A stretch of 64,000 bases of DNA from Merdibacter massiliensis (GTDB lineage Bacteria > Bacillota_I > Bacilli_A > Erysipelotrichales > Erysipelotrichaceae). Where the stretch lies: positions 1 through 64,000 of the forward strand of contig NZ_LT699717.1 in NCBI RefSeq assembly GCF_900155395.1. The letters are read 5' to 3'. The position numbers were made by a program, and so were the translations under genes. Shown one piece after another: positions 1-64,000 of the stretch (position 1 is the first letter of the stretch; each line of letters opens with the position of its first letter). The notes under the pieces are model-generated. The model saw only the letters and a program-made list of their open reading frames with translations. It had not been told where the DNA came from and ran no database searches.

Positions 1-868
1 ATTCATCAGCAGCCTTTACAGTGTTGGTATTCTCGCTGATGCCTTTTGCAATCATCCACATCTCCCGATACGAGATAAAACCGATTGCATCGCTATGGTC
101 TTTCGCACCATGACGCTGTTTCTTTACATTGCCTTCAAATTCATCCTGCAATTTACGTTTATCCATCATAAATTGTACATAACAGAATTTTTTCAATAAA
201 AACCACTTCATGATATATTGATAGATTGCTTCCTGAGCATTATCTCCTAATGCAGGCAGCTCTTCTCTTGCTTTTTGCTGTAATTGATTTCCTTCTTCTT
301 TCGCTAATTCGATCATCTCATCATAATTTTTAAATAAATGACGGTCTACATAACGTTGAACCATACCTGCTTTTTCTTTCTTTTCGAAAAACCGTTCCAT
401 CGTTTCTTTAAAGATATTCTCCAGATCTTCGTGATAGACCATAGAGATGATCTCATTTCTTGTTCCTTCATACATATTATCAGGTTCACTGATTACATAA
501 TAATAAGCTTTTGCAAATATATAATCATTTTTATCCCCGAATAAAAGGATACTTGCCCGTTGACTATCATCATCTTTTCCATAAACAATATAAGGAATAC
601 AAATTTCTCCTTCAGGCATCTTAAAAGCATCTTTATATCTAATAATTTGATTAGCTATCGCCCCACGATTGATGTCTAAATGCAAATCTGTGCAAATCCG
701 CAAATTCTCATCCAGATCATATAGATAACGCAATACTTTCGTCTCTAATTCTTTTGTTTCATCCTCTTCGATCATCCCCAAGTAATCCTCTAAATAACCA
801 TTAAATGAACACACTTCGCCTCCATCTCTTTGGTCCTTATGAGCTGTTAAGATGTCATAAATCGCCAT
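1..868 (-). CDS. Uncharacterised protein, C-terminus beyond the window
   Basis: The reading frame starts at an ATG at 868 behind an AAGGAGG Shine-Dalgarno and stays open for 289 codons to the left edge, so the C-terminus is not visible. The protein begins MAIYDILTAHKDQRDGGEV, is rich in acidic and lysine residues, and shows no signal peptide or membrane segment. I do not recognise a family. A strong promoter (954-982) and a cre-like site just after the predicted start of transcription suggest catabolite-repressed expression. It is divergent from the Lrp regulator gene. The reading frame is certain; the function is unknown. Confidence 0.8.
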   Translation of the reverse strand, partial: MAIYDILTAHKDQRDGGEVCSFNGYLEDYLGMIEEDETKELETKVLRYLYDLDENLRICTDLHLDINRGAIANQIIRYKDAFKMPEGEICIPYIVYGKDDDSQRASILLFGDKNDYIFAKAYYYVISEPDNMYEGTRNEIISMVYHEDLENIFKETMERFFEKKEKAGMVQRYVDRHLFKNYDEMIELAKEEGNQLQQKAREELPALGDNAQEAIYQYIMKWFLLKKFCYVQFMMDKRKLQDEFEGNVKKQRHGAKDHSDAIGFISYREMWMIAKGISENTNTVKAADE

Positions 869-923
869 ACTGTCGTTCCTCCTTATTTCCCCTTTGAATG
901 CACTATAGATGTGCACAGCAATA

Positions 924-939
924 TAGTAAGCGTTTTCAT
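924..939 (-). promoter_or_regulatory. cre-like CcpA site
   Basis: The minus strand reads ATGAAAACGCTTACTA, matching WTGNAARCGNWWWCAW at 15 of 16 positions. The plus-strand reading also matches with one mismatch. It lies about 8-23 bases after the predicted start of transcription, a typical roadblock position for CcpA repression. CcpA itself is not in the window. Confidence 0.55.
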
Positions 940-953
940 TCCACTATATAAAT

Positions 954-982
954 ATTATAGTCCTGTATTGTTCTTTTTTCAA
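954..982 (-). promoter_or_regulatory. Promoter of the gene at 1-868
   Basis: On the minus strand TTGAAA (977-982) and TATAAT (954-959) are separated by exactly 17 bases, a near-perfect housekeeping promoter. Transcription would start near 947, giving a leader of about 80 bases. Confidence 0.75.
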
Positions 983-1269
983 CTGAAACCGACTTCTTTA
1001 TATAGAATCGTAACAATTTTTGTTATATTGACAATAGGCTTTAAATATAATGAAAGGCAACCTCTATCGGCTGCCTTTCAGGGATGGGAAAAGAATGAAA
1101 AAGCTATTGCTTGAAGTCTCATCGACTTCGCTATTATAGTATTAAAAAAATATGGTTTTATTATGGTAAAAAAGTGAAGGTTTCATGAATATAGGTTTAC
1201 ATCATCTTTTTTTGAATGTAAAATATAAATAATATACTACGGTATTATCAGTTATTGGAGGAAGGCATC

Positions 1270-1764
1270 ATGAAAGATATTGAATTATTGAATCTTTTGG
1301 AAAGCAATGCCAGACTATCCGTTTCAGATTTATCCGATATTCTTTTGGAAGAGGAAGAACAGATTGCACAACGAATGGACAGCCTGGAGAAACGTAAGAT
1401 CATTTGCGGTTATCATACCGTAATTAATTGGGATAAGGCTTACCGTGACCAAAAAGTGATGGCAATCATTGAGGTTGGTGTAACCCCGCAACGTGATTAT
1501 GGATATGATAGAATCGCACGCACGATTGCACGCTATCCAGAAGTAGATACAATGTATTTGTTAAGCGGGAAAAGTGAATTTATGTGCATGGTATATGGGA
1601 AAAGCATGTATGAAATTGCAAGTTTTGTCGCTGATAAAATAGCTTGTATTGAATCCGTAAAATCAACTGTTACTCTGTTTGTATTAAAGAAATACAAACA
1701 GAGCGGGATCATTTTAGATGATGATCGTAAAGAAACTGGAGAAAGATTGGTTGTAACTCCATGA
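1270..1764 (+). CDS. Lrp/AsnC-family transcriptional regulator
   Basis: A 164-residue protein with the Lrp/AsnC layout: an N-terminal helix-turn-helix (about residues 1-50, NLLESNARLSVSDLSDILL) and a C-terminal RAM-type alpha/beta domain (about 65-150) that in this family binds amino acids and forms the oligomer. The start is the ATG at 1270 behind TTGGAGGAAGG; an in-frame TTG at 1255 overlaps that Shine-Dalgarno and is rejected. The stop overlaps the next start by ATGA, so it is translationally coupled to the aminotransferase and probably controls it. The effector is unknown. Confidence 0.9.
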   Translation: MKDIELLNLLESNARLSVSDLSDILLEEEEQIAQRMDSLEKRKIICGYHTVINWDKAYRDQKVMAIIEVGVTPQRDYGYDRIARTIARYPEVDTMYLLSGKSEFMCMVYGKSMYEIASFVADKIACIESVKSTVTLFVLKKYKQSGIILDDDRKETGERLVVTP

Positions 1765-2936
1765 ATTATGAAGATATTCTATCTAACCGAGTAAAATCAA
1801 TTCAGCCAAGTGGGATCCGTCGTTTTTTCGATCTGGCCAGTGAGGTGGAAGGCGTTATCTCGCTTGGTGTAGGAGAGCCCGATTTTGCAACTCCTTGGCA
1901 TATTTGCGATGCAGCGATTTATTCTATCGAGAATGAGAAAACGCATTATACCGCTAATCAAGGACTCTTAGAATTGCGGCAGGAAATTTGTAACTATCAC
2001 AAAAATCGCTTTCATATGGAATATGATCCTCATGATGAGGTAATCGTAACTGTTGGCGGCAGCGAAGCAATCGACATCGCTCTTCGTTCGCTGATCAACC
2101 CTGGAGATGAGGTCATTGTTATGAACCCTTCTTATGTTGCTTATACTCCAGGTGTAGCGTTGTCCGGTGGTATCAGCGTTCCAGTAGAATTACGTCACGA
2201 AGATGACTTTAAGCTTACTCCGGAAGCTTTAGAAAACGCGATCAGTGATAAGACAAAAGTTTTATTGATCAATTTTCCAAGCAATCCGACCGGTGGTGTC
2301 ATGAGTCATGCAGATTATGAAAAGTTAGTTCCGATCATCAAAAAACATCATCTGATTGTTCTCAGCGATGAAATTTATGCAGAACTGACATATGATGGAA
2401 CCTTTGCTTCGCTAGCACAATTTGATGAGATCAAAGACCAGGTCATCGTTATCAATGGTTTCTCAAAAGCTTTTGCAATGACAGGCTGGCGATTAGGTTA
2501 TATTTTGGCAAACAAGACCTTGATTCAAGCCATGAACAAAATTCATCAGTATGTTATCATGTCTGCACCGACTGCTGCACAATATGGCGCCATCGAAGGT
2601 TTAAAAAACGGTCTTTGCCATGTCGATGAAATGGTTGCCGCCTATCGATCACGTCGTAATTTTATTGTCAGCGGATTTAACCGAATCGGTTTGCAGTGTC
2701 ATATGCCGCATGGTGCCTTCTATGTATTCCCTGATATTCGTGCAACCGGCTTAAGCAGTGATGCATTCTGTGAACTACTAGTCAAAGAAGAAAAAGTAGC
2801 GTGTGTTCCAGGTACGGCATTTGGAGATGCCGGCGAGGGATTCATAAGGGTATCCTATGCCTATAGCATTGATCATATCAGAGAAGCATTACATCGAATG
2901 GAACACTTCTTGCAAAAATTTGATTTGCAAAAATAA
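1761..2936 (+). CDS. Class I/II pyridoxal-phosphate aminotransferase
   Basis: A 391-residue fold-type I aminotransferase, the usual length for the AspC/PatA-like group. The PLP-binding lysine is Lys236 in GFSKAFAMTGWRLGY, and NFPSNPTGG and LSDEIYAEL are the expected cofactor-contact motifs. It transfers the amino group of an amino acid to a 2-oxo acid in the cytoplasm; the true substrate cannot be read from sequence. It overlaps the preceding Lrp gene by four bases (ATGA), suggesting a role in amino-acid turnover under that regulator. A bidirectional terminator follows. Confidence 0.9.
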   Translation: MNYEDILSNRVKSIQPSGIRRFFDLASEVEGVISLGVGEPDFATPWHICDAAIYSIENEKTHYTANQGLLELRQEICNYHKNRFHMEYDPHDEVIVTVGGSEAIDIALRSLINPGDEVIVMNPSYVAYTPGVALSGGISVPVELRHEDDFKLTPEALENAISDKTKVLLINFPSNPTGGVMSHADYEKLVPIIKKHHLIVLSDEIYAELTYDGTFASLAQFDEIKDQVIVINGFSKAFAMTGWRLGYILANKTLIQAMNKIHQYVIMSAPTAAQYGAIEGLKNGLCHVDEMVAAYRSRRNFIVSGFNRIGLQCHMPHGAFYVFPDIRATGLSSDAFCELLVKEEKVACVPGTAFGDAGEGFIRVSYAYSIDHIREALHRMEHFLQKFDLQK

Positions 2937-2937
2937 A

Positions 2938-2954
2938 ACTGGAGAAACTCCAGT
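2938..2954. terminator. Bidirectional terminator
   Basis: Stem ACTGGAG / CTCCAGT with an AAA loop, flanked by A- and T-runs, lies between the convergent aminotransferase and HAD genes. It can act in both directions. Confidence 0.85.
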
Positions 2955-2958
2955 TTTT

Positions 2959-3609
2959 TTAGTATCGAAATCTTTCTTGTATGTGCAGCCATGCCTGCAA
3001 TAAATCATCGGCAATGAAATCAGCTTGACTTTGATCCATATGAAAACGAACTTCCCTTTTTGCAATGACATAAAGACCTGCCTGCTTTGCAGCTTGAATT
3101 CCAATGGATGAATCCTCGATCACAACACATTCTTTTTTTTCTGCACCTAGACGATGGACCACTTCCAAATAAATTGCAGGATCCGGTTTACTAAAAGGAA
3201 CTTCATGACCACTGACAATTTGATCAAAATAAATTAGGATTTCATTGCTTTCTGCCATGTTTAATATATCTTTTTTGCTTGAACTGGAAGCAATCGCCAA
3301 TTGAATTCCTTTCTGTTTCATTTGCGGTAAAATATACTTTACATGGGGATTCAATAATGTACCATAATCTAATTGTTCTTCACCAAAATATGCATGATAC
3401 AAATCTCGCATTTCCTTTTCACTTTTTGTTGGATTCCAGAGTTCTCCTAACTTTTGATAGAAAAAAGCATCACTGCACCCAACAAAGATATTACATTGTT
3501 GAAGAGTAATCTTCTGACCATGCTGATGAAAAAAATCAATAAGCAGATATTGATACATTGCTTCAGAATCAATTAATACGCCATCCATATCAAAGATTAC
3601 CGACTTCAT
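2959..3609 (-). CDS. HAD-superfamily phosphatase (beta-phosphoglucomutase-like)
   Basis: A 216-residue HAD hydrolase of subfamily I. Motif I is FDMDGVLIDS (Asp7 and Asp9), motif II is ASSSS near residue 110, and motifs III/IV are KPDPAIY and VIEDSSIGIQAA. A small helical cap lies at about residues 15-85. Family members dephosphorylate or isomerise sugar phosphates. It starts 14 bases after the ribokinase-like gene with its own AAAGGAG, so the two are probably one operon handling a phosphorylated sugar. The substrate is not determinable. Confidence 0.88.
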   Translation of the reverse strand: MKSVIFDMDGVLIDSEAMYQYLLIDFFHQHGQKITLQQCNIFVGCSDAFFYQKLGELWNPTKSEKEMRDLYHAYFGEEQLDYGTLLNPHVKYILPQMKQKGIQLAIASSSSKKDILNMAESNEILIYFDQIVSGHEVPFSKPDPAIYLEVVHRLGAEKKECVVIEDSSIGIQAAKQAGLYVIAKREVRFHMDQSQADFIADDLLQAWLHIQERFRY

Positions 3610-3623
3610 ATTCTATTTCTCCT

Positions 3624-4505
3624 TTATTTTCTCATCACTGCATCCCATAAAGGAATACTGTCTGCAGCGCCATTTTTTTGTACACTGAAAGAAGCTGCCT
3701 TGCATGCAATCTGTAAAGCTCTCTGTATTGCATGTCCCTGTATGCACGCACTTATATAAAATCCAGTAAATGTATCACCCGCACAAGTCGTGTCGACAAC
3801 AGTCACCGGGTATGCCTCTTGATAAAAATAATTTCCCTCTTGATATGCCCATGCTCCTTTTTCCCCGCAGGTCAATACAATTTCAACATGTGGGAATTGA
3901 TTGGCCAATGCGTGTATGATATCCTCATAATTCTTGCTTTCACAGGAAGCTAACGCCATTCCTTCAACTTCGTTTAAGATCAGTCGATCACACAATTCAA
4001 TTGGCGCGGATAATAATGTTTCATCAATCGGCGATGGATTTAAAATAATGCGCATCTTTTTTTGATGTGCACGCTTTAACAGAATATCCAATAAATTAAT
4101 TTCATTTTGCAATAGTAAAAGATCCCCTTCATCAAATGAATCAAAAACCTGATCGATCATCTTTTCTTCTATATCACGATTTGCACCGCCATATACGATG
4201 ATACAATTTTGGCCGTTAACTACTTGAATAATAGCATGTCCACTCGCTTTTTCTGATTCAAATACAAACGAGGTGTTAACACCATGATCTTGCAGAAACA
4301 TCTTTAGCTGATGACCGTCTTTCCCTATTTTTCCAGCATGATAAACATGCAATCCTGCATTTGCCAAAGCAATTGATTGATTTAATCCTTTCCCTCCGAC
4401 TTGAGTATGATAATCTAATGCAGTAATTGTTTCTTTTGCACTTACAAAATGCGGCATCTGATACACATGATCCAAATTTAAAGAACCAAAGTTTAATATT
4501 TTCAT
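3624..4505 (-). CDS. PfkB-family carbohydrate kinase, ribokinase-like
   Basis: A 293-residue kinase of the ribokinase fold. The N-terminal GGKGLNQSIALANAG motif and the C-terminal DTTCAGDTFTGFY motif, whose Asp is the catalytic base, are both present. It phosphorylates a sugar or nucleoside hydroxyl with ATP. The GGKGxNQ form resembles ribokinase more than fructokinase, but no transporter lies beside it to confirm ribose. The HAD phosphatase gene follows. A possible promoter, TTGTAA-17 bases-GATACT, lies 30-60 bases upstream. Confidence 0.85.
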   Translation of the reverse strand: MKILNFGSLNLDHVYQMPHFVSAKETITALDYHTQVGGKGLNQSIALANAGLHVYHAGKIGKDGHQLKMFLQDHGVNTSFVFESEKASGHAIIQVVNGQNCIIVYGGANRDIEEKMIDQVFDSFDEGDLLLLQNEINLLDILLKRAHQKKMRIILNPSPIDETLLSAPIELCDRLILNEVEGMALASCESKNYEDIIHALANQFPHVEIVLTCGEKGAWAYQEGNYFYQEAYPVTVVDTTCAGDTFTGFYISACIQGHAIQRALQIACKAASFSVQKNGAADSIPLWDAVMRK

Positions 4506-4555
4506 AAATCTTCTCCTACTTCAGTATCCAACTCTTTTCTTTATTTTACAATAGA

Positions 4556-4593
4556 AAAAGCATTTCTAATAGATCAACTATAGAAATGCTTTT
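4556..4593 (-). terminator. Terminator after phosphoglucomutase
   Basis: A 13-bp perfect stem (4556-4568 with 4581-4593) around a 12-base loop, followed on the minus strand by a T-rich run. It separates the pgm gene from the kinase operon. Confidence 0.8.
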
Positions 4594-4666
4594 GACAGTT
4601 ATCTCTTATATCATATAGTATACAAGAATCAACCTTTCTTAGTAATATTTGTACTTGAAATACATC

Positions 4667-6364
4667 TTAAGCATTTACCATATCTGCCATTGCTTTTTGA
4701 TATGCTAAAGTTTTTTCATGTGCATTCTCCAAAGAGGAACCTTTTACACAATAATAGAATTTACATTTTGGTTCTGTACCGCTTGGACGAATGGCGATCC
4801 AGCTTCCATCTTCCAGATAATATTTTAATACATCCGATTTTGTAAAGCCTGTCAATGTGCTTGCAATCCCATTTTCTTTGATAATACATTCTTTATAATC
4901 CTCAAAACGAATGACATTTTCACCGGCAATTTCTTTCACTTCGCTGTTTCTTAGATTGCTCAAGATTTCTTTGATACGCATAGCGCCTTCTTGCCCATCA
5001 AGTTTTAAGGATGTTTGACTTTCTTCATAATAGCCTAGTTCATCATATAAACCATACAAGACGTCAACTAATGTTTTTCCTTTTGCTTTGTAATAACAAG
5101 CAGCTTCGGCTAACATCAAACATGCTTGCGGCGCATCTTTATCACGAACAAACGGTTTGATCAAAGAACCATAGCTTTCTTCATAACCGAATACGTAGTT
5201 CTTTTCACCGCTCACTTCATATTTCGCAACTTTTTCGCCTATAAATTTAAATCCTGTTAATGTTTTTTCGCATTCTACACCATATTTATTAGCAATTTTC
5301 TCACCTAGATCACTAGTTACCACCGTATTGAACATAACAGGATTGTCTGGCATCTGACCCTTTTCTGTAAGCTGCGATAAAATATATTCGATCAATACAG
5401 AACCACTTTGATTACCTGTTAATAACTTGTATTCACCGTTATGTTTCACTCCAACGCCCATACGGTCTGCATCCGGATCACAAACAAGGATGATATCTGC
5501 ATCTTCCTTCTTTGCATATGCTAATGCTAATTCATAAGATCCTGGTTCTTCTGGATTCGGTGTAGGCGTATTTGAGAAATCAGGATCAGGTGTACATTGT
5601 TCTTCTACAGCAACGAAATGATAGCCTGCACGCGTATAAATCTCTTTCACAGGAATATTCGCTGTTCCATGTTCTGGAGTAAAGATGATCTTGATATCAT
5701 CTTTATTCACATCTGGATTCAGTTGAATACTTAGCACATTCTTATAGTATTCTTCATCAACTTCCTTGCCAATGATCGTAATGAGTTTCTCTTCTTCTTT
5801 TGTAACATCTGCAGTAATAGCCAATTCATCTTCAACCGCATTGACACGATCAATGACCTGCTGTGCCAATGACGGTACTAACTGGCAACCTTTTTCATCA
5901 TATAATTTATATCCATTATATTCTTTTGGATTATGAGATGCGGTAACCATGATACCGCCAAAACAATGAAAATAACGAACTGCAAAAGACAATTCCGGAG
6001 TTGGTCGCAAAGATTCGAAAACGTAAGAACGAATACCATGTTTTGCCAAAACACGAGCAGAGTCCATAGCAAATTCAGGAGACATATGACGGTTATCATA
6101 GCCAATCGCTACCCCTCTTTGTTTTGCTTCTTCGCCATTTGCCTCAATATAAGATGCGAATCCTTCGTTTGCTTTTCGAATCGTATGTAAATTGATACGG
6201 TTCGTACCTGGGCCCAATAATCCTCGCATTCCTGCCGTACCAAACTCAATGGTTGTGTAGAATGCATCATTTTTTTCTTTATCTGTCATATTTTCTAGAA
6301 TCTCCTTATAAGAAGGATCTAGATTCGGGTGGTTAAGCCACCTTTCATAAGCTTCATTCACCAT
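4667..6364 (-). CDS. pgcA: Phosphoglucomutase (alpha-D-phosphohexomutase)
   Basis: A 565-residue phosphohexomutase, the length of PgcA-type enzymes. The phosphoserine loop is TASHNPKEYNGYK with Ser143. The metal-binding loop is DPDADRMG, the sugar loop is GYEESYGS, and the phosphate-binding loop near the C-terminus is RPSGTEPK. It interconverts glucose-1-phosphate and glucose-6-phosphate, supplying GlgC just upstream in the window. It has its own extended -10 promoter and a weak cre-like site. PgcA is preferred over phosphomannomutase because of length and the neighbouring glycogen genes. Confidence 0.92.
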   Translation of the reverse strand: MVNEAYERWLNHPNLDPSYKEILENMTDKEKNDAFYTTIEFGTAGMRGLLGPGTNRINLHTIRKANEGFASYIEANGEEAKQRGVAIGYDNRHMSPEFAMDSARVLAKHGIRSYVFESLRPTPELSFAVRYFHCFGGIMVTASHNPKEYNGYKLYDEKGCQLVPSLAQQVIDRVNAVEDELAITADVTKEEEKLITIIGKEVDEEYYKNVLSIQLNPDVNKDDIKIIFTPEHGTANIPVKEIYTRAGYHFVAVEEQCTPDPDFSNTPTPNPEEPGSYELALAYAKKEDADIILVCDPDADRMGVGVKHNGEYKLLTGNQSGSVLIEYILSQLTEKGQMPDNPVMFNTVVTSDLGEKIANKYGVECEKTLTGFKFIGEKVAKYEVSGEKNYVFGYEESYGSLIKPFVRDKDAPQACLMLAEAACYYKAKGKTLVDVLYGLYDELGYYEESQTSLKLDGQEGAMRIKEILSNLRNSEVKEIAGENVIRFEDYKECIIKENGIASTLTGFTKSDVLKYYLEDGSWIAIRPSGTEPKCKFYYCVKGSSLENAHEKTLAYQKAMADMVNA

Positions 6365-6400
6365 GTCAATCTTCCTCTCTTTATTATAGCTTCTGTTTTT

Positions 6401-6409
6401 ATTATAGCA
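6401..6409 (-). promoter_or_regulatory. Extended -10 promoter of phosphoglucomutase
   Basis: TGCTATAAT on the minus strand, with no clear -35 17 bases upstream. It lies about 37 bases before the ATG. Confidence 0.65.
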
Positions 6410-6443
6410 TAAAGAATACTCGAAATATCACGAAAGCTAGAAA

Positions 6444-6459
6444 AAGTGAACGCTTTCAT
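6444..6459 (-). promoter_or_regulatory. Weak cre-like site upstream of phosphoglucomutase
   Basis: The minus strand reads ATGAAAGCGTTCACTT, with two mismatches to WTGNAARCGNWWWCAW. It lies about 40 bases upstream of the -10 element. Confidence 0.35.
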
Positions 6460-6473
6460 ATTATTTACTATAT

Positions 6474-6502
6474 AAAAAAAGCTACTATCACCAGATAATA
6501 GC
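6474..6502 (-). terminator. Terminator after ptsH
   Basis: A 9-bp stem with one G-T pair (6481-6489 with 6494-6502) followed on the minus strand by seven T, just after the HPr stop codon. Confidence 0.85.
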
Positions 6503-6514
6503 CTCTCCTTCATC

Positions 6515-6781
6515 TTAAACGATGATCTTCTGTGCACGCAATACTTCTTCAATAGCAGCGATTGCAGCATCTTCGTCTTCACCATTGCAAGAAATAGTGA
6601 TTTCAGACTGTGTAGGGATTCCTAAAGACATTACACCCATGATTGATTTCATGTTTACTTCACGTCCTTTGAAAGAAACATTAACCTCACATTTAAATTT
6701 GCTTGCAGCGTTCACTGCTACAGTAGCAGGACGTGCGTGTAATCCAACTGGATCGACTACAGATACAGTAATTTGTTTCAT
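6515..6781 (-). CDS. ptsH: Phosphocarrier protein HPr
   Basis: An 88-residue HPr. His15 in GLHARPA accepts phosphate from Enzyme I, and Ser46 in NMKSIMGVMSLG is the regulatory site phosphorylated by HPr kinase in Bacillota. HPr donates phosphate to the PTS proteins, such as the mannose-family PTS at 16356-18974. In its Ser46-phosphate form it is the CcpA corepressor. It stands alone here, without ptsI, has a good GGAGG Shine-Dalgarno and ends at a strong terminator. The hprK gene lies at 33903. Confidence 0.97.
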   Translation of the reverse strand: MKQITVSVVDPVGLHARPATVAVNAASKFKCEVNVSFKGREVNMKSIMGVMSLGIPTQSEITISCNGEDEDAAIAAIEEVLRAQKIIV

Positions 6782-6862
6782 TTTCTAACTCCTCCTATGG
6801 TTCTTTACCTATACCTTATTTTACTCCTTTTTGATAACACTTACAATGCCTTTTTATTCAAT

Positions 6863-7330
6863 TTATTGTTTTTTGCTATCGTTTTCCATTTTTTTCAAAA
6901 TGCGCTCAATTTGCTCCATATCTTCCATATCATAACAAGGAATATTGGCTTCCTTTAACATTTCGGCAAATATTCCATTACCTGCGATCAGCTTTTTGGT
7001 AAAGGTCCCATCATAAATATGATGAACACCGCAGCTAGGACTGCGTGATTGCAAAATGGCTAGCTGTGCTTTATGATCCATTGCGATTTGGAATGCTTTT
7101 TCTGCCCCTATTCGATATTCTTTGTCTTTACTGATATGATCTTGATCCATCACGATTCCATCAACGATTTCACAAGGCTTTCTTGGAATTGGCAAACCGC
7201 CTAATACTTCGGGACACACCGATATGACCTTATGTCCTTTTAAAAGTGCCGCAAGCTCCGGCTGATAATTATCTTGCCCATTATATTTGCATTTGTTGCC
7301 TAATAAACAACTGCTTACCACTATTTTCAT
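6863..7330 (-). CDS. DUF523 family protein
   Basis: A 155-residue DUF523 protein, recognised by SSCLLGNKCKYNG at the start, CPEVLGGLPIPR, and the SRSPSCG motif near the middle. Conserved cysteines suggest metal or cluster binding, but no function is established. I place the start at the ATG at 7330, which has GGTGA five bases upstream; the longer TTG frame from 7351 overlaps the stop of the hydrolase gene. It lies 17 bases downstream of that gene and is probably cotranscribed. Confidence 0.85.
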   Translation of the reverse strand: MKIVVSSCLLGNKCKYNGQDNYQPELAALLKGHKVISVCPEVLGGLPIPRKPCEIVDGIVMDQDHISKDKEYRIGAEKAFQIAMDHKAQLAILQSRSPSCGVHHIYDGTFTKKLIAGNGIFAEMLKEANIPCYDMEDMEQIERILKKMENDSKKQ

Positions 7331-7347
7331 TTTTTCACCATTTATGA

Positions 7348-8010
7348 TCAATCAACAAAAAATTCCATGCACAGCTCTGCAAGCAGATCATTGCCGACTA
7401 CATAACTTGTATGATCCTCATTTTCCAAGATCAACAAATGACTGTTCGGTAAAAAATCAGCTAATTCTCTGGTATGTGCATCTTCGATAATATCATGTTC
7501 ACCGGCTATGACCCATGCTGGTGCAGATATCTTTTGCAGATCCTCCTGCGTCAGCCATGGTTCTTGCAACATGAGCGTCATCAAAGGATTTCCATTTCTA
7601 TAATACTCCTCCTGCATGGCGATCCGGCCCTCTTCTTTGATGCCGTAAGGGTGATAATTAGCACCGCATAAGATCATTTTATGAATCCGTTTTGGGAACC
7701 AGATAGCTAAGAATAAAGCGATGATTCCACCGTCGCTGAAGCCGAGAATGTCGACAGGCTGTGTAAACAATTGTTCAAACGCAAGCGCAAAGTCCGTTGC
7801 CATATCTGCATAATGGTATTCATTTACTTTCGAACTTTTTCCATGCCCTCTAGTATCAAACACATACACTTGAAAATGATCCTGCAATGCCTGCCACAGA
7901 ACTGAAAAAGAGGTATGGTCTTCTCCATTTCCATGCAAGAATACGACCGGTTTTCCCTTTCCATGCACTTCATAATAGAGGTCTATATCATTTACATGAA
8001 GATATGCCAT
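7348..8010 (-). CDS. Alpha/beta-fold hydrolase
   Basis: A 220-residue single-domain alpha/beta hydrolase. The oxyanion segment is FLHGNGEDH, the nucleophile elbow is GFSDGG with its Ser, and the likely catalytic His is in NEDHTSY near the C-terminus; an Asp in AGEHDIIEDAH completes the triad. Members cleave esters or related bonds in the cytoplasm; the substrate is unknown. It lies upstream of the DUF523 gene, and the glgA terminator at 8046-8073 is upstream of it. Confidence 0.85.
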   Translation of the reverse strand: MAYLHVNDIDLYYEVHGKGKPVVFLHGNGEDHTSFSVLWQALQDHFQVYVFDTRGHGKSSKVNEYHYADMATDFALAFEQLFTQPVDILGFSDGGIIALFLAIWFPKRIHKMILCGANYHPYGIKEEGRIAMQEEYYRNGNPLMTLMLQEPWLTQEDLQKISAPAWVIAGEHDIIEDAHTRELADFLPNSHLLILENEDHTSYVVGNDLLAELCMEFFVD

Positions 8011-8045
8011 TTTTGATTCCTTCTTCCCAATTACTATCTTAACAT

Positions 8046-8073
8046 GAAAAAGATGGCAAATGCCATCTTTTTC
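8046..8073 (-). terminator. Terminator of the glycogen operon
   Basis: A perfect 13-bp stem (8046-8058 with 8061-8073) with a 2-base loop and T-rich 3' arm, directly after glgA. Confidence 0.85.
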
Positions 8074-8080
8074 AAAGGGG

Positions 8081-9523
8081 TTAATATTTCAACAGTTCAT
8101 CATACAATAGACCGTATGTACCAGCACTCTTCTCCCAACTGACATCCGTATTCATCGCATGACGAATCAATGTTGTCCAATCATCCTTCCGATTGTAGTA
8201 TACATCAATTGCATAATACAACGTGTTGATAAGTTCATCTGAACTATAATTAGTGAAACTAAAGCCGTTTCCGCTCTTATCATATTCATTGAACGGCTGT
8301 ACTGTGTCACGTAAGCCACCCGTTTCACGTACCAACGGCAATGTGCCATAACGCATCGAAATCAACTGAGATATACCGCATGGTTCAAATAGGGACGGCA
8401 TCAGGAACAAATCACTTGCCGCATAAATACGATGAGCTAATGATTCATTGTAACCGCGGTAGAACACGATCTTCCCTTTATTGCCTGCTTCTAACTGCGC
8501 CATTTTTTCTTCTATCAGCGGTTCCCCGCTGCCCAACACTGCCAATTGAATAGGTGCTGCACAGATTTCATTTAATTTTTCCATCAATAGATAAAATCCT
8601 TTTTGCCAGGTTAAGCGAGAAACAACACCTACCAACAAGGTATTCGGATCCACCTGCAGCCCCAATTCCTTTTGCAAGGCCATCTTATTTTCTTTTTTCT
8701 GCATCTGTACATTGACCTTATTGAAATGATAAGGAATCTCCGGATCCGTCATCGGATTCCATGATTCGATATCGATTCCATTAACGATGCCCCACAAATC
8801 ATATTTACGCATATTCAGGACCATTTCAAGATGTTCCCCATATTGCGGTGTTAAAATCTCTTGTGAATAACTAGGTGAAACTGTTGTAACCTTGTCTGCA
8901 TAAAGGATACCGGATTTCATAAAGCTGATGCCGCCGTCATAACGAACATTCCCATTATCAAACAAATGATATCCTAATCCTAGACAGCTATCCAGCATCT
9001 CAACGCCAAAGTTTCCTTGATAAGCCAGATTGTGAATTGTATATACATGGCGAATGTTGCGATAACGTTCATCATAGCCATGCGCTTCCTTGCACAGGCA
9101 AGGAATCATCCCTGTATGCCAATCATGGCAATGGATGATCTGCGGCCAATAATTCAGCTGATTGAGCATTTCCAATACAGCCTTTTGAAAGTAAGCAAAA
9201 CGCTCTCCATCATCATCATAACCGTACAAAGAATCTCTTTCAAAATAACCCTGATGCTCGATAAAATAGAAAACCACATTATTTTTAATGATTGAATATA
9301 AACGAACAGGAACTTCATGATAATTGATGGAAACAGAGTATTCTTTTTCGAAATAAAAATCTTGGTGATATTTCTGTGCAATCTTTTGATACAGAGGCAT
9401 GACTACACGTACTTCATGACCTTTCTTTACCAATTCAGGAGATAAAGAACCGATGACATCGGCTAATCCGCCTGTTTTGATAAAAGGAAGTCCCTCACCA
9501 GCAACCATCAGGATGCTTGCCAT
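8081..9523 (-). CDS. glgA: Glycogen synthase (ADP-glucose)
   Basis: A 480-residue GT5 glycogen synthase. The N-terminal ADP-glucose loop is KTGGLADVIG, and PSLFEPCGISQLISMRYGTLPLVRETGGL near residue 380 is the C-terminal nucleotide-binding part. It adds glucose from ADP-glucose to the growing alpha-1,4-glucan. Its ATG overlaps the glgD stop by one base (TGATG), so it is translationally coupled. No branching enzyme (glgB) is seen in the window. Confidence 0.96.
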   Translation of the reverse strand: MASILMVAGEGLPFIKTGGLADVIGSLSPELVKKGHEVRVVMPLYQKIAQKYHQDFYFEKEYSVSINYHEVPVRLYSIIKNNVVFYFIEHQGYFERDSLYGYDDDGERFAYFQKAVLEMLNQLNYWPQIIHCHDWHTGMIPCLCKEAHGYDERYRNIRHVYTIHNLAYQGNFGVEMLDSCLGLGYHLFDNGNVRYDGGISFMKSGILYADKVTTVSPSYSQEILTPQYGEHLEMVLNMRKYDLWGIVNGIDIESWNPMTDPEIPYHFNKVNVQMQKKENKMALQKELGLQVDPNTLLVGVVSRLTWQKGFYLLMEKLNEICAAPIQLAVLGSGEPLIEEKMAQLEAGNKGKIVFYRGYNESLAHRIYAASDLFLMPSLFEPCGISQLISMRYGTLPLVRETGGLRDTVQPFNEYDKSGNGFSFTNYSSDELINTLYYAIDVYYNRKDDWTTLIRHAMNTDVSWEKSAGTYGLLYDELLKY

Positions 9524-10638
9524 CAGATACGATCTCCTCTCTTAATATATATTGGACGATCTGCCTCTCCGATCAATTCCTTTTTACGAGATGCAATTAC
9601 TTTTTTATCTACAACTGCATATTTTACGATCACATCTTCACCGATAGTGACTCCTGGCAAGATGACGCTATTTTCGACCACAGCACCTTTTTTAATGATG
9701 ACACCACGGCCAATGATGGAATTTTTGACTGTTCCCTCGATATGGCAGCCATTGGACACCATAGAAGATACAGCACTGCCTTCATTAAAATATTGTGTAG
9801 GTGCAGAATCATTGGTACGTGTATAGATCGGCCAGCCCGGTGAAAACATATCTTTTGCTTTTTCAATATTCAACAAGGACATATTGGCATCATAATAACT
9901 CTTAAAATCGCTGACACAGGCAAAGAAGCCGCGCAATGAAATGCCGCGTATGTCTAATTCTGAGCATTCGTCATTGATAATATCCTTGAACCAATACATG
10001 GAACTTGTATTCTCAGCTTTCTTGATCAAAGCGATAAACAATTCTTTTGATAAGATATACGTACCGCAAGAAATCGAACGATTCTTATAATTACCTAAAT
10101 TCTGATCAATCGACAATACACCTTTTTGACGATTTAACATCAGCACATCACAATCGATAAAGGCATCTTTTGCATTATCCACATTTTTATAAAGAATAGA
10201 AATATCTGCTCCACTCTTTATATGCTGATCCAACAGCTCTTCATAATTAGCACGGAAGATCATGTTGCTTGCAGTAATGATCACATACGGATCCGGTGCA
10301 TCTTCAATTGCCTGCATATTAAACATATACGCACTAATATCGCTGTTGTACACACTATTGTTGCTCATATCTTCTGCTGTTAAGATATGCAGCTTTCCAC
10401 GTTTTGAATTGATGTTGTAGTGACGCCCAGTTCCCAGATGTTCGATTAATGAACGCGGATTGGATTTCACATATACCTGTATGCGGTCAACACCACTGTT
10501 GCTTAAGTTTGAAATAGAGAAATCAATCATTCGATATCTTCCCAAAAAGGAGAAAGCGGCTACTGGTCGATAGTCCTGCATTCCCTTAACGAGGACATTC
10601 GCACCCTCATAATTTACGATTCCGAATGCATCACACAT
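9523..10638 (-). CDS. glgD: ADP-glucose pyrophosphorylase regulatory subunit-like GlgD
   Basis: A 371-residue GlgC paralogue. It has the sugar nucleotidyltransferase fold and C-terminal hexapeptide repeats (about residues 275-350) but lacks the intact GGxGTRL pyrophosphorylase signature near the N-terminus, reading NYEGANVLVKGMQDYRP instead. In Bacillota, GlgD forms a complex with GlgC and raises its activity while having little activity itself. It starts two bases after the glgC stop with AAGGGGTGAG as Shine-Dalgarno. Confidence 0.94.
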   Translation of the reverse strand: MCDAFGIVNYEGANVLVKGMQDYRPVAAFSFLGRYRMIDFSISNLSNSGVDRIQVYVKSNPRSLIEHLGTGRHYNINSKRGKLHILTAEDMSNNSVYNSDISAYMFNMQAIEDAPDPYVIITASNMIFRANYEELLDQHIKSGADISILYKNVDNAKDAFIDCDVLMLNRQKGVLSIDQNLGNYKNRSISCGTYILSKELFIALIKKAENTSSMYWFKDIINDECSELDIRGISLRGFFACVSDFKSYYDANMSLLNIEKAKDMFSPGWPIYTRTNDSAPTQYFNEGSAVSSMVSNGCHIEGTVKNSIIGRGVIIKKGAVVENSVILPGVTIGEDVIVKYAVVDKKVIASRKKELIGEADRPIYIKRGDRI

Positions 10639-10640
10639 AT

Positions 10641-11777
10641 CTACTCACCCCTTACCCTTTTTGAAATCAATGCAATTTCTTCGCTCTTAGGATCGCCGAC
10701 CACACATCCCGGATCGATCTTCACACCATCTGCTACAATTGCACGATAAACTTTTGCACCAGCACCAACTTCCACATTTGGCATTAAAACGGCTTCGCTG
10801 ACTTCTGCTTCCTCTCCAATATGTACATTGGTAAACAACACAGAACTCTCCACATGTCCTTCAATGACACATCCTTGATTGATATACGCATTTTTGACAG
10901 TTCCCGTTTCGCTGACATAATGCGGCATCGTTGGAATATCCTCTGTATAGATTTTCCAAGACGGATCGCTTAGATCAAGATCATTATGCTTATCAAGCAA
11001 ATCCATATTTGCTTCCCATAATGAATCAATTGTTCCTACATCTTTCCAATAGCCTTTGAATTGCCACGCAAATAAACGTTTTCCATCATTCAGCATCGTT
11101 GGAATAATATCTTTTCCAAAATCGTGATTGGAATCCGGATTATCCATATCTGCAATCAGCATCTTTCGTAATAATTTCCAATTAAAGATATAAATACCCA
11201 TTGATGCAAGATTGCTCTTTGGATGTTCCGGTTTCTCTTCAAATTCAATGATGCGGTCTTCCTCATCCGTATTCATGATGCCAAAACGGCTTGCTTCTTT
11301 CATCGGAACCGGCAAGACCGCAATCGTTGCATCCGCATTGCATGCAATATGATGGGATAACATCTTTGAATAATCCATCTTATAAATATGGTCTCCAGAG
11401 AGAACTAAAACATATTCTGGATCATGTGTATCAATAAAGTCGATATTTTGTGATATGGCATCTGCCGTACCGCGATAAACATCAAAAGCAGTACCATCCT
11501 TTTCACGAGGCGGAAGCACATACACACCGCTATCTCGTGTATCTAGACCCCAGCGCTGTCCAGCAGCTGCATAAGAATTCAGAATGACAGACTCATACTG
11601 AGTCAATACACCGACAACATTGATGTTCGAATTGGCGCAGTTACTCAGCGGAAAATCGATAATTCGATATTTACCGCCAAAATAAACTGCTGGTTTGGCG
11701 TTTTTCTTGGTCAGGTCCAGCAAACGTGTCCCACGGCCGCCGGCAAGGATCATTGCCAGCATCTTATTCTGTTTCAT
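10641..11777 (-). CDS. glgC: Glucose-1-phosphate adenylyltransferase
   Basis: A 378-residue ADP-glucose pyrophosphorylase. It begins with [20 protein letters not shown], the nucleotide-binding and catalytic motif, has the [10 protein letters not shown] sugar-phosphate motif near residue 195, and C-terminal left-handed beta-helix repeats. It converts glucose-1-phosphate and ATP to ADP-glucose, the committed step to glycogen. It is first in glgC-glgD-glgA, preceded by a TATACT promoter element and a perfect cre consensus. Confidence 0.96.
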
Positions 11778-11808
11778 ATTAAACCCCCTTTAGGTTCTCT
11801 ACACATTC

Positions 11809-11814
11809 AGTATA
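11809..11814 (-). promoter_or_regulatory. Candidate -10 of the glg operon
   Basis: TATACT on the minus strand, 32 bases upstream of the glgC start. The -35 position (11832-11837, CTGGAA) is weak, which fits a promoter that needs activation. Confidence 0.45.
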
Positions 11815-11862
11815 CTACATTCTAACAAAAATTCCAGCATTTTAGTGTGTTTTTACCATATT

Positions 11863-11878
11863 TTGTATGCGCTTGCAA
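11863..11878 (-). promoter_or_regulatory. cre site upstream of glgC
   Basis: The minus strand reads TTGCAAGCGCATACAA, matching all 16 positions of WTGNAARCGNWWWCAW. It is centred about 60 bases upstream of the -10, the position of activating cre sites such as those known upstream of Bacillus ackA. A much weaker match lies at about 11953-11968. Confidence 0.6.
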
Positions 11879-11996
11879 ATTTTATTTCATTTTACTTCCT
11901 TTTTATTTATTCTTAAACTTCACTTTTATTTTATTTTGTTTCCACAGATTTGAAAACACTTTCGACAAAAATAGAAAAAAGTTTCATCTATTACTG

Positions 11997-13289
11997 CTAT
12001 TTTTTTAATATAGAATTGATATTTTGATCTAAACGGATCAATTCATTTTCGATATCTTGTTGATTATGACAAAGATCATTGATGGTGGAATCCGCATTTT
12101 GCATGATCTGCTCATAATCTTGTGTCGTACGGACACTGCGTCCTTTCTGCATGACGGTATCCAATACATTCATGTCAAATTGACTTGTTCCGGGAATATC
12201 TTGTTGCAGATCCTGATTCACTTGGGGATCTTTCATCACTTTAGGCAAAACAGATACTGCCGGCAATTGCACAGCTGCCTTTTTTTGATAATCCTCATCA
12301 CAGCTTAAATCACACATCAATTCCCAAGCCAGATCTTTTTTGGTGCTATGTGATGACATGGCAACCATCAATGTATCGATAGCTGATACATTGTCCCCAT
12401 TCTCTCCAGATGGAAATGGCAGACATTCCCATTCAAAACCGGAAAATTTTTTTACACGCCATGGGTATGGCATATATGTACGATAGTCGCTATAATTCAT
12501 TGGCTGAAAGGCAACCAGACCTTCATCAAACATCTGCGAGGTCACTTCATTTTGATCACATACGCGGTATATTTCACGTAAATACTGCACCGTTTCGATC
12601 ATGCCTTTCGATGATAGATATACCGTATTCTTCCTTTCATCATAAAACTCCACATTATTCGTATAAGCAGCCTGTTTCCATTGATAGCCGCATATGCCAT
12701 ATTGATCCAGCTGGCCGTCTGCGTTTGTATCTTTTGTCACACCTTTTACGATCTGATAAAAATCATCCCATGTCCATGATTCATCCGGGACATCATAACC
12801 CGCTTCATTCAGCAAAGTCTTATTCACAAACATCAATTCCGGTACGGAAAGATAGGGCAAAGCATACAGAGTATCATTGAACATTGCTGACTGCAAAGAA
12901 GCATCATAATACGCATCTATAGAGAATGATGCATCGGTTTGCGCAAAAGTATCCAGCGGCTGCAGGACTTGATTATTGCATAAAGTAGAAAACAGTTCAC
13001 TTGGCACAAACAGCACATCCGGCAGATCATCATCCAAGATCATTTGCGAGATGCTTTCTTCATACGTATCACGCGGGGTTCCGCTCACATATTGCACATC
13101 TACATTTGGATGCTTTTTCTCAAAGGATGCAAAAGCCTCATCTAACAACTGATAGCTGTCTGCCTCGGGAACATCCCAATTGCTTCCGGCAAAAACAGCA
13201 ACACGTAAAATCGTTTTTGCATGATAAAATGAACAACCGGCAATTACTAACAAACACACAATACCCGACAGCATACATCTACGTTTCAT
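11997..13289 (-). CDS. Sugar ABC-type extracellular binding lipoprotein
   Basis: A 430-residue family-1 solute-binding protein. A lipoprotein signal peptide ends in VIAGC (Cys19), so it is anchored on the outer face of the membrane. The binding fold shows WTWDDFYQIVKGVTKDTNADGQLDQYG, typical of oligosaccharide-binding proteins. Its ATG overlaps the response regulator stop by ATGA. No ABC permease or ATPase accompanies it, so a sensing role with the upstream histidine kinase is more likely than transport. The ligand is unknown. Confidence 0.85.
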   Translation of the reverse strand: MKRRCMLSGIVCLLVIAGCSFYHAKTILRVAVFAGSNWDVPEADSYQLLDEAFASFEKKHPNVDVQYVSGTPRDTYEESISQMILDDDLPDVLFVPSELFSTLCNNQVLQPLDTFAQTDASFSIDAYYDASLQSAMFNDTLYALPYLSVPELMFVNKTLLNEAGYDVPDESWTWDDFYQIVKGVTKDTNADGQLDQYGICGYQWKQAAYTNNVEFYDERKNTVYLSSKGMIETVQYLREIYRVCDQNEVTSQMFDEGLVAFQPMNYSDYRTYMPYPWRVKKFSGFEWECLPFPSGENGDNVSAIDTLMVAMSSHSTKKDLAWELMCDLSCDEDYQKKAAVQLPAVSVLPKVMKDPQVNQDLQQDIPGTSQFDMNVLDTVMQKGRSVRTTQDYEQIMQNADSTINDLCHNQQDIENELIRLDQNINSILKK

Positions 13290-13963
13290 TTTTCATTCAA
13301 CCCCTTATATACGAGACGTTGATTGGAAACTGCCCAAATTGCCAACTGTGTACGGTCTCTTAAAGCTAATTTATCCAGTATCACGCTGATATAATTGCGT
13401 ACGGTTCCTTCTGTAAAAGAAAGTTCGCCAGCAATCTCTTTGTTTGACAAGCCATTGGCCACACTGGCAATGATCTTCCATTCCGTCATTGAAAGATGCT
13501 CGATATCAGCAATGGAAATATCGCTTTCCACTTGGCTTTTCGCCATATCGGAAAACATGCGCATCGCTTTTATTGCCACCTGCGGTTGAATCACACCACC
13601 CCCGCCGGCAACAGTCACAATAGCCTGATACAGTTCTTCTAACGAAACGCCCTTTAACAAATAACTGCTTGCCCCATACTTCAATGCATCATAAATATAC
13701 TCATCATCATCAAACGTCGTTAATACGATGACAGCAATCTGCGGATAATGTTCCTTGATCTGCTTCGTACATTGTACACCATTCATCTGCGGCATTCGAA
13801 TATCCATCAAAATCACATCCGGCTGTTCCTTTGCAACTAACTGCAAAACTTCTTCTCCATCCTTTGCCAAACCGCAGATCTGAATATCATCCTTTGTGCT
13901 GAGAAGAATCTGTAAACTCTCTCTCATCAATTCCTGATCGTCAGCGATCATCACCTTAATCAT
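13286..13963 (-). CDS. NarL/LuxR-family response regulator
   Basis: A 225-residue regulator. Residues 1-120 are a receiver domain with phosphoacceptor Asp54 in VILMDIRMP and Lys near residue 105; residues 150-215 are a LuxR-type helix-turn-helix (LSNKEIAGELSFTEGTVRNYISVILDKL). It overlaps the kinase gene by eight bases and the following lipoprotein gene by four. It is the natural candidate to bind the two palindromes upstream of the PTS operon, though nothing in the sequence proves it. Confidence 0.93.
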   Translation of the reverse strand: MIKVMIADDQELMRESLQILLSTKDDIQICGLAKDGEEVLQLVAKEQPDVILMDIRMPQMNGVQCTKQIKEHYPQIAVIVLTTFDDDEYIYDALKYGASSYLLKGVSLEELYQAIVTVAGGGGVIQPQVAIKAMRMFSDMAKSQVESDISIADIEHLSMTEWKIIASVANGLSNKEIAGELSFTEGTVRNYISVILDKLALRDRTQLAIWAVSNQRLVYKGLNEK

Positions 13964-15278
13964 TGCTTGTCATCTCCTTTCGCAGCGGCAATTCTACCAA
14001 AACCTCAAATCCCTGCTTGCCATAAAAGCGTATATTGCCTTTTAATAATGCGACCCTTTCTTTCATGTGATGCAGGCCAAAACCTTCTTCTACATTGGAA
14101 CAGCCAATCCCATTATCTTCAATGATGATGATCAATGAATCTTCATCTTTTCCAAAAGAAATATAGATCTTATCTGCTTTTCCATGGCGAACACTATTCG
14201 TCATGCTTTCCTGTACGATACGATAAATGGTTTCTTCTTCATCTACCTGGAAGTGCAATGATCTCAGATGACAGACAAAGATAACCTGAACTCCCGTGGA
14301 TTCGACAAACTGATCGATCATTTTTTTCAAAGCTTCGGAAAGAGAATGGTTTTCCAATGCATCCGGCCGCAATTTATTCACGGAACGGCGTACATCTTTC
14401 AATCCCTCTTTAGCGACAATGCTCAACCGATCCAATTGTTTCTGTGCCAAATGCGGATCAGCCTGCAACAATGCCTTTGCTGCTTCCAACCCTGTTGACA
14501 GCCCCGTCAGTGTATGACCTAACGTATCATGAATCTCTCTGGCCAAACGGTTTCGTTCTTTCGTTTCCCCCATCTTTTCCCGCATATCTGCCATTTCTTC
14601 TAATTGTTGATTCAGTTCTTTTAGTTCCCGGTTCATCTTTTGCATCTGTGTGCTCTCCAAGATCTGGTCTTGGATCAAAAAGAGGATATATACCAAAAAA
14701 ATGATCAATACCAATGTGGAAAGCAAAGCAGAAACACTTCTTAAAAAATTAGCTGCCTGTGCAGTATAGGGATACAGATAGCTTTCAAATGAAGTAGTAA
14801 CATAATAATCGCTGATCACATAATAATTTGTACTCAAAAACAAAATGATCAAGATCAATAACGCGATCCCTTTTGTTTTTCTATCTCTTGTCAATGTCAG
14901 CATGTTCGCTGTCACTAACAGAAAAATCTCATTGCTCGTAAAACTGATCAATCGCAATAACCATAAGCACAGCAGGATTTCTAAAAACAAAAACAGAAAC
15001 TCACGCCAACGTGTTTCTCTGACCTTGTTGCGCATTTGCATGACAACTAATAAAACCGGATATAAAATGACCGTCAACCAGAGAATCTGCTTTGCAGGCA
15101 AAGGAATGACCTCGACCTGTCGCAAAAAATCTGCTGCTTGAAATTGTTCTTTTACTAAAGAAACCGTGCAATTAAACAAACAGGCAAAGAAGAATAGCTG
15201 CAAAAAGCAGGCAGCACAAAGCAAAGCATATGTCAATCGTAAACGATAGGCACTGTCTGTGAATAAGCGCAGGTTCAT
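13956..15278 (-). CDS. Membrane sensor histidine kinase (HisKA_3 type)
   Basis: A 440-residue kinase. About six hydrophobic segments fill residues 15-205 with only short outside loops, then comes a coiled coil (about 210-245), the HisKA_3 box REIHDTLGHTLTGLS, and an ATPase domain with ESMTNSVRHG and EDNGIGC. The start is the ATG at 15278, six bases after GGAGGG, and it overlaps the binding-protein stop as ATGA; the ATG at 15284 touches the Shine-Dalgarno. The lack of an extracellular ligand domain fits sensing through the binding proteins encoded on both sides. Confidence 0.92.
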   Translation of the reverse strand: MNLRLFTDSAYRLRLTYALLCAACFLQLFFFACLFNCTVSLVKEQFQAADFLRQVEVIPLPAKQILWLTVILYPVLLVVMQMRNKVRETRWREFLFLFLEILLCLWLLRLISFTSNEIFLLVTANMLTLTRDRKTKGIALLILIILFLSTNYYVISDYYVTTSFESYLYPYTAQAANFLRSVSALLSTLVLIIFLVYILFLIQDQILESTQMQKMNRELKELNQQLEEMADMREKMGETKERNRLAREIHDTLGHTLTGLSTGLEAAKALLQADPHLAQKQLDRLSIVAKEGLKDVRRSVNKLRPDALENHSLSEALKKMIDQFVESTGVQVIFVCHLRSLHFQVDEEETIYRIVQESMTNSVRHGKADKIYISFGKDEDSLIIIIEDNGIGCSNVEEGFGLHHMKERVALLKGNIRFYGKQGFEVLVELPLRKEMTSND

Positions 15279-16249
15279 TGCCATCCCTCCAATAGATAAT
15301 CATCAATATTCTCTTGATCCACCATGCTTACTTCGATTTTTTCTTCTTGCAGATCTTGTTCCCCCGTTTTTAATTGATATGCTGCCTGTATCGCTTTCTG
15401 TGCCATTTTCTTTGGATACTGCGCCACTGTTCCGCTCATATATCCTTCCTTGATCAATACTTTTGCTTCCGGTGCTCCATCTACACCAAGCACCATGACT
15501 TCGTCTTTTCCAATTTGCTGTTCCTGCAATGCTGCCACTGCTCCTAAAGCTGCCGGATCATTCAAAGCCATGATGACATCAAACTGGACTCCCTGATCAA
15601 ACAGATCCTCGATCAAAGGCATGCTTTTCTCCAGCTGTCCTTCACAATCCAATTCCATCAGTACTTGATAATGCGGATCTTGCGCAATTGTATCTTTAAA
15701 ACCTTGTAATCGTTCCACTGCCGAATTAGCTGCTTCATGACTAAGCAGAATGATATTTGCCGATTCTTTTTTTTCCATCATGTACTGTGCACACAACACC
15801 CCGGCACGATAGTTATCCGAAGATACTGTATAATCGATAAAATCCTCCCCATCATAGACATTTGTATCAATTGCAATGATAATGATTCCTTGCTGTTTTG
15901 CTTCTTTCAAAACATCGACCAAACCTCTGGAATCTACAGGATTCACGATCAATACATCAATTTTCTTTTCCATCATCGTATGAATCTGCTCAATTTGTCT
16001 TGCTAATGATAACTGTGGATCCATCGTGATCATCTTATCCCCGTTAGCCTCAATTTGATTGCGCAATTCTTCATCCATCACTTCATAAAACGGATTGTTC
16101 ATCGTCATATAGGTTGCGCCGAACAGCAAAGGATCTTTTTTATCCGAAACCAATGAAGCCTTTGTATAATTCACAAGAAAAACAGTACACAAAAGTGCAC
16201 AGCAAAGTGTTAATAAAAAAATACTGATCTCTAGTTTATGCTTTTTCAT
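15275..16249 (-). CDS. Periplasmic sugar-binding protein (RbsB/LacI-fold)
   Basis: A 324-residue type-I periplasmic binding protein with an N-terminal hydrophobic segment (ISIFLLTLCCALLCTVFLV) that looks like an uncleaved anchor, because no lipobox is evident. The fold is shown by VLIVNPVDSRGLVDVLKEA, IDTNVYDGEDFIDYTVSSDN and MALNDPAALGA. Such proteins bind pentoses, hexoses or autoinducer-2. It is first in the coupled module and has its own promoter. The ATG at 16249 is preferred because GGAG lies at good spacing; the ATG at 16264 is too near the predicted transcript start. No transporter genes adjoin. Confidence 0.88.
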   Translation of the reverse strand: MKKHKLEISIFLLTLCCALLCTVFLVNYTKASLVSDKKDPLLFGATYMTMNNPFYEVMDEELRNQIEANGDKMITMDPQLSLARQIEQIHTMMEKKIDVLIVNPVDSRGLVDVLKEAKQQGIIIIAIDTNVYDGEDFIDYTVSSDNYRAGVLCAQYMMEKKESANIILLSHEAANSAVERLQGFKDTIAQDPHYQVLMELDCEGQLEKSMPLIEDLFDQGVQFDVIMALNDPAALGAVAALQEQQIGKDEVMVLGVDGAPEAKVLIKEGYMSGTVAQYPKKMAQKAIQAAYQLKTGEQDLQEEKIEVSMVDQENIDDYLLEGWQ

Positions 16250-16276
16250 CTTCCTATGCTCCATTTTCCTACGTTT

Positions 16277-16285
16277 ATTATAGCA
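16277..16285 (-). promoter_or_regulatory. Extended -10 promoter of the sensing module
   Basis: TGCTATAAT on the minus strand, immediately after the PTS terminator and about 30 bases before the binding-protein start. Confidence 0.6.
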
Positions 16286-16300
16286 TCATTCTGCAAAATA

Positions 16301-16347
16301 AAAAAAAGTCTTTCATAACTGAGCAGATACTGCCAGTTATAAAAGAC
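16301..16347 (-). terminator. Terminator of the mannose-family PTS operon
   Basis: A 14-bp stem with one G-T pair (16308-16321 with 16334-16347), followed on the minus strand by at least seven T. It makes the downstream sensor module a separate transcription unit. Confidence 0.88.
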
Positions 16348-16355
16348 CATTCTTT

Positions 16356-17186
16356 TTAATAAGTCAATCTTGGATCGAAGAAACCGATCAACACACCTAC
16401 AAAAGCAATGACAACCAATAACAGCATGACTTTCAGCGGCGACATCTTTTTCTTTGAAATCAGATACCAGCAGAAAATCACGAATACTGCAGTCAAACCT
16501 TTTGGAAGAACGGAATTGATCTGATCATTTAAATTCAGGAAAACTTCCCCTGTATCTGGATTTGTCATTTCAAATACTGTTGTAACAGTTACCCATGTAG
16601 CCGCAACAGCACCGATGACCATGCTTCCTAACATCATGATGCTTTCGCGAAGTGCTTTTGATTTTTCACCGGTTAAAAATTCTACAGCTTTTCCACCAAG
16701 TTCATATCCTTTAAAGTATAACAGACGCATACCGATCGTAATGATCAAGTTCCATGCAATGATGTAGAAGATTGCACCAACCGGTGAACCGCCAGTTGAT
16801 AAACCTAATGCAATACCCAGCAATAACGGAATCAATACACCAACGACCAGAGAGTCGCCGATTCCAGCAATCGGTCCCATCAAACCTGCACGCAAACCAT
16901 TGATCGTGTCGCCGTCAACACCTTCATTATTTGCTCGTGCTTCTTCCAGACCAACTGTCACACCAACGATGACAGATCCTAACTGTGGTTCTGTATTGAA
17001 GAATGCTTTATAAGTTTCCAGCGCAGCCGCTTGTTCTTCTTTTGTATCATAGAGATCTTCTACGATCGGCAACATTGCACACAAATAACCAAACGTCTGC
17101 ATATGCTCTTGTGAAAAACAAGTCAAGTGTCCGTAATACCAATTCCAGAAGGATTTATTTAATGCCTTTTTTGATACTTTTTTCAT
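16356..17186 (-). CDS. PTS mannose-family IID component
   Basis: A 276-residue IID membrane subunit. It begins with the amphipathic SFWNWYYGHLTCFSQEHMQTFGY region and continues with GLRAGLMGPIAGIGDSLVVGVLIPLLLGIALGL, typical of the family, with several membrane segments toward the C-terminus. With IIC it forms the sugar channel. The ATG at 17186 lies one base after the IIC stop with GAGGAGG upstream; a longer frame from 17216 would overlap IIC and lacks a good ribosome site. Substrate unknown. Confidence 0.93.
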   Translation of the reverse strand: MKKVSKKALNKSFWNWYYGHLTCFSQEHMQTFGYLCAMLPIVEDLYDTKEEQAAALETYKAFFNTEPQLGSVIVGVTVGLEEARANNEGVDGDTINGLRAGLMGPIAGIGDSLVVGVLIPLLLGIALGLSTGGSPVGAIFYIIAWNLIITIGMRLLYFKGYELGGKAVEFLTGEKSKALRESIMMLGSMVIGAVAATWVTVTTVFEMTNPDTGEVFLNLNDQINSVLPKGLTAVFVIFCWYLISKKKMSPLKVMLLLVVIAFVGVLIGFFDPRLTY

Positions 17187-17187
17187 C

Positions 17188-18033
17188 TTAGATATCCTCC
17201 TCATCATCGTCTTCATCTGCAGTGCTATTGACTGTCGTCTTGCCTAATTGAGCCAATTGAATTTGATAATTGATATAGGCAAACATTGCCGCAATGATCG
17301 TAGTAACGACCAGATTGATGCCCAATGCTGCGGCTAAAGCAAAGCCGACAAAGAAAGGAATGAAATCAGCCGCTTTATTAATGATCTGTTTCAATAAGAT
17401 TGCAATTCCGACGCAAGGCAGCAAGGAACCTACGGTAAAGATCGTCTTCATCGGAATACCATCCATCGGCAATACTTCTTTGATCAAATTGACCATATCT
17501 GCTCCAACCAGACAGATAATGAATGTTGGCAGGAACGAACATACGACGTGAGAGATCCAAGGAAGTCCCATATCTACTAAATATAATTTTTTGAAATTTC
17601 CTTCATCAACAGCTTTCCATCCGATATGCTGCCAGATCAAGTTCATCGTTGCTGTACCATAGAACAATACAGTACCCAATGTACCGACCATAGCACCAAA
17701 TGAAGTAGCTAAACCAATGCCGTCTGCATTGGCAGCATCCATACCATAACTCTTCAATGCTAACATAGCTAACGGAATACCAATATAACTAACTGCACGC
17801 ACATCAGCAGAAACAGTTCCGCCAGGTGTGACCAATGCGATATAAAGCAGCTGCATCGCAGCACCTACCAAAATACCTGTACGTACATCTCCTAAGATCA
17901 ATCCGCAAACCAAGCCGCCAACTAACGGACGCCCTAATGTATAGTTACCAACAGAAGAACCACCCATACCTGGCATACTTGCCAAACAAGCAAACAAGCC
18001 TAATAATGCTGCCTGAAATACATTAATTTCCAT
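17188..18033 (-). CDS. PTS mannose/sorbose-family IIC component
   Basis: A 281-residue polytopic membrane protein. GLFACLASMPGMGGSS followed by the GRPLVGGLVCGLILGD segment is the IIC hallmark. The C-terminus is a short acidic tail (DEDDDEEDI). The ATG at 18033 has AAAGGGG seven bases upstream and is preferred over the ATG at 18039. It works with IID to carry the sugar, which is phosphorylated by IIB. Confidence 0.92.
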   Translation of the reverse strand: MEINVFQAALLGLFACLASMPGMGGSSVGNYTLGRPLVGGLVCGLILGDVRTGILVGAAMQLLYIALVTPGGTVSADVRAVSYIGIPLAMLALKSYGMDAANADGIGLATSFGAMVGTLGTVLFYGTATMNLIWQHIGWKAVDEGNFKKLYLVDMGLPWISHVVCSFLPTFIICLVGADMVNLIKEVLPMDGIPMKTIFTVGSLLPCVGIAILLKQIINKAADFIPFFVGFALAAALGINLVVTTIIAAMFAYINYQIQLAQLGKTTVNSTADEDDDEEDI

Positions 18034-18047
18034 TGTCATTCCCCTTT

Positions 18048-18539
18048 CTAGTAACCAAATTGTCCTTTAAATTTATCCCAGTCACCAATACTTTCATCCG
18101 GGATCAAGCGGAATTCAACTTCATAACCTGCTTGTGCGATTGCTTGCAATGCATCTGCTTCCTCTTGTGTGATCGATTGATTATTTCCTAATTTCACTGA
18201 TCCCGGACGATCATTGCAAGGTCCGATAATAACTTTTTTGATACCGCATTCAAATTTTTGATCTACAAGAATCTTCTTCATATCAATTGGATTCTTTGTG
18301 ATCAAGAAGTATCTGGTATCGGAATCTAATACTTTCTGACACTTTTTCTTCCAATCTTCCATCGTCCAAACAAATGTCTTCTTTCCGCTTGCACTCTTAT
18401 AAGCAGCTTTCAATACGCTATTATTTGCAGCTGCATCATTGACTGCAACGATTCCATCACAAGGATACTCCAATGCCCATCTTGTACATGTTTGACCATG
18501 GATCATACGGTCGTCTACTCGAATAAATGAAACTGACAT
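18048..18539 (-). CDS. PTS mannose/sorbose-family IIB component
   Basis: A 163-residue cytoplasmic IIB protein. The phosphorylated residue is His14 in RVDDRMIHGQT. It takes phosphate from IIA and passes it to the incoming sugar. The length and fold match the sorbose/mannose IIB family. It lies between IIA and IIC, with a strong AGAGGAGGG Shine-Dalgarno. Confidence 0.94.
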   Translation of the reverse strand: MSVSFIRVDDRMIHGQTCTRWALEYPCDGIVAVNDAAANNSVLKAAYKSASGKKTFVWTMEDWKKKCQKVLDSDTRYFLITKNPIDMKKILVDQKFECGIKKVIIGPCNDRPGSVKLGNNQSITQEEADALQAIAQAGYEVEFRLIPDESIGDWDKFKGQFGY

Positions 18540-18557
18540 CTCTATTCCCTCCTCTTA

Positions 18558-18974
18558 TTAAATGTCCTCTTCTTCATCACTAACTAAAGCGAATTCTTTG
18601 ATTGCATCTCCTGCTTCACGCAAGCAGGCTTCTCGGATCATTTCTACCTCTTGTTCTTTCATCATGACCGCATTCAATGCCATTGCTAAGTTCATGCCGC
18701 CGAATACGATCAAAGGTTTTTTTCCTAAGCTGTCCATGCAATTTAAGAAAGTCGTTAATGGAGAACCTCCGATCAAATCAGCTAATACGATCAGTTCGTC
18801 TCCTTCCTGAAATGTTTCCAACATTTCTTTGCAACGAACACTCAATTGATCAACTGCTTCCCCTTTTTCCAATGTGATACAACGAACTTCTTCACAATTG
18901 CCGACAAACATTGACAACGTGTCATACAAACCTCTTGCAAAACCGCCGTGTGATACTAAACATACGTATCTCAT
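18558..18974 (-). CDS. PTS mannose-family IIA component
   Basis: A 138-residue EIIA-Man protein. His9 in VSHGGFARGL is the phosphoacceptor from HPr, and LADLIGGSP near residue 66 is conserved in the family. It is first of the four PTS genes and ends in an acidic tail. The promoter has TATAAT at 19008-19013, and two copies of a long palindrome lie further upstream. No sigma-54 promoter or LevR-type activator was seen. Confidence 0.94.
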   Translation of the reverse strand: MRYVCLVSHGGFARGLYDTLSMFVGNCEEVRCITLEKGEAVDQLSVRCKEMLETFQEGDELIVLADLIGGSPLTTFLNCMDSLGKKPLIVFGGMNLAMALNAVMMKEQEVEMIREACLREAGDAIKEFALVSDEEEDI

Positions 18975-19007
18975 GATTTCACCCTCGCCCTTTCTGAATA
19001 CGGTTTC

Positions 19008-19013
19008 ATTATA
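19008..19013 (-). promoter_or_regulatory. -10 element of the PTS operon
   Basis: TATAAT on the minus strand, 34 bases upstream of the IIA start. No good -35 is present at 17 bases, which would fit activator dependence. Confidence 0.55.
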
Positions 19014-19078
19014 GAGAATTGTTTCCTTTCAAAAAACTGTATTTTGTCAGTAGTTTTTTTGACGCGCATCATCTCTTT

Positions 19079-19094
19079 CATGACAAATGTCATG
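19079..19094. promoter_or_regulatory. Operator palindrome A upstream of the PTS operon
   Basis: CATGACAAATGTCATG is a perfect palindrome with 7-base arms and an AA centre. It is centred about 85 bases upstream of the predicted PTS transcript start. The regulator is not known. Confidence 0.7.
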
Positions 19095-19155
19095 TCTTTT
19101 TCCAAAATTGCTCATATCAATTCAAAAAAAGCATGAATATTGCTCCTATCGGCCG

Positions 19156-19169
19156 ATGACATTTGTCAT
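19156..19169. promoter_or_regulatory. Operator palindrome B upstream of the PTS operon
   Basis: ATGACATTTGTCAT is the inverted copy of site A. The 17-base string TTCATGACAAATGTCAT is shared exactly between the plus strand at A and the minus strand at B. The centres are 76 bases apart, and B is 87 bases upstream of the divergent HAD gene. Confidence 0.7.
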
Positions 19170-19249
19170 GAACAGTTTATTTTGCAATGCTTCCTTCTCT
19201 TTTCAATACATCTTTTTTTTGTTATGCTTAGGGAAAAGGAAGTGACACA

Positions 19250-20041
19250 ATGCACATTCAATTAGTCATCTTTGATGTAGATGGAACCTTATATGATCTA
19301 AATAAACACTGTATCCCTGCAAGTACCATTCACGCGATCCAACAGATGAAAAAAAAAGGGACGCGTTTTGCCATTGCTACCGGACGTGCCCATTATGGTT
19401 TGGGAAAAGCGCTCAATGATCTGCATGCCGACTATATTATCGCTGATAGCGGCGGAGTGATCGTAGATCAACAACAGAACATTCTCTATCATCAAGACAT
19501 TCCTTATGAACAATGTTGTGCTCTTGTTCAATATGCTCAAGAACATGAAGCTGGTTTGTTGCTAAAATTTCCGAAACATATGTATATCTATCAGCATCCG
19601 GAAAAGATTGATTGGCTGATCGGACAGATGAATTCAGACATCGGCAGAGAACCCTTCATCTTTCATCCGGAACAAGACCGGCATTTCCTAGAATTACCGC
19701 AATGCGCCAGTCTGCATGATGATGAGGACCGCGTCAAAGAATTTGCTAAACATTGTCCCCTCTCTTTCCGTCAATTTTCAAAAAATGGATTTGACATCGC
19801 TCCAAATGGCGTAAACAAAGGGACCGGCATTCGAAAATTATTGGAGATTCTGCATTTACATAAAGAAGATTGCGCATGTTTCGGGGATAATTATAATGAT
19901 ATCGAAATGATGGAATCATGCGGATATCGCATCGCGATGGGCAATGCGATAGAACCAATTAAAGAAATGGCAGATTATGTAACCGCGCCAATTGATGAAG
20001 ACGGCATCCAAAAAGGACTGGCGCACCTGCATCTCATATAA
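19250..20041 (+). CDS. Cof-type HAD hydrolase
   Basis: A 263-residue HAD phosphatase of the Cof subfamily with a C2-type cap. Motif I is FDVDGTLYD (nucleophile Asp9), motif II is ATGRA near residue 43, and motif IV is FGDNYNDIEMM near residue 212; FSKNGFDIAPNGVNKGTGI is the family's lysine motif. Members dephosphorylate sugar phosphates and flavin or PLP precursors. It is divergent from the PTS operon and shares the region with both palindromes, so it may be coregulated. Confidence 0.9.
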   Translation: MHIQLVIFDVDGTLYDLNKHCIPASTIHAIQQMKKKGTRFAIATGRAHYGLGKALNDLHADYIIADSGGVIVDQQQNILYHQDIPYEQCCALVQYAQEHEAGLLLKFPKHMYIYQHPEKIDWLIGQMNSDIGREPFIFHPEQDRHFLELPQCASLHDDEDRVKEFAKHCPLSFRQFSKNGFDIAPNGVNKGTGIRKLLEILHLHKEDCACFGDNYNDIEMMESCGYRIAMGNAIEPIKEMADYVTAPIDEDGIQKGLAHLHLI

Positions 20042-20092
20042 CAAACCAAAAGAACAGATTTCAAAACGGGCATTCCTGTACATAAGAGCCAT

Positions 20093-20117
20093 TGTATCAG
20101 AAGGATACAGATAGCTT
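20093..20117 (+). terminator. Possible weak terminator after the HAD gene
   Basis: A 6-bp stem TGTATC/GATACA (20093-20098 with 20104-20109) is followed after six bases by a short T-run. The stem is short and the T-run is offset. Confidence 0.3.
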
Positions 20118-20162
20118 TTTATTTGGAACACTGTCTTTTCATCAAAATCATCATACAACTAT

Positions 20163-20197
20163 AAAAAAGCTATACAGTGGATAAACCACTATATAGC
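20163..20197 (-). terminator. Terminator of the PepSY lipoprotein gene
   Basis: A 12-bp stem with one mismatch (20169-20180 with 20186-20197) followed on the minus strand by six T. Confidence 0.8.
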
Positions 20198-20229
20198 CTC
20201 CTATGCTTTGTCTATGATTTTACTATACG

Positions 20230-21150
20230 CTATGCTCTTTCTGCGCTCCATTCAATGATAGCACCATTTGCGCCATTGATCTCAAATTCATATTCCATGC
20301 CCTGGTAATGGATCTCTCCTTCATAGATGACCATACCATCATCATAATCTTGTTCAATTTGAATATTGGAGCTGGTAGCACCGCTCACTTTTGCTAAAGC
20401 AATCGACTTTGCTTTTTCTAAAGAAATGGAAGCACTTGTACTGTTATTCGTATTTTGTGAAGGTTCCCAGTTTTCAATATCATAATCTTTTGCCAGAATA
20501 GCACCATTGCTCTTTGCAATTTCATAATCATATTCTGTCTGATTTGCATAAAATTCTACTTCGTAAACTGCCTGTCCTTTTTCATAATCTTCTTTTACCT
20601 GGATAAATTTTGCACTAGAAGCACTAACACCTGCGTCCTGCAATGCAATTGTCTGTGCTTGTTGTCTAGTAATGGTAGATGCAGCTGATTGTGTTTGCTG
20701 TTTGGCTGTCTGCTTTTGAGCAGATGAAGATGAAGCTGTATTATTCTGTGTTGTCTGCTTTTGCGTGGAAGAAGAGCTGCTTGCTGTATTTTGCTTAGAA
20801 GTACTTTGTGTTGTTTTTACTGTTTCCTTTTCATGTTTGACAACTGTACCGCTTTGTTCATCGATCTCGTAATCATAGTGTGTATTATTTGCATTAAATT
20901 CTACATCGATCACAGAACGCCCGTCATCCAGATCATTTTTAATTATTAGATTGCTTACTTCGCTTTCTTGTACGCCGGCATGCTGCAAAGCAGCTGCTTT
21001 TGCTTCTTCTTGCGTAATGGCATTGGTATTATTTGTTGTTTGTGAAGCATTTGCCATCATCGGTGATGAAGGGTTTGCATATGCGCCGCATCCTGCCAAT
21101 ACAGTGATCAAACCTGCTGTTGCCGTTAGTTTCAATAAGTTCTTTTTCAT
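20230..21150 (-). CDS. Lipoprotein with three PepSY-like domains
   Basis: A 306-residue lipoprotein. The signal peptide ends in VLAGC. Three similar PepSY-type repeats follow (about residues 45-115, 170-235 and 240-303), each with an ITxEEAxxxAL helix and a YDYEI-like strand. A long Ser/Thr/Gln linker (about 118-165) separates the first from the other two. PepSY domains are linked to protease inhibition or binding outside the cell. The start is the ATG at 21150 behind GGAGGAATAT, and the IS110-family element lies immediately upstream of that Shine-Dalgarno. Confidence 0.85.
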   Translation of the reverse strand: MKKNLLKLTATAGLITVLAGCGAYANPSSPMMANASQTTNNTNAITQEEAKAAALQHAGVQESEVSNLIIKNDLDDGRSVIDVEFNANNTHYDYEIDEQSGTVVKHEKETVKTTQSTSKQNTASSSSSTQKQTTQNNTASSSSAQKQTAKQQTQSAASTITRQQAQTIALQDAGVSASSAKFIQVKEDYEKGQAVYEVEFYANQTEYDYEIAKSNGAILAKDYDIENWEPSQNTNNSTSASISLEKAKSIALAKVSGATSSNIQIEQDYDDGMVIYEGEIHYQGMEYEFEINGANGAIIEWSAERA

Positions 21151-21153
21151 ATA

Positions 21154-21160
21154 TTCCTCC
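21154..21160. repeat. Left flank TTCCTCC of IS copy 1
   Basis: TTCCTCC here is repeated at the right boundary (22776-22782). On the minus strand it is the Shine-Dalgarno GGAGGAA of the PepSY lipoprotein gene. Confidence 0.6.
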
Positions 21161-21243
21161 ATTTCCCCGCGCCTAAGGTCGCGCGGACACAAATATTTCA
21201 TCAATAAATCTCACACGTCTCATTTTTTCGTGTTACCATATAA

Positions 21244-21427
21244 GAGAGGTGGTACACTACAGAGCACGTGGAGGTGAGTAGGAATTCTACTCAATTGAAT
21301 ATCCTGTATATATATAAGTTGCCGTCATCATCTCAAGCACAAATAAGTAGGACTTTGAGCCTGGACACTTATGATTGTTCAATCAACTGTTGTCGATTCG
21401 CTTTGATGACAGTCAATGCCACCTCTC
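21244..21427 (+). ncRNA. Candidate bridge RNA of IS copy 1
   Basis: A 184-nt region upstream of the transposase enclosed by a perfect 9-bp stem (21244-21252 with 21419-21427). Inside are a 7-bp hairpin TGAGTAG/CTACTCA (21275-21293), a 7-bp stem GTCATCA/TGATGAC (21324-21330 with 21404-21410) and a nested stem ATAAGT/ACTTAT (21343-21348 with 21367-21372). It differs from copy 2 at only about four positions. The placement and two-loop design fit the bridge RNAs described for IS110-family elements. Exact ends are not known. Confidence 0.65.
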
Positions 21428-21451
21428 CTTTTGCATGAAAGGAGTTTTTTT

Positions 21452-22708
21452 ATGGTAATGAAAATCGTTCGTTTCAACTGTTGTGGCATGGATGTTCACA
21501 AAAACCTGGTTGTCGCTACTATTGGGATCACCGATAGAAAGACCAACATTACAGAATACTTCCAACGATCCTTCTCCACTTTAAACTCCGACCTATACCG
21601 TTTAAAGGATTGGCTGCGATCTCATCACTGTTCTGATGTCTGTATGGAGTCTACCGGTAAATACTGGATCCCGATCTTTAACATTCTTGAAGATGAGACC
21701 AATGTCCATTTAACTCACCCCAAGTATGTCAAAGCCATCAAAGGCAAGAAGACAGATAAGAAAGATTCCAAATGGATCTGTGATCTCTTCAAACATGATC
21801 TGATCAAGTTTTCGTTTATCCCTCCCAAAGAAATTCGGGAGATGCGTGAGATCGCACGTTACAGATACAAACTGGTCTGCATGCGTTCTTCAGAACGGAA
21901 TCGTTATCAAAACTGTATGACCATTTCTAATGTCGGTCTGGCTTCTGTTGTTTCAGATCCTTTTGGCAAGACGGCTTCCAACATTATGAAAGAAGTCATG
22001 AAATCCAATGTGATCGATGATGACAAGATCCTAAAGCTCGTTCACAAAAACTGTAAGAACAAAGATAAGATACTGGACTCTCTTCATGGCTATCACATTG
22101 AATCGGATCAACGATTCAAGATGGAAAAATCTTTGGATCATATGGAATATTTAGATCAGCTCATTGATTCATGCGAAGTGGAATTGATTAAGCGTGCGTA
22201 TCCTTTTCGCAGATCTTTTCAGCACATCACACAAATAAAAGGAATCAGTGCTTTATCTGCTATTCTTATCATCTCTGAAATAGGAATTGATATGTCTCAG
22301 TTCGAATCCGACAAACAGCTTGTCAGTTGGGCCGGACTTTCTCCTGCCAACAACGAGAGTGCCGGCAAGAAAAAGTCAGTCCGTATCTCAAAAGCTGGAC
22401 AGTATCTCAAACCTCTGCTTGTCCAATGTGCTTTATCGGCCATCAAAGATAAGACATCTTATTTTGGAAGAAAGTATTCCAATATCAAGAAACGACGAGG
22501 TCATAAGAAAGCAATCATTGCGATCGCACGCATGATGCTGGTCAGCATCTACCACATGATCCTTACAGGAGAAGAATTTAATCCATGTGACCATGAATCC
22601 TTTATGGATCCAAAACCAAACGCCAATCCTTCACTTACAGTTGAAAAAGCATTGAACTTTTTAAAACAATCTGGCATTGATATTTCTTCTATTCCAGTCA
22701 ACTTATAA
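21452..22708 (+). CDS. IS110-family DEDD transposase, copy 1
   Basis: A 418-residue recombinase with an N-terminal DEDD (RuvC-like) domain, acidic residues in CGMDVHK, CMESTGKYW and KTDKKDSKW, and a C-terminal Transposase_20 domain with SWAGLSPANNESAGKKK, whose serine is the likely catalytic residue. The ATG at 21452 follows AAAGGAG. It differs from copy 2 at about 40 residues, so the copies are not recent duplicates. No frameshift or stop is visible, so it is probably active. Confidence 0.95.
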   Translation: MVMKIVRFNCCGMDVHKNLVVATIGITDRKTNITEYFQRSFSTLNSDLYRLKDWLRSHHCSDVCMESTGKYWIPIFNILEDETNVHLTHPKYVKAIKGKKTDKKDSKWICDLFKHDLIKFSFIPPKEIREMREIARYRYKLVCMRSSERNRYQNCMTISNVGLASVVSDPFGKTASNIMKEVMKSNVIDDDKILKLVHKNCKNKDKILDSLHGYHIESDQRFKMEKSLDHMEYLDQLIDSCEVELIKRAYPFRRSFQHITQIKGISALSAILIISEIGIDMSQFESDKQLVSWAGLSPANNESAGKKKSVRISKAGQYLKPLLVQCALSAIKDKTSYFGRKYSNIKKRRGHKKAIIAIARMMLVSIYHMILTGEEFNPCDHESFMDPKPNANPSLTVEKALNFLKQSGIDISSIPVNL

Positions 22709-22775
22709 ATTTTTTCGATATCTTTTACCTCCTGTTTTTAAGTCGGCCCTTTTTGCGCATTTTTATTCACACTTT

Positions 22776-22782
22776 TTCCTCC
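22776..22782. repeat. Right flank TTCCTCC of IS copy 1
   Basis: The second copy of the boundary heptamer. Minus-strand sequence beyond it (ending AACAGGAGGAA) looks like the original leader and Shine-Dalgarno of the PepSY lipoprotein gene, now 1.6 kb away. Confidence 0.55.
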
Positions 22783-22850
22783 TGTTTTCTTTTTACACTT
22801 TTATTGTAATTGGCAAAGATGAAAATAAGATGAATGCGGAAAATATTTTA

Positions 22851-22878
22851 AAAAAATAAAAAGGCACCAGCTGGCGCC
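22851..22878 (-). terminator. Terminator of the trpXYZ-like operon
   Basis: Stem GGCGCCA/TGGTGCC (7 bp with a wobble, 22863-22869 with 22872-22878) followed on the minus strand by a T-rich run. It overlaps the stop codon of the ATPase gene. Confidence 0.8.
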
Positions 22879-23633
22879 TATACCAAGTCATACAATTCTA
22901 ATAATTGTGCAGGACTTGTCTGCTGTTTTTCTTTTTGATCAAGCTGTGCAACGATGTGTCCCTCGTTCATGATGATCGTACGATTTCCATATTCGAAAGA
23001 TTGACGAAGATTATGGGTGATCATGATCGTAGTGATATGATGCTCCTGAATAATTTTTTCTGTCAGATCCATAACGATCGCTGCCGTTTTGGGATCTAAG
23101 GCAGCAGTGTGCTCATCTAACAATAATAATTTGGGAGGAACGATCGTTGCCATCAACAGAGCCAGCGCCTGACGCTGACCTCCAGACAACAATCCCACAG
23201 GCTGCTGCATACGATCTTCCAAGCCAAGCCCTAAGCGCATCAATTGTTCGCGGAAATATTGATAATCGCTTTTTCGTATAGCCTTGCACAATCCTTTTCT
23301 TTTTCCTCTGCTGTACGCTAAGCCAAGATTTTCAACGATACTCATATCTGGTGCAGTTCCCCGCATTGGATCTTGAAATAAACGGCCGATATAGCGGCTG
23401 CGCATATACTCTGGTTGCTTGCTGAGGTCCATGCCATCTAACAGGATACAGCCTTCATCCATCATCAAAGATCCGCTGATCACATTCAACAGTGTGCTTT
23501 TCCCTGCTCCATTACTGCCTAATACACAGACGAAATCCCCGGCATCCAGGTGCAGAGAGACATGATCCAATGCTTTTCGTTCATTGACCGTATTTGGATA
23601 AAAAGTAATACTGGCATCTTTTAGATCTAACAT
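22878..23633 (-). CDS. ABC transporter ATPase (TrpZ-like)
   Basis: A 251-residue ATPase with Walker A GSNGAGKSTLL, signature LLSGGQRQALALLMA and Walker B LLLLDEHTAALD. It belongs to the ABC group that pairs with PF04392-type binding proteins. The stop of the permease gene is two bases upstream. In streptococci the equivalent three-gene transporter is associated with tryptophan uptake, and the UGG T-box ahead of this operon supports the same substrate. Confidence 0.9.
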   Translation of the reverse strand: MLDLKDASITFYPNTVNERKALDHVSLHLDAGDFVCVLGSNGAGKSTLLNVISGSLMMDEGCILLDGMDLSKQPEYMRSRYIGRLFQDPMRGTAPDMSIVENLGLAYSRGKRKGLCKAIRKSDYQYFREQLMRLGLGLEDRMQQPVGLLSGGQRQALALLMATIVPPKLLLLDEHTAALDPKTAAIVMDLTEKIIQEHHITTIMITHNLRQSFEYGNRTIIMNEGHIVAQLDQKEKQQTSPAQLLELYDLV

Positions 23634-23634
23634 A

Positions 23635-24498
23635 TCATTTCCTCCGTTTCTTTAAATAAGGCAGTGAAATGGCGATGGCAACTAATGCTGCACTAAATAA
23701 ATTCAGATCACTGGCACTCATACCGAATTGCAAAGCAAACGTTAATAAAAAACGATAGATCAAAGAACCGGCAATGACGCTGAACAAACCGCGGACGATC
23801 GTCTTATGTCCAAAGAACGCTTCTCCGACAATGATAGAAGCTAATCCCAATACCATCTTTCCTGTAGAACTGCTGACATCCGCAAAAGATTGATACTGTA
23901 CCAAGATTGCCCCAGATAAAGCAATGATTCCATTTGCCAACGCTAAGCCTAAGAGTTTCATATGGTCGGCATTGATACTGGAAGCTTTCACCATCGATTC
24001 ATTGCTGCCCGTAGCACGCATGCTCAACCCTAATTGGGTATTTAGGAATAGATAAACCAAAATGGTTAAGATCAGCAAAGCAAAACAGATAACAACTAAA
24101 TCACCTATATCTTTTCCAAATATGGATTGTGCTTGTGTGAAAATCGTTTCAAAACCAAACAAGGAAATATTAGGTTTTCCTCCTTGGATACGGAGATTGA
24201 CAGAATACAGTGCAGTCATTGTCAGGATACCGGCAAGGATCGGTTGAATGTGCAGTTTCGTCATCAAGATCCCTGTAACGATGCCGCAGCAGGCACCGCA
24301 CAAAAATGCTGCTAATAAACCTAGATAAGGGTGGAAGGCAACACTGCAAACAGCAGCTGCTGCACAACCGCAAGTAAAGCTACCATCAATCGTTAAATCT
24401 GGTATGTTCAGGACGCGAAAGGATAAATAAACGCCCAATCCCATTATTGCATAGATCAGCCCTAATTCAACTGCGCCGATCATCACCGATATACTCAT
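23635..24498 (-). CDS. ABC transporter permease (TrpY-like)
   Basis: A 287-residue inner-membrane permease of the branched-chain-amino-acid type (BPD_transp_2), with about eight hydrophobic segments and the early SFRVLNIPDLTIDGSFTCG motif typical of the TrpY/YvrN-like group. It lies six bases after the binding-protein gene and two before the ATPase gene, forming a single operon. Confidence 0.9.
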   Translation of the reverse strand: MSISVMIGAVELGLIYAIMGLGVYLSFRVLNIPDLTIDGSFTCGCAAAAVCSVAFHPYLGLLAAFLCGACCGIVTGILMTKLHIQPILAGILTMTALYSVNLRIQGGKPNISLFGFETIFTQAQSIFGKDIGDLVVICFALLILTILVYLFLNTQLGLSMRATGSNESMVKASSINADHMKLLGLALANGIIALSGAILVQYQSFADVSSSTGKMVLGLASIIVGEAFFGHKTIVRGLFSVIAGSLIYRFLLTFALQFGMSASDLNLFSAALVAIAISLPYLKKRRK

Positions 24499-24504
24499 AA
24501 ACTA

Positions 24505-25494
24505 TCACTCCGTTTTCATCATCACTAATTTTTCATTTTCGGCAATCGAATCTGGCAAGGTAATCCCTAATGCCTGCATAGTGGACTCATTTACATAAAT
24601 GCTCAGATCCGTTTTAAACTGTTTTACCGGAATATCCGCTGTCGCAGTTCCCTTTAACACTTGATCGACCATGCGTGCTGTTTCTCTGCCTAAATCTTCA
24701 TAATCGATGCCGACTGTTAAAAAGCCGCCGTCATTGACCATAGAATCTGCTCCGACATAATACGGTATCTGATGTTCAATTGCACTTTGTGCACCAGCGC
24801 TCATGGCAGATGCGACCGTGTTATCATTTGGTGAAAAGATGGCATCGCAAGATGCGGACAGTGTGGTGACTGCTTGCTGTACATCATTTGTACTTGTCAC
24901 TGTTACTTCCTGCATTTCAATATCATGTTCTTCACAGAATGCCTTTGCTTTTTCGATGTTCGTTACAGAATTTGCCTCACTTGCATTATAAATGACACCT
25001 AAGCGTTTCAGATCCGGGTCAACTTCTAAAGCTGTTGCCAAAATCTGATCGACCTGTACATCATCCATTGTTCCGGTGATATTTTTATCCGGCTTTTCCA
25101 GTGTCGTGGTCAAACCGGCTCCGATAGGATCGGACACCGCTGCAAAGACTACTGGAATATCCTGTGCATATTTTGCAGCAGCCTGTGCTGTTGGTGTCGC
25201 AATGGCCATAATAACATCGGTTCCATCACCCGATACAGTAGATAAGATGCTGTTTAGTGTTGAAGTATCATTGCCGGCATCATAATATTCGATTTCTATA
25301 TTTTCACCATCTGTATATCCTAATTCTTTCAACTCATCCGTAAAACTATCGCGGATCGTATTCAAAGAAGAATGGGATACGATCTGTACCACGCTTATCT
25401 TCTTGATTTCCTTATCTCCATTTGCCGCTGTACATCCACACAGCATGCCTAACGTTGCTAATGCTGCAATCATAATTTTGTTCATTCGTCTCAT
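24505..25494 (-). CDS. ABC transporter substrate-binding lipoprotein (TrpX-like)
   Basis: A 329-residue lipoprotein (lipobox GMLCGC) of the PF04392 ABC substrate-binding family. KISVVQIVSHSSLNTIRDSFTDEL and AIATPTAQAA are typical. The ATG at 25494 has AAGGAG eight bases upstream; the longer frame to 25560 lacks a ribosome site and runs into the leader. The T-box with a UGG specifier points to tryptophan or a precursor as ligand. Confidence 0.9.
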   Translation of the reverse strand: MRRMNKIMIAALATLGMLCGCTAANGDKEIKKISVVQIVSHSSLNTIRDSFTDELKELGYTDGENIEIEYYDAGNDTSTLNSILSTVSGDGTDVIMAIATPTAQAAAKYAQDIPVVFAAVSDPIGAGLTTTLEKPDKNITGTMDDVQVDQILATALEVDPDLKRLGVIYNASEANSVTNIEKAKAFCEEHDIEMQEVTVTSTNDVQQAVTTLSASCDAIFSPNDNTVASAMSAGAQSAIEHQIPYYVGADSMVNDGGFLTVGIDYEDLGRETARMVDQVLKGTATADIPVKQFKTDLSIYVNESTMQALGITLPDSIAENEKLVMMKTE

Positions 25495-25598
25495 ATTCTT
25501 TTCTCCTTTTTTTCTTTCCTTTATCAATACACTTTCGCAGACAGCATTTCTGCCAAGCATGCATGGAATTTACCATGCGACCAACCCCTTTCATTTAT

Positions 25599-25637
25599 AA
25601 AAAAAATCTGTCCAAAAGCATTTGCTTCAGGACAGAT
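25599..25637 (-). terminator. T-box regulated terminator
   Basis: Stem ATCTGTCC/GGACAGAT (25606-25613 with 25630-25637), extended inward, with eight T following on the minus strand. It is mutually exclusive with the T-box antiterminator. Confidence 0.85.
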
Positions 25638-25866
25638 CAATTGACTCTGCGGTACCACCTGATTTGATTTTTCCCTATAAAAAATCCACTCTTCAAGATT
25701 CAAACAAATCTCTAGTCCGATAACGGGGACAGCCGTCGCACATACTCAGGTTCATCCTTTTCCTTTTGCCCTCCAGAGTCCATTTACAAACCCGCTTCCC
25801 GCGAAATTTCCACCGTCATCCGCTCTCTTTACGTGCGCTGCATGTTTTATCTCTCTGTCATTGGTT
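25606..25866 (-). promoter_or_regulatory. T-box riboswitch, tryptophan (UGG) specifier
   Basis: A T-box leader of about 260 nt. The T-box sequence AGGTGGTACCGCAGAG is at 25660-25645, and CCGTTATC of the stem II/III region is near 25725. Stem I closes as CAGAG/CTCTG, next to the specifier loop strand GTAAATGGA with UGG at 25782-25780 followed by a purine, and AAAC/GTTT above it. Uncharged tRNA-Trp would favour the antiterminator and turn on the transporter operon. The specifier assignment is by hand folding. Confidence 0.9.
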
Positions 25867-25872
25867 ACTCTA

Positions 25873-25901
25873 ACTTTATGAAAAAATGTAAGCAAAGTCA
25901 A
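25873..25901 (-). promoter_or_regulatory. Promoter of the T-box operon
   Basis: TTGACT (25896-25901), 17-base spacer, TAAAGT (25873-25878) on the minus strand. Transcription would start near 25866. Confidence 0.75.
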
Positions 25902-25941
25902 GAAAAAAATGAAAAAAATTTAGTTTTTGTGAAAAAATTTC

Positions 25942-25965
25942 AAAAAAAGGCAGCATAAAGCTGCC
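25942..25965 (-). terminator. Terminator of guaB
   Basis: Stem GGCAGC/GCTGCC (25949-25954 with 25960-25965) with a 5-base loop and seven T on the minus strand. Confidence 0.88.
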
Positions 25966-25971
25966 GGACAA

Positions 25972-27486
25972 CTAATTTACTTTTGCATCTAACGTATTGT
26001 CTTTTACAACGACATCATGTGCGCCGCCTTCTACGATACTAGTGGAAGATACCAAAGTGATTTTTGCTTTTTGCTGCAATTCCTCGATCGTTAAAGCTCC
26101 GCAATTGCACATTGTATGTTTGATCTTGCTGATCGTAAGATCCACATTGTCTTTCAATGCACCTGCATAAGGCACATAAGAATCCACGCCTTCGACGAAA
26201 GACAGTTTATTGGCACCACCCATGTCATAACGCTGCCAGTTGCGTGCACGTGCGCTTCCTTCGCCCCAGTATTCTTTCATATAGCTTCCGTTGATGGTTA
26301 CTTTCTTTGTTGGTGATTCTTCAAAACGGGAAAAATAACGTCCCAGCATGACAAAGTCAGCACCCATGGCCAGAGCTAATGTAATATGGTAATCATGAAC
26401 GATTCCGCCATCTGAACAGATAGGAATATATACTCCTGTTTCTTTATAGTATTCATCCCGGGCTTTTGCTACTTCAATAGTGGCAGTTGCTTGCCCACGT
26501 CCAATTCCTTTTTGTTCACGTGTAATGCAGATCGAACCGCCGCCGATGCCGATCTTGATAAAGTCTGCACCAGCCTCTGCCAGGAAACGGAATCCTTCTG
26601 CATCCACGACATTGCCTGCACCTACTTTTACGCTGTCCCCATAGTGATCGCGGATCCATTTTAATGTACGATATTGCCATTCGCTGAATCCCTCGCTAGA
26701 ATCGATGCACAATACGTCTGCACCGGCTTCGATCAGTGCAGGAACACGCTGCTCATAGTCGCGTGTATTGATACCAGCGCCGACGATATAACGTTTATCC
26801 GCATCCAGCAACTCATTTGGATGTTCTTTATGGGAATCATAATCTTTACGGAAAACAAATGCCTTTAAACGCTGCTGGTCATCTACGATCGGCAGCTGAT
26901 TCAATTTATGCTCCCAAATAAGATCATTTGCCTCAGACAAAGAACAGCCATCTTTTCCACAGATCAATTTTTCGAACGGTGTCATAAATTCTGTTACTTT
27001 TGTCTGGATATCCATGCGGGAAATACGATAATCTCTGCTAGTAATGATACCTAACAGTTTTCCCTCAGCCGTACCGTCTTCCGTGATTGCCATTGTTGAA
27101 TGGCCTGTTTCCTCTTTCTTTGCTAATACATCCGCCAATGTTGCCTGTGCAGATAAATTGGAATCACTGCGTACAAATCCGGCTTTGGTTGCTTTGACAC
27201 GGCGCACCATCGCCGCCTCGTTCTCTACGCTTTGCGATCCGTAGATAAAAGAAATTCCTCCTTCTCTTGCCAAAGCACATGCCATGCGCTCTCCGGAAAC
27301 AGATTGCATGATGGCAGATACCATTGGGATGTTCATCGTAAGCGAAGGTTCTTCTTCTCCTTTTCGAAACTTGACGACAGGTGTTTTTAAAGATACATTG
27401 GCCGGCGTACACTCACTTGAAGAATAGCCAGGCACTAATAAATACTCACTAAACGTACGTGATGGTTCTGTAAAATAAGTTGCCAC
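25972..27486 (-). CDS. guaB: IMP dehydrogenase
   Basis: A 504-residue IMP dehydrogenase, oxidising IMP to XMP in GMP synthesis. It opens [19 protein letters not shown], has paired CBS domains at about residues 100-220, the catalytic Cys loop [15 protein letters not shown], and a C-terminal active-site flap. The GTG at 27486 is chosen: AAGGAG lies nine bases upstream and the promoter at 27519-27547 excludes longer frames from 27519, which would begin inside the -10. Confidence 0.95.
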
Positions 27487-27518
27487 AATTTCACACTCCT
27501 TCATTTGAATTTTTTTCA

Positions 27519-27547
27519 ATTATAATCGCTTTTAACTGAAAAATCAA
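27519..27547 (-). promoter_or_regulatory. Promoter of guaB
   Basis: TTGATT (27542-27547), 17 bases, TATAAT (27519-27524) on the minus strand. Confidence 0.8.
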
Positions 27548-27623
27548 CCGTTTCCAAAAAATTGATACAAACGAAAAAAAACACGAGAAACATCGGCTTT
27601 TTTGAATGTTTTTACAAAGAAAA

Positions 27624-27654
27624 AAACACGCATTTTTTACATTTTTGCGTGTTT
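27624..27654 (-). terminator. Terminator after pullulanase
   Basis: A 9-bp perfect stem AAACACGCA/TGCGTGTTT (27624-27632 with 27646-27654), T-rich on the minus strand. Confidence 0.8.
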
Positions 27655-27661
27655 CTTTCAT

Positions 27662-29791
27662 TTATTCTTCACTCTCGATAAACTGACAGATGATGGTCGA
27701 ATACGGCTGGATTTCCAAGTCATACTGCTCCTTTAATGCGGAGCTCCCGTTATAATATACAATATCGGCCGGTTTCGGCAAATGATAGTACATCGTATTG
27801 CCGCTTGGGTTAAAGAAACACCACATTTCTTCTTTTGCATCTTTTGCTTTATAAATCAATGCTTGCCCATTGATTTCCTCAAAGACGACATTCTGATAAA
27901 GATCTTCCGTGATGCTATAACGGAAACAAGGATGTTCTTTGCGAATTTGAATCAGGCTCTTTGTATGTTCCACCATGTCTTGATAGTCATTTCTTCGTCC
28001 ATAATCAATTTGATTGATCGCATCGCTTTGATCATAAGAATTACCAATTCCATGTTTGGTTCGGGCAAATTCCTGACCGCTGTGTAAAAAAGGAATTCCT
28101 TGTGCCAGCAAGACCATGGCGTTCATCATTTCCTGACGGCGCTTGCGAATCCAGCGCTCCTCCCCTCGGCAGCATTCACGCATCTTGTCCCATGCAGTAT
28201 GGTTGTCGTGGCATTCTACATAATTTACCACATTTCGCGGATTGGCAAATAACTGCCCTGCACCGAAATCCACACAGCTTGCACATAAGCAATTCTTTAC
28301 AACATCTAACAGATGTTCACCTCCGGTACAAAAGCCTTTATTAGCGATATCGTATACAGAGGTACTGCCTTTGATCACATCGCGAAAGCGATCAGAAAAG
28401 TGTGCTACGAAGGGCATCTTGCCTGTATTGGGAATAGATGCGCGCAACTCTTGAGGTAAAAAACTTGGCATATCCCATCCTTCGCCATACACCATAAAAT
28501 CAGGATTGATGCTGCGGCAGCGAAGATAAATTTCATTCACCAGATCGCTGCTCAAGATTCCCATCAAATCTAAGCGGAGCCCGTCAATATGATAAAATCT
28601 GGTCATCCATACGCACGTATCGATAAAATAACGTTTGCTCATCTTACGTGTCGTATCGATATCATTGCCGCACCAGGAGCCATTGGAAAAATCCCCTTGT
28701 TCATTCATCAAAAAGAAATAATTAGGTATGATATTTTCAAATGCAAAATTCTCTTTATCATATACATGGTTGAATACCACATCCAAATTGACGCGTAAAC
28801 CGTGCTTATGACACTGCTCTATTAACGAACCAAATTCACGCATGCGGGCAGAATAGGATAAAACGTTCGTACTGTAAATACCCTCTAAGCAGCGATAATG
28901 TACCGGATCATAGCCCCAGTTATAGAATAATTGCGGATACACTTCATCTACAGAACCAAAATCAAAAACCGGCATCAATTGAACATGCGTGACCCCTAGC
29001 GAACGCAAATAAGAAAAGCCCGTTTGCATTGCTTCTGTCACTGGATTTTCTTCTACAAAACCGCGAAACGTACCTGGATAATGTACACCGATTCCTGATT
29101 GAATCGTAAAATCACGGACACTTGTTTCATAGATGATTGCATCGCAGGCACTTTTCATTTTGGGAAGAGGATAGGTTTGAAAGCGCAGGCTTTCTTGATC
29201 GCAAATGGCACTGACCATGCTGTTGGCACCGCCGCAGATTGCATAAGGATCAATGGTCTCTCGCCATTTTCCATTTACACGGACATGATAGGTATATGCT
29301 ACGCCTTCTAAATCACCAGGAACGACTGTACGCCATACACCTTTCTCTCCGCGTTTCAGCTCAAAAGCTTCACAGATGCCATTGTTTCTTTTCAATTCCA
29401 ATACAATGCGAAATGCAGTTGGTGCCCATAATGCAAAAGACGTATGCCGACGGCTGTACATTGTCCCAAGATCATTTCCATCATAATAAAATTCTTCATC
29501 AAAACGATCACTTTTTACGATGTAGGAATATTCCGCAATCGTTTTTCTCGCATGTTCATGATAGACATAATATTCTTCCCCGATCGTCAACTCATCTTCG
29601 ATCTCCAGAACATATTTTCGATAATTATTCTGTGTGTCTTCAATGGAACGGATCTTTAATTCAATGATCTGATCTTTGCTATCTTTAAGAAAGAAGCGGG
29701 AACTCTTTCCCTCATAGCTCTGTTTTGACATATAAACAACTACTTTGTCATACCCATCGATGTATGCCTCAAAATAATCTTTCTGTCGCAT
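27662..29791 (-). CDS. pulA: Type I pullulanase (glycogen debranching)
   Basis: A 709-residue GH13 pullulanase type I, cutting alpha-1,6 branches of glycogen or pullulan. An N-terminal CBM48-like domain (about residues 100-190) precedes the barrel. YNWGYDPVHY is the type I signature, GLRLDLMG holds the nucleophile Asp, EGWD the acid, and VECHDNHTAWDK the third carboxylate. No signal peptide is seen, so it acts inside the cell, which fits debranching of glycogen made by the glg operon. Confidence 0.93.
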   Translation of the reverse strand: MRQKDYFEAYIDGYDKVVVYMSKQSYEGKSSRFFLKDSKDQIIELKIRSIEDTQNNYRKYVLEIEDELTIGEEYYVYHEHARKTIAEYSYIVKSDRFDEEFYYDGNDLGTMYSRRHTSFALWAPTAFRIVLELKRNNGICEAFELKRGEKGVWRTVVPGDLEGVAYTYHVRVNGKWRETIDPYAICGGANSMVSAICDQESLRFQTYPLPKMKSACDAIIYETSVRDFTIQSGIGVHYPGTFRGFVEENPVTEAMQTGFSYLRSLGVTHVQLMPVFDFGSVDEVYPQLFYNWGYDPVHYRCLEGIYSTNVLSYSARMREFGSLIEQCHKHGLRVNLDVVFNHVYDKENFAFENIIPNYFFLMNEQGDFSNGSWCGNDIDTTRKMSKRYFIDTCVWMTRFYHIDGLRLDLMGILSSDLVNEIYLRCRSINPDFMVYGEGWDMPSFLPQELRASIPNTGKMPFVAHFSDRFRDVIKGSTSVYDIANKGFCTGGEHLLDVVKNCLCASCVDFGAGQLFANPRNVVNYVECHDNHTAWDKMRECCRGEERWIRKRRQEMMNAMVLLAQGIPFLHSGQEFARTKHGIGNSYDQSDAINQIDYGRRNDYQDMVEHTKSLIQIRKEHPCFRYSITEDLYQNVVFEEINGQALIYKAKDAKEEMWCFFNPSGNTMYYHLPKPADIVYYNGSSALKEQYDLEIQPYSTIICQFIESEE

Positions 29792-29879
29792 AGGAAGTTC
29801 ATCCTCTCCTTTATATCATTGCTATTGTAACACAAGTAACTCAATTCTTATTTTCTTTTTTTGCGATTTCATAAGAAAA

Positions 29880-29900
29880 CAGGGAAGATTCCATTCCCTG
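29880..29900 (-). terminator. Terminator after the SDR gene
   Basis: Stem CAGGGAA/TTCCCTG (29880-29886 with 29894-29900) followed by TTTTC on the minus strand. Confidence 0.75.
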
Positions 29901-29906
29901 CATGCT

Positions 29907-30659
29907 CTACTGTTGTTTTTGTCGCTGAATAAAATAAGAAGCTTTTAATTGAAGACGTGTTGGGGCAAAACGAATCAGCATCCGCCCGCACTTCATCCAA
30001 AATCCGGGCACGATCACGCGCTGTTCACGAAACATGCCGGAAATTGCCTGATACGCAACATTTTGCGGTTTCATTCCTTTAAAGGCAAAGCGCACATTCG
30101 CAACCCGGTTAAACTCCGTACGTACAGGTCCCGGACATAACACGCTGATATGTACGTTGCTGTGTTTGTGTTTCAGTTCGCCATAAATGGCTTCGCTCAA
30201 ACGAAGCACATAGGCTTTGCTGGCATAATAAGTTGACATCAATGGACCTGGCAGATAACCAGCTAAGCTGGCAACATTCAAGATATAACCATAATCTCTG
30301 GCAATAAAATCTTTTAGAAACAATTTGGTTAAGATGTGCACTGCTTTGATATTTACATTGATCATATCTAAATCGGTATCAAGATCCACTTCATCAAAGG
30401 AGCCATATGCACCGAAACCTGCATTATTGACCAAAATATCAATTTCTTCTGCTTTTAAGCGTTCATATAACAAACGACAGCTGTTTTCATCTTTGAGATC
30501 CATTGAAATGATCTGCACATTCCCGTCCAATTCTTCTTTCAGTTCCTGTAAACGTGTCATTCGTCTGGCAACCAGGATCACATCGATTCCCATATCTGAT
30601 AATTGCCGTGCTATTTCTTTTCCGATCCCGCTGCTGGCACCTGTGATCAAAGCTTTCAT
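29907..30659 (-). CDS. Short-chain dehydrogenase/reductase
   Basis: A 250-residue classical SDR. The dinucleotide-binding motif is TGASSGIGKEIA, the NNAG motif is VNNAGFGAYG, and the catalytic Tyr and Lys are in YYASKAYV. Family members reduce or oxidise carbonyl/hydroxyl groups with NAD(P); the substrate is unknown. It starts 12 bases after the preceding unknown gene with AAGGAGGTG, so they are probably cotranscribed. Confidence 0.9.
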   Translation of the reverse strand: MKALITGASSGIGKEIARQLSDMGIDVILVARRMTRLQELKEELDGNVQIISMDLKDENSCRLLYERLKAEEIDILVNNAGFGAYGSFDEVDLDTDLDMINVNIKAVHILTKLFLKDFIARDYGYILNVASLAGYLPGPLMSTYYASKAYVLRLSEAIYGELKHKHSNVHISVLCPGPVRTEFNRVANVRFAFKGMKPQNVAYQAISGMFREQRVIVPGFWMKCGRMLIRFAPTRLQLKASYFIQRQKQQ

Positions 30660-30671
30660 TCGTGCACCTCC

Positions 30672-31418
30672 TTATTCATTTTCACATTCCCATTGACAAT
30701 CACTAAAGCCATTGGATATCGTTCCTTTGACATGAAAATGGTATGCTTTCCCATTACGTTTCATTTGAAAATGAAACACAAATGCATCTTTTCCATCCTC
30801 GCTTAAAGTGATTGTCTGTAACTGAATGATTTCACCCAACTCTTTTCTAGTAAGTTTATTTTCTTTCTCCTGACTTTCATTATATTCCGATACAAAAGTA
30901 TCCCCAATGCATTTAATTGCATCGTTGCGCCAGCCGGCCTGTCTCTTTTTTAATTTATAAAACAGATGCATAGCTTCTTCACCCGTTTGTTTGAGAAGGA
31001 TCTCTTCTTTTCCAAATGTTAATGTTCCTTCATTTTTCACCGTTTTTTTCTGCGGCAATTCTTTGGGTACATATTGCTGCAATAACGCATCTTCACAATC
31101 CAGATCCAATAATTCCAGCAATTCCAGCCCTGCTTCGCATGGACGTACTTTTGCATGAAAGATCGTGTTCGCTTTTAGTTGCTGCTGCAAAGCATGTACG
31201 CCATCTTCATCGCTTTCTTTTTCCAATCGGATCTTTTCAACATGTACTTCCTCACTATTTTCTTCGTGCCATGCACTTAAGATCACGCTGGCTGTCCAAT
31301 AAAACGCCTCTCCGCTTTTATGTGCACCGACACCGATCGGACCACATAATCCATAAACGATCAGCGGCTGTTGATATTGACTTTGTTTTTTTCCAAATAT
31401 ACGATCGAGGAATCGCAT
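30672..31418 (-). CDS. Uncharacterised cytoplasmic protein
   Basis: A 248-residue protein I cannot assign. It starts MRFLDRIFGKKQSQYQQP, contains a Gly-rich segment (VYGLCGPIGVGAHKSGEAFYW), and is mixed alpha/beta and charged with no membrane segment. The ATG at 31418 is chosen because GAGGTGA lies at good spacing; a TTG at 31424 abuts the Shine-Dalgarno. An extended -10 promoter precedes it and an SDR gene follows. It might be one of the DUF families with a conserved W-R-N-D motif (RQAGWRNDAIKC), but this is not confirmed. Confidence 0.75.
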   Translation of the reverse strand: MRFLDRIFGKKQSQYQQPLIVYGLCGPIGVGAHKSGEAFYWTASVILSAWHEENSEEVHVEKIRLEKESDEDGVHALQQQLKANTIFHAKVRPCEAGLELLELLDLDCEDALLQQYVPKELPQKKTVKNEGTLTFGKEEILLKQTGEEAMHLFYKLKKRQAGWRNDAIKCIGDTFVSEYNESQEKENKLTRKELGEIIQLQTITLSEDGKDAFVFHFQMKRNGKAYHFHVKGTISNGFSDCQWECENE

Positions 31419-31448
31419 TTTCAATCACCTCTGTATTATACATTTTTT

Positions 31449-31457
31449 ATTATAGCA
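31449..31457 (-). promoter_or_regulatory. Extended -10 promoter of the unknown gene and SDR operon
   Basis: TGCTATAAT on the minus strand, about 32 bases upstream of the ATG. Confidence 0.6.
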
Positions 31458-31507
31458 TGTGCCTTTCCATCTGTCATGATGCTGATTCCATCTTCCTTTA
31501 AAAGAAA

Positions 31508-31534
31508 AACAGTTTGTTTTCCATCCAAACTGTT
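31508..31534 (-). terminator. Terminator after trxB
   Basis: A 9-bp stem AACAGTTTG/CAAACTGTT (31508-31516 with 31526-31534), followed by TTTC on the minus strand. Confidence 0.75.
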
Positions 31535-31544
31535 CTTTCTTCCA

Positions 31545-32468
31545 TCAGATCCCTTTGATCTGATGAAAAGCGTGTTGTGCGGCATTGGCACCGTCGCTTG
31601 CTGCTGTTACGACCTGCCGCAATGGTTTCGCAACAACATCTCCTACTCCATAGATCCCTTTGACCTTAGTTTCATTATTTTCATCTACCAACATGTAACC
31701 ACGTGCATCACAGACATCCAATTCTTTCAGGAAAGAAACTGCCGGATCTGCACCGACATAAGGGAAGACTCCTGCGACTTCCAATGTCTGTTCTTCTTTG
31801 GTATCTACATCTTGCAGCACGATGCCGTTTACTTTGCTGCCATCATCCAGTATCGCAACAGGTATATGCTTTTTGATGATCACGATGCGTGGATTTTCTT
31901 CTACTTGTTTCTGAATATGTTCCTCGCCGCGGAAGACATCCCTGCGGATCACGATAGTCACTTTTTTTGCGAACTGCGTCAAGTAAAGGGCTTCCTCCAA
32001 TGCGGAGTTTCCGCCGCCGATCACGCATACTTCTTTATCTTTGAAAAATGCGCCGTCGCATACTGCACAGTAAGAAACACCTCGTCCCACATTTTCTGCT
32101 TCACCGGCAATATGCAGCATGCGTTCCACTGTTCCGCTGGCAACAATGACTGCCTGGCAAGCATATACGCTGCCATCACTGCAGATTACTTTCTTCTTGT
32201 CACCATCCACTTGTATATCGGTTACTTCGCCATATGCATATTCAGCACCAAAACTGGTCGCATGGTCAAACATCTGTGATGCCAGCTCTGCACCGTTGAT
32301 TTTTTGAATACCCGGCCAGTTGCTGATCTCATTTGTCTTGATCAGCTTCCCGCCTGGGGCACCCATTTCTAGAATCAATGTGGATAGTCCGGCACGGCTG
32401 CCGTAGATCGCAGCTGTCATGCCGCCTGGTCCTGCACCAATAATTATAAGATCGTAATATCGTTCCAT
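31545..32468 (-). CDS. trxB: Thioredoxin-disulfide reductase
   Basis: A 307-residue flavoprotein that reduces thioredoxin with NADPH. FAD-binding GAGPGGMTAAIYGSRAG is at the N-terminus, the redox-active pair is CAVC (Cys134, Cys137), NADPH binding is GGGNSALEEAL, and the C-terminal FAD motif is GIYGVGDV. It overlaps the lgt-ppaX stop by 25 bases and begins behind GGAGGAACACGA. It is last in the uvrA-hprK-lgt/ppaX-trxB run. Confidence 0.96.
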   Translation of the reverse strand: MERYYDLIIIGAGPGGMTAAIYGSRAGLSTLILEMGAPGGKLIKTNEISNWPGIQKINGAELASQMFDHATSFGAEYAYGEVTDIQVDGDKKKVICSDGSVYACQAVIVASGTVERMLHIAGEAENVGRGVSYCAVCDGAFFKDKEVCVIGGGNSALEEALYLTQFAKKVTIVIRRDVFRGEEHIQKQVEENPRIVIIKKHIPVAILDDGSKVNGIVLQDVDTKEEQTLEVAGVFPYVGADPAVSFLKELDVCDARGYMLVDENNETKVKGIYGVGDVVAKPLRQVVTAASDGANAAQHAFHQIKGI

Positions 32469-33922
32469 TCGTGTTCCTCCTTCACTACGGAAATCAATTC
32501 CTGTAAATCATGAATCAAGCGACAAGGTTTCGCTTGCCTTAATTGTTCTTCTCTTGTTCGATCATGTGCAACAGCCACACTGTATGCATCCATTTCTTTT
32601 GCGGCCTGGATATCGATGATGGAATCTCCGACATAGATAACATCATCACGACCGCGTCCAAGCTGTTGACATGCCTGGATCAAACCGCTTGGGTCCGGCT
32701 TTGGTTTCTGCAATTCATCGCCTCCCAAAACGGCATCGAAATATGTCTCTAACTGTGTATGATGCAATCCCATCATGACGACATCTTTCATCTTATTTGA
32801 AACCACTGCCAACGGATATCCCATTTCATGAAGTGCAGACAGTGTCTCTTTTGCGCCTTCAAAAGGGCGGACATATTCATCATGATGTGCAACATTGTAT
32901 TCGCGATAGACTTGAACAGCCTTCTCCACCATTGTTTCCTCTTGAAAATAACGGCGAAAGCTGACTTGCAGCGGCGGACCGAAGAAAGCATCTTTTTCTT
33001 CTTGCGTAACGCTGTGTTCTGGTAATAATTCATGCATAGCATGTTCAAAAGAAGCATCTACCAAAGGACGTGAATCAATCAATGTACCATCCAGATCAAA
33101 GATGACGATCGGTTTCTCTTTGCGAAATGGCCAACAGCGTTTCAGCAAGCGATCCCAGAATCCCAGGATCCCGCCAATACCGATCAAAACAAAGAGTAAA
33201 GAAACCAGCTGTGCAACACGCAGACCGCCTGCCATCAATGCATCGCTGCGCATTGATTCAATGATAAAACGAACAACGCCGTACCAAGCAAAATAGGCCC
33301 AGGCTAGATCGCCCCTTTTTCTTCTTCCATAACGTCTAAAGACGAAAACAATCAAGAAAAAGCCGATCAGATTCGCTATGCTTTCATATAAGAACGTAGG
33401 CTGGCGATAGGCTCCATCTATCAGCATGCGTTCTTTGATAAAAGAAGGCCATCCGTTATAATACGAAGGTTCTACGATACCTCCAAATGCTTCCTGGTTA
33501 ATAAAATTTCCCCAGCGTCCTAATGCTTGCGCTATCAGCACATTGGGAAATATCGCATCCATCACACGCAAGCCGTTGATCTTGCGCCGGCGAAAATACC
33601 AGATTCCATAAGCAATGCCTGCGATCAATCCCCCATGGATCGCTAAGCCACCTTCCCATATATAGAAAATTCGGATTGGATCATATGCATACAATGTATT
33701 CCATTCGAAGATGACATAATAGATCCTGGCTCCAATAATGGCGATTACCAGCATCGGTACGAAAAAATCTTCCAGAACATTTTCTTTATAACCTTGTTTT
33801 CGCATCATGCGTTCACTAAGGGCATATGCAATAAGCGCACCCGTCAAAATCAATGCTGCATACCAAGTGATATGCAAACCGCCGATTGATAAGATGATGC
33901 GGCTAGTTGGAAACAGTTCCAT
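32444..33922 (-). CDS. lgt-ppaX: Fused prolipoprotein diacylglyceryl transferase and PpaX-like HAD phosphatase
   Basis: A 492-residue fusion. Residues 1 to about 265 are Lgt, with several membrane helices and the motifs GARIYYVIFEW, HGGLIAG and GRWGNFINQEAFG; Lgt adds diacylglycerol to the lipobox cysteine of prolipoproteins. Residues from about 270 are a HAD phosphatase (IVIFDLDGTLIDS, VVSNK, KPKPDP, YVGDSIIDIQAA) like PpaX, the pyrophosphatase that clears PPi from HPr-Ser46-phosphate dephosphorylation. In Bacillus hprK, lgt and ppaX are separate neighbours. The ATG at 33922 has AAGGAGG six bases upstream and overlaps the hprK end. Confidence 0.9.
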   Translation of the reverse strand: MELFPTSRIILSIGGLHITWYAALILTGALIAYALSERMMRKQGYKENVLEDFFVPMLVIAIIGARIYYVIFEWNTLYAYDPIRIFYIWEGGLAIHGGLIAGIAYGIWYFRRRKINGLRVMDAIFPNVLIAQALGRWGNFINQEAFGGIVEPSYYNGWPSFIKERMLIDGAYRQPTFLYESIANLIGFFLIVFVFRRYGRRKRGDLAWAYFAWYGVVRFIIESMRSDALMAGGLRVAQLVSLLFVLIGIGGILGFWDRLLKRCWPFRKEKPIVIFDLDGTLIDSRPLVDASFEHAMHELLPEHSVTQEEKDAFFGPPLQVSFRRYFQEETMVEKAVQVYREYNVAHHDEYVRPFEGAKETLSALHEMGYPLAVVSNKMKDVVMMGLHHTQLETYFDAVLGGDELQKPKPDPSGLIQACQQLGRGRDDVIYVGDSIIDIQAAKEMDAYSVAVAHDRTREEQLRQAKPCRLIHDLQELISVVKEEHEWNDITIL

Positions 33923-34862
33923 CCACTTCCTCCTTGTTTTTCTCAATAAATTCTAAGACACGCTGTTCGAACTCTTTTGCAGAATCCAATCCGTTTTTTG
34001 CTAACAGATAATTGGTAACAGCACTTTCAATGATGACGCCCATGGAACGTCCTTCCCTGACTGGAATCGTAATTTTAGGAATTTCCACATCCAGGATGTT
34101 CACCGATTTCTTTTCTTCGATTCCTACCCTGTCATAATTGGCTTGCGGATCAAAATGTTCCAATGTGATCTGAAAATCAACATTTGATTTTCTTCCGACA
34201 GCACCCACTCCATACATTCTTGAAATATTGATGACACCAACACCGCGCAGCTCCAGCATGCCTTCTAACAACTGCGGCGGTCTTCCCACGATGCGGTTAT
34301 GAATACGGGAACAATCTACACGATCATCCGCAATCAATTGATGTCCGCGGCGGATCAATTCCAAAGCAATCTCGCTTTTTCCCATTCCGCTTTCTCCGCA
34401 AATCAGCACGCCGACCCCATAGATCATCAGCAGCTCGCCATGAACAGAAACGGAACGTGCCAGCTTTTCATCTAGCCAGGAAATGATATTGACGATCGTA
34501 TGATTTGTTTTTTCGCCGCAGCGAAAGACTGGAAAATTTTTCTTTATTGCGCATTCCCGCAAGATCTGCGGGCATTCATGTCCCCTGGTGATCACTATGG
34601 CCGGCGTTTCTTCACCCGTCAAGAAATCAAAAGAACGTTTCTGCGTTTCTTCACTCATCGTATCGATATATGCAATTTCTTTATCTCCCAGGATAACTAA
34701 TCGCTTTGCCTGCGAGTAATTAAAGTAACCCGCCAATTCCAAACCGGGGCGGTTGGTATCTGTCAATTCGATGACTCTGTTTAAAGACTCTTCATCGCCA
34801 GTCAGCTGTTCAAATTGAAAATAATTGGCAAAGTCTTTTACACTTACATGTTTTCCTTCCAT
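33903..34862 (-). CDS. hprK: HPr kinase/phosphorylase
   Basis: A 319-residue bifunctional enzyme that phosphorylates HPr at Ser46 and reverses this by phosphorolysis. The Walker A motif GESGMGKS is at residues 156-163, and the conserved His in HGELLMIYG is residue 141, as in other HprK. VLELRGVGVINI... lies in the conserved C-terminal signature region. Its ATG follows the uvrA stop by one base, using the GGAGG inside the uvrA end. It overlaps lgt-ppaX by 20 bases. Confidence 0.96.
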   Translation of the reverse strand: MEGKHVSVKDFANYFQFEQLTGDEESLNRVIELTDTNRPGLELAGYFNYSQAKRLVILGDKEIAYIDTMSEETQKRSFDFLTGEETPAIVITRGHECPQILRECAIKKNFPVFRCGEKTNHTIVNIISWLDEKLARSVSVHGELLMIYGVGVLICGESGMGKSEIALELIRRGHQLIADDRVDCSRIHNRIVGRPPQLLEGMLELRGVGVINISRMYGVGAVGRKSNVDFQITLEHFDPQANYDRVGIEEKKSVNILDVEIPKITIPVREGRSMGVIIESAVTNYLLAKNGLDSAKEFEQRVLEFIEKNKEEVDGTVSN

Positions 34863-34863
34863 A

Positions 34864-37683
34864 TTAAGCCTCCAATAATCGTTTCAGATATTTTCCAGTA
34901 TAGCTCTGTTCATTTTTTGCAATCTGTTCTGGTGTACCGCAGGCTACGATCGTACCGCCTTCATCGCCGCCTTCCGGTCCAAGGTCAATAATATAGTCTG
35001 CACTCTTGATCACATCCAGATTATGCTCAATGACAATGACCGTATCCCCATTGTCCACAATACGCTGCAATACTTCCAGCAGCTTTTTGACATCGTGCGT
35101 ATGCAGACCAGTAGTCGGCTCATCCAACACGAACAATGTCTTGCCTGTTGCTTTTCTTTGCAGTTCGCTTGCCAATTTGACACGCTGTGCTTCTCCACCA
35201 GACAATGTCGTCGCACTTTGTCCTAATTTCACATACCCAAGTCCCACATCTTTTAACGTCTGTAATTTATGTTTGATCTTGGGAACACTGGCGAAAAAAT
35301 CAATGGCTTCTTCTACGCTCATCTCCAGGACATCATAAATATTTTTTCCTTTGTAAGTGACTTGCAAGGTTTCTTCATTGTATCGTTTTCCGCCGCATTC
35401 TTCACAAGGTACATAGACATCCGGCAGAAAATGCATCGAAATCCGCAAGATGCCATCCCCCTGGCAGGCTTCACAGCGTCCGCCTTTTACATTGAAAGAG
35501 AAACGGCCGCGGTCATAGCCGCGCATCCTGGCCTCAGGCGTCTGTGCATATAGTTCGCGAATATCATCAAAGACACCGGTGTAGGTTGCAGGATTTGATC
35601 GAGGCGTCCGTCCAATTGGATCCTGATCGATATCAATGATCTTGTCGATATATTCAATTCCTTTAATTTCTTTATGTTTTCCAGGTTTGATGCGTACACG
35701 GCCCAACGCGTGCTGTACCCCTTTTGTCAAGATCTCATTGACCAAAGAAGATTTCCCGGAACCGCTGACACCGCTGACGCAAATGAAGGTACCCAAAGGA
35801 AAATCTACTGTTACATTCTTTAAGTTATTGCATGCTGCCTTCACTACCCGCAATTTACGGCCGTTGCCTTTGCGTCTTTTTTTAGGCACTTCGATTTTCA
35901 TCCGGCCACTTAAATAAGCACCTGTGATCGAATTCTCATTTGCCATGACCTCTTGCGGCGTACCGGCCGCAACCACTTCACCACCATGGATCCCTGCACC
36001 AGGTCCGATATCGATGATGTAATCAGATGCCCGCATGGTATCTTCATCATGTTCAACAACGATCAGCGAATTTCCAAGATCACGCATATCTTTTAATGTG
36101 GAAATCAAACGGTCATTATCGCGCTGATGCAGCCCGATGCTTGGTTCATCCAATACGTACAGCACACCGCTCAGATGACTGCCGATTTGCGTAGCCAGGC
36201 GAATGCGTTGTGCTTCTCCTCCGGAGAGAGAACCTGCAATACGATCCAATGTCAAATAGCCCAATCCTACATTATTCAAGAAACCTAAACGGTCCTTGAT
36301 TTCTTTTACGATCAAACGGGCAATTTCTTCCTGCTGCTTGCTCAATTGCAGCTGCTCCATAAATATTGCCGCATCCCGAACGCTCATCGTCGTCCATTCA
36401 TAAATATTCTTTCCGCCCACATACACGCTTAATGCCTGCGGATTCAATCGTTTTCCGCCGCAAGTCGGACATGGCATCTCTGCCATAAAAGTACCCAGCC
36501 ATTCTCTGGACATCGAACTGCTTGTTTCCATATAGCGGCGTTCGATCAACGTAACGACACCTTCGATATATTCGGTTTTCTTTGTAACATTGCCGCTTCT
36601 GGAATACAATGTATAGGCAATTGGTTCATCCGCCCCATACAGCAGCATATCCATTTCGTGTTTGCCTATTTGTTCGATCGGCGTATCTACAGAAATATGA
36701 TAATGATCCAACAAAGCCGAAAAGCGCTGCCATTCTAAATTTTCGCTGCCGACAATATTTTTGTAATACACGATACCGCCTTGTGCAATGCTTTTACTGC
36801 GATCCGGGATGAGATAATCAATATCTACTTTCTGCGTGATTCCTAACCCTTTGCACTCCGGACATGCACCGAAAGGGGCATTGAACGAAAACAATTTCGG
36901 TTCCAGTTTAGGAATCGAAAAACCACAATACTTGCATGCATAATTGCTGGAGAACAAGATCTCATCATCTCCGTAAGCAACAACCGCTAATCCATCGCTT
37001 AATTTCAATGCACTCTCTAAAGAATCATGCAGGCGAGAGCGGTCATCGCTCTTTACGATCCGATCGACAACCACATCGATATTGTGTTTCTTATTTTTTT
37101 CCAGTGCTTCCACTTCTTCTAAAATGCGTACTTCGCCATCAATTCGAACACGCACATAGCCCTCTCTCGTTAATTTTGCAAGCAGATCTTTATGCGTTCC
37201 TTTTTTTCCTTTTACGATTGGTGCCAAAATGACCAGTCTTGTACGATCCGGCAATTCCATGATGCGATCGACCATCTGTTTGATCGTCTGTGATGTGATC
37301 GGTTCATGATGGGTCGGACAGTAAGGCACACCAACACGAGCATATAACAAACGTAAATAATCATAGATTTCTGTTACAGTTCCCACTGTTGAACGCGGAT
37401 TATTGCTTGTTGTTTTTTGATCAATAGAGATTGCCGGAGAAAGGCCTTCGATGCTGTCTACCTCCGGTTTCTCGCTATTTCCTAAAAATTGACGGGCATA
37501 CGCACTCAACGATTCAACATAGCGGCGCTGTCCTTCTGCATAAATCGTGTCAAATGCCAATGATGTCTTTCCTGAACCAGAAACGCCTGTCATAATCACA
37601 AATCGATCTCTTGGTACATTGACATCGATGTTCTTCAAATTATTTTCACGAGCACCTTTGATCACGATCCAATCCTTATTCAT
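34864..37683 (-). CDS. uvrA: Excinuclease ABC subunit A
   Basis: A 939-residue UvrA, the damage-recognition ATPase of nucleotide excision repair. Two ABC modules are present: Walker [15 protein letters not shown] and [14 protein letters not shown], with signatures [12 protein letters not shown] and [12 protein letters not shown]. Zinc-binding CKYCGF...CPEC and CEACQG...CEEC motifs are visible. UvrB is at 45250. No canonical GAAC-N4-GTTC DinR/LexA box was seen upstream, but a TATGAC-GAAA-GTCATA palindrome is at 37712-37727. Confidence 0.97.
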
Positions 37684-37711
37684 TCAACCACCTCATTCTA
37701 GCTTTCCTCAT

Positions 37712-37727
37712 TATGACGAAAGTCATA
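37712..37727. promoter_or_regulatory. Palindrome upstream of uvrA
   Basis: TATGACGAAAGTCATA has perfect 6-base arms around GAAA and lies between the candidate uvrA -10 (TATAAT near 37753) and the ATG. It may be an operator. It resembles the PTS palindromes only loosely. Confidence 0.4.
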
Positions 37728-37790
37728 CATCCAATTTCTTCGTTTCCTGTATATTATATAACAGCTTTTTTTATTTCGCACTCGATTCGC

Positions 37791-37824
37791 AAAAAAAAGA
37801 CTTCTGTGAACGATTACAGAAGTC
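37791..37824 (-). terminator. Terminator after the P-type ATPase
   Basis: A 9-bp stem GACTTCTGT/ACAGAAGTC (37799-37807 with 37816-37824) followed by eight T on the minus strand. It overlaps the ATPase stop codon. Confidence 0.85.
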
Positions 37825-40183
37825 AATCCATCAAATTGTCATATAAATAATGATCAAAAAACAAGCGGTCACATAAAGCATAGAGCGTTTTTTGTACCAA
37901 TGGTATACATAAGATGCCGATACCAACATAGATCCATTGCTGCATAGAAAGTTCAAACAATAAAAACCAGGATTTTGAAAATGGAACAAAAACACAGATG
38001 ACAAATAAAATTCCCATGCTGCCAAACACAAGTATTCGATTTCGATTAAATGGATAACACACATGAAAGAGCACCGCTAATCCGCTGCAGCCCGCCAGCA
38101 ATACGCACATCGTCGAAATTTGTTCATGGTTCATTGCTTCGATCGCAGTCAGACCATATACGTAAAAAACACTGAATACGACACAAAGTGCTCCCGGTAA
38201 AGCATTGCGAAAGACATTGACCAAAAAGTTGCCTGCTACTTTATCATGATTTGGTTCCAATGCCAGGAAAAAGGATGGAATTCCGATCGCAACCGTTGAA
38301 ATCAAAGTTAGCTGAATGGGTTCAAAAGGATAGACAGGAATAAAGAACAGAGTGAATAAACTCAACAAAACAGAGAAAGTTGTTTTGACCAAAAACAATG
38401 AAGCTGTGCGTTGAATGTTATTGATCACGCGTCTTCCTTCATTTACGATCTGTGGCAAATGTGAGAAATCTGAATCTAATAATACGAGATTTGCGATGTT
38501 TTTTGCTGCTTCGCTGCCCTGCGCCATTGCAATTGAACAGTCTGCTTCTTTCAATGCCATTACATCGTTGACACCATCTCCGCTCATCGCTGTAATATGT
38601 CCCTGCTTTTTCAGTGCCAGGATCATATTTTTTTTCTGCATGGGAGTGACCCTTCCGAATACTGTATATGTTTTCATTGCTTCTGCCAATTCTTCGTCAC
38701 TTAATGTTGAGGCATCTATACAAGCTTCCCCATTGCGAACATGACTGCGCTGTGCAATCTCCTTCACTGTTTGCACATCATCGCCGCTGATGATCTTGAC
38801 ATCCACTCCTTGTTCATAAAAATACTCTAAGGTCTTTGGCGCTTCCGGGCGCAGAGGATCGCTCAATACGATCACTGCCAGCAATGTCGGATCCATCCGC
38901 AGCAGATCATCCTGCAGCTTGTGTCTGCTGTGTGCCAACACAACCACTCGTTTTCCAGTTTTGGCATAGGTCTCGATCTGCTGTTGAACAGCGGGATCGA
39001 CCTTCGAAAATAAAAAATGATAGGCGCCCAACAAATAAGTACCTTGCTGCTGATAAGTAACCGCACTTGCCTTGCGCGTACTGGAAAACGGCATTTTATC
39101 CAGGTATTTCCAGCCTTGCCTGTCACCTGCATACTGACGCAGTGCCTGTGCAGTAGCATTATTATCTTCCAAGTCCGAAAAGAAATGACCGATGATTTCT
39201 TTGATATCCATTTCCGCATACGGAATGATCGTTTCTACCTTCATTTTTCCCTGAGTCAATGTACCTGTCTTATCAAAACAGATCGTATCCACCCGTGCCA
39301 GCGTCTCAATACAATATAGTTCTTGAACCAAGGTTTGTTTACGAGCCAGTTGGATCGTGCCAACCGCCAAAGCAACGCTAGTCAATAATACCAGCCCTTC
39401 CGGGATCATTCCTACCATGCCGGCTACCGTGCCGGAAATCGCATCCTCTAACGATGCATGTGTCAGGAACAGCTGTTTCAAAAATAATAAGATTCCCATT
39501 GGTATGATGGTGATGCTTGCACTTTTAATGATAAAATTGATTGCATCTCGCAGCTGCGAAGGATGGCGCCTCACTTGTTTTGCATGTCCCAAGATCGTAT
39601 GTACATATGTTTCTTTTCCTACTGCACATACTTGTGCATAACATTTTCCGCTCACCACAAAACTGCCGGAATACAAGAAATCATCCGTATCTTTCTGAAT
39701 GATCTCTGCTTCTCCTGTAACCAATGATTCGTTGCATTCCACTCTTCCATGAACCATGATCGCATCACATGGAATCTGATCGCCGTTTTCTAAGATCAAG
39801 ATATCGTCTAAGACAATTTCTTCTAAAGTCACTTGTTTTTGTTTTCCGTCACGCAATACTTTTGCATGATTCTTCGTTAACAGCGAAAGGTCATCTAAGA
39901 CTTTTTTTGAACGTATTTCTTGAATGATCCCGATACATAAATTGGAAATGACCACACCTAAAAAGAGCATATTTCGATAATTGCCCGTAATGAAAACAAG
40001 TGCTGCCAGCACAATATTGATAAAGTTAAACAATGTAAACAAATTATCACGCACGATTGCCTGATAGCTTTTTGTCGTACGTTCCAATTGGACATTATAA
40101 TCACCAAGATCCCTGCGCTGCTTTACTTCTGCTTCACTAAGACCATGATGCAAATCTGTATGTTGTCGCAATGTTTTCTCCAA
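37823..40183 (-). CDS. Cation-transporting P-type ATPase
   Basis: A 786-residue P-type ATPase. The phosphorylation motif is DKTGTLTQGKMKV, the actuator motif TGEAE, the hinge GDGVNDVMALKEADC, and paired hydrophobic segments lie before and after the cytoplasmic loops. It moves cations across the membrane using ATP; the N-terminal LSEAEVKQRR and size suggest a Ca/Mg-type (P2) or CtpE-like pump rather than heavy-metal export, since no CPC motif is seen. The TTG at 40183 is chosen: AAGGTGG lies nine bases upstream and an upstream ATG at 40234 precedes the promoter. Confidence 0.88.
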   Translation of the reverse strand: MEKTLRQHTDLHHGLSEAEVKQRRDLGDYNVQLERTTKSYQAIVRDNLFTLFNFINIVLAALVFITGNYRNMLFLGVVISNLCIGIIQEIRSKKVLDDLSLLTKNHAKVLRDGKQKQVTLEEIVLDDILILENGDQIPCDAIMVHGRVECNESLVTGEAEIIQKDTDDFLYSGSFVVSGKCYAQVCAVGKETYVHTILGHAKQVRRHPSQLRDAINFIIKSASITIIPMGILLFLKQLFLTHASLEDAISGTVAGMVGMIPEGLVLLTSVALAVGTIQLARKQTLVQELYCIETLARVDTICFDKTGTLTQGKMKVETIIPYAEMDIKEIIGHFFSDLEDNNATAQALRQYAGDRQGWKYLDKMPFSSTRKASAVTYQQQGTYLLGAYHFLFSKVDPAVQQQIETYAKTGKRVVVLAHSRHKLQDDLLRMDPTLLAVIVLSDPLRPEAPKTLEYFYEQGVDVKIISGDDVQTVKEIAQRSHVRNGEACIDASTLSDEELAEAMKTYTVFGRVTPMQKKNMILALKKQGHITAMSGDGVNDVMALKEADCSIAMAQGSEAAKNIANLVLLDSDFSHLPQIVNEGRRVINNIQRTASLFLVKTTFSVLLSLFTLFFIPVYPFEPIQLTLISTVAIGIPSFFLALEPNHDKVAGNFLVNVFRNALPGALCVVFSVFYVYGLTAIEAMNHEQISTMCVLLAGCSGLAVLFHVCYPFNRNRILVFGSMGILFVICVFVPFSKSWFLLFELSMQQWIYVGIGILCIPLVQKTLYALCDRLFFDHYLYDNLMD

Positions 40184-40208
40184 TTTGCAGCACCACCTTA
40201 TTGTTTTT

Positions 40209-40217
40209 ATTATACCA
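40209..40217 (-). promoter_or_regulatory. Extended -10 promoter of the P-type ATPase
   Basis: TGGTATAAT on the minus strand, about 26 bases upstream of the TTG start. It supports rejecting the upstream ATG at 40234. Confidence 0.65.
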
Positions 40218-40271
40218 TAGACTTTTTCATTCAATCTGTCATTTACGTCACGTTCATCTGTTCACTGAATG

Positions 40272-40307
40272 AAAAAAAGATGGCTGACCATTGGACCAAC
40301 CATCTTT
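40272..40307 (-). terminator. Terminator after pta
   Basis: Stem AAAGATGG/CCATCTTT (40276-40283 with 40300-40307) with further inner pairs and seven T on the minus strand. Confidence 0.85.
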
Positions 40308-40313
40308 CATAAA

Positions 40314-41288
40314 TTAAATCTCCATGAACTTCTGTGCTGCAGTTACGATTGACATCTTATAAACTTCTTCTGCATTGCAGCCGCGTGACAAGTCATTGAT
40401 CGGTGCGTTCAGTCCCTGCAGGATTGGGCCAATCGCTTCCCAGCCACCTAAACGAGCAGCAATCTTGTAACCGATGTTACCAGCATCGATGTTCGGGAAG
40501 ATAAATGTATTCATCGTTCCTGCAATTTCTGAATTCGGCGCTTTCAAAGCAGCAACCTCAGGGGCAACACAGCAGTCAAACTGCATTTCTCCTTCTACTT
40601 TATAATCTAACGGCATACGTTGCAAACGGATAGCTGCTTCGCGAACTTTTGATACGCTTTCTCCTTTTGCAGAACCTAATGTAGAATATGAAAGCAGACC
40701 AATACGTGGTGTAATACCTAATTGTTTTACTGTATTCGCTGTCTGCATAGTGATTTCAACTAATTCGTCTACGTTTGGATTGATGTTGATGGAACAATCG
40801 CCCATGAACAATTGCTCATCTCCCTTTACCAAAACGAAGCAGCTGGATACAATGGAATTACCAGGTGCTGCTTTTACCAACTGCAATGCCGGACGAACCG
40901 TATCTGCTGTTGAATAAGTTGCGCCTCCCAACAAACCGTCCGCATATCCCATTTGTACTAACATCGTACCAAAATAGTTTGTCTGCAGCAAAGCTTTACG
41001 GCAGCTTTCTTCATCCATCTTACCACGACGCAGCTCGATCATGCGAGTAACCATCTTATCCATATCTGGGAAGTCCTTTGGCGACATCGTAGGAATACCT
41101 TCGATATCATGGCCATATTCTTTCGCCGTCTTTTCAATTTCATCAAGATCACCTAACAAAACCGGTTCCAAGATTCCCTCTTTATACAAGCGCACAGCTG
41201 CTTCCTGTACACGGAAATCCGGTCCTTCTGTAAAGACGATACGTACGCCTTTCCCTTTGATCTTGTCTCTTAAATCATCTACAAACAT
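40314..41288 (-). CDS. pta: Phosphate acetyltransferase
   Basis: A 324-residue Pta of the short class, converting acetyl-CoA and phosphate to acetyl phosphate in fermentative ATP production. The family motifs SSCFVLV, GDCSININP and the C-terminal GWEAIGPILQGLNAPINDLSRGC are clear. No ackA is beside it. A TATAAT lies at 41322-41327, and a TGTGA-N6-TCACA box lies further upstream. Confidence 0.96.
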   Translation of the reverse strand: MFVDDLRDKIKGKGVRIVFTEGPDFRVQEAAVRLYKEGILEPVLLGDLDEIEKTAKEYGHDIEGIPTMSPKDFPDMDKMVTRMIELRRGKMDEESCRKALLQTNYFGTMLVQMGYADGLLGGATYSTADTVRPALQLVKAAPGNSIVSSCFVLVKGDEQLFMGDCSININPNVDELVEITMQTANTVKQLGITPRIGLLSYSTLGSAKGESVSKVREAAIRLQRMPLDYKVEGEMQFDCCVAPEVAALKAPNSEIAGTMNTFIFPNIDAGNIGYKIAARLGGWEAIGPILQGLNAPINDLSRGCNAEEVYKMSIVTAAQKFMEI

Positions 41289-41321
41289 TGTCTGTAAACC
41301 CTCTCTTTCCTATCATGATAT

Positions 41322-41327
41322 ATTATA
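41322..41327 (-). promoter_or_regulatory. -10 element of pta
   Basis: TATAAT on the minus strand, about 34 bases upstream of the start, with no obvious -35. A TATCATGATA palindrome (41311-41320) sits near the predicted transcript start. Confidence 0.5.
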
Positions 41328-41359
41328 CAAGCGCTCTCACTAAAAGAAAAGGGGCAACA

Positions 41360-41377
41360 ATGTGAAGTTTATCACAT
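41360..41377. promoter_or_regulatory. CRP/FNR- or Rex-like operator between pta and a GNAT gene
   Basis: ATGTGA-AGTTTA-TCACAT has perfect 6-base arms and contains TGTGA-N6-TCACA, the CRP/FNR/ArcR-type consensus. It also resembles the Rex site TTGTGAA-N4-TTCACAA. It is centred about 53 bases upstream of the predicted pta start. Confidence 0.5.
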
Positions 41378-41420
41378 AAGAAATATGTTATCATGAAGAT
41401 ATTACAAAGGAGGCATGTTC

Positions 41421-41936
41421 ATGCAGGTACATATTCAAAAATGGAAAATGGAAGATGCAGAAAAACTACAGCAACTCTGTGATCAAGCCGATCGCCGTTA
41501 TCTCTCTGATCGTTTGCCTCATCCCTACACATTACAGAATACCACAGAATGGATTCAATATGCCTTGCAACAGGAAAAAGCACAAAAAGGCATCTTTCGA
41601 TCGATTGTCGTCCATCACCATATAGTAGGAAATATCTCTATCGAGCGAAAAGAGGATGTCCGCTGTTTAGAAGGAGAAATCGGCTTTTTGTTAGATAAAA
41701 CATATTGGTCCAACTCCATCACAAGCAAAGCAGTCGACCTTATCTGTAAAGAAGCTTACAAACAGCTTCCTTTACAGCGTATATCCGCTTTGGTCTATGC
41801 TCCAAACATCGCCTCAAGAAAAGTCTTAGAAAAAAATCAATTCGTCTTAGAAGGCATTCTACGAAAAGCAATCTTTAAAGACGGCAAGATCTATGATGCC
41901 TGTCTGTATGCCCATTATCGAAAAGAAACAGAATGA
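41421..41936 (+). CDS. GNAT-family N-acetyltransferase
   Basis: A 171-residue acetyltransferase of the RimJ/RimL-like type, transferring acetyl from acetyl-CoA to an amine. IEGEIGFLLDKTYW-type sheet (here LEGEIGFLLDKTYWSNSITSKAV) and ALVYAPNIASRKVLEKNQFVLEGILRKAI show the acetyl-CoA domain. The ATG at 41421 is used, since one at 41415 is too near the GGAGG. The target is unknown. The stop precedes the folT promoter by a few bases. Confidence 0.88.
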   Translation: MQVHIQKWKMEDAEKLQQLCDQADRRYLSDRLPHPYTLQNTTEWIQYALQQEKAQKGIFRSIVVHHHIVGNISIERKEDVRCLEGEIGFLLDKTYWSNSITSKAVDLICKEAYKQLPLQRISALVYAPNIASRKVLEKNQFVLEGILRKAIFKDGKIYDACLYAHYRKETE

Positions 41937-41939
41937 GGA

Positions 41940-41968
41940 TTGCAAACAATGAGAGATGTCGCTATAAT
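41940..41968 (+). promoter_or_regulatory. Promoter of the folT riboswitch transcript
   Basis: TTGCAA (41940-41945), 17 bases, TATAAT (41963-41968). Confidence 0.8.
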
Positions 41969-41975
41969 GTTCTTG

Positions 41976-42076
41976 TTAGCAGAGTAGAAATATGTGCGTT
42001 AAGTATCGGCTGAACGGGGAGTTGTCAGCCGGGCGAAAAGTTATCTTGCGGTACATGTTTCGCATCCCGCTGTTGC
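41976..42076 (+). promoter_or_regulatory. THF riboswitch upstream of folT
   Basis: The sequence carries the tetrahydrofolate riboswitch core: GAGTAGA, TGCGTTAAGT, a GGCTGA/TCAGCC hairpin with GAACGGGGAGTTGT, and GGGCGAAA. An 8-bp helix pairs AAATATGT (41988-41995) with ACATGTTT (42053-42060), and a closing helix pairs AGCAG with CTGTT. It senses reduced folate and controls the folate transporter gene folT. Confidence 0.92.
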
Positions 42077-42077
42077 C

Positions 42078-42126
42078 TATGAAAAAAACAAACCTCTTTT
42101 TTCATATGCAATATGGAAAAGGAGGT
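42078..42126 (+). promoter_or_regulatory. Expression platform with Shine-Dalgarno sequestration
   Basis: AACCTCTTTT (42091-42100) can pair with the Shine-Dalgarno AAAAGGAGGT (42117-42126) over nine bases. It also lies in the loop and 3' arm of a competing hairpin ATGAAAAAA/TTTTTTCAT (about 42080-42104). The two structures are mutually exclusive, indicating control of translation. Confidence 0.65.
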
Positions 42127-42133
42127 ATTTTTT

Positions 42134-42700
42134 ATGAAACAGCTCTACCTGACATGGAAAGAAAGCATAAAAGAGAGCAGACGCGTGCAAGCGCTGGTTG
42201 GTGTAGCTCTATTCACTGCTTTTGACATCATTTTATCTACCTATGCCAGCATTCGTCTCATTCCCAATGTGCTGACTATTTCTTTTGCCAGTGTTGCAGT
42301 AGCAGCAAGCGGCTTTTTCTTTGGCCCTTGGCTCAACGGCATTGCCGGCATCATCACCGACAATCTTTCTTATGTTTTATATCCAAATGGCCCCTGGTTT
42401 CCAGGATGGATGATCAATGCGATGTTTACCGGTTTCTTTTACGGACTGCTCTTTTATAAACAGCCAAAGATCACATTAAAGCGCTGTATCTTCGCACGTC
42501 TGGGCATTGTTTTGGTCGTTAATTTCGTATTGAATCCGCTATGGATGTCTTTAACGATGGGCAATACTTTTCTTTATTATCTCAGTATTCGCATTGTCAA
42601 AAACCTCATTGCATTCCCTATCGACGTAGCTGTTTTATATTATGTATTAAAAGCATGTGAACGGATGCGTAACCGACAAGGTATTCACCGCAGCAAATAA
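42134..42700 (+). CDS. folT: Folate ECF transporter S component
   Basis: A 188-residue FolT, the substrate-binding subunit of a folate ECF transporter. Five or six hydrophobic segments are present, with RVQALVGVALFTAFDIILSTYASIRLIP at the N-terminus and the GFFFGPWLNGIAGIITDNL segment typical of FolT. It needs the shared EcfA/A'/T module, which is not in this window. The ATG at 42134 follows AAAAGGAGG. A THF riboswitch lies upstream and the convergent folC follows. Confidence 0.93.
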   Translation: MKQLYLTWKESIKESRRVQALVGVALFTAFDIILSTYASIRLIPNVLTISFASVAVAASGFFFGPWLNGIAGIITDNLSYVLYPNGPWFPGWMINAMFTGFFYGLLFYKQPKITLKRCIFARLGIVLVVNFVLNPLWMSLTMGNTFLYYLSIRIVKNLIAFPIDVAVLYYVLKACERMRNRQGIHRSK

Positions 42701-42720
42701 AAAGGCCGACGGCCTTTTTT
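42699..42720. terminator. Bidirectional terminator between folT and folC
   Basis: Stem AAAAGGCC/GGCCTTTT with a GAC loop, flanked by A- and T-runs on both sides. Confidence 0.85.
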
Positions 42721-43928
42721 TATTGAAACAACTTTACTGCTTCCGATACAAAATATAAAGAACCGCAGATGACGATACGCTGATCAACCGCCATACGCTG
42801 CTGTAAAATACTCGACAGATCCTGTGCCAGCGGCAGCTGATATTTCTTTGCCAATGCAGAAAGATCAGCCAATCGTTCCTGTTGAAAAGGACAAAGGATC
42901 AATTGATTGCAGACTTTGCGTAAACACTCGATCATTCGTTCCCCTTCTTTATCTTTTAATACGGAAAACAAGATCGTATCAATCGAGAGATCTTGCAGGG
43001 TCGTGCACAATGCCTCGATTCCTTCCCGGTTATGTGCGCCATCGATGATCACCAGAGGCTGTTTCGAAACGATTTCAAATCGGCCTGCCCATTTGCTGTT
43101 CTGTATCGCCTGTAAACGTACGGCTTTATTTGCTGCAGGACATAAAAGCGATATGATTCGATAAGCCAACGCTGCATTTTCTGCTTGATAGCCTGCCATC
43201 GTAGACAGGGTGATAAAATCTCCTTCTTCACTTTCAAAACAGATCATCCCTTGTCTATTTGTATGCACATTTTCAGCATGGCATTCATAAAACGGCGCAT
43301 GCTTTTCTCTGCATATTTCCTTGAACACTTCCAGACAAGACGGGCGTTTTTCGCTAGTGACAAGAGGAACCCCTTGTTTGATGATTCCTCCTTTTTCTCT
43401 GGCAATCTCTTCCAGCGTATTTCCTAGCAATTGCATATGATCATGCCCGATATTGGTAATTGCACAGATCTTGGGCTGAAATATATTGGTCGCATCCAAT
43501 CGGCCTCCCAGTCCGGTTTCTAATATGACAAAATCAACTTGTTCCTCAACGAACCATTCCATCGCCAAATGGACATCAATATCAAACATCGCCAGATCCA
43601 GCGCTTGCCACCGCGTGTCGTAGCGATTGACCAAGCGCAAGAACACATCCTCTTTCATCCATGCATCATTGATCCGGATACGGTCATAATGGACATACAA
43701 AGCTGGTGATGTCAAAGTTCCTACGCGATAACCCAATGCTTGCAGCTGTGAACGTAAATAATTCACCGTAGACCCTTTCCCATTTGTACCTGCCACATGT
43801 ATGATCGGCAAAGTGAACGCTTTCGGACACACTTCTTTCAAAAAAGACTGAAAAGCCGGAAGGTCTTTTTTATTCCGCCGTCTGGATTCGATAGAGCGCA
43901 ATGCATCTTTTGCACAAACGTAGCTCAT
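42720..43928 (-). CDS. folC: Folylpolyglutamate synthase / dihydrofolate synthase
   Basis: A 402-residue Mur-ligase-type enzyme that adds glutamate to folates. HVAGTNGKGSTVNYLRSQL is the P-loop, ETGLGGRLDATN and TNIGHDHMQLLG are the Omega-loop and ligase motifs, and DGAHNREGIEAL follows in the C-terminal domain. The ATG at 43928 overlaps the ung stop as ATGA; a TTG at 43943 falls on the Shine-Dalgarno. Facing folT, it fits retention of imported folate. Confidence 0.94.
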   Translation of the reverse strand: MSYVCAKDALRSIESRRRNKKDLPAFQSFLKEVCPKAFTLPIIHVAGTNGKGSTVNYLRSQLQALGYRVGTLTSPALYVHYDRIRINDAWMKEDVFLRLVNRYDTRWQALDLAMFDIDVHLAMEWFVEEQVDFVILETGLGGRLDATNIFQPKICAITNIGHDHMQLLGNTLEEIAREKGGIIKQGVPLVTSEKRPSCLEVFKEICREKHAPFYECHAENVHTNRQGMICFESEEGDFITLSTMAGYQAENAALAYRIISLLCPAANKAVRLQAIQNSKWAGRFEIVSKQPLVIIDGAHNREGIEALCTTLQDLSIDTILFSVLKDKEGERMIECLRKVCNQLILCPFQQERLADLSALAKKYQLPLAQDLSSILQQRMAVDQRIVICGSLYFVSEAVKLFQ

Positions 43929-44584
43929 TTTGAAAGCCTCCAATCAATCGTGCCTCTGCCAAGTTCCTGTAATTTCTCATTGATCGTAGAAAATGGGCGA
44001 GAACCAAAAAACCCATGATAGGCAGATAAAGGAGAGGGATGTGCTGCCTGCAGCACCACATGTTTCTCTTCATTGATCAGCTTTCGTTTTTGCTGGGCCC
44101 ACTTTCCCCAAAGAACGAAAACAGAAGGAGAAGCATGATCGTTTACAAATTGGATCGCATGATCTGTAAATATTTCCCATCCTTTGCCGCGATGACTGCC
44201 GCTTTTCCCTTCTTCTACGCTCATGACCGCATTCATCATCAAAATGCCCTGCTTGGCCCATTCGATCAAATTTCCATGCTGCGGTGTTGTGATTCCTAGA
44301 TCCTCATTCAGTTCCTTATAGATATTTCGCAGACTGGGCGTTAGCTTTTCTCCGCGATTGATAGAAAAACACAGCCCGTGTGCCTGATGAGCATGGATAT
44401 AAGGATCTTGTCCCAGGATAACGACGCGCAGCTTTTCCAGCGGACAATAATCAAAGCAGGAAAATAATTGATCATACGGCGGATAGATCGTTTTTTCTGC
44501 ATATTCTTTCTGTACAAAATCCATCAGCTTTTGATAGTATTCTTGTTTGGTTTCCTGCGCAAAAAAATCATCCCATGTTTTCAT
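43925..44584 (-). CDS. ung: Uracil-DNA glycosylase
   Basis: A 219-residue family-1 UDG that removes uracil from DNA. VILGQDPYIHAHQAHGLCFS is the water-activating and uracil-binding motif; the catalytic Asp and conserved Tyr are present but the canonical His after Tyr is Ile, a variation I cannot say is rare. AAHPSPLSAYHGFFGSRPFS is the DNA-intercalation loop with the catalytic His. It starts behind AGGGGGC. Confidence 0.95.
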   Translation of the reverse strand: MKTWDDFFAQETKQEYYQKLMDFVQKEYAEKTIYPPYDQLFSCFDYCPLEKLRVVILGQDPYIHAHQAHGLCFSINRGEKLTPSLRNIYKELNEDLGITTPQHGNLIEWAKQGILMMNAVMSVEEGKSGSHRGKGWEIFTDHAIQFVNDHASPSVFVLWGKWAQQKRKLINEEKHVVLQAAHPSPLSAYHGFFGSRPFSTINEKLQELGRGTIDWRLSK

Positions 44585-44595
44585 CCTATGCCCCC

Positions 44596-45240
44596 TTATT
44601 CCACCGTAAACAAAGGTGTATCAATGTTACAGCGTTCCTCATAGCCAATCGTCAGATATTGTTGGTGTTCCATTCTTCTTTTTTCTATATTTCGTATGAA
44701 TTCCTTTGCCATTTGATGCATTTCCACACTGCATAACGAAGCGTTGACGGCGGCTGTCGTTAACGCGATACAAGGCGCAAGACGTTTGCTGATGAAATAG
44801 CACAAAACTGCTCTTGTTGTTTCACTGATCACTACGCTGCTTCCTTTCAAAGTGATGCTTGCCCCAAAAAAGATCGCTAAATAACCTTGTAATTGATGAT
44901 ATTTCAACAAAACATCCTGTTTCATGTTCGTATACAAATACAATAATTTCTGTGTCAACAGTATCGCTTCATAGACAAAAGAAACATATTCTATCGGAAT
45001 GGTCAAAAAACGCAAGATCCCATTCGCTAGTGATGCTGAAACAGAAGAAACTCCTGCCCGCAACATATGAAAGTGAATCATTTCATTTGCCATCTCCGTA
45101 ATATATCGATGATCCATTCCTGCATCAAGCGGAGAACTTTCGATGATCCTTTCCATCTGCTCTTTCCCCGCATGGCAAGAGAAGCATTCTCTTAAAAATG
45201 CTTCTCTATTTACGATCCACGGTTTCCATTGTTCCTTCAT
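44596..45240 (-). CDS. Uncharacterised protein, possibly EcsC-like
   Basis: A 214-residue protein with hydrophobic stretches (about residues 68-100, 120-140 and 155-172) and a helical character. The segment ALTTAAVNASLCSVEMHQMAKEFI recalls the C-terminal part of EcsC-family proteins, a weak resemblance only. It starts behind GAGGTGATGAA directly after uvrB and precedes ung, so it is in the uvrB operon. Function unknown. Confidence 0.7.
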   Translation of the reverse strand: MKEQWKPWIVNREAFLRECFSCHAGKEQMERIIESSPLDAGMDHRYITEMANEMIHFHMLRAGVSSVSASLANGILRFLTIPIEYVSFVYEAILLTQKLLYLYTNMKQDVLLKYHQLQGYLAIFFGASITLKGSSVVISETTRAVLCYFISKRLAPCIALTTAAVNASLCSVEMHQMAKEFIRNIEKRRMEHQQYLTIGYEERCNIDTPLFTVE

Positions 45241-45249
45241 TTCATCACC

Positions 45250-47226
45250 TCATGAATTACGAAGCTCGATCAAGATATCACGCAGTTGCGCTGCCCGTTC
45301 AAAATCCAAGACACGCGCTGCTTCTTTCATTTCTTTTTCTAAATTTTCCAACATCTTGGTCTTATCTTTCTTTGCCATCTTATTTTTCTTTTTCATATAT
45401 GCTGCAGTCATCTCTTTTGTTTCTTTACTGCGCACAACATCATGGATCGGTTTGATGATCGTTTTTGGTGTAATGCCATGTTCTGCATTAAACGCCATCT
45501 GGATCTCGCGGCGACGATTGGTTTCATCCATCGCATTGCGCATAGACTGCGTAATGGTATCCGCATATAAGATGACCATGCCTTGCGCATTTCGTGCTGC
45601 GCGCCCAATGATCTGGATCAGCGAACGTTCGCTTCGCAAGAATCCCTCTTTATCAGCATCCAATATTGCAATCAAAGAGACTTCCGGGATATCCAGCCCT
45701 TCTCTCAGCAAGTTGATGCCGACTAAAACATCATATTTTCCTTTACGAAGATCTTGTATGATTTCGGTACGTTCAATAGTAGTTACTTCGTGGTGCAGCC
45801 ATGCAACCTTAAAGTCCATATTTTTCAAATAAGCAGTCAGATCTTCTGCCATACGCACGGTCAGGGTGGTGATCAAAGTACGTTCATTTCGTTCGATTCG
45901 TTCTCTGATCTCATCTACCAGATCATCGATCTGTCCTTTGCTAGGACGAACCTCCACGACTGGATCCAGCAGTCCTGTAGGACGGATGATCTGTTCTACT
46001 ACTTCACCATGTACTTTTTCTAACTCATAGTCGCCTGGCGTTGCAGATACATAAATTGCCTGATGGACCAGTTTTTCGAATTCTTCAAACCGCAGCGGAC
46101 GATTGTCCAGTGCACTCGGCAAGCGGAAGCCAAAATTGACCAGCGTCTCTTTGCGTGAACGATCCCCGTTATACATGCCGCGGATCTGCGGCAGGGAAAC
46201 ATGGCTTTCATCAACGACCAGTAAAAAATCATCTGGAAAATAATCAAACAACGTATACGGACGTTCGCCCGGCTTTCTCCCGTCAATGTGACGTGAATAA
46301 TTTTCGATACCTGGACAAACGCCGAACTGCCTCAAAGCTTCCACATCATAACGGGTACGTTGTTCCAAACGCTGCTTTTCTAATAATTTCCCTTCCGCTT
46401 CGAAATATTTCAAACGATCCTCCAGCTCTTCTTCGATCGTATCTGCTGCACGGTTGATGATATCCTGACTAGTGGCGTAGCCGCTCGCCGGATAAATGAC
46501 ATAGACCGTATACGCATTCAGCACTTTTCCTGTGATCGGATCGACTTCACAGATGCGCTCGATCTCATCATCGAATAATTCAACACGCAGCAAAAACGCA
46601 TCGGTGTGCCCCGGCGCAATTTCCAAAACATCGCCGCGTACCCGAAAAGTACCTCTGCTCAGTTCCATATCATTTCGCGTATATTGTTGTGCCACTAAAC
46701 GCTGCATGATCTTTTTGCGGTCAATGATATCTCCTACATGCAGAGAAAAGAACATATCGCGATATTGTTCCGGATTGCTCGCACCGTAAATGCATGCCAC
46801 GGATGCAATGATGATCGTATCCCGGCGCTCCAGGATGGAGTTAACGGCTGACATGCGCAGCATGTCCAGTTCAATGTTCGTCGTCGCATTCTTATCGATG
46901 TACGTATCCGTATTGGGCAAATAAGCTTCCGGCTGATAATAATCGAAGTTTGAAACGAAATACTCCACACGGTTATGCGGAAAAAATTCTTTAAATTCAG
47001 AATATAACTGGCCTGCCAAGGTTTTATTATGAGCAAATACCAGAGTAGGTTTATTCACCTGCGCGATCACATTGGAAATCGTAAAGGTCTTTCCTGTACC
47101 GGTCGCCCCCAACAAGACCTGTTCTTTTTTCCCTTCTTGGATTCCTTTCACTAATTTTTCTATGGCCTGCGGCTGATCGCCCTGCGGTTGATAATTCGAC
47201 ACTAAATCAAATAATTTATCTGCCAT
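45250..47226 (-). CDS. uvrB: Excinuclease ABC subunit B
   Basis: A 658-residue UvrB helicase-like protein. Walker [14 protein letters not shown], the beta-hairpin [33 protein letters not shown], and helicase motif [11 protein letters not shown] are present; the C-terminal UVR motif (about residues 620-655) binds UvrC. Its ATG overlaps the protease gene by 11 bases, with the CGGAGG in that gene's end. It acts with UvrA (34864-37683). Confidence 0.97.
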
Positions 47227-48712
47227 AAATAATTGCCTCCGCCTTATTTAACTGTGTATCGAGCTGTTCTTGATTTTCATACCAATAAATCGTAGCTGCA
47301 TCTGCCAAGGCCTGCGCCGTTTCATTGTCAATGACCCCGTCAACAGTCAAACCATGCTCTTTTTCAAATTGCCGCAAAGCCTGTGCAGATTTTGCAGAAA
47401 AGTATTCATCCACCCGATCTACATCGTATCCCAGAAAACGCAAATATATTTGTACTGGTTTTACGATGTCTGCTACACGATCTTCTTTCACTTGGATATC
47501 ATTCTTATACAATAACATGGTCGTCGTACGCGCCTGATCCAACGCTACTTCAACATCCGGCTGAATTCCTACCTCATTGATCGTTGTCCCTTTGCTGGAA
47601 AACCACTGCGCACTCGTATATTTCAAAGAAGTCCCGTCACTGAATGGTACGCTTGTCTGCATGGTCCCTTTTCCATAAGTCTTTTTACCGACCATGACCA
47701 CGCGATTCCCTAAATTGTCATCTAAAGCACTGATCAATGCTTCAGAGGCAGAGGCTGTATTTCCATTCATCAAGATGACGATCTGTTCAAAAGCAAATGG
47801 TTCATAATCGTCTTCCAACCGATATTCACTACGTGTTCCATTACGATCCTCCGATTGAAAAACAACGGTTCCTTTTGGTAAAAAATACTTTGCAATATCC
47901 ATGGCCGCACTTAAATAGCCGCCGCCATTATCCCGAAGATCCAAGATGATTTTTTTCTCTCCGCCATCCCAGATCCGCTGCAATGCACTCTCCATATCAG
48001 CGGCGCTATTTTCCGCAAAAGAGGAAAGATGCACATACCCATAGCCATCTTCTACATAGGCAATGACAGAATTATCCACAACACTTGGCGTTACTTTCAT
48101 TGTGATTTCTTTACCGTTTCTTTCAACAACCAGATCAATAGCTGTTCCTTCTTGTTTACTTAAAGTTTTCTTTATCGTATCCTGATCTAAAGTCGTACAG
48201 TCTTTTCCTGCAACAGAAATCAAACGGTCTCCACGCTCTACGCCTGCTTTTTGTGCAGGTGAATTTTCATATACGTCGATCACGATATAATTTCCTTCCT
48301 GATTTTCATAAAACGAGAGACCTACTCCGACAAAAGTTCCTTCCAGCGAAGAGGAAAAAGAGGCAGCATCTTCCAGGCTCATATAGCTCGTATGGATATC
48401 AACATCATTATTGGCCAGCGCGGCAATCGCATTCTCCATCAGCACCGTCGAAAGATCATCTATATCTTTCCCGAAATACCATTTCTCATTCATCAATGCA
48501 TATACTGTATCAAACTTCTCTTTTTGTAAATTGCTCTCACTGGAACGAACGCCGCCAACGGTTGCTCTCGAGACAAAAAAACCAGCTGCAAAGAAAAAAA
48601 GACAACTGGCGATGATCGCAAGGTTCTTACGGCGCCGTCTTTTTTCAGCTGCAATTTCATCCGGCCATTTATGGCGTTCCAGCTTATATATCACGGTTCT
48701 TTTTTCCGACAT
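47216..48712 (-). CDS. C-terminal processing peptidase (S41) with PDZ and peptidoglycan-binding domains
   Basis: A 498-residue membrane-anchored protease. A single N-terminal TM segment ([20 protein letters not shown]) is followed by a PDZ domain ([14 protein letters not shown]), an S41 domain with Ser in [11 protein letters not shown] and Lys in KTYGKGTMQ, and a C-terminal PG_binding_1 domain ([24 protein letters not shown]). It faces outside and trims proteins near the cell wall. It is downstream of ftsX1 beyond a terminator. The ATG at 48712 has GAGGTGA seven bases upstream. Confidence 0.94.
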
Positions 48713-48766
48713 CAAATCACCTCAATTTATTTCATATGACATCATACCACATTTTCAGCCATTCAC

Positions 48767-48810
48767 AAAAAAAACGATGTCATCTTCTGTATACAGTTGG
48801 ATGGCATCGT
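48767..48810 (-). terminator. Terminator between ftsX1 and the S41 protease
   Basis: Stem ACGATG-C-CATC/GATG-A-CATCGT (48774-48784 with 48800-48810) with one mismatch, then eight T on the minus strand. Confidence 0.7.
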
Positions 48811-48817
48811 TGTTTGT

Positions 48818-49720
48818 TTATCGTTTCCAATGTAAATAACGGGTCGTAGATAAGAAGCTGCCGATCATGCCGATGATCATGCCTGCTGCTAACAACGACA
48901 GAGAAATCCATAGCACAAAAGGCCAAATAGGCTGTAACGCAAACAGTTCCGTAAATAAACGCCCGCCGATCATATCATAAAACCATGCATACCCAAAATA
49001 AGTAAATATACACGGCAGTATAGCACCTACAACACCGATCAATACACCTTCCATCATGAACGGTACTTTGATGAAATGATTGCTGGCACCGACATTGCGC
49101 ATGATAGCAATCTCTTCACTTCGTGCATAGATCGTTGTTTTGATCGTATTGGAAATCAAATATCCGGTCAACAAAAACAGCAGCAATACAAAGATCAAAC
49201 CGCCCTTGCGGATCAGATCCAATAAACTGATCAGGGAAGATACACTGGTTCCACCATATACCGCATCTTTGACAAAATCAAGTTTAGCGATTTCCGCACA
49301 GGTTGTCTCAATCTGATCTGCATTTTTCACTGTGACAAAAAATGCATTGCTTAAAGGATTATCTTCACCGCGATACATAGCGAAAGCTTCTCCTTTTTCT
49401 TTGATCATCAGCTCTAATTCTTCATCTTTATCTGATAAAGTAGCGACTGCCACATTGTCTACTTTTTTCAAAGCATTTCCGGCATCTTCTATTTCCTGTT
49501 TACTGTCTATATCACTGTTTAACACGACATGAATCTGTAATCCATTCTCAATATTTCCCGCAAACAAAGAGACATTGCCCGCCAGAATGAGAAACAAAGA
49601 CAACAAGGTCAACGTGACTGTCACCGCTGTAGCTGCTGACAGTGACATTGCTATATGACGAATGAAGCTTTGCCCTGCCTTTTTCAAGTGATACAGCAGC
49701 ATACGCAAGACCTTATTCAT
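48818..49720 (-). CDS. ftsX: Cell-division permease FtsX, first paralogue
   Basis: A 300-residue FtsX with four TM segments (about residues 22-46, 170-195, 222-247 and 265-290) and a large extracellular loop between TM1 and TM2 that in this family contacts the peptidoglycan hydrolase. EEIAIMRNVGASN is the conserved cytoplasmic motif. It overlaps ftsE by eight bases and is 300 residues, similar to the second FtsX (51793-52698). Both share the end LxWKR. Confidence 0.94.
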   Translation of the reverse strand: MNKVLRMLLYHLKKAGQSFIRHIAMSLSAATAVTVTLTLLSLFLILAGNVSLFAGNIENGLQIHVVLNSDIDSKQEIEDAGNALKKVDNVAVATLSDKDEELELMIKEKGEAFAMYRGEDNPLSNAFFVTVKNADQIETTCAEIAKLDFVKDAVYGGTSVSSLISLLDLIRKGGLIFVLLLFLLTGYLISNTIKTTIYARSEEIAIMRNVGASNHFIKVPFMMEGVLIGVVGAILPCIFTYFGYAWFYDMIGGRLFTELFALQPIWPFVLWISLSLLAAGMIIGMIGSFLSTTRYLHWKR

Positions 49721-50402
49721 ACTTCAGGTAACCGCCTTTCAACATATCCGCAACAACGTAACCTTCTTCCAAAGAAATCGTACGTTTCTTGAAATCGTTG
49801 ACCAGCGTACTGTCATGTGTCACCATGACGATCGTTGTTTTTTCCACCTCATTGATCTTTTCCAATAATTCCATGATTTCTTTGGACATTTCCGGATCCA
49901 GATTTCCTGTCGGCTCATCCGCAATCAATACTTTTGGATGATTGGCAATCGCACGTCCGATCGTAGCACGCTGCTGCTGTCCGCCAGATAATTGATTTGG
50001 AAAAGCACGTGCTTTATCACTGAGCGAAACCAGTTCCAGCACCTCTCTGACACGGCGGCGGATTTCTCGTTTATCCATACCGATTACTTCCAAAGCAAAT
50101 GAAATATTCTCAAAAATAGTCAGTGCAGGCAATAAACGAAAGTCTTGAAAAACAACACCAATATTTCTGCGATAATACGGTACTTTGCTATGTTTCAGCT
50201 TTCCTACATTGACATCGTTGACCAATACGGTCCCTTCATCCGGAATTTCTTCTCCATCCAGCAATTTGATCAATGTGGACTTTCCTGATCCGGTAGGACC
50301 AATGACATACACAAACTCGCCATCTTCGATCGTTAAATTCACATTGCGGAGCGCATGTACACCATTCTTATATGATTTTGATACATTTTCTAATTGAATC
50401 AT
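49713..50402 (-). CDS. ftsE: Cell-division ATP-binding protein FtsE
   Basis: A 229-residue ABC ATPase. Walker A GPTGSGKSTLIKLL, signature LSGGQQQRATIGRAI and Walker B VLIADEPTGNLDPE are complete. It drives FtsX to activate an extracellular hydrolase at division. Only one ftsE is present for two FtsX. It lies between the hydrolase gene and ftsX1. Confidence 0.96.
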   Translation of the reverse strand: MIQLENVSKSYKNGVHALRNVNLTIEDGEFVYVIGPTGSGKSTLIKLLDGEEIPDEGTVLVNDVNVGKLKHSKVPYYRRNIGVVFQDFRLLPALTIFENISFALEVIGMDKREIRRRVREVLELVSLSDKARAFPNQLSGGQQQRATIGRAIANHPKVLIADEPTGNLDPEMSKEIMELLEKINEVEKTTIVMVTHDSTLVNDFKKRTISLEEGYVVADMLKGGYLKYE

Positions 50403-50416
50403 GACGATCTCCTTCC

Positions 50417-51796
50417 TTAACCGATCAATGTTTCAGGACGCTCACGGCAAGGGGTGCTTCCCTTTGAATCACAACCGGTCGAAGGTGAGCTCCAGCCGCA
50501 GCCCCAAGCAAAATCGGCAGTGCGTGCAAACTGTGCTGCCGCATCTGATACAGACATGCTTCCTAAATTAATGATTTCAATATGACAATGCGGACCGCTG
50601 CTGTTACCGGCATTTCCTGTCAAACCTAACAACTGACCCTGTGAGACAGACTGTCCTGCAGAAACAGCCATGCCATTTTGTGACATATGCGAGAAAGAAA
50701 CAAAATAAGTCGTTCCACCTACATTGACCAGCATGGCAATGTTATTTCCAGCACCGGCCGGATAACCGCTCCAATTGCCTAAATAACCGCTGTTGCTGCC
50801 AACCGGATTGGCTGTCCATACGACAAGACCGTCGGCAGGCGCATAAATAGGAGTACCGATCGCAACTGCACGATCGACCCCAAGATGCACACCTCCGCCC
50901 GGATAATACCATGTACCTGCAGAAGTTGGCCCGCTTATCGGATTCAGCCACCCATCACTGCTGGACGGTGTATAATTGTTGACCGTATCCATGCTGACCA
51001 GATTGCTGCTGATCGTTGAAAGATCCACTTGTGCACTACGCATCTGTTCCTGCAGCGCTGCTTCCTGCTGATGATACATCGTGATCATCTTTTCGCTGCT
51101 TTCACGCAGTTCTTCTGCCTGCTGTTTTTCTTCTTCCAGCGATTTTTTCTGATCCTGGGCATCTTGTTCCAAGCGTTTCTGTTCGCTTTTCTGCTGATCC
51201 AATGCTTCCTTTTCCTCTTTTAATGCATTGACCTGCTCTTCATCACTTTCCATGATGCGCTGCAATCCTTCCATCGTACGCATCATTTCCTGCAGATCTT
51301 TTGCGCCCATGATCATATCGATATACATGTTCGTACCGACACTCGCTTGTTCATTCACCATACGCTCTTTGATCTGAGCATCCCATTTTTTAATTTCTTC
51401 CTCTTTAAATGCAATTTCTTCCTCTAGACGAGCAATATTTGACTGAATATCTGCTATTGCCTGGTTTTTTTCTTCTATACGGGCATTGACCTCTTCAATC
51501 AATTTTTTTTGCTGTGCAACCAGATTCTCCAGATCCTGCAGATCGCTTTGCAGATTATCAATATCATCTTTGAAAGAATCAATCTGATTTTGCAAAGCAT
51601 CCTGCTGTTTTTCATAATATTTCTTGAACTCGTTGCAGGCAGCGCTATCTGATGAAGATTCCTGCACACCGGAACATTTATTGACCCATGCAGCCTCATC
51701 GGAGAAATCATATGCTGATACAGAAATAGGAATGCCTATCGTTGATATCATCAAAGAAACCGCACATACTCCTGCTACTCCTCTTTTTATTTTCAT
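50417..51796 (-). CDS. PcsB-like M23 peptidoglycan hydrolase with coiled coil
   Basis: A 459-residue secreted protein. A signal peptide is followed by a long coiled coil (about residues 50-260, with DNLQSDLQDLENLVAQQKKLI) and an M23 endopeptidase domain (about 305-435) with Zn ligands in HLGVDRA and GPHCHIEI. The last 40 residues hold four Cys. This is the layout of PcsB/CwlO-type hydrolases controlled by FtsEX. The ATG at 51796 overlaps the ftsX2 stop (ATGA). Confidence 0.92.
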   Translation of the reverse strand: MKIKRGVAGVCAVSLMISTIGIPISVSAYDFSDEAAWVNKCSGVQESSSDSAACNEFKKYYEKQQDALQNQIDSFKDDIDNLQSDLQDLENLVAQQKKLIEEVNARIEEKNQAIADIQSNIARLEEEIAFKEEEIKKWDAQIKERMVNEQASVGTNMYIDMIMGAKDLQEMMRTMEGLQRIMESDEEQVNALKEEKEALDQQKSEQKRLEQDAQDQKKSLEEEKQQAEELRESSEKMITMYHQQEAALQEQMRSAQVDLSTISSNLVSMDTVNNYTPSSSDGWLNPISGPTSAGTWYYPGGGVHLGVDRAVAIGTPIYAPADGLVVWTANPVGSNSGYLGNWSGYPAGAGNNIAMLVNVGGTTYFVSFSHMSQNGMAVSAGQSVSQGQLLGLTGNAGNSSGPHCHIEIINLGSMSVSDAAAQFARTADFAWGCGWSSPSTGCDSKGSTPCRERPETLIG

Positions 51797-52698
51797 CGTT
51801 TCCACCTCAGATATTTTCCTACTGCTAACGAACTACCGATCATACCGACCGTTATACCAATCAATAAAATAAGCAAACTGACATATCCAACAAATGGCCA
51901 AACATCCAACATGATAAACATGGAAGACAAGAAAACTCCTCCAAAGGCATGAAATACCAATGAATAACCGCCGATGATAAACACGATAGGAAGAATCGAA
52001 CCAAAAACACCGATATACATACCTTCAATAACAAAAGGTGTCCGAATATACCAGTTGCTGGCACCGACATTCCGCATGATGGCAATCTCTTCTTGGCGTG
52101 TCTGAATGGTCATTTTGATCGTATTTTTGATCAATAAGATGGCAAGCAATCCTAAAAAGAGCACAAAAACGGCTCCGCCCAGACGCAACCCCTCAAATAG
52201 ATCGACCATGACGGTTATGCCTTCTCCACCATAACTGGCAGTTACGATTCCATCCATTTTTTGCAACTGATTGCAAATCGATTGAATTTGTTGCGGATCT
52301 TTCACTTCTATAATGAATACATCGTACAATGGATTGCGATCTTCTCCTTCATAATAGCTGAACATCTCTCCATTTTCTTCGATTAATTTCTGCAGTTCCT
52401 CATCTTTACTGGAAAAATGACAAGATTTTACTGTGTCTATCTTCTCAATCTGCTGCTGCAGCTGTTCTCGATCTTTTTTTTCTGCAACACCAGGAGAAAT
52501 CGTTGCCTGGATCTGAAAATCCTGTTCAATATTCTTCGTAAAATTGTTGATGTTTCCGGCAATCAGTACCAATAGTCCAACGATCAAAAGTGTAACCGTT
52601 ACGGCTGTAGCGGATGAAAATGTCAATGATATATGACGTATAACGCTTTTCCAAGCGGTCGCAAATTGACTCGGCAGACTGCGAAAGAACTGAATCAT
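51793..52698 (-). CDS. Second FtsX paralogue
   Basis: A 301-residue FtsX-like permease similar along its length to the FtsX at 48818: IRHISLTFSSATAVTVTL against IRHIAMSLSAATAVTVTL, EEIAIMRNVGASN identical, and both end in WKR. Its extracellular loop (about residues 45-165) has diverged more. It starts the operon and overlaps the hydrolase gene by ATGA. No second FtsE lies beside it. Confidence 0.92.
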   Translation of the reverse strand: MIQFFRSLPSQFATAWKSVIRHISLTFSSATAVTVTLLIVGLLVLIAGNINNFTKNIEQDFQIQATISPGVAEKKDREQLQQQIEKIDTVKSCHFSSKDEELQKLIEENGEMFSYYEGEDRNPLYDVFIIEVKDPQQIQSICNQLQKMDGIVTASYGGEGITVMVDLFEGLRLGGAVFVLFLGLLAILLIKNTIKMTIQTRQEEIAIMRNVGASNWYIRTPFVIEGMYIGVFGSILPIVFIIGGYSLVFHAFGGVFLSSMFIMLDVWPFVGYVSLLILLIGITVGMIGSSLAVGKYLRWKR

Positions 52699-52758
52699 GC
52701 TCGAAACACCTTCCTTTCTGTCGTCTGTAAAATGACTATGATTCCATAAATCGTTCTT

Positions 52759-52767
52759 ATTATATCA
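52759..52767 (-). promoter_or_regulatory. Extended -10 promoter of the ftsX2-hydrolase-ftsEX operon
   Basis: TGATATAAT on the minus strand, about 60 bases upstream of the ftsX2 ATG. Confidence 0.6.
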
Positions 52768-52846
52768 TAGTTTTATTTTAAAGCGATTGAATTCTGTATG
52801 AAAATTTTTACTTTTCCACCAGAAGGTGTAACAGTGAAAAAGAAAA

Positions 52847-52868
52847 GATGTATAGCTTTCTATACACC
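52847..52868 (-). terminator. Terminator after mscL
   Basis: A 9-bp stem with one G-T pair (52847-52855 with 52860-52868) with a short loop, followed by TTTTCTTTTT on the minus strand. Confidence 0.8.
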
Positions 52869-52875
52869 TCATACA

Positions 52876-53265
52876 TCATCCGTTTATCCTTTCCTTTAAC
52901 AGATCACGGATTTCCGCTAATAAGAGCTCCTCTCTGCTAGGTAAAGGCGGTGGTGTTTCCTCCTTTGTTTTCTTTACAAAACGATTGATTGCCTTGATGA
53001 ACAAAAAAATACAAAGTGCAACCAGTAAGAAAGAAATCACCGCATTGATAAAATTTCCCACTTTGATCTGTGCATTTCCTAGTCCAATCGTCAATGCCGA
53101 AAAGTCGATTCCGCCCGTCAATACGCCAATGATCGGGGTAAACACATCCTGTACGAGACTATTCACGATCGAAGTAAATGCACCGCCAATGATCACACCT
53201 ATGGCCATTTCAAGGACATTTCCGCGTAAAGCAAAGGTTTTAAATTCCTGTATAAATCTTTTCAT
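52876..53265 (-). CDS. mscL: Large-conductance mechanosensitive channel
   Basis: A 129-residue MscL, two membrane segments opening under membrane tension. KRFIQEFKTFALRGNVLEMAIGVIIGGAFTSIVNSLVQD is the conserved N-terminal helix and TM1; TM2 is VISFLLVALCIFLFIKA. It starts at the ATG at 53265 behind GAGAGGG, 14 bases after the YitT-family gene. Confidence 0.95.
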   Translation of the reverse strand: MKRFIQEFKTFALRGNVLEMAIGVIIGGAFTSIVNSLVQDVFTPIIGVLTGGIDFSALTIGLGNAQIKVGNFINAVISFLLVALCIFLFIKAINRFVKKTKEETPPPLPSREELLLAEIRDLLKERING

Positions 53266-53279
53266 AATTTCCCTCTCTA

Positions 53280-54176
53280 TCATTCGGAGAATTCCTTCTC
53301 CATATTTCGGTCCCGATATCGTTTGCTTAATGTAAATCCTGCACCTGCTACCTCATTGGCATCATTCACTACAAAAAATGCCTGCGGATCAATATTTGTG
53401 ATCAACCGCTGCAAAGAATTAAATTGCTTCTGTTTAACGACGGTCATGACCATCATCCGCTCTTCATTGGAATATCCGCCTATTGCCGGAACCAAGGTTG
53501 CACCGCGGTCCAGTTCATGATTGATCACATCTCGAATCTCTTTCCACTTTGGAGAAATGATAAATAACGTCTTGCTTGCTTCACTGCCAAATATCAATAC
53601 TTTATTGATCACTTGACCACAAACAAATACTGAGACTAGTCCGATCATGCTTGCTTCAATTCCATACACAACGGCGCCAAGCAGAACCGTGGCCCCGTCA
53701 AAGCACATAACTAATAAGGATAACGGCAAACGAGTAAATTTATGGATCACCAGCGGTGGAATATCCATTCCCCCTGTACTGCCATCCACACGATAAACCA
53801 AGCCAAGCCCGATGCCGGTACATACACCAGCATAAATTGAAGCCAGCAGCTGATTATGTGTGATGGTCAGATCTGAAAAAAAGATATTCAGCAATGAAAT
53901 AAAAACGGGATAGACGATTGCACTCAATACGGTCTTGAAAAAAAAGGCTTTTCCTAAACAAAGAGAACCCAGTACAAACAATCCGATGGTCAGCACATTG
54001 ATCACAATGGTGGGCGGGATATGAAAAATCGGCTGCAAAGCTACCGCTATTCCCGCAGTTCCTCCGGACAAGATATTAGAAGGCAAAATAAAAAAAGTAA
54101 CACCAAATGAAACGATCAGATTTCCTATCAGTACACATATCACTTCATATAACATGCGTCGTATTCTATCACTCAC
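53280..54176 (-). CDS. YitT-family membrane protein with DUF2179 domain
   Basis: A 298-residue YitT-type protein: five or six TM segments (GNLIVSFGVTFFILPSNILSGGTAGIA is the family signature) and a C-terminal DUF2179 domain (about residues 215-285, ATLVPAIGGYSNEERMMVMTVV). Function unknown. I use the GTG at 54176 with AGGGG seven bases upstream; the ATG at 54194 has no ribosome site and is very near the predicted transcript start. Confidence 0.85.
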   Translation of the reverse strand: MSDRIRRMLYEVICVLIGNLIVSFGVTFFILPSNILSGGTAGIAVALQPIFHIPPTIVINVLTIGLFVLGSLCLGKAFFFKTVLSAIVYPVFISLLNIFFSDLTITHNQLLASIYAGVCTGIGLGLVYRVDGSTGGMDIPPLVIHKFTRLPLSLLVMCFDGATVLLGAVVYGIEASMIGLVSVFVCGQVINKVLIFGSEASKTLFIISPKWKEIRDVINHELDRGATLVPAIGGYSNEERMMVMTVVKQKQFNSLQRLITNIDPQAFFVVNDANEVAGAGFTLSKRYRDRNMEKEFSE

Positions 54177-54200
54177 CCTAACACCCCTATTCATTTATTT

Positions 54201-54209
54201 ATTATACCA
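54201..54209 (-). promoter_or_regulatory. Extended -10 promoter of the yitT-mscL pair
   Basis: TGGTATAAT on the minus strand, about 25 bases before the GTG. Confidence 0.6.
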
Positions 54210-54211
54210 TA

Positions 54212-54240
54212 GAAAAAACTTGGGATGAAAACATCCCAAG
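54212..54240 (-). terminator. Terminator after prfB
   Basis: A 9-bp perfect stem CTTGGGATG/CATCCCAAG (54219-54227 with 54232-54240) and six T on the minus strand. Confidence 0.88.
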
Positions 54241-54243
54241 CAA

Positions 54244-55354
54244 TTATTCTGCTGATTGAATCTGCATTTTTAAATAAGCAAAAATGAAATCATCGAGATC
54301 TCCATCCATCACACCTTGTACATTGCTTGTTTCATAGCCGCTGCGATGATCTTTTACCAATGAATATGGATGCATGACATAAGAGCGGATCTGTGAACCC
54401 CATTCATTTGCCTGCTGTTCACCTTTGATCGCAGCCAATTTTGCTTCCTGCTCTTCGATCATTTTTTGATAGAGACGGCTCTTTAATACACGTAGAGCTT
54501 CTTCTCTGTTTTCATGCTGCGAACGGCCGTTTTGACAAGTTGCCACAAGACCGGTCGGTTTATGTACCATACGAACTGCAGAATCAGTCTTATTGATATG
54601 CTGTCCTCCTGCTCCGCTTGCCCGTTTGGTCTCTACGATCAGATCTTCCGGACGAATTTCGATTTCGATCTCATTATTGAACTGCGGCATCACATCCAAA
54701 GATGCAAAGGATGTATGCCGGCGTCCTCCCGAATCAAAAGGAGAAATACGAACTAAACGGTGCACACCTTTTTCCGCTTTTAAATACCCATACGCTTTAT
54801 CTCCCTCGACCAAGAACGTTACCGATTTGATTCCCGCTTCTTCACCAGGAAGATAATCCAGCTCAGTTACTTTAAATCCTTTGTGTTCTGCATAACGCAC
54901 GTACATACGATACAGCATGCCGCACCAGTCACACGATTCGGTTCCTCCTGCACCTGGATGCAGTTCCAGAATTGCATTGGATTGATCATATTCATGCGAC
55001 AACAGGATGCTGATCTCAAATGTTTCAAAATCTTTGCTCATCTGTTCATATTCTTCTTCACATAAAGCAAAGAGTTCCTCATCCATTTCTTCCTTTAACA
55101 TATCGCAAGTTTCATCCAGGCCAGAAAGAACATTTTCCAGTTTTTCAAAACTTTCGACTGTTTCCTTGATGGCATTCAGTCGACGAATCGTAGTTTGTGC
55201 TTGTTCAGGATCGCTCCAAAAGCCTTCTTCCATGGTCTTTGCGGTTAGTTCTTCGATCTTTAAACGCTTTTGATCTAGGTCAAAGTGACTCACCAAGTGC
55301 CTGCAGGCGTTCTTGATGAGTGTTCACCCCCTGTCGTATTTCATAAAGTTCCAT
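54244..55354 (-). CDS. prfB: Peptide chain release factor 2, programmed +1 frameshift
   Basis: RF2, about 369 residues when the two frames are joined. The ATG at 55354, two bases after secA, gives 24 codons (MELYEIRQ...LGESL) up to an in-frame UGA at 55282-55280. After a +1 shift on CTT-TGA-C the frame continues [12 protein letters not shown] to the end. GGQ is in [12 protein letters not shown], and SPFDS is the UGA-recognising SPF motif. Annotators may report only the downstream frame. Confidence 0.95.
55279..55294 (-). other. RF2 programmed frameshift site
   Basis: Minus-strand GGTGAG-TCA-CTT-TGA-C: a Shine-Dalgarno-like hexamer three bases before the slippery CTT and the UGA stop, as in other prfB genes. 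Low RF2 lets ribosomes shift +1, an autoregulatory loop. Confidence 0.95.
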
Positions 55355-55356
55355 TT

Positions 55357-57825
55357 TTATTCACCTTTTTCTTTTTTCTTTGCTTTTTGTGCCGCCTTTT
55401 CACGTGCTGCTTTTTCCGCTTCGATCTGTTCCGGCGACTTTCTTACGATACGCATGCGCAATAGGAAGACAACGATCTCGCGAGCAATTCGCTGTGTCAT
55501 CTCCTCAAAGAGATCGTAACCTTCGCTCACATATGCCTGCAATGGATTATTCTGTGCATAAGAACGTAAATGGATTCCATCTCGTAATTTGCTCATCGTA
55601 TCAATATGTTCGATCCAGTTGCGGTCCATGATACGCAATACGACGGTTTTTTCAAACGGCAAGAATTGATCATGCACAGGCTCGATTTCTTTTTCATAAC
55701 TATTGTATACACGTTCAAAGCAATAGTTGACCAGACTTTCACGATCTTTTCCTTGAATATCTTCGACCTTGATTCGATCTTCTTCACGCATGCCCATCAT
55801 GCCCAAGCCATCACAGATACCGGCATAATTGATCTGGTCTTCATGATGACTGACTTCCAGATTTGCCGCGATCGTATCGCTGATCACACGTTCGAACATG
55901 CCTTTGACGATATCGTGCACATCTTCATGTTCCAAAGTATAGTTACGCTGTTCAAACATGATCTCACGCTGCTTGCGCAAAACATCATCGTATTCCAGCA
56001 ACTGTTTACGAGCATCAAAGTTATAGCCTTCGACACGTTTTTGTGCCTGTGTTATGGATTTTGTGACCATTTTGGATTCGATCTGCTGATCACCCAACTG
56101 ATGGAATAAACCGTTGAGTCTTTCCCCGCCAAAACGTACCATCAGCGAATCTTCCAGAGATACGTAAAAACGAGAGAATCCAGGATCTCCTTGACGGCCG
56201 CTTCGACCGCGCAGCTGATTATCGATACGTCTAGATTCATGACGTTCGCTGCCTAAAACAGCCAATCCGCCTAATGCACGCGACTCCTCGCTTAATTTGA
56301 TGTCGGTACCACGACCGGCCATATTGGTCGCAATCGTCACAGAACCAACTTGTCCTGCTTTTGCGATGATCTCTGCCTCACGTGCATGGTTCTTTGCATT
56401 TAATACTTCATGGGGAATACGTTCTTTTTTCAACATCTTGCTGATCAGTTCGGATGTCTCGACTGCAATCGTACCTACCAATACCGGCTGTCCTTTTGCA
56501 TGCAGCTCTTTTACTTCATTGACCAAAGCCTCAAATTTTAGCTTCTTGGTCGCAAAGATCGCATCCGGATAATCGATACGGGCAATCGGACGGTTCGTTG
56601 GAATTTCAATGACGCGCATATTATATGTGGATAAGAATTCCTCTTCTTCTGTCTTTGCAGTACCGGTCATACCTGCTAATTTGGTATACAAACGGAAAAA
56701 GTTCTGATACGTAATCGTTGCTAACGTACTGCTTTCTTCTTTGATCGGTACACCTTCTTTTGCCTCGATTGCCTGGTGCAGACCATCTGAATACTCACGG
56801 CCTTTCATCAAACGACCTGTAAACTGGTCGACAATGACGATTTCCTGATCTTCACTGACTACGTATTCCACTTCATTTTTCATGATGTAGTTTGCACGCA
56901 GAGCCTGTGTGATATGATGCACCAATTGAGTATGCGCAACATCATAAAGGTTATCCACACGGAAGAAACGTTCTGCCGCTTTGACGCCTTCTTCGCTCAG
57001 CATGACCTGACGCGTTTTTTCATCGATCTCATATCCGCCGCTTACAAGCTTTTTCTCTCCGCTTCGTGCATCTTCTTCATAAACCGGTTTTCTCAATCGC
57101 TTTACAAATTGATCTGCCTGAATATATAAATTTGCTGTTTTTTTCTTTCCGCCGGAAATGATCAGCGGCGTACGCGACTCATCGATCAAGATAGAGTCTA
57201 CCTCATCGATGACCGCCATCCATAACGGACGCTGTGTACGATCTTTGACATTGGTCACCATATTGTCACGCAAATAATCAAATCCTAATTCCGAGTTTGT
57301 AGTATAGGTAATATCGCAATTATATGCTTCTCGTTTATTCACCGGTAGCAGTTCTCGTTTATTGACGCCGACGCTCAGTCCCAGATAACGATATACTTCA
57401 CCCATCCATTGTGCATCACGTTCTGCCAAATATTCATTGACCGTTACGACATGAACACCTTTTTGTGCTAATGCATTCAGATACACACACATCGTTGCGG
57501 TCAGCGTCTTACCTTCACCAGTCTTCATCTCCGCAATGTCGCCCTGATGCATTGCAATTGCACCCATGATCTGCACTTTGTATGGATGTTCTCCCAATAC
57601 ACGACGTGCTGCTTCACGTGCAGCCGCAAATGCTTCCGGCAATAAATCATCCAATGATTCGCCGTTTTGCACACGTTCTTTGAATGCATTTGTCTGTGCG
57701 ATCATTTCCTCCTGACTCAAGCTGCGCATCTTGTCATCTAAAGCCAAGACTTCTTCCGCCTTTTTTTCTAACTTTGCCACAATACGTTTATCACTACTGA
57801 GCATACGTTCTAGAAAACCTGCCAT
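55357..57825 (-). CDS. secA: Preprotein translocase ATPase SecA
   Basis: An 822-residue SecA. Walker A MKTGEGKTLTATM, DEVDSILIDESRTPLIISG, the AGRGTDIKL motif and helicase IV motif RGRSGRQGDPG are present. The C-terminus (EKAAREKAAQKAKKKEKGE) lacks the usual zinc-binding tail, as in some Bacillota. It drives protein export through SecYEG. prfB follows by two bases. A perfect 10-bp hairpin lies in the leader. Confidence 0.97.
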   Translation of the reverse strand: MAGFLERMLSSDKRIVAKLEKKAEEVLALDDKMRSLSQEEMIAQTNAFKERVQNGESLDDLLPEAFAAAREAARRVLGEHPYKVQIMGAIAMHQGDIAEMKTGEGKTLTATMCVYLNALAQKGVHVVTVNEYLAERDAQWMGEVYRYLGLSVGVNKRELLPVNKREAYNCDITYTTNSELGFDYLRDNMVTNVKDRTQRPLWMAVIDEVDSILIDESRTPLIISGGKKKTANLYIQADQFVKRLRKPVYEEDARSGEKKLVSGGYEIDEKTRQVMLSEEGVKAAERFFRVDNLYDVAHTQLVHHITQALRANYIMKNEVEYVVSEDQEIVIVDQFTGRLMKGREYSDGLHQAIEAKEGVPIKEESSTLATITYQNFFRLYTKLAGMTGTAKTEEEEFLSTYNMRVIEIPTNRPIARIDYPDAIFATKKLKFEALVNEVKELHAKGQPVLVGTIAVETSELISKMLKKERIPHEVLNAKNHAREAEIIAKAGQVGSVTIATNMAGRGTDIKLSEESRALGGLAVLGSERHESRRIDNQLRGRSGRQGDPGFSRFYVSLEDSLMVRFGGERLNGLFHQLGDQQIESKMVTKSITQAQKRVEGYNFDARKQLLEYDDVLRKQREIMFEQRNYTLEHEDVHDIVKGMFERVISDTIAANLEVSHHEDQINYAGICDGLGMMGMREEDRIKVEDIQGKDRESLVNYCFERVYNSYEKEIEPVHDQFLPFEKTVVLRIMDRNWIEHIDTMSKLRDGIHLRSYAQNNPLQAYVSEGYDLFEEMTQRIAREIVVFLLRMRIVRKSPEQIEAEKAAREKAAQKAKKKEKGE

Positions 57826-57865
57826 GTTATGCCCTCCATTCTCAGCTATGTTGTTGTTTACTTCG

Positions 57866-57889
57866 ATGCCTGATCAGCAGATCAGGCAT
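57866..57889 (-). other. Perfect hairpin in the secA leader
   Basis: ATGCCTGATC/GATCAGGCAT with a 4-base loop, without a following T-run. It is about 40 bases upstream of the secA ATG and 15 bases after a TACAAT. It may be an mRNA structure or an operator. Confidence 0.5.
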
Positions 57890-57958
57890 TATCGCAAATA
57901 TTGTAACACAACTCTTAAGCAACGCAAAACAGAAAAACGACTTTTCTATAAATAATCA

Positions 57959-57985
57959 AACCGGATCAGCTCCTTTGATCCGGTT
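57959..57985 (-). terminator. Second hairpin after upp
   Basis: A 10-bp perfect stem AACCGGATCA/TGATCCGGTT, followed by TGATTATTT on the minus strand. Tandem to the one below; a backup terminator or mRNA end structure. Confidence 0.5.
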
Positions 57986-58001
57986 CATCTGTCTAAAAAT
58001 G

Positions 58002-58030
58002 AAAAAAGTTTCTCTTTTTATAGAGAAACT
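58002..58030 (-). terminator. Terminator after upp
   Basis: An 8-bp stem AGTTTCTC/GAGAAACT (58007-58014 with 58023-58030), followed by six T on the minus strand. Confidence 0.85.
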
Positions 58031-58033
58031 CAA

Positions 58034-58654
58034 TTATTTTGTACCAAAGATGCGATCTCCGCAATCACCAAGTCCAGGCACGATATAGCCATGCTCATTG
58101 AGATGATCATCGAGTGCTGCCAAATAAATCATAACATCTGGATGTGCACTTTCGACTGCCTTGACTCCTTCAGGCGCTGCTACGATATTCGCCAGGCGAA
58201 TATCGGTTGCTCCTTGCTTCTTCACCATATCGATAGCCGCGATTGCACTTCCTCCGGTTGCCAACATCGGATCAACGATGATCACTGTGGCATCCGCAAT
58301 ATTTTTTGGATATTTTTCAAAATAAGTATGCGGCTGTAACGTTTCTTCATCGCGGTATAATCCGATATGTGCAACTTTCAAAGTTGGTATCAGATTGCAA
58401 ATACCATTGACCATTCCTAGCCCTGCTCGCAAAATCGGGACCAGAATGATAGGCTTTGCCAATTCATAAGTATCACATGGTGCAACAGGCGTTGTGATGT
58501 GAACTGGTTTTAATGGCAGATCCCGCGTGATCTCATATGCCATCAAACCGGCTACCTCATCTAAATTCTGACGAAAATCTTTCGTTCCTGTCTCTACATT
58601 GCGCATCTGTGTCAACTTATGCGTGATCAATGGATGCTCGATCAATTTATACAT
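58034..58654 (-). CDS. upp: Uracil phosphoribosyltransferase
   Basis: A 206-residue UPRT, making UMP from uracil and PRPP. The PRPP loop is [14 protein letters not shown], and the uracil-binding C-terminal motif is [18 protein letters not shown]. The ATG at 58654 follows AAAGGAA; the in-frame start at 58675 lies upstream of it. It follows walJ by 27 bases and is likely read through from the dnaB operon. Confidence 0.95.
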
Positions 58655-58681
58655 GTTTTTTTCCTTTCTTCCCAATAGGGG

Positions 58682-59428
58682 TCAATCTTCTTTACTGCCG
58701 AAAATATGAATGCCAAACTGCTGTGCAGGATACAAACGCAGATCATTACGCAAAAAACCGTGGCGGGAAAGCTCGTGTTCCAGCGTTTGATGTGCCTGCG
58801 CGCGCGTATTTCCTTCTTGCGAAATATGGGCCAATACAATTTCTTTCGTACGCTCTCCGATCACTTCCCGCAATACTTGTGCACTGTCTTCATTATTCAA
58901 ATGTCCATAATCATTGATGATCCGCTGTTTGATATAAATCGGACGATTGGTCTGCATCAGCATTTCTACATCATGGTTGCTTTCAAACACATAGTAATCT
59001 GCATTGCAGATCCGCTCTTTGACATCATTGCGCACATAGCCGGTATCTGTGATATAGACCAGTTTCTCGCCATCTGCTTCCAATACAAATCCGATCGTAT
59101 GCTCTGCATCATGGCTTAACGGCAATACCTGTACCTGGATATCTTTGATCCAAAAAGTCTCAAATGGTTCTACTTGCTGTTGTTCTCTTCCCAGGTCTGC
59201 CCAGGCATAGGCCGGTAAATGGCGGAATGAATTTAATTGGGCAACATGATCTTTATGGGTATGTGTGACCAATAAAGCATCTGCATCGCTTACATCACAT
59301 TGCAGTGTCTGCAGACACTGCTGCAGATAGCGTTTGGTTCCTCCACAATCGATCACGATCTTCGTGCCTTTATGCTTGATCAGGCAGCAATTTCCTTTTG
59401 AACCGCTTTCCAACAATGCTGCTTTCAT
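58682..59428 (-). CDS. MBL-fold hydrolase, WalJ/YycJ-like
   Basis: A 248-residue metallo-beta-lactamase-fold protein. The metal motif is THTHKDH near residue 57, and further His and Asp are in SHDAEH and TDTGYV. The length and the ESGSKGNCCLI start match the WalJ/YycJ group, whose members are tied to DNA replication and cell-wall regulation. Its ATG is one base after the dnaB stop, with GGGAGG inside the dnaB end. Usual walRK neighbours are not in the window. Confidence 0.88.
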   Translation of the reverse strand: MKAALLESGSKGNCCLIKHKGTKIVIDCGGTKRYLQQCLQTLQCDVSDADALLVTHTHKDHVAQLNSFRHLPAYAWADLGREQQQVEPFETFWIKDIQVQVLPLSHDAEHTIGFVLEADGEKLVYITDTGYVRNDVKERICNADYYVFESNHDVEMLMQTNRPIYIKQRIINDYGHLNNEDSAQVLREVIGERTKEIVLAHISQEGNTRAQAHQTLEHELSRHGFLRNDLRLYPAQQFGIHIFGSKED

Positions 59429-59429
59429 C

Positions 59430-60782
59430 TTAATAGCCTCCCTCTTCCAGGTGGTTATAAAAAGCAGAAATAGATTTATTGAAAACCAAAGAAACGTGTC
59501 CTACGCTGCCGTTACGATGTTTTGCCAAATTGAGATCGACAACTTCGTTAGCTTCTGCTCGCTCTTCCTGCTCGCTTGGTTTCTTATAATAGTCCTCACG
59601 ATACAAAAACATGACGATATCTGCATCCTGTTCAATTGCACCTGACTCACGTAGATCCGATAACATAGGCTGTTTATCCGTTCGCTGTTCCACACTGCGT
59701 GACAACTGTGACAAGGCAATGACCGGACAATTCATCTCTTTTGCCAAAATCTTTAAATTACGGGAAATCTCGCTGACTTCCTGCTGGCGGTTGTCACCAC
59801 TGCCCCGGCCGCTGCCGCTGATCAACTGCAAATAATCGATCACGATCAGGGAAAGTCCACATTCACTCATCAGCTTTCGACATTTAGAAAAGATCTGTGA
59901 TACTTTGATGCTCGCAGAATCATCAATAAATATCTTAGCTGCTGCAAGCTCATTTCCGGCTTCATTTAATCGATTCAGCTCTTCATCACTGATGTTTCCG
60001 CCACGCAGTTTATTTCCTTCCACTTGACTCTTGGCGCTCAATAAACGTTTCATCAAAGAATCTGCCGGCATCTCTAACGAGAAAAAAGCAACCGCGCCTG
60101 GATTACGCAAAGCGGTATACATTCCCAGGTTCAATGCTAAAGCGGTTTTTCCCATTGCAGGTCGTGCCGCCAAGATGATCAGATCTCCGCGCTGAAAACC
60201 GTTGGTCATACGATCCAGATCCTGATAACCTGTACGCACACCGGTAATATGATTATCACTTTCCCGCAAAGCAACCAGCTCTTTGATGACCCGATTGACG
60301 ACTTCCTTGCTGCTTTGGAATTCACTGGCTCTTCTGCTGCGGGTAACTTCTAATATTTCTTTTTCCGCATGATCTAATACATCATCTAAAGAACTGGAAG
60401 AATCAAAACCTTCTTCTGCTATTTGCTCTGCCGTTTCGATCAAACGACGCAAATGGTAACGTTCTTTGATGATATCGATATAGAAGATGCCATTCGCACT
60501 GGAAACGGCACTGTCGCTTAACTTGATGACATAATCGGCACCACCGACCATAGCCAGTTGATTTGTATCATTTAAACGGGTGATCAAGGTCGTAATATCC
60601 ACATTCTGTCCGCTGTCTTGTAATTCCATCATGCAGCGATAAATACGCTGATGTGCTTCTACATAAAACTCTTCTGCATGCAGGTCCTGATCAATGGCCA
60701 TGCGAACAAGAGAAGGGTATACTAGCATGGCACCCAGAATGGACTGTTCTGCTTCTGTACTATGTGGCAGCTCTCTTGCCAT
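59430..60782 (-). CDS. dnaB: Replicative DNA helicase
   Basis: A 450-residue DnaB-family helicase (named DnaC in Bacillus). The N-terminal scaffold (HSTEAEQSILGAMLVYPSLV) is followed by the RecA core with Walker A ARPAMGKTALALNL, Walker B LSLIVIDYLQLI and SQLSRSVEQRTDKQPMLSDLRESGAIEQDAD. It unwinds the replication fork. It follows rplI by 20 bases with GGAGG. Confidence 0.97.
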   Translation of the reverse strand: MARELPHSTEAEQSILGAMLVYPSLVRMAIDQDLHAEEFYVEAHQRIYRCMMELQDSGQNVDITTLITRLNDTNQLAMVGGADYVIKLSDSAVSSANGIFYIDIIKERYHLRRLIETAEQIAEEGFDSSSSLDDVLDHAEKEILEVTRSRRASEFQSSKEVVNRVIKELVALRESDNHITGVRTGYQDLDRMTNGFQRGDLIILAARPAMGKTALALNLGMYTALRNPGAVAFFSLEMPADSLMKRLLSAKSQVEGNKLRGGNISDEELNRLNEAGNELAAAKIFIDDSASIKVSQIFSKCRKLMSECGLSLIVIDYLQLISGSGRGSGDNRQQEVSEISRNLKILAKEMNCPVIALSQLSRSVEQRTDKQPMLSDLRESGAIEQDADIVMFLYREDYYKKPSEQEERAEANEVVDLNLAKHRNGSVGHVSLVFNKSISAFYNHLEEGGY

Positions 60783-60803
60783 TGGATATACCTCCTCTCA
60801 TCG

Positions 60804-61253
60804 CTATTTTGCACTTACATGAACATGAATGACCCCGATGACCTTGTTTTTATAAAGATCCACCTTCAGATCACTGTCTCCTAAAGAGGAAATAGAATCA
60901 TGTCCCAGGATCTTACGGCGGTCAATATGAATCGCATGTTCATTTGCCAGTTGCTGCACGATCTGTTTTGTAGAGATCGAGCCGAAAGATCGCCCATTAT
61001 TTCCTGTCTTGATCTGACATTGCAATACGATCTTATCTAAACGTTCTTTAATTTCAACTGCTTCTTTTTCCAACTGTTCCTGATGTAATCGTTCTGCCTC
61101 CTGCTGCTGATCCAATACTTTCATGCTTGTTTCGGTCTGTGCAACAGCTAATTTTCTTTTGAATAGAAAGTTGCGGGCATACCCGTCTTTTACCTCTACT
61201 ATTTCATCTTTTTTCCCTACATTCTTTACGTCACTCAGCAGAATTACTTTCAT
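60804..61253 (-). CDS. rplI: 50S ribosomal protein bL9
   Basis: A 149-residue bL9 with the N-domain [31 protein letters not shown] and a C-terminal rRNA-binding domain. The ATG at 61253 has GGAGGA at five bases spacing; longer frames run into IS copy 2. In Bacillota rplI normally follows gdpP directly; here a 1.6-kb IS separates them, and the Shine-Dalgarno survives at the IS edge. Confidence 0.97.
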
Positions 61254-61256
61254 TTT

Positions 61257-61263
61257 TTCCTCC
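61257..61263. repeat. Left flank TTCCTCC of IS copy 2
   Basis: TTCCTCC is the complement of the rplI Shine-Dalgarno. The same heptamer closes the element at 62880-62886. Confidence 0.6.
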
Positions 61264-61344
61264 ATTTCCCCGCGCCTAAAGTCGCGCGGACACAAATATT
61301 TCATCAATAAATCCCACATGCTTTATTTTCGTGTTACCCTATAA

Positions 61345-61528
61345 GAGAGGTGGTATACTACAGAGCACGTGGAGGTGAGTAGGAATTCTACTCAATTGAA
61401 TATCCTGTATTTTTATAAGTTGCCGTCATCATATCAAGCACAAATAAGTAGGACTTTGAGCCTGGACACTTATGATTGTTCAATCAACTGTTGTCGATTC
61501 GCTTTGATGACAGTCAATGCCACCTCTC
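61345..61528 (+). ncRNA. Candidate bridge RNA of IS copy 2
   Basis: The same structured 184-nt region as copy 1, with the outer 9-bp stem at 61345-61353 and 61520-61528. About four of 184 positions differ from copy 1, none in the main stems. See copy 1 for internal stems. Confidence 0.65.
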
Positions 61529-61554
61529 CTTTTGTATGAAAGGAGCTTTTTTAT

Positions 61555-62811
61555 ATGGCAATGAAAATCGTTCGTTTCAACTGCTGTGGCATGGATGTTC
61601 ACAAAGATCTGGTCGTCGCTACTATTGGTATCACCGATAGACAGTCGAACATCACAGAATATTTCCAACAATCTTTTTCCACTTTAAACTCGGACCTATA
61701 TCGTTTAAAGGATTGGCTGAATTCTTATCACTGTTGTGATGTCTGCATGGAATCTACCGGTAAATACTGGATCCCTATCTTCAACATTCTTGAAGGTGAG
61801 ATCAATGTCCATTTAACTCATCCCAAGTATGTCAAAGCCATCAAAGGCAAAAAAACTGATAAGAAAGATTCCAAATGGATCTGTGATCTCTTCAAACATG
61901 ATCTGATCAAATTCTCGTTTATCCCTCCAAAAGAAATCCGAGAACTGCGTGAGATCGCCCGTTACCGATACAAGCTGGTCTGCATGCGTTCTTCAGAACG
62001 GAATCGTTATCAGAACTGTATGACCGTTTCCAATATCGGATTAGCTTCTGTTGTCTCCGATCCTTTTGGCAAGACAGCTTCCAATATCATGAAAGAAGTC
62101 ATGAAGCCAAACGTGATTGATGATGACAAGATCTTAAAACTCATTCACAAAAATTGTAAGAACAAAGATAAGATACTAGACTCCCTTCACGGCTATCACA
62201 TCGAAGCGGATCAACGATTCAAGATGGAAAAATCATTGAATCATATGGAGTACTTGGATCAACTCATCAATTCATGTGAAGCAGAATTGGTCAAGCGGGC
62301 TTATCCTTTACGCGAATCTTTCCAGCATATCACACAAATAAAAGGAATTAGTTCCTTATCGGCCATTCTGATCATCTCTGAAATAGGAATCGATATGTCT
62401 CAGTTTGAATCCGACAAACAACTTGTCAGTTGGGCTGGACTTTCTCCTGCCAACAACGAAAGTGCCGGCAAGAAAAAGTCAGTTCGTATCTCCAAAGCTG
62501 GACAATATCTCAAACCACTGCTTGTCCAATGTGCTTTATCGACCATCAAAGATAAGACATCTTATTTTGGAAGAAAGTATTCCAATATCAAGAAACGACG
62601 TGGTCACAAGAAAGCCATCATTGCGATCGCACGCATGATGTTGGTCAGTATCTATCACATGATCCTAACAGGCGAAGTATTTCAACCAACGGATTATGAA
62701 TCCTTCATGAATCCACGATCCGATACCAAACAATCACTAACAGTTGAAGAAGCATTAAACTTTTTGAAACAATCCGGCATTGATATATCTTCTATTCAAA
62801 TCAACTTATAA
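61555..62811 (+). CDS. IS110-family DEDD transposase, copy 2
   Basis: A 418-residue DEDD transposase like copy 1, with CGMDVHK, CMESTGKYW, KTDKKDSKW and the C-terminal SWAGLSPANNESAGKKK serine motif intact. About 40 residues differ from copy 1 and the DNA differs by roughly a tenth. The ATG at 61555 has AAAGGAG upstream. Probably active. Confidence 0.95.
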   Translation: MAMKIVRFNCCGMDVHKDLVVATIGITDRQSNITEYFQQSFSTLNSDLYRLKDWLNSYHCCDVCMESTGKYWIPIFNILEGEINVHLTHPKYVKAIKGKKTDKKDSKWICDLFKHDLIKFSFIPPKEIRELREIARYRYKLVCMRSSERNRYQNCMTVSNIGLASVVSDPFGKTASNIMKEVMKPNVIDDDKILKLIHKNCKNKDKILDSLHGYHIEADQRFKMEKSLNHMEYLDQLINSCEAELVKRAYPLRESFQHITQIKGISSLSAILIISEIGIDMSQFESDKQLVSWAGLSPANNESAGKKKSVRISKAGQYLKPLLVQCALSTIKDKTSYFGRKYSNIKKRRGHKKAIIAIARMMLVSIYHMILTGEVFQPTDYESFMNPRSDTKQSLTVEEALNFLKQSGIDISSIQINL

Positions 62812-62864
62812 ATTTTTTCGATATTTTTACTACTTATTTTTAAGTCGGCTTTTTTTTTACAGTT

Positions 62865-64000
62865 TTATTCACACTTATGTTCCTCCTCTATCGCATCTAT
62901 AGTCGCTATCAACTCTTGTTCGATTTCCTTCACATCACTGTGTTCACGCTGCAATGCCGCAGCTGTAAAATGACCGCCGCCCTGCATATGCTCCATGATC
63001 ACCTGTACATTTACATTACCGCGGCTGCGGCTGCTGATCGCAACGACATCATTTTCCTTGGACGTTTTTGCAATGACAAAACTTGCCTCCACACCGCGAA
63101 TAGTTAATAATTGATCAGCTACTTGCGCCATCAACGGCCGGCTTGGATACATATCCTCCAGTACAGCGGCGATCATGAACTTATCATGATACAGTTTCGC
63201 ATATTTTGCTATACGTGTTTTTTCTTCAAACTGGTCATATCGCTCACTTAAGATATTTTCTGTTGTGATCGGATCTGCTCCAAATTTTTTCAATGCAGCA
63301 GCTGCTTCAAATGTACGCGAGCCTGTACGCATCTTGAAGCGGTTCGTATCAACAACAATACCCAGATACATGATCGTCGCTTCTTCCGCACTGATTTCTA
63401 CACGATTCGGCTGATATGCCAGCATCTCGGTCATCAATTCACAAGAAGAACTGGCACCGCTTTCCAGATAAGTCACCAGCGGCCCGTCCACAAAACCGGC
63501 ACTGCGGCGATGATGATCGATGACAATGACGCGATTGGCCTTCTCGATCAATCTTGCACCGGTGCTTTGTGCCGGCACGTGATGATCGACCATGATCACA
63601 AGATCATCTTCATGTAAATAAGAAAGAGCAGCATCCTCATTGATAAATGCATGACGAGCATTTAACTCATCATGATACAAACGCAAGGCATCCTCCAGCT
63701 GGCTGTCTTTTGCGCAATCCTGCGAGACGATGAAAGTTTTTCGCTCACAGCGCTGTGCAATGCGCGACATACATAAAGCAGCTCCCATGCAATCAAAATC
63801 CATCATTTGATGGCCGACGATAAACACTTGCTGACTGTCGATGATCGCTTCACGGATCGTTTGCGACATCACGCGCACACGTACTTTGGAACGATTCGAT
63901 TTGGACTCTGAATTACCGCCGTAATAATGTACGCTATGCCCATATTCCCGTACTGCCACTTGATCTCCGCCGCGGCTTTGCGCCAGCTCGATCAATTCAT
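62865..64000 (-). CDS. gdpP: GdpP-type cyclic-di-AMP phosphodiesterase, 5' part beyond the window
   Basis: The C-terminal 378 residues of GdpP. The end of the degenerate GGDEF domain (ELAQSRGGDQVAVRE) is followed by DHH (GHQMMDFDCMGAALCM, VDHH, IDHHRR) and DHHA1 (QGGGHFTAAAL) domains that hydrolyse c-di-AMP. The N-terminal TM and PAS parts lie beyond 64000. Its last codons (HKCE and stop) appear to be supplied by the IS right end. In Bacillota gdpP-rplI-dnaB is a conserved operon. Confidence 0.93.
   Translation of the reverse strand, partial: ELIELAQSRGGDQVAVREYGHSVHYYGGNSESKSNRSKVRVRVMSQTIREAIIDSQQVFIVGHQMMDFDCMGAALCMSRIAQRCERKTFIVSQDCAKDSQLEDALRLYHDELNARHAFINEDAALSYLHEDDLVIMVDHHVPAQSTGARLIEKANRVIVIDHHRRSAGFVDGPLVTYLESGASSSCELMTEMLAYQPNRVEISAEEATIMYLGIVVDTNRFKMRTGSRTFEAAAALKKFGADPITTENILSERYDQFEEKTRIAKYAKLYHDKFMIAAVLEDMYPSRPLMAQVADQLLTIRGVEASFVIAKTSKENDVVAISSRSRGNVNVQVIMEHMQGGGHFTAAALQREHSDVKEIEQELIATIDAIEEEHKCE
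62880..62886. repeat. Right flank TTCCTCC of IS copy 2
   Basis: The boundary heptamer, which also encodes part of the gdpP 3' end on the minus strand. Confidence 0.55.

Follow-up and report, generated by a model that had tools for sequence, protein, structure and literature searches.

The DNA analyzed here (64,000 nucleotides, hereafter the window) carries on its minus strand a quartet of overlapping genes coding for an RbsB-like substrate-binding protein (SBP), a HisKA_3 histidine kinase, a NarL-type response regulator, and a family-1 SBP. The families of these proteins and of their neighbors were assigned with Pfam and NCBIfam. The first gene (15275..16264) encodes a LevT-like RbsB-type SBP of 329 aa (Peripla_BP_4, PF13407, E=7.7e-50). 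It is followed by a LevS-like histidine kinase of 440 aa (13956..15278), with HisKA_3 and HATPase_c domains and His250 assigned by Pfam, alignment, and a structure model, then by a LevR-like NarL-family response regulator of 225 aa (13286..13963; Response_reg and GerE), and finally by a LevQ-like family-1 binding lipoprotein of 430 aa (11997..13289; SBP_bac_1, PF01547, E=2.9e-24). The three successive overlaps are 4, 8, and 4 bases long. The junction between the first SBP and the kinase is an ATGA overlap if the kinase starts at the ATG that gives 440 aa (an in-frame ATG at 15284, six bases upstream, would give 442 aa), the kinase and the regulator share 8 bases, and the regulator meets the LevQ-like SBP in a second ATGA overlap. 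A sequence-only reading of this DNA had claimed such a quartet with these overlaps, and the ORFs and Pfam matches bear out all four genes and their families.

Upstream of the quartet and on the same strand lies an operon for a phosphotransferase system (PTS) of the mannose/fructose/sorbose family, EIIA-EIIB-EIIC-EIID (16356..18974; Pfam and NCBIfam), which is the probable target of the module; its components match NCBIfam mannose/galactosamine models with scores below the cut-offs. Between EIID and the four-gene unit we read from the sequence a terminator-like hairpin with a T run on the minus strand (approximately 16295..16345), a feature absent from the automatic scan list. An automatic promoter scan gave counts no better than those of shuffles. 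On the other side of the PTS operon, and divergent from it, is a HAD-family hydrolase gene (19250..20041, plus strand; Hydrolase_3), which has the operator region described below in common with the operon; in one relative (L076), a 265-aa ORF occupies the equivalent divergent place.

Kinase and binding proteins

Hydropathy and an AlphaFold2 model built from 15 homologues (mean pLDDT 80.5) agree on six membrane helices in the kinase. These are residues 9-45, 62-85, 90-110, 118-129, and 133-149, plus a long helix that starts at 173 and continues into the kinase region. Besides short turns, only residues of about 46-61 and 150-172 lie outside, i.e., segments of some 16 and 23 residues. The earlier point that this kinase has no outside sensor domain is therefore sound, and we likewise agree with the view that sensing is done by the binding proteins of a sensory module.

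The LevT-like SBP has an N-terminal membrane anchor, seen by hydropathy as a hydrophobic segment at 13-31. The LevQ-like SBP of the window instead carries a lipobox (LVIAGC) and looks like a lipoprotein rather than a transmembrane-anchored protein; a lipobox-like motif is present in the LevQ-like protein of eight of 67 relatives and absent from the remainder. When the LevT-like protein is aligned to E. coli RbsB, the positions matching the ribose-binding pocket, N56, N57, F/Y59, Y/F60, D133, N235, D262, and Q282, are conserved in 66 relatives, and those matching R90 and R141 are altered. Because the former are kept and the latter changed, the protein fits with retained monosaccharide binding and a preference other than ribose. 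For the LevQ-like SBP, the nearest solved structure is the arabino-oligosaccharide-binding protein 6rjy (E=6e-29).

Conservation of the module and the question of transport

When 295 genomes of the order were searched for the kinase, about 69 of the full-length type came up, and we compared their surroundings; further loci came from named genomes (uncultured Erysipelotrichaceae, Traorella, Floccifex porci, and several Lachnospiraceae). Among the 67 loci whose kinase is full-length, ORF calling recovered the SBP-kinase-regulator-SBP order in 63; the other four consist of two ORF-calling misses, in which tblastn places the regulator correctly, and two contig ends. A genome search for the four-gene order had been proposed earlier, and the order held in all 67 loci, contig ends aside. 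This arrangement is not due to chance, because it is the same in every relative examined. In one locus (L047) two ORFs take the place of a single LevT-like gene, the module being otherwise intact; this is a frameshift or a sequencing error. Class-level relatives of the kinase (L133-L139, below 230 bits) turned out to be ordinary two-component pairs without SBPs, and no full-length relative was found in the plasmid collection.

Of the 67 loci, 51 have genes of a mannose-family PTS no more than 7.5 kb from the module; these stand downstream in 45 loci and upstream in six, including the window. Seven loci have short flanks, and nine have good flanks with no PTS in that range (L037, L063, L079, L080, L084, L086, L087, L092, and L101). 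The four proteins co-diverge, with pairwise-distance correlations of r 0.80-0.87 as against about 0.5 with EIIC; these values contain shared descent and are no proof of contact. Sensing of the LevQRST type, mostly studied in oral streptococci, thus occurs as an invariant set of four genes among many Erysipelotrichales and some Lachnospiraceae.

Since the two SBPs belong to families of ABC transport (CUT2 and CUT1), they might be ordinary transport proteins served by permeases encoded elsewhere, with the kinase-regulator pair as an unrelated neighbor. Finding such cognate permeases had been named as the check that would refute a sensory role, and we ran it on the genome (99.85% complete): screening the PF02653 and PF00528 families identified no CUT1 or CUT2 sugar permease, and none cognate to either SBP. 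The three PF02653 permeases are two of the branched-chain amino-acid type (L072) and one in the window, at 23689-24465. The 13 of PF00528 belong, judging by eye from neighbor genes, to oligopeptide, phosphate, polyamine-type, methionine, amino-acid, and similar systems, and the sole other SBP_bac_1 protein of the genome adjoins polyamine-type permeases. The sequence-only reading had stated that no ABC permease or ATPase is nearby. This holds in that there is no cognate transporter, but an ABC transporter with its own SBP lies about 6.6 kb away (22878-25560: ATPase, the PF02653-matching permease, and a probable SBP, the ORFs other than the permease being named by eye). A transposase-like ORF (21416-22708) and other genes separate it from the module, and nothing marks it as sugar-specific. 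With permease matches of no identifiable sugar type, a gene order fixed in 67 loci, and SBPs that co-diverge with the kinase, we rejected a transport role for both SBPs and regard the ordinary-transport explanation as extremely improbable. Also between the module and this ABC operon, at 20230-21204, is a gene for a probable lipoprotein with three PepSY domains (Pfam) between low-complexity linkers.

A candidate operator before the PTS operon

A palindrome recurs upstream of EIIA in the loci of relatives, ATGACAWWTGTCAT. Exactly two perfect copies exist in the 2.47-Mb genome, both inside the 275-bp gap before EIIA. The proximal copy, ATGACAAATGTCAT (19080..19093), is separated from the start codon of EIIA by about 105 bp and is conserved before EIIA in relatives; the distal one, ATGACATTTGTCAT (19156..19169), lies 76 bp further upstream. 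The spacing of two sites is similar in two relatives, at 74 bp (L075) and 75 bp (L076). Two others (L067 and L062) have two exact core palindromes before EIIA that are 31 bp apart, as opposed to 74-76 bp. By eye, partial TGACA half-sites run from the palindrome toward EIIA in steps of about 21 bp.

The core, TGACAWWTGTCA, is found twice in the window as against 0.04 times expected from shuffles. In 68 related loci (1.14 Mb) it has 70 sites, 40 of them before EIIA and 21 before the first lev gene, i.e., 61 of 70 before EIIA or the lev operon, spanning two bacterial classes. Among the 295 genomes of the order, the exact site is present in 47 of 68 that bear the kinase (21 lack it) and in 35 of 227 that do not (Fisher P=1.3e-16, a value that overstates independence because the genomes share ancestry). 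That the sites precede the same pair of genes in two classes is an argument free of that problem. A reversed control pattern is rare, occurring in four genomes with the kinase and six without. Five one-mismatch copies elsewhere in the genome were rejected as targets, as the reversed control pattern already yields two.

We consider ATGACAWWTGTCAT a well-supported candidate LevR operator; our literature search found no published LevR site sequence, and this candidate is what the present analysis adds to the known system. It also backs the earlier suggestion of the neighboring PTS as the likely target, which we judge correct. The palindrome might instead be bound by another regulator, the lev module using a different site, and its presence in the 35 kinase-negative genomes speaks for this; such copies (for example in G044, G061, G162, and G204, with two of the genomes belonging to the genus of the window) may reflect incomplete assemblies or another regulator's site. 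Given that the palindrome nevertheless tracks the kinase and that, across two classes, most sites at lev loci stand ahead of EIIA or of the lev operon, we find this unlikely. Still less do we favor a module that senses sugar but has its main targets elsewhere, with the PTS as a mere neighbor. The nine PTS-less relatives with good flanks would agree with it, as would the additional activation of the fruA operon by S. mutans LevR (PMC3043104), but the only exact operators of this genome precede the PTS operon, which makes it very unlikely.

If the candidate is indeed the LevR operator, it is precise enough for the regulon to be predicted in each genome separately. In the window, no exact copy was found before the module itself; the module could be expressed by transcription reading through the hairpin near 16295-16345 or from its own promoter.

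Relation to LevQRST and proposed signaling

The LevQRST system of Streptococcus mutans was described in 2006 (Mol Microbiol 2006 62:187) and dissected in 2011 (PMC3043104). Its operon, levT-levS-levR-levQ, stands directly ahead of levDEFG, which encodes the fructose/mannose PTS, with no ABC transporter nearby; LevQ and LevT are outward-facing and membrane-associated, and little of LevS is exposed (PMC3043104). PTS transcription is abolished without LevQ and strongly reduced without LevT, point mutations in LevQ alter sugar specificity, and LevS signals independently of inducer when insertions are placed close to its fourth and fifth membrane helices (PMC3043104). LevR is of the NarL type (PMC3353171), and the purified protein binds the levD and fruA promoters (PMC3043104). 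The sequence-only reading had called a version with two SBPs unfamiliar, which was wrong: LevQRST has exactly two, and the genetics require both (PMC3043104). Similar operons are reported from S. gordonii, S. sanguinis, two lactobacilli, Clostridium acetobutylicum, and Dorea longicatena (PMC3043104). A sensor with two SBPs is hence already known as a kind, and the module of the window is, by its architecture, another LevQRST-type member.

The two systems have in common the gene order, the NarL regulator, an adjoining mannose-family PTS, the lack of an ABC transporter, and a little-exposed kinase. They differ in that the PTS operon is upstream of the module here and downstream in S. mutans, and in the LevQ-like member of the membrane-held SBPs, which has a lipobox here instead of a transmembrane anchor; the LevT-like one does have a transmembrane segment. 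Exact operators occur only at the PTS operon here, which predicts no fruA-like second target, unlike in S. mutans. Homology to the S. mutans system is suggested by the architecture, the families of the domains, and the homologous operons listed in the literature. Overall, we put the probability that the window encodes a LevQRST-type four-component signaling system at roughly 90%.

Other systems are comparable in part. In C. acetobutylicum, CAC1453-CAC1456 is also a four-gene unit, its first gene annotated as ribose-binding and its second as a histidine kinase; it has a LevQ-labelled member (SEED), and both annotation and expression data connect it with fructose utilization (PMC3507653). In CuaDSR of Ruminiclostridium cellulolyticum, as proposed here, an SBP binds the kinase, and kinase and regulator control sugar uptake, but a single SBP is involved, the kinase possesses an extracellular domain, and the target is an ABC transporter (PMC10384115). 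A three-component system of the XylFII-LytS type was ruled out by the two SBPs, the HisKA_3 kinase, and the PTS neighbor. In XylFII-LytS and AraPST, one sugar SBP feeds the kinase, the targets are ABC transporters, and kinase and regulator come from families other than those of the module.

From the families, anchors, and pocket that we observe, the two SBPs would be held at the outer face of the membrane and probably bind an extracellular sugar there. As the kinase exposes hardly any sensor domain on the outside, they would hand their state to its membrane helices, as the S. mutans genetics suggest. The domains point to phosphorylation of the NarL-type regulator by the kinase, and the conserved sites to binding of the regulator to the palindromes before the PTS operon, which it would activate; the sugar would then enter through the PTS and not an ABC transporter. 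Our best guess for the inducer is a PTS hexose, e.g., fructose or mannose. By analogy with S. mutans, whose genetics favor such a division, LevQ may be the main specificity determinant and LevT a modulator. It is rather doubtful that the two SBPs bind different sugars and that the kinase reports their combination or ratio, gating the PTS operon via palindromes 74-76 bp apart. The pocket residues kept in 66 relatives offer a concrete entry point to why one kinase needs two SBPs of unrelated fold.

The module is followed by glycogen-synthesis genes, unlike S. mutans LevQRST. A catabolite-response-element-like site, TTGCAAGCGCATACAA (11863-11878, minus strand), lies just before glgC, which suggests that the glycogen operon (11777-8081) may be under CcpA control.
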